From Deltaproteobacteria bacterium (GTDB lineage: Bacteria > Bdellovibrionota_F > JAHFAK01): a DNA stretch of 5,445 nucleotides. The notes beneath the pieces are model-generated. The model saw only the letters and a list, made by a program, of their open reading frames with translations. It was not told where the DNA came from and searched no databases. The stretch's first letter is position 1. Each line of letters begins with the position of its first letter. Below are positions 1 to 5,445 of this stretch, in pieces. The position numbers were made by a program, and so were the translations under genes. The stretch is taken from assembly GCA_023250585.1 (NCBI GenBank), contig JAHFAK010000130.1:1-5445 (forward strand), given 5' to 3'.

Positions 1-318
1 GAAAGTACCACAGAAAATATACCGCACAAGCGGAAAGGTGCCCGGCAACTTCCGGTCGAAAAATGACCGGAAGTTGCCGGGCACCTTTCCGCTTGTGTAA
101 GGGTGAAACAGTGAGGTAAGAGCTCACTCATGGCAGTCTTGAGAGAGACGATGCGGTAAACCCCATCTGGTGCAAGACTAAACAGGAAGAGTTTTTCACA
201 ATTGTTGAAAAGCAAGCGGTTACTCGCCGTATTTCCAGGTAAGTCGCAAAGATCTTCATAGCAATATGAAGACAAGATAAATGGCCATTCTAGACAAAAC
301 TCGGCTTATAGGTCTAGC
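1..318 (+). ncRNA. rnpB: RNase P RNA, 3' part (5' end outside window)
   Basis: This is the catalytic RNA of ribonuclease P, which removes 5' leaders from pre-tRNAs. Conserved blocks appear in the expected order: CACAGAAAATATACCGC (10-26), then the P12 hairpin, TAAGGGTGAAACAGTGAGG with GTAAGAGCTCAC (98-127), GATGCGGTAAACCCCATC (149-166) with GGTGCAAGACTAAACAGGA after it, AGATAAATGGCCATTCT (276-292), and the 3' signature AGACAAAACTCGGCTTATAGG (about 293-312). These match the order in E. coli M1 RNA as I remember it. The 5' half (P1 to about P10, including the GAGGAAAGTC block) lies outside the window. The exact 3' end is uncertain: the last bases (about 311-320) should be the 3' strand of helix P1, and they overlap the start of the inverted repeat at 315. 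The odd feature is P12, here a perfect 33-bp stem. No T-rich intrinsic terminator is seen after the RNA. Confidence 0.93.
25..97. repeat. Perfect 33-bp inverted repeat inside rnpB (helix P12 position)
   Basis: Arms 25-57 and 65-97 are exact reverse complements around a 7-base loop (58-64, GAAAAAT). The arms are GC-rich (21 of 33) against AT-rich surroundings. The position, between the ACCGC block and TAAGGGTGAAA, is where P12 sits in RNase P RNA; in E. coli that helix is much shorter. Each arm is itself a quasi-palindrome (GGAAAGGTGCC / GGCAACTTCC), so two smaller hairpins are possible instead. A perfect stem with no mismatch or G-U drift suggests a recently inserted palindromic element or a recent inverted duplication rather than an old helix. 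Being in an apical, variable helix, it is probably tolerated. The structure is seen directly; the insertion origin is inference. Confidence 0.9.
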
Positions 319-438
319 CCTAAAGCACATTCAAATGATAACGAGGCTTCGTCGGAATCTCCTCAGCGTACTACTTACGTACGCTTGCGTCGTTTTCTCC
401 TCGCCGCCTCGTTATCATTTGAATGTGCTTTAGGGCTA
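315..438. repeat. Palindromic element between rnpB and the aspartokinase-like gene
   Basis: Arms 315-347 and 406-438 are perfect reverse complements (33 bp) around a 58-base middle. The middle holds a 7-bp hairpin, AGCGTAC (365-371) and GTACGCT (379-385) with loop TACTTAC. It also holds a diverged direct repeat: 350-364 (CGTCGGAATCTCCTC) and 388-402 (CGTCGTTTTCTCCTC), 12 of 15 identical. The left end touches the 3' end of rnpB and the last three bases on the right (436-438) are the stop codon of the - strand gene. It could act as a transcription barrier between the convergent genes, but neither side carries the T-tract of an intrinsic terminator. No clear target-site duplication is visible. 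Best read as a non-coding mobile palindrome of a family shared with the repeat at 1389-1516. Confidence 0.88.
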
Positions 439-1173
439 ATTATTCATACCAATAACTGTTCCGTCTTCGTTAGTAAAGCCACTGCGAACATGCAAAACTA
501 CACCAAATTTTTTTGCTAGTTCAATTGATTTTTCATGAAGCACAACTGAACCGCGCCTTATTATTGCTAATGCATCATCATAGGAAACATACTGAAGCTT
601 TTTTGCCTGAAGATTTTTTTTTGGATCTTCAGTATAAATTCCATTCACATCTTTAAAAAGCTCACAGCGCTTCGCCTTAAAATGTGCAGCTAAGGCAACA
701 GCTGTTGTATCAGAGCCTCCTCTTCCTAAGGTTGTAATCTCTTTTTCAAAACTTACACCTTGAAAGCCAGCAATAATAACAACTTTTTCTTCGAGCAAGG
801 ATTCTTTAATTCTTTCCCCGCGAATATCAATAATGTCTGCTTCTGTATGATTTGAATTTGTAATAATTCCACCCTGTGATCCCGTTAAAGAGAGTGCAGG
901 AATATGATGGGCATTAATTGCCATTGAAAGAAGCGCCATTGATATGCGTTCTCCTGCAGTCAAAAGCATATCAAGCTCACGTCTCTTTGGATCAAGGGTT
1001 ATTTGATTTGCTTGTTCAAGTAAATGATCGGTAGTATCACCCATAGCTGAAACAACAACGAGAAGATTATATCCTTGTTGCTTAGTTTCTATAACCCTCT
1101 TTGCCACTCGCTTAATATCATCAATGGAAGCAAGACATGCTCCGCCATATTTTTGAACTATAATTTCTTTCAT
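436..1173 (-). CDS. Aspartokinase-like protein, kinase domain only (no ACT domains)
   Basis: This 245-residue protein matches the amino acid kinase domain of aspartokinase, which phosphorylates L-aspartate with ATP in the first step toward lysine, threonine and methionine; cytoplasmic. Seen motifs: KYGG at 8-11, VVVVSAMGDTTD at 38-49, LLTAGERIS at 70-78 (the T-G-E aspartate-binding stretch), IAGFQG at 134-139, LGRGGSDTTAVALAA at 149-163, KDVNGIYTEDP at 174-184, and LHVRSGF near the end. Typical aspartokinases are about 400 residues or more, with two C-terminal ACT domains; here the chain stops just after the kinase domain. Normally conserved positions are changed: KYGGTS reads KYGGAC (A12, C13), and GAKVLHPRS reads GSVVLHEKS (V210, E214, K215). 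The ATG puts KYGG at the usual distance from the N-terminus, but no Shine-Dalgarno sequence precedes it. A TATGAT at 1224-1229 on the - strand is a weak -10 candidate. It could be a reduced active enzyme, a specialised paralogue or a truncated decaying copy. Confidence 0.85.
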   Translation of the reverse strand: MKEIIVQKYGGACLASIDDIKRVAKRVIETKQQGYNLLVVVSAMGDTTDHLLEQANQITLDPKRRELDMLLTAGERISMALLSMAINAHHIPALSLTGSQGGIITNSNHTEADIIDIRGERIKESLLEEKVVIIAGFQGVSFEKEITTLGRGGSDTTAVALAAHFKAKRCELFKDVNGIYTEDPKKNLQAKKLQYVSYDDALAIIRRGSVVLHEKSIELAKKFGVVLHVRSGFTNEDGTVIGMNN

Positions 1174-1311
1174 ATAATAACGTATTAAGGGGTTGAGTTA
1201 TATGTTTCAACAACTTTATGTATATCATAATTCTATATTTTTGTTGCACATATGATTATTTTAATCTTGTCTTTTAAAACATCTATCACAAATTAGCAAT
1301 TACTGTAACAG
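1174..1311. other. AT-rich upstream region of the aspartokinase-like gene
   Basis: No open frame or RNA signature is seen here. Read on the - strand it should carry the promoter of the aspartokinase-like gene. Candidates are weak: TATGAT (1229 to 1224) without a good -35 box, and TTGAAA (1210 to 1205) followed 17 bases on by TAATAC (1187 to 1182), which would give a nearly leaderless mRNA. Neither is convincing. Confidence 0.4.
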
Positions 1312-1388
1312 CTCAGAAGGTGTGAAAAAATCAAGGAGAGCTCCATTTTCTGAAAAAGAGCGATAGGAAACTGAAATGTCCAAATCGA

Positions 1389-1516
1389 CTGTCATTGCGA
1401 AAACCTGAAGGGTTTGAAGCAATCTCTTCTTACATATGCAGGATTGCGGAGTTTATTCCGAACCTGCTTGAGATTGCTTCGTCGGGCAAGAAAACGTGCC
1501 CTCCTCGCAATGACAG
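1389..1516. repeat. GTCATTGCGA-type palindromic element (128 bp)
   Basis: The element has nested symmetry. The outer stem pairs CTGTCATTGCGA (1389-1400) with TCGCAATGACAG (1505-1516). The second stem pairs GAAGCAATCTC (1416-1426) with GAGATTGCTTC (1470-1480). Between the stems lie two side hairpins: AAACC/GGTTT (1401-1405, 1411-1415) and GGGCA/TGCCC (1484-1488, 1497-1501). The centre can form GCAGG/CCTGC (1438-1442, 1463-1467) with CGGA/TCCG inside. The result is a four-way, cruciform-like fold. Sequences of the form GTCATTGCGA...GCAATC...GATTGCTTCGTCG...CTCCTCGCAATGAC are, from memory, widespread as multicopy intergenic palindromes in Rickettsia and various uncultured bacteria. A 65-codon open frame over this region (1395-1592) is translated repeat, not a gene. 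Confidence 0.85.
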
Positions 1517-1528
1517 AAGACCGTACAT

Positions 1529-1556
1529 TGTCATTTCGAACGAAATGAGAAATCTG
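1529..1556. repeat. GTCATTTCGAACGAA-type half element
   Basis: TCATTTCG (1531-1538) and CGAAATGA (1541-1548) form a perfect 8-bp palindrome with a 2-base spacer, followed by GAGAAATCT. This resembles the left half of a dispersed repeat GTCATTTCGAACGAA...GAGAAATCT whose complete copies, as I recall them, end in the reverse complement. No right half is found before 1596, so this copy looks truncated. It starts 12 bases after the previous element ends. Confidence 0.6.
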
Positions 1557-1595
1557 ATTCTTTCACACCTTCTCAGTAAATGGGAAAAATGAAGA

Positions 1596-1665
1596 TGGAT
1601 CCCGTGGGGGATGACAAACGGGAAACACTCTCAAATTGTCATCCGCGACTTGACCGCGGGATCCA
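1596..1665. repeat. GTCATCC / GGATCCAG-type palindromic element
   Basis: Outer arms TGGATCCCG (1596-1604) and CGGGATCCA (1657-1665) pair perfectly, as do inner arms GGATGACAA (1609-1617) and TTGTCATCC (1636-1644). A competing hairpin, CCGCG (1643-1647) with CGCGG (1655-1659) around ACTTGAC, occupies the right half. The right half (TGTCATCC, GACTTGACC, GGGATCCAG) closely resembles palindromic repeats I associate with Rickettsia and related intracellular alphaproteobacteria. The left half is shorter, as if the matching hairpin had been deleted. Confidence 0.75.
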
Positions 1666-1802
1666 GTTCCATAGAAAAATTACTTACACAAAGAGAAGAT
1701 ACACGCATAAACAAAAAATACAATAATTTAAACATGTTACGAACTACTCCCCTTCAGTAATTCTTTTAAAAATCTACTCTAGCTAAATATCTGAAAATTA
1801 GG
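1666..1802. other. AT-rich upstream region of the cyclase gene
   Basis: No open frame, RNA gene or strong hairpin is recognised. It contains the 8-base palindrome AACATGTT near 1732-1739, which could be chance. It leads into the promoter-like TATAAT. Confidence 0.35.
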
Positions 1803-1808
1803 TATAAT
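1803..1808 (+). promoter_or_regulatory. Candidate -10 box (TATAAT) of the cyclase gene
   Basis: A perfect TATAAT lies 17 bases before the GTG start. At the expected -35 distance (about 1779-1786) only CTAGCTAA is found, unlike TTGACA, and there is no TGN extension. Transcription would start near 1815, at the first base of the ribosome binding site, giving a leader of only about 11 bases. A chance match in AT-rich DNA is a real alternative. Confidence 0.4.
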
Positions 1809-1814
1809 AATAGT

Positions 1815-1820
1815 GAGGAG
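1815..1820 (+). promoter_or_regulatory. Shine-Dalgarno site GAGGAG choosing the GTG start
   Basis: GAGGAG ends 5 bases before GTG at 1826 and 14 bases before the next in-frame ATG at 1835. The spacing favours GTG. Both starts keep the first zinc-binding cysteine pair intact, so the protein is barely affected. Confidence 0.75.
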
Positions 1821-1825
1821 TTTTT

Positions 1826-4800
1826 GTGCAAAATATGACATGTCCATATTGTTCCGCAACAATTTTAAGTATCAGTAATTTTTGTTCCGAATGTGGGAAA
1901 CAAGTTGCTTATCAAAAATACTGCTATCATTGCGGAATGCCTTATACAGTTGGAATAAATTTCTGTGGGCATTGTGGAACAAATCTTCACATAGTTATTC
2001 AAACGCTCAATGATATTGCACAAGGACCACAAATACCTGCTGTATTCCAAACCAATGATACATCTATTACAGCACAAAAAGAGCAAACAGCAGAAATACC
2101 TCAAGCTCAAAAGACTATACCAAAACCAATTACTCAAACATCTGAAGTCGCGATAAAAACACACGTCAACCTTCAACAAAAAGATATAACTCAAGCTGAA
2201 ACAGCTCCGGTAAAATCTGCCGACGATCCTTCTTCATCCAGTCAAATTGGTTTCAGTGATGAATTTGCAAAGTTTATGCCCAAACATATTGTTGATCAAA
2301 TTCTTCACAAAAGCTCGTTACAAGAAGAAATGAAAAACGTTGCTGTTATGTTCGCGGACGTCAGCGGTTTTACAGCGATGAGTGAAAATATGGATCCCGA
2401 AGAAGTTACAAACATTATGAACAAATGCTTTCAGCTTCTCGTCGATCTTGTTAATAAATATGAAGGCACGGTTAATAAATTCATCGGCGATTGCGTTATG
2501 ACTATCTTTGGAGCTCCCATTGCACATGAAAATGATAGTGAACGTGCTGTTCGATGCGCACTCGATATGATCAAATCAATTGAAGCTTTCAATAAAACAA
2601 CAAATATCAATGTTCCTATTGGAATTAGTATTGGAATTAATGCGGGAAAAGTTTTTGCGGGAATTGTTGGATCAGCGATGCGCAAGGAATATACGGTTAT
2701 GGGAGATACGGTTAATCTCGCACAGCGCCTTGAAAGCATTGCAACGAAGGGAAGAATTATCGTTGGTCAGAACGTATATAAAGCAACGAAAGATCTTTTT
2801 GAATATATTGACTTAGAACCTGTTGCTGTCAAAGGCAAGAAAGAAAAAGTACAATCGTACGAAGTTGTTTCTGAAAAAAAATCAGAGTCCGGAAAAGCGG
2901 TTGAATATGGATGGACGCTTGTTAATAGAACTCAAGAACTTCAAAAATTTGATCATATCCTTGAAAAATTCGAAAAGCCAATTGGGCAAATCTTATATGT
3001 TTCCGGAGAAGCTGGTATTGGGAAAAGCAGAATTATGAAAGAATTGACGGGGATTTTTGCCAAAAGATATCCGGATTCGTATGTGATTAAATGTCATGCG
3101 GCTTCTCATACGACGGAACTGACATATTATATTTTTCAAAATTTCATTCGAATACTATGCAATATCACCAATGACGATAGTGAAAACGTAATGAAAGAGA
3201 AAATTAAAACGCTACAAAAATATACTCTCGATATGAATGAAATTCACTTTATTGGTTTAATCCTGTATTTAAAATATGAAGACAGCAACGTACAATTCTT
3301 TGATGAAGCAAAAAAGAAATTATCTATCTTTTTAGCAATAAAAAAACTCATTGCTCATCTCACACAGGAAAAGCCTTTAGCCTTTGTGCTAGATAACTTG
3401 CAGTGGATAGACCTTCTAAGTAAAGAGCTTCTCGACTTTATTATCGAAGATATTCGTAATAATCATATTATTTTATTTTTGTGTTCTCGTTTCGATTACA
3501 GTAAAGTTATTGAAGAAGATGATTCAATTAATGTCCTAACATTAACTCCATTTAATAAAGAAGAAACGTATAACCTCATTGAAGAAATCTTAGGTGCAAA
3601 GGATCTTCCCGAAACATTGAAAGAAGCAGTATGGTCTCGTTCTATAGGTAATCCACTCTTTACCGAAGAAATTATTAAATCATTTGTTGATGATAAAAAA
3701 ATAGTTAAGAATGCCGAAGGAAAATGGCTAATCGATCAGAAGATTAATTTATCAGAAATTCCCCATACTATTCATGGAATCATTGCTTCTCGTGTTGATC
3801 GCCTCGATGAAAAAACAAAAATTCTTCTCCAACATCTTTCAGTTATTGGAAGAGAATTTCGCTATTCAATAGCAAAAGAAGTTATGAAAGACTTTCCAAG
3901 TCTCAATGATGAACTGATCAAACTGGCTCACAAACAAATGATTTTTGAAAAAGCAAAATCTCCAGATACGGTTTATATTTTTAAAAGCCTTCTTCTCGTT
4001 GAAGTAAGCTACGGCAGCATTCTTAAAAAGAAGCTCAAAGAATTTCATGAAAAAGTGGGTAATGCGATTGAGAAAATAAATGCAGATCGTCTTGAAGAAC
4101 ATTATGAACTCTTAGCTCATCATTTCAGCAAAACTGACTGCTATGAAAAGGCAATTAATTATTTAGAAAAATCAGCAGAGAAACTTGCCAGTGAATGTCA
4201 GTTGGAAGGTGCAAATAACTATTATCGAACCGCCATTGAATTTATAAAAAGAGCTCTCGAAAACAATGTCATTGATGTAAAAATTGGCAAAGAAAAACAA
4301 ATGAATAATCTCTACAGATCTATTGATATTGCGCTTAAACAGGGTGATTTGGATTACAGTGAAAAATCGTGTGGTGATCTGCTTACGCTTGCCGAAGCAA
4401 ATAAAGATAAGACTTTCTCTTCGAAAGCAAAAATTGGATTGGGCCGATTCCACTTCTTTAAAGGAAATTTCGATGATTCAATTAATTATCTCAAAGAGGC
4501 GTTACATATCACTCAAGAAGAAGGCTTGGATGAAATATCTTCAAAAACAATGGGTTTTCTGGGAGATATTTATGAACGAAAAGGTGAAAGCGATCTTTCG
4601 ATTGTAACGCTTGAAGAAGGAATTAAGATTGCTGAAAAAATTAATAATCAACGATTGCTTGGTGAACTCAATAAACGAATCGGGACATCATATCTTTTTA
4701 AAGGTACATACGATAAAGCCCTCGACTATTACAATAAAGCCATTGATTATGCAAAACAAGTCAATGATAAAACAACGATGTCGGGAATTTTAGGAAATAT

Positions 4801-5302
4801 TGGAATAGTCTATAGTTTTCAAAAAGATTTTAATCAATGTCTCGACTACTATAATAAAGCTCTTGAGCTGTGTCGTGAAATCGGAGATAAAATTGGTATT
4901 TCACGAAATCTGCATAATATTGGAGAAGTATATTATGAAAATCAAAAATATAAAGAAGCATTAAAAAACTTTCAGGAATCTTTGCCTGTATCAGAAGAAA
5001 CGGGCTGGAGAGAAGGCTACGCTAACAATTTAATCTATGTTGGTTTCCTTAAATTTTTACAAAATGAAAATGCCACAGAAGGAAAAGAAATGCTTCATAA
5101 AGGAATTGAGATATCAGAAAAATATAATTTCAACCGCGCAATTCCCATGGGTCGTTACTTATTAGGTAAAATAAATATTGAAGAAAAAAATATCGACGAA
5201 GCAAAACAAGAATTTGATAAGGCAATGAAAATTGCAAATAGTACAGGGTTTAAAAAACTCATCGATGATATAAATGTAGAACTGAAAAAATTAGCTGCTT
5301 AA
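1826..5302 (+). CDS. Zinc ribbon / class III nucleotidyl cyclase / STAND ATPase / TPR signalling protein
   Basis: An 1158-residue multidomain protein with no signal peptide or membrane segment, so probably cytoplasmic. In order: two zinc ribbons (C6, C9, C20, C23 and C33, C36, C47, C50); a Q/T/P-rich linker to about 140; a class III adenylyl/guanylyl cyclase domain (about 165-345); a STAND/AAA-type ATPase (about 365-640) with Walker A GEAGIGKS at 394-401 and a Walker B-like FVLDNLQWID ending at D529; a winged-helix-like part (about 645-700); a helical stretch; then TPR repeats (about 825-1158). The cyclase residues are complete: metal aspartates D178 and D222, base-selecting K218 and T290 (the K/T pair of many bacterial adenylyl cyclases), and N297 and R301. 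It should make cAMP as a dimer, gated by ATPase/TPR sensing; the signal is unknown. Walker B has N524 where a second acidic residue is usual. The gene stands alone behind its own TATAAT and GAGGAG sites. Confidence 0.93.
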   Translation: MQNMTCPYCSATILSISNFCSECGKQVAYQKYCYHCGMPYTVGINFCGHCGTNLHIVIQTLNDIAQGPQIPAVFQTNDTSITAQKEQTAEIPQAQKTIPKPITQTSEVAIKTHVNLQQKDITQAETAPVKSADDPSSSSQIGFSDEFAKFMPKHIVDQILHKSSLQEEMKNVAVMFADVSGFTAMSENMDPEEVTNIMNKCFQLLVDLVNKYEGTVNKFIGDCVMTIFGAPIAHENDSERAVRCALDMIKSIEAFNKTTNINVPIGISIGINAGKVFAGIVGSAMRKEYTVMGDTVNLAQRLESIATKGRIIVGQNVYKATKDLFEYIDLEPVAVKGKKEKVQSYEVVSEKKSESGKAVEYGWTLVNRTQELQKFDHILEKFEKPIGQILYVSGEAGIGKSRIMKELTGIFAKRYPDSYVIKCHAASHTTELTYYIFQNFIRILCNITNDDSENVMKEKIKTLQKYTLDMNEIHFIGLILYLKYEDSNVQFFDEAKKKLSIFLAIKKLIAHLTQEKPLAFVLDNLQWIDLLSKELLDFIIEDIRNNHIILFLCSRFDYSKVIEEDDSINVLTLTPFNKEETYNLIEEILGAKDLPETLKEAVWSRSIGNPLFTEEIIKSFVDDKKIVKNAEGKWLIDQKINLSEIPHTIHGIIASRVDRLDEKTKILLQHLSVIGREFRYSIAKEVMKDFPSLNDELIKLAHKQMIFEKAKSPDTVYIFKSLLLVEVSYGSILKKKLKEFHEKVGNAIEKINADRLEEHYELLAHHFSKTDCYEKAINYLEKSAEKLASECQLEGANNYYRTAIEFIKRALENNVIDVKIGKEKQMNNLYRSIDIALKQGDLDYSEKSCGDLLTLAEANKDKTFSSKAKIGLGRFHFFKGNFDDSINYLKEALHITQEEGLDEISSKTMGFLGDIYERKGESDLSIVTLEEGIKIAEKINNQRLLGELNKRIGTSYLFKGTYDKALDYYNKAIDYAKQVNDKTTMSGILGNIGIVYSFQKDFNQCLDYYNKALELCREIGDKIGISRNLHNIGEVYYENQKYKEALKNFQESLPVSEETGWREGYANNLIYVGFLKFLQNENATEGKEMLHKGIEISEKYNFNRAIPMGRYLLGKINIEEKNIDEAKQEFDKAMKIANSTGFKKLIDDINVELKKLAA
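4415..5300 (+). repeat. In-gene TPR array with exact 40-residue period
   Basis: Within the cyclase protein the TPR glycine (LG or IG in helix A) falls at residues 873, 913, 953, 993, 1033 and 1073, exactly 40 apart, and at 1114 after one extra residue. Typical lines are IGTSYLFKGTYDKALDYYN and IGIVYSFQKDFNQCLDYYN. The DNA also repeats: 4721-4740 and 4841-4860 agree at 18 of 20 bases, 120 bases apart. A 40-residue rather than 34-residue period marks the longer-helix TPR subtype used in many signalling scaffolds. The array probably binds a peptide or partner protein that controls the ATPase and cyclase. Confidence 0.85.
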
Positions 5303-5309
5303 GCCGCCT

Positions 5310-5445
5310 TCATCCAATCCCCAAAGCCTGCATTTTTTTATACAACCTATTCCTAGATATACCTAATTCTTTAGAAGTCTTCATCCTATGCCAGTTATTC
5401 TTAACTAACAATCGTTCAAGCAATTCCTTCTCATATGCCATGATC
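5310..5445 (-). CDS. C-terminal Fis-type HTH, probable NtrC-like sigma-54 activator (partial)
   Basis: Only the last 44 codons and the stop (TGA at 5310-5312 on the - strand) are in the window. The peptide contains ELLERLLVKNNWHRMKTSKE followed by LGISRNRLYKKMQALGIG. The pattern L-x(5)-NNW-x(3)-T-x(2)-LGISR-x(2)-LYKK is the Fis-type helix-turn-helix that ends NtrC-family enhancer-binding proteins, which activate sigma-54 promoters from upstream sites. SRNRLYKKM is the recognition helix. The AAA+ and any receiver domain must lie to the right of the window. An ATG occurs in frame at 5439-5441, but the family pattern argues that it is internal. The gene converges with the cyclase gene, with 7 bases between stop codons and no room for a separate terminator. 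A small free Fis-like protein is the main alternative. Confidence 0.8.
   Translation of the reverse strand, partial: IMAYEKELLERLLVKNNWHRMKTSKELGISRNRLYKKMQALGIG

Follow-up and report, generated by a model that had tools for sequence, protein, structure and literature searches.

Palindromic repeats and RNase P RNA

Palindromic elements of Rickettsia, the RPEs, are recorded in M1 RNA and tmRNA in PMC2229807, which cites Ogata 2002. For repeats of the CGTC type, RPE-4 and RPE-6 included, PMC3733652 reports no transposase that they flank. STRR repeats also occur within cyanobacterial rnpB, as the title of Vioque 1997 cited in PMC2858038 indicates, and the latter refers to the same work for the dispensability of helix P12 in cyanobacteria. 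P12 has no universally conserved nucleotides and is sometimes dispensable (PMC2858038).

In other systems one gene is paired with one repeat family, as described for RAYTs and REPINs (PMC3116915, PMC2817692) and for TIRtrons (PMC3733652). REPINs are extragenic inverted doublets that form hairpins and show compensatory changes in their arms, and inverted units also flank the RAYT gene (PMC3116915, PMC2817692). In TIRtron/TIRYT systems a RAYT-like gene lies between inverted repeats that have no relation to GTAG REPs, and the dispersed copies are moderately abundant, some being dimers (PMC3733652).

The window, a stretch of 5,445 nt that forms contig C63 of a deltaproteobacterial genome assembly, begins inside rnpB, the gene of the catalytic RNA by which every tRNA is trimmed, and carries a palindrome of this general kind in P12 (Table 1).

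Table 1. Features of rnpB in the window (positions count from the first nucleotide of the window).
Feature	Positions	Strand	Evidence
3' part of rnpB, class A RNase P RNA	1..324	+	cmscan RF00010, model 105-367, 158.4 bits
P12 helix as found: perfect 33-bp hairpin, 7-nt loop	25..97	+	inverted-repeat search, cmscan, folding
Inserted compact inverted doublet of a dispersed family, unit consensus GACCGAAACGTGCCCGGCAACTTTCGGTC	33..89	+	own-genome BLAST, alignment of compact copies
Loop GAAAAAT, equal to the linker after the first hairpin in full-length units	58..64	+	unit sequences
Presumed native base of P12, 5' side, CACAAGCG	25..32	+	outside the shared repeat core; native origin presumed
Presumed native base of P12, 3' side, CGCTTGTG	90..97	+	outside the shared repeat core; native origin presumed

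A 33-bp hairpin at the P12 position

The inverted-repeat search returns two arms of 33 nt (25-57 and 65-97), 100% complementary and 7 nt apart, with 21 G+C among the 33 nucleotides of an arm (direct count). RNA folding assigns the hairpin an energy of -75.3 kcal/mol (z -15.3), matched by none of 200 shuffles. In 20 windows randomised by a first-order Markov model, with loops of up to 20 nt allowed, the longest perfect arm measures 7-11 bp, against 33 bp in the real sequence. The palindrome occupies exactly the P12 insertion point of RF00010 (cmscan), between the flanks CCGCACAAGC and GCTTGTG. The repeat search and cmscan thus confirm the perfect palindrome and its P12 location proposed by the sequence-only reading. 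Matches of the hairpin to mir-873 and MIR834 were rejected, being below the gathering score and driven by the perfect hairpin alone.

Assignment to class A rests on scores of 158.4 bits for this part of the gene and 160.9 bits for the part found on a second contig, the gathering score of RF00010 being 100. The RF00010 search of the window's genome yielded no second rnpB.

The comparison of P12 covered 56 further rnpB genes, each from a different family. Its length has a median of 30 nt and a maximum of 104, and its longest uninterrupted Watson-Crick helix reaches at most 17 bp (median 6); in the window, P12 measures 82 nt and contains a helix of 33 bp. The sole relative of the same class in the comparison, G001 (locus L029), has a 34-nt P12 whose helix measures 7 bp, and its genome yielded no copies of the repeat family described below. 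The phylum is represented by two genomes, which do not include a close relative with an empty site. Scanning genome contigs for the exact arm pattern gave no matches, and a scan with the RAYT alignment gave 20 pattern matches, none of them confirmed, and no sister species.

A family of dispersed repeats

The P12 palindrome belongs to a repeat family with about 45 matches in its own genome when window positions 20-102 serve as BLAST query, and 46 when the consensus unit does. The conserved shared part corresponds to query positions 14-70, that is, to the core listed in Table 1, which is common to about two dozen other, unrelated sites, intergenic ones included. In a unit, GACCGAAACGTGCCCGGCAACTTTCGGTC is joined by a linker of about 7 nt to GACCAAAAGGTACA, and a variable tail follows. 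Some units stand alone, and others are paired into inverted doublets with a loop of 7-9, 43-44, 62 or 73-74 nt. Almost all of the copies are located between ORFs, frequently within a few bases of a stop codon, and none of the 20 other family loci examined holds a known RNA gene.

These dispersed copies support the proposal that an essential structured RNA gene harbours a copy of a palindromic element. The sequence-only reading had named two grounds against itself, an arm unique in the genome and P12 helices of the same length in relatives. Both fall away, since the arm is not unique and the P12 of G001 is short.

RAYT-like genes and their flanking repeats

The genome codes for four Y1 transposases, three of them RAYT-like (on contigs C32, C47 and C69) and one IS200-like (on C13). 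The C32 gene lies on the minus strand at 7088-7747 and its 3' end is directly adjoined by a unit of the rnpB family (C32:7028-7086). Upstream, at the contig end, is a truncated inverted unit of which a 16-nt tail, ACAAAAAGGTACAGGC, is present; the gene is thus flanked by one full unit and, on the other side, by this tail cut by the contig end. A rough estimate puts at about 1% the chance that a copy lies near any end of the four transposase genes.

The C32 protein matches PF01797 (Y1_Tnp) above the cut-off and NF047646 (REP_Tyr_transpos) with an E-value of 2.4e-19 and 69.6 bits, below the curated cut-off of 80. It has HMH as the HUH motif, the N-terminal Thr and the catalytic Tyr, but lacks the full NP(L/V)(R/K)xG motif, where it reads NPHRAR. 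Its paralogue on C47 is 45% identical, has the motif NPVRAG and scores 66.5 bits with NF047646. Inverted copies of a second family, AAAGGTGGGGACCGACATATGAA, lie on both sides of the C47 gene, at about 2076-2101 and 2913-2935 of locus L101 (C47:2300-6000); this family is itself dispersed in the genome.

Probable origin of the insert

Window positions 33-89 are likely to be a non-autonomous doublet of the REP/TIR type that landed in P12, its probable mover being the RAYT of C32. A compact inverted doublet would have been mobilised by this RAYT-like HUH tyrosine transposase and inserted in the P12 apical loop of the single rnpB detected. By folding on itself, it would merely prolong P12 into one 33-bp helix pointing away from the catalytic core, so that the ribozyme would survive; the insert is presumed neutral. 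The role of the C32 RAYT is putative, and is suggested by its adjacency to a unit.

The rnpB gene is divided between two contigs, its 5' part being at the end of C112 (3391-3674; model 1-236), and both C63 and C112 end within rnpB. The two contigs overlap by about 186 bp with 93% identity (window 1-186 versus L037:3488-3674). In the C112 palindrome one C:G pair is changed to A:T, mirrored on the other arm, the loop is inverted and there is a 2-nt bulge; the term flawless used in the sequence-only reading is therefore right for C63 and wrong for the C112 version. Three further differences lie outside the palindrome, some at conserved rnpB nucleotides, and the P4 strands still match (CCGAG on C112 opposite CTCGG on C63, read from alignments). 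An inverted loop is to be expected when palindromic arms are collapsed during assembly. The differences between the contigs can be explained by a mixture of strains as well as by an assembly error. That a contig break or the popping of a de Bruijn bubble created or polished the palindrome itself, as collapsed arms could flip the loop or force perfect symmetry, is nonetheless very unlikely: the element is found at the same point of P12 on two contigs independently, with native flanks on either side. Growth of P12 by its own fold-back duplication through template switching, with no element landing in rnpB, would explain the perfect symmetry. Mirrored arms exist in other palindromes of the genome, such as the 44-bp arms on C159, and in the palindrome at window 315-438 the left arm mirrors the right, unlike in other copies of that repeat. 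Fold-back may thus explain the perfection of the doublet but not the presence of its sequence in rnpB. A purely fold-back origin is highly improbable, and is largely refuted by the recurrence of the core at unrelated, including intergenic, sites. The presence of four Y1 transposases leaves some room for a family that is mobile but moved by the IS200-like enzyme of C13, the RAYT-like one of C69 or the C47 paralogue. This is unlikely, as the loci around these three genes yielded no copies of the rnpB family, C47 has its own flanking family and the rnpB family flanks the C32 gene only.

A reading compatible with the mobile element gives the insert a function or a processing fate. RNase III would cut the 33-bp duplex and leave RNase P RNA in two pieces, as for the intervening sequences of 23S rRNA. 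Perfect duplexes of such length are RNase III substrates, the RNase III gene rnc is present in the genome and the compensated changes between C63 and C112 preserve pairing. Compact intergenic copies are equally mirrored, so that covariation is no proof of RNA-level selection, and the 33-bp arms were rejected as such proof on the same ground. Processing is a possibility, though a doubtful one. The insert is best described as a non-autonomous element of the REPIN/TIR type that is tolerated where a dispensable helix has its tip.

Compact doublets and the age of the copy

Four doublets have loops of 7-9 nt: those of rnpB on C63 and on C112, and those at C32:5743 and C159:21157. Of 29 positions in each arm of the C63 copy, 5 depart from the family consensus, and every one of these changes is mirrored. 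Changes from the consensus are common to both arms in 5 of 5 cases on C63 and in 3 of 3 on C159; in most long-loop doublets the two arms vary independently. The compact form may have arisen by deletion between two CGA(N)5CGACC linkers or by fold-back copying of one arm.

The mirrored departures from the consensus, together with the differing C63 and C112 versions, indicate that the perfection of the arms reflects concerted changes rather than youth. The suggestion that the insertion is recent, drawn earlier from this perfection, is consequently not supported.

A separate observation is a perfect 25-bp compact doublet of the C47 family, which lies inside a truncated copy of the rnpB family (C47:2721-2786).

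Comparison with described repeat families

The analogy with Rickettsia put forward by the sequence-only reading is apt and even literal, given the record of RPEs in M1 RNA and tmRNA in PMC2229807. In both cases a dispersed palindromic element is present in the RNase P RNA gene and is presumed neutral. The lineage is unrelated and the sequence presumably so, the units found here have no CGTC tag, which RPE-4 and RPE-6 carry, and a RAYT gene stands beside the family. When the unit sequences were read by eye, neither GTAG nor CGTC stood consistently next to the hairpin.

Like REPINs, the family consists of repetitive palindromic units, mainly extragenic, whose inverted doublets form one hairpin, and arm changes are compensatory. 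The genome also resembles REPIN/RAYT systems in that its several RAYTs are each paired with a separate repeat family, the inverted flank of the C32 gene being only the 16-nt tail. It differs by the missing GTAG tag, tens rather than hundreds of copies, a divergent RAYT and one copy within a ribozyme gene. The TIRtron layout, with moderately abundant dispersed copies and some dimers, is complete for the C47 gene and its family, and for C32 is seen only with the tail cut by the contig end. The sequences are unrelated to those of TIRtrons: GGGGWSAS is absent from the rnpB family and nearly matched (GGGGACCG) by the C47 family. The STRRs share with the insert their location within rnpB, as far as the title of Vioque 1997 tells, and differ in being short tandem repeats rather than a palindromic transposon derivative.

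The phenomenon itself was thus already known. What is new is a RAYT-linked family at a defined position of P12, and the parallel in a second genome described below.

Other repeats and genes of the window

A second dispersed palindrome, with 14 matches, occupies window positions 315-438, in the interval that separates the rnpB 3' end from the stop codon of a convergent amino-acid kinase gene. The outer arms of its family vary among copies and are complementary within most copies. A third repeat, at 1312-1576, has the terminal inverted repeat CTCAGAAGGTGTGAAA; a further copy, close to the IS200-like gene of C13 (L103:717-965), has its inner part inverted relative to its ends. Positions 1826-5302 code for a protein of 1158 amino acids with double zinc ribbon, adenylate/guanylate cyclase, AAA ATPase and TPR domains.

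P12 as a possible recurrent landing site and the state of RNase P

G039, which shares only the domain with the organism studied here, has a P12 of 83 nt, the inner part of which is repeated at eight further sites of its genome. The repeat reads CCCCCC-TTCTTGCTTTCGCAAGAAAGCAGGGGGG, and the rnpB that carries it scores 227 bits. The G039 loci concerned are L145, L149 and L154, and two of the eight sites are within 23S rRNA matches (L154 and L149). A general origin of long P12 helices from repeats was rejected on the case of G049, whose 75-nt P12 has just one weak partial match elsewhere in the genome. P12 would therefore have received dispersed hairpins at least twice, although not every long P12 is a repeat. 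A dispersed hairpin in the P12 of the unrelated G039 suggests that this helix is a recurrent landing site.

RnpA is encoded in the genome and the protein-only RNase P, HARP, was not found, so that the RNA enzyme is presumably in use; an rnpB made dispensable by HARP was rejected on the same negative search. A more far-reaching proposal, in which P12 would be a recurrent safe landing site across unrelated bacteria and RNase P RNA would be split by RNase III in this organism, is tentative and rather unlikely to hold in full. A split RNase P RNA is a concrete prediction.

The locus offers a clean natural case in which a mobile element may live in an essential ribozyme because it folds on itself. 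Together with G039, it suggests that long P12 helices, usually taken as ordinary length variation, are transposon remnants in some lineages.
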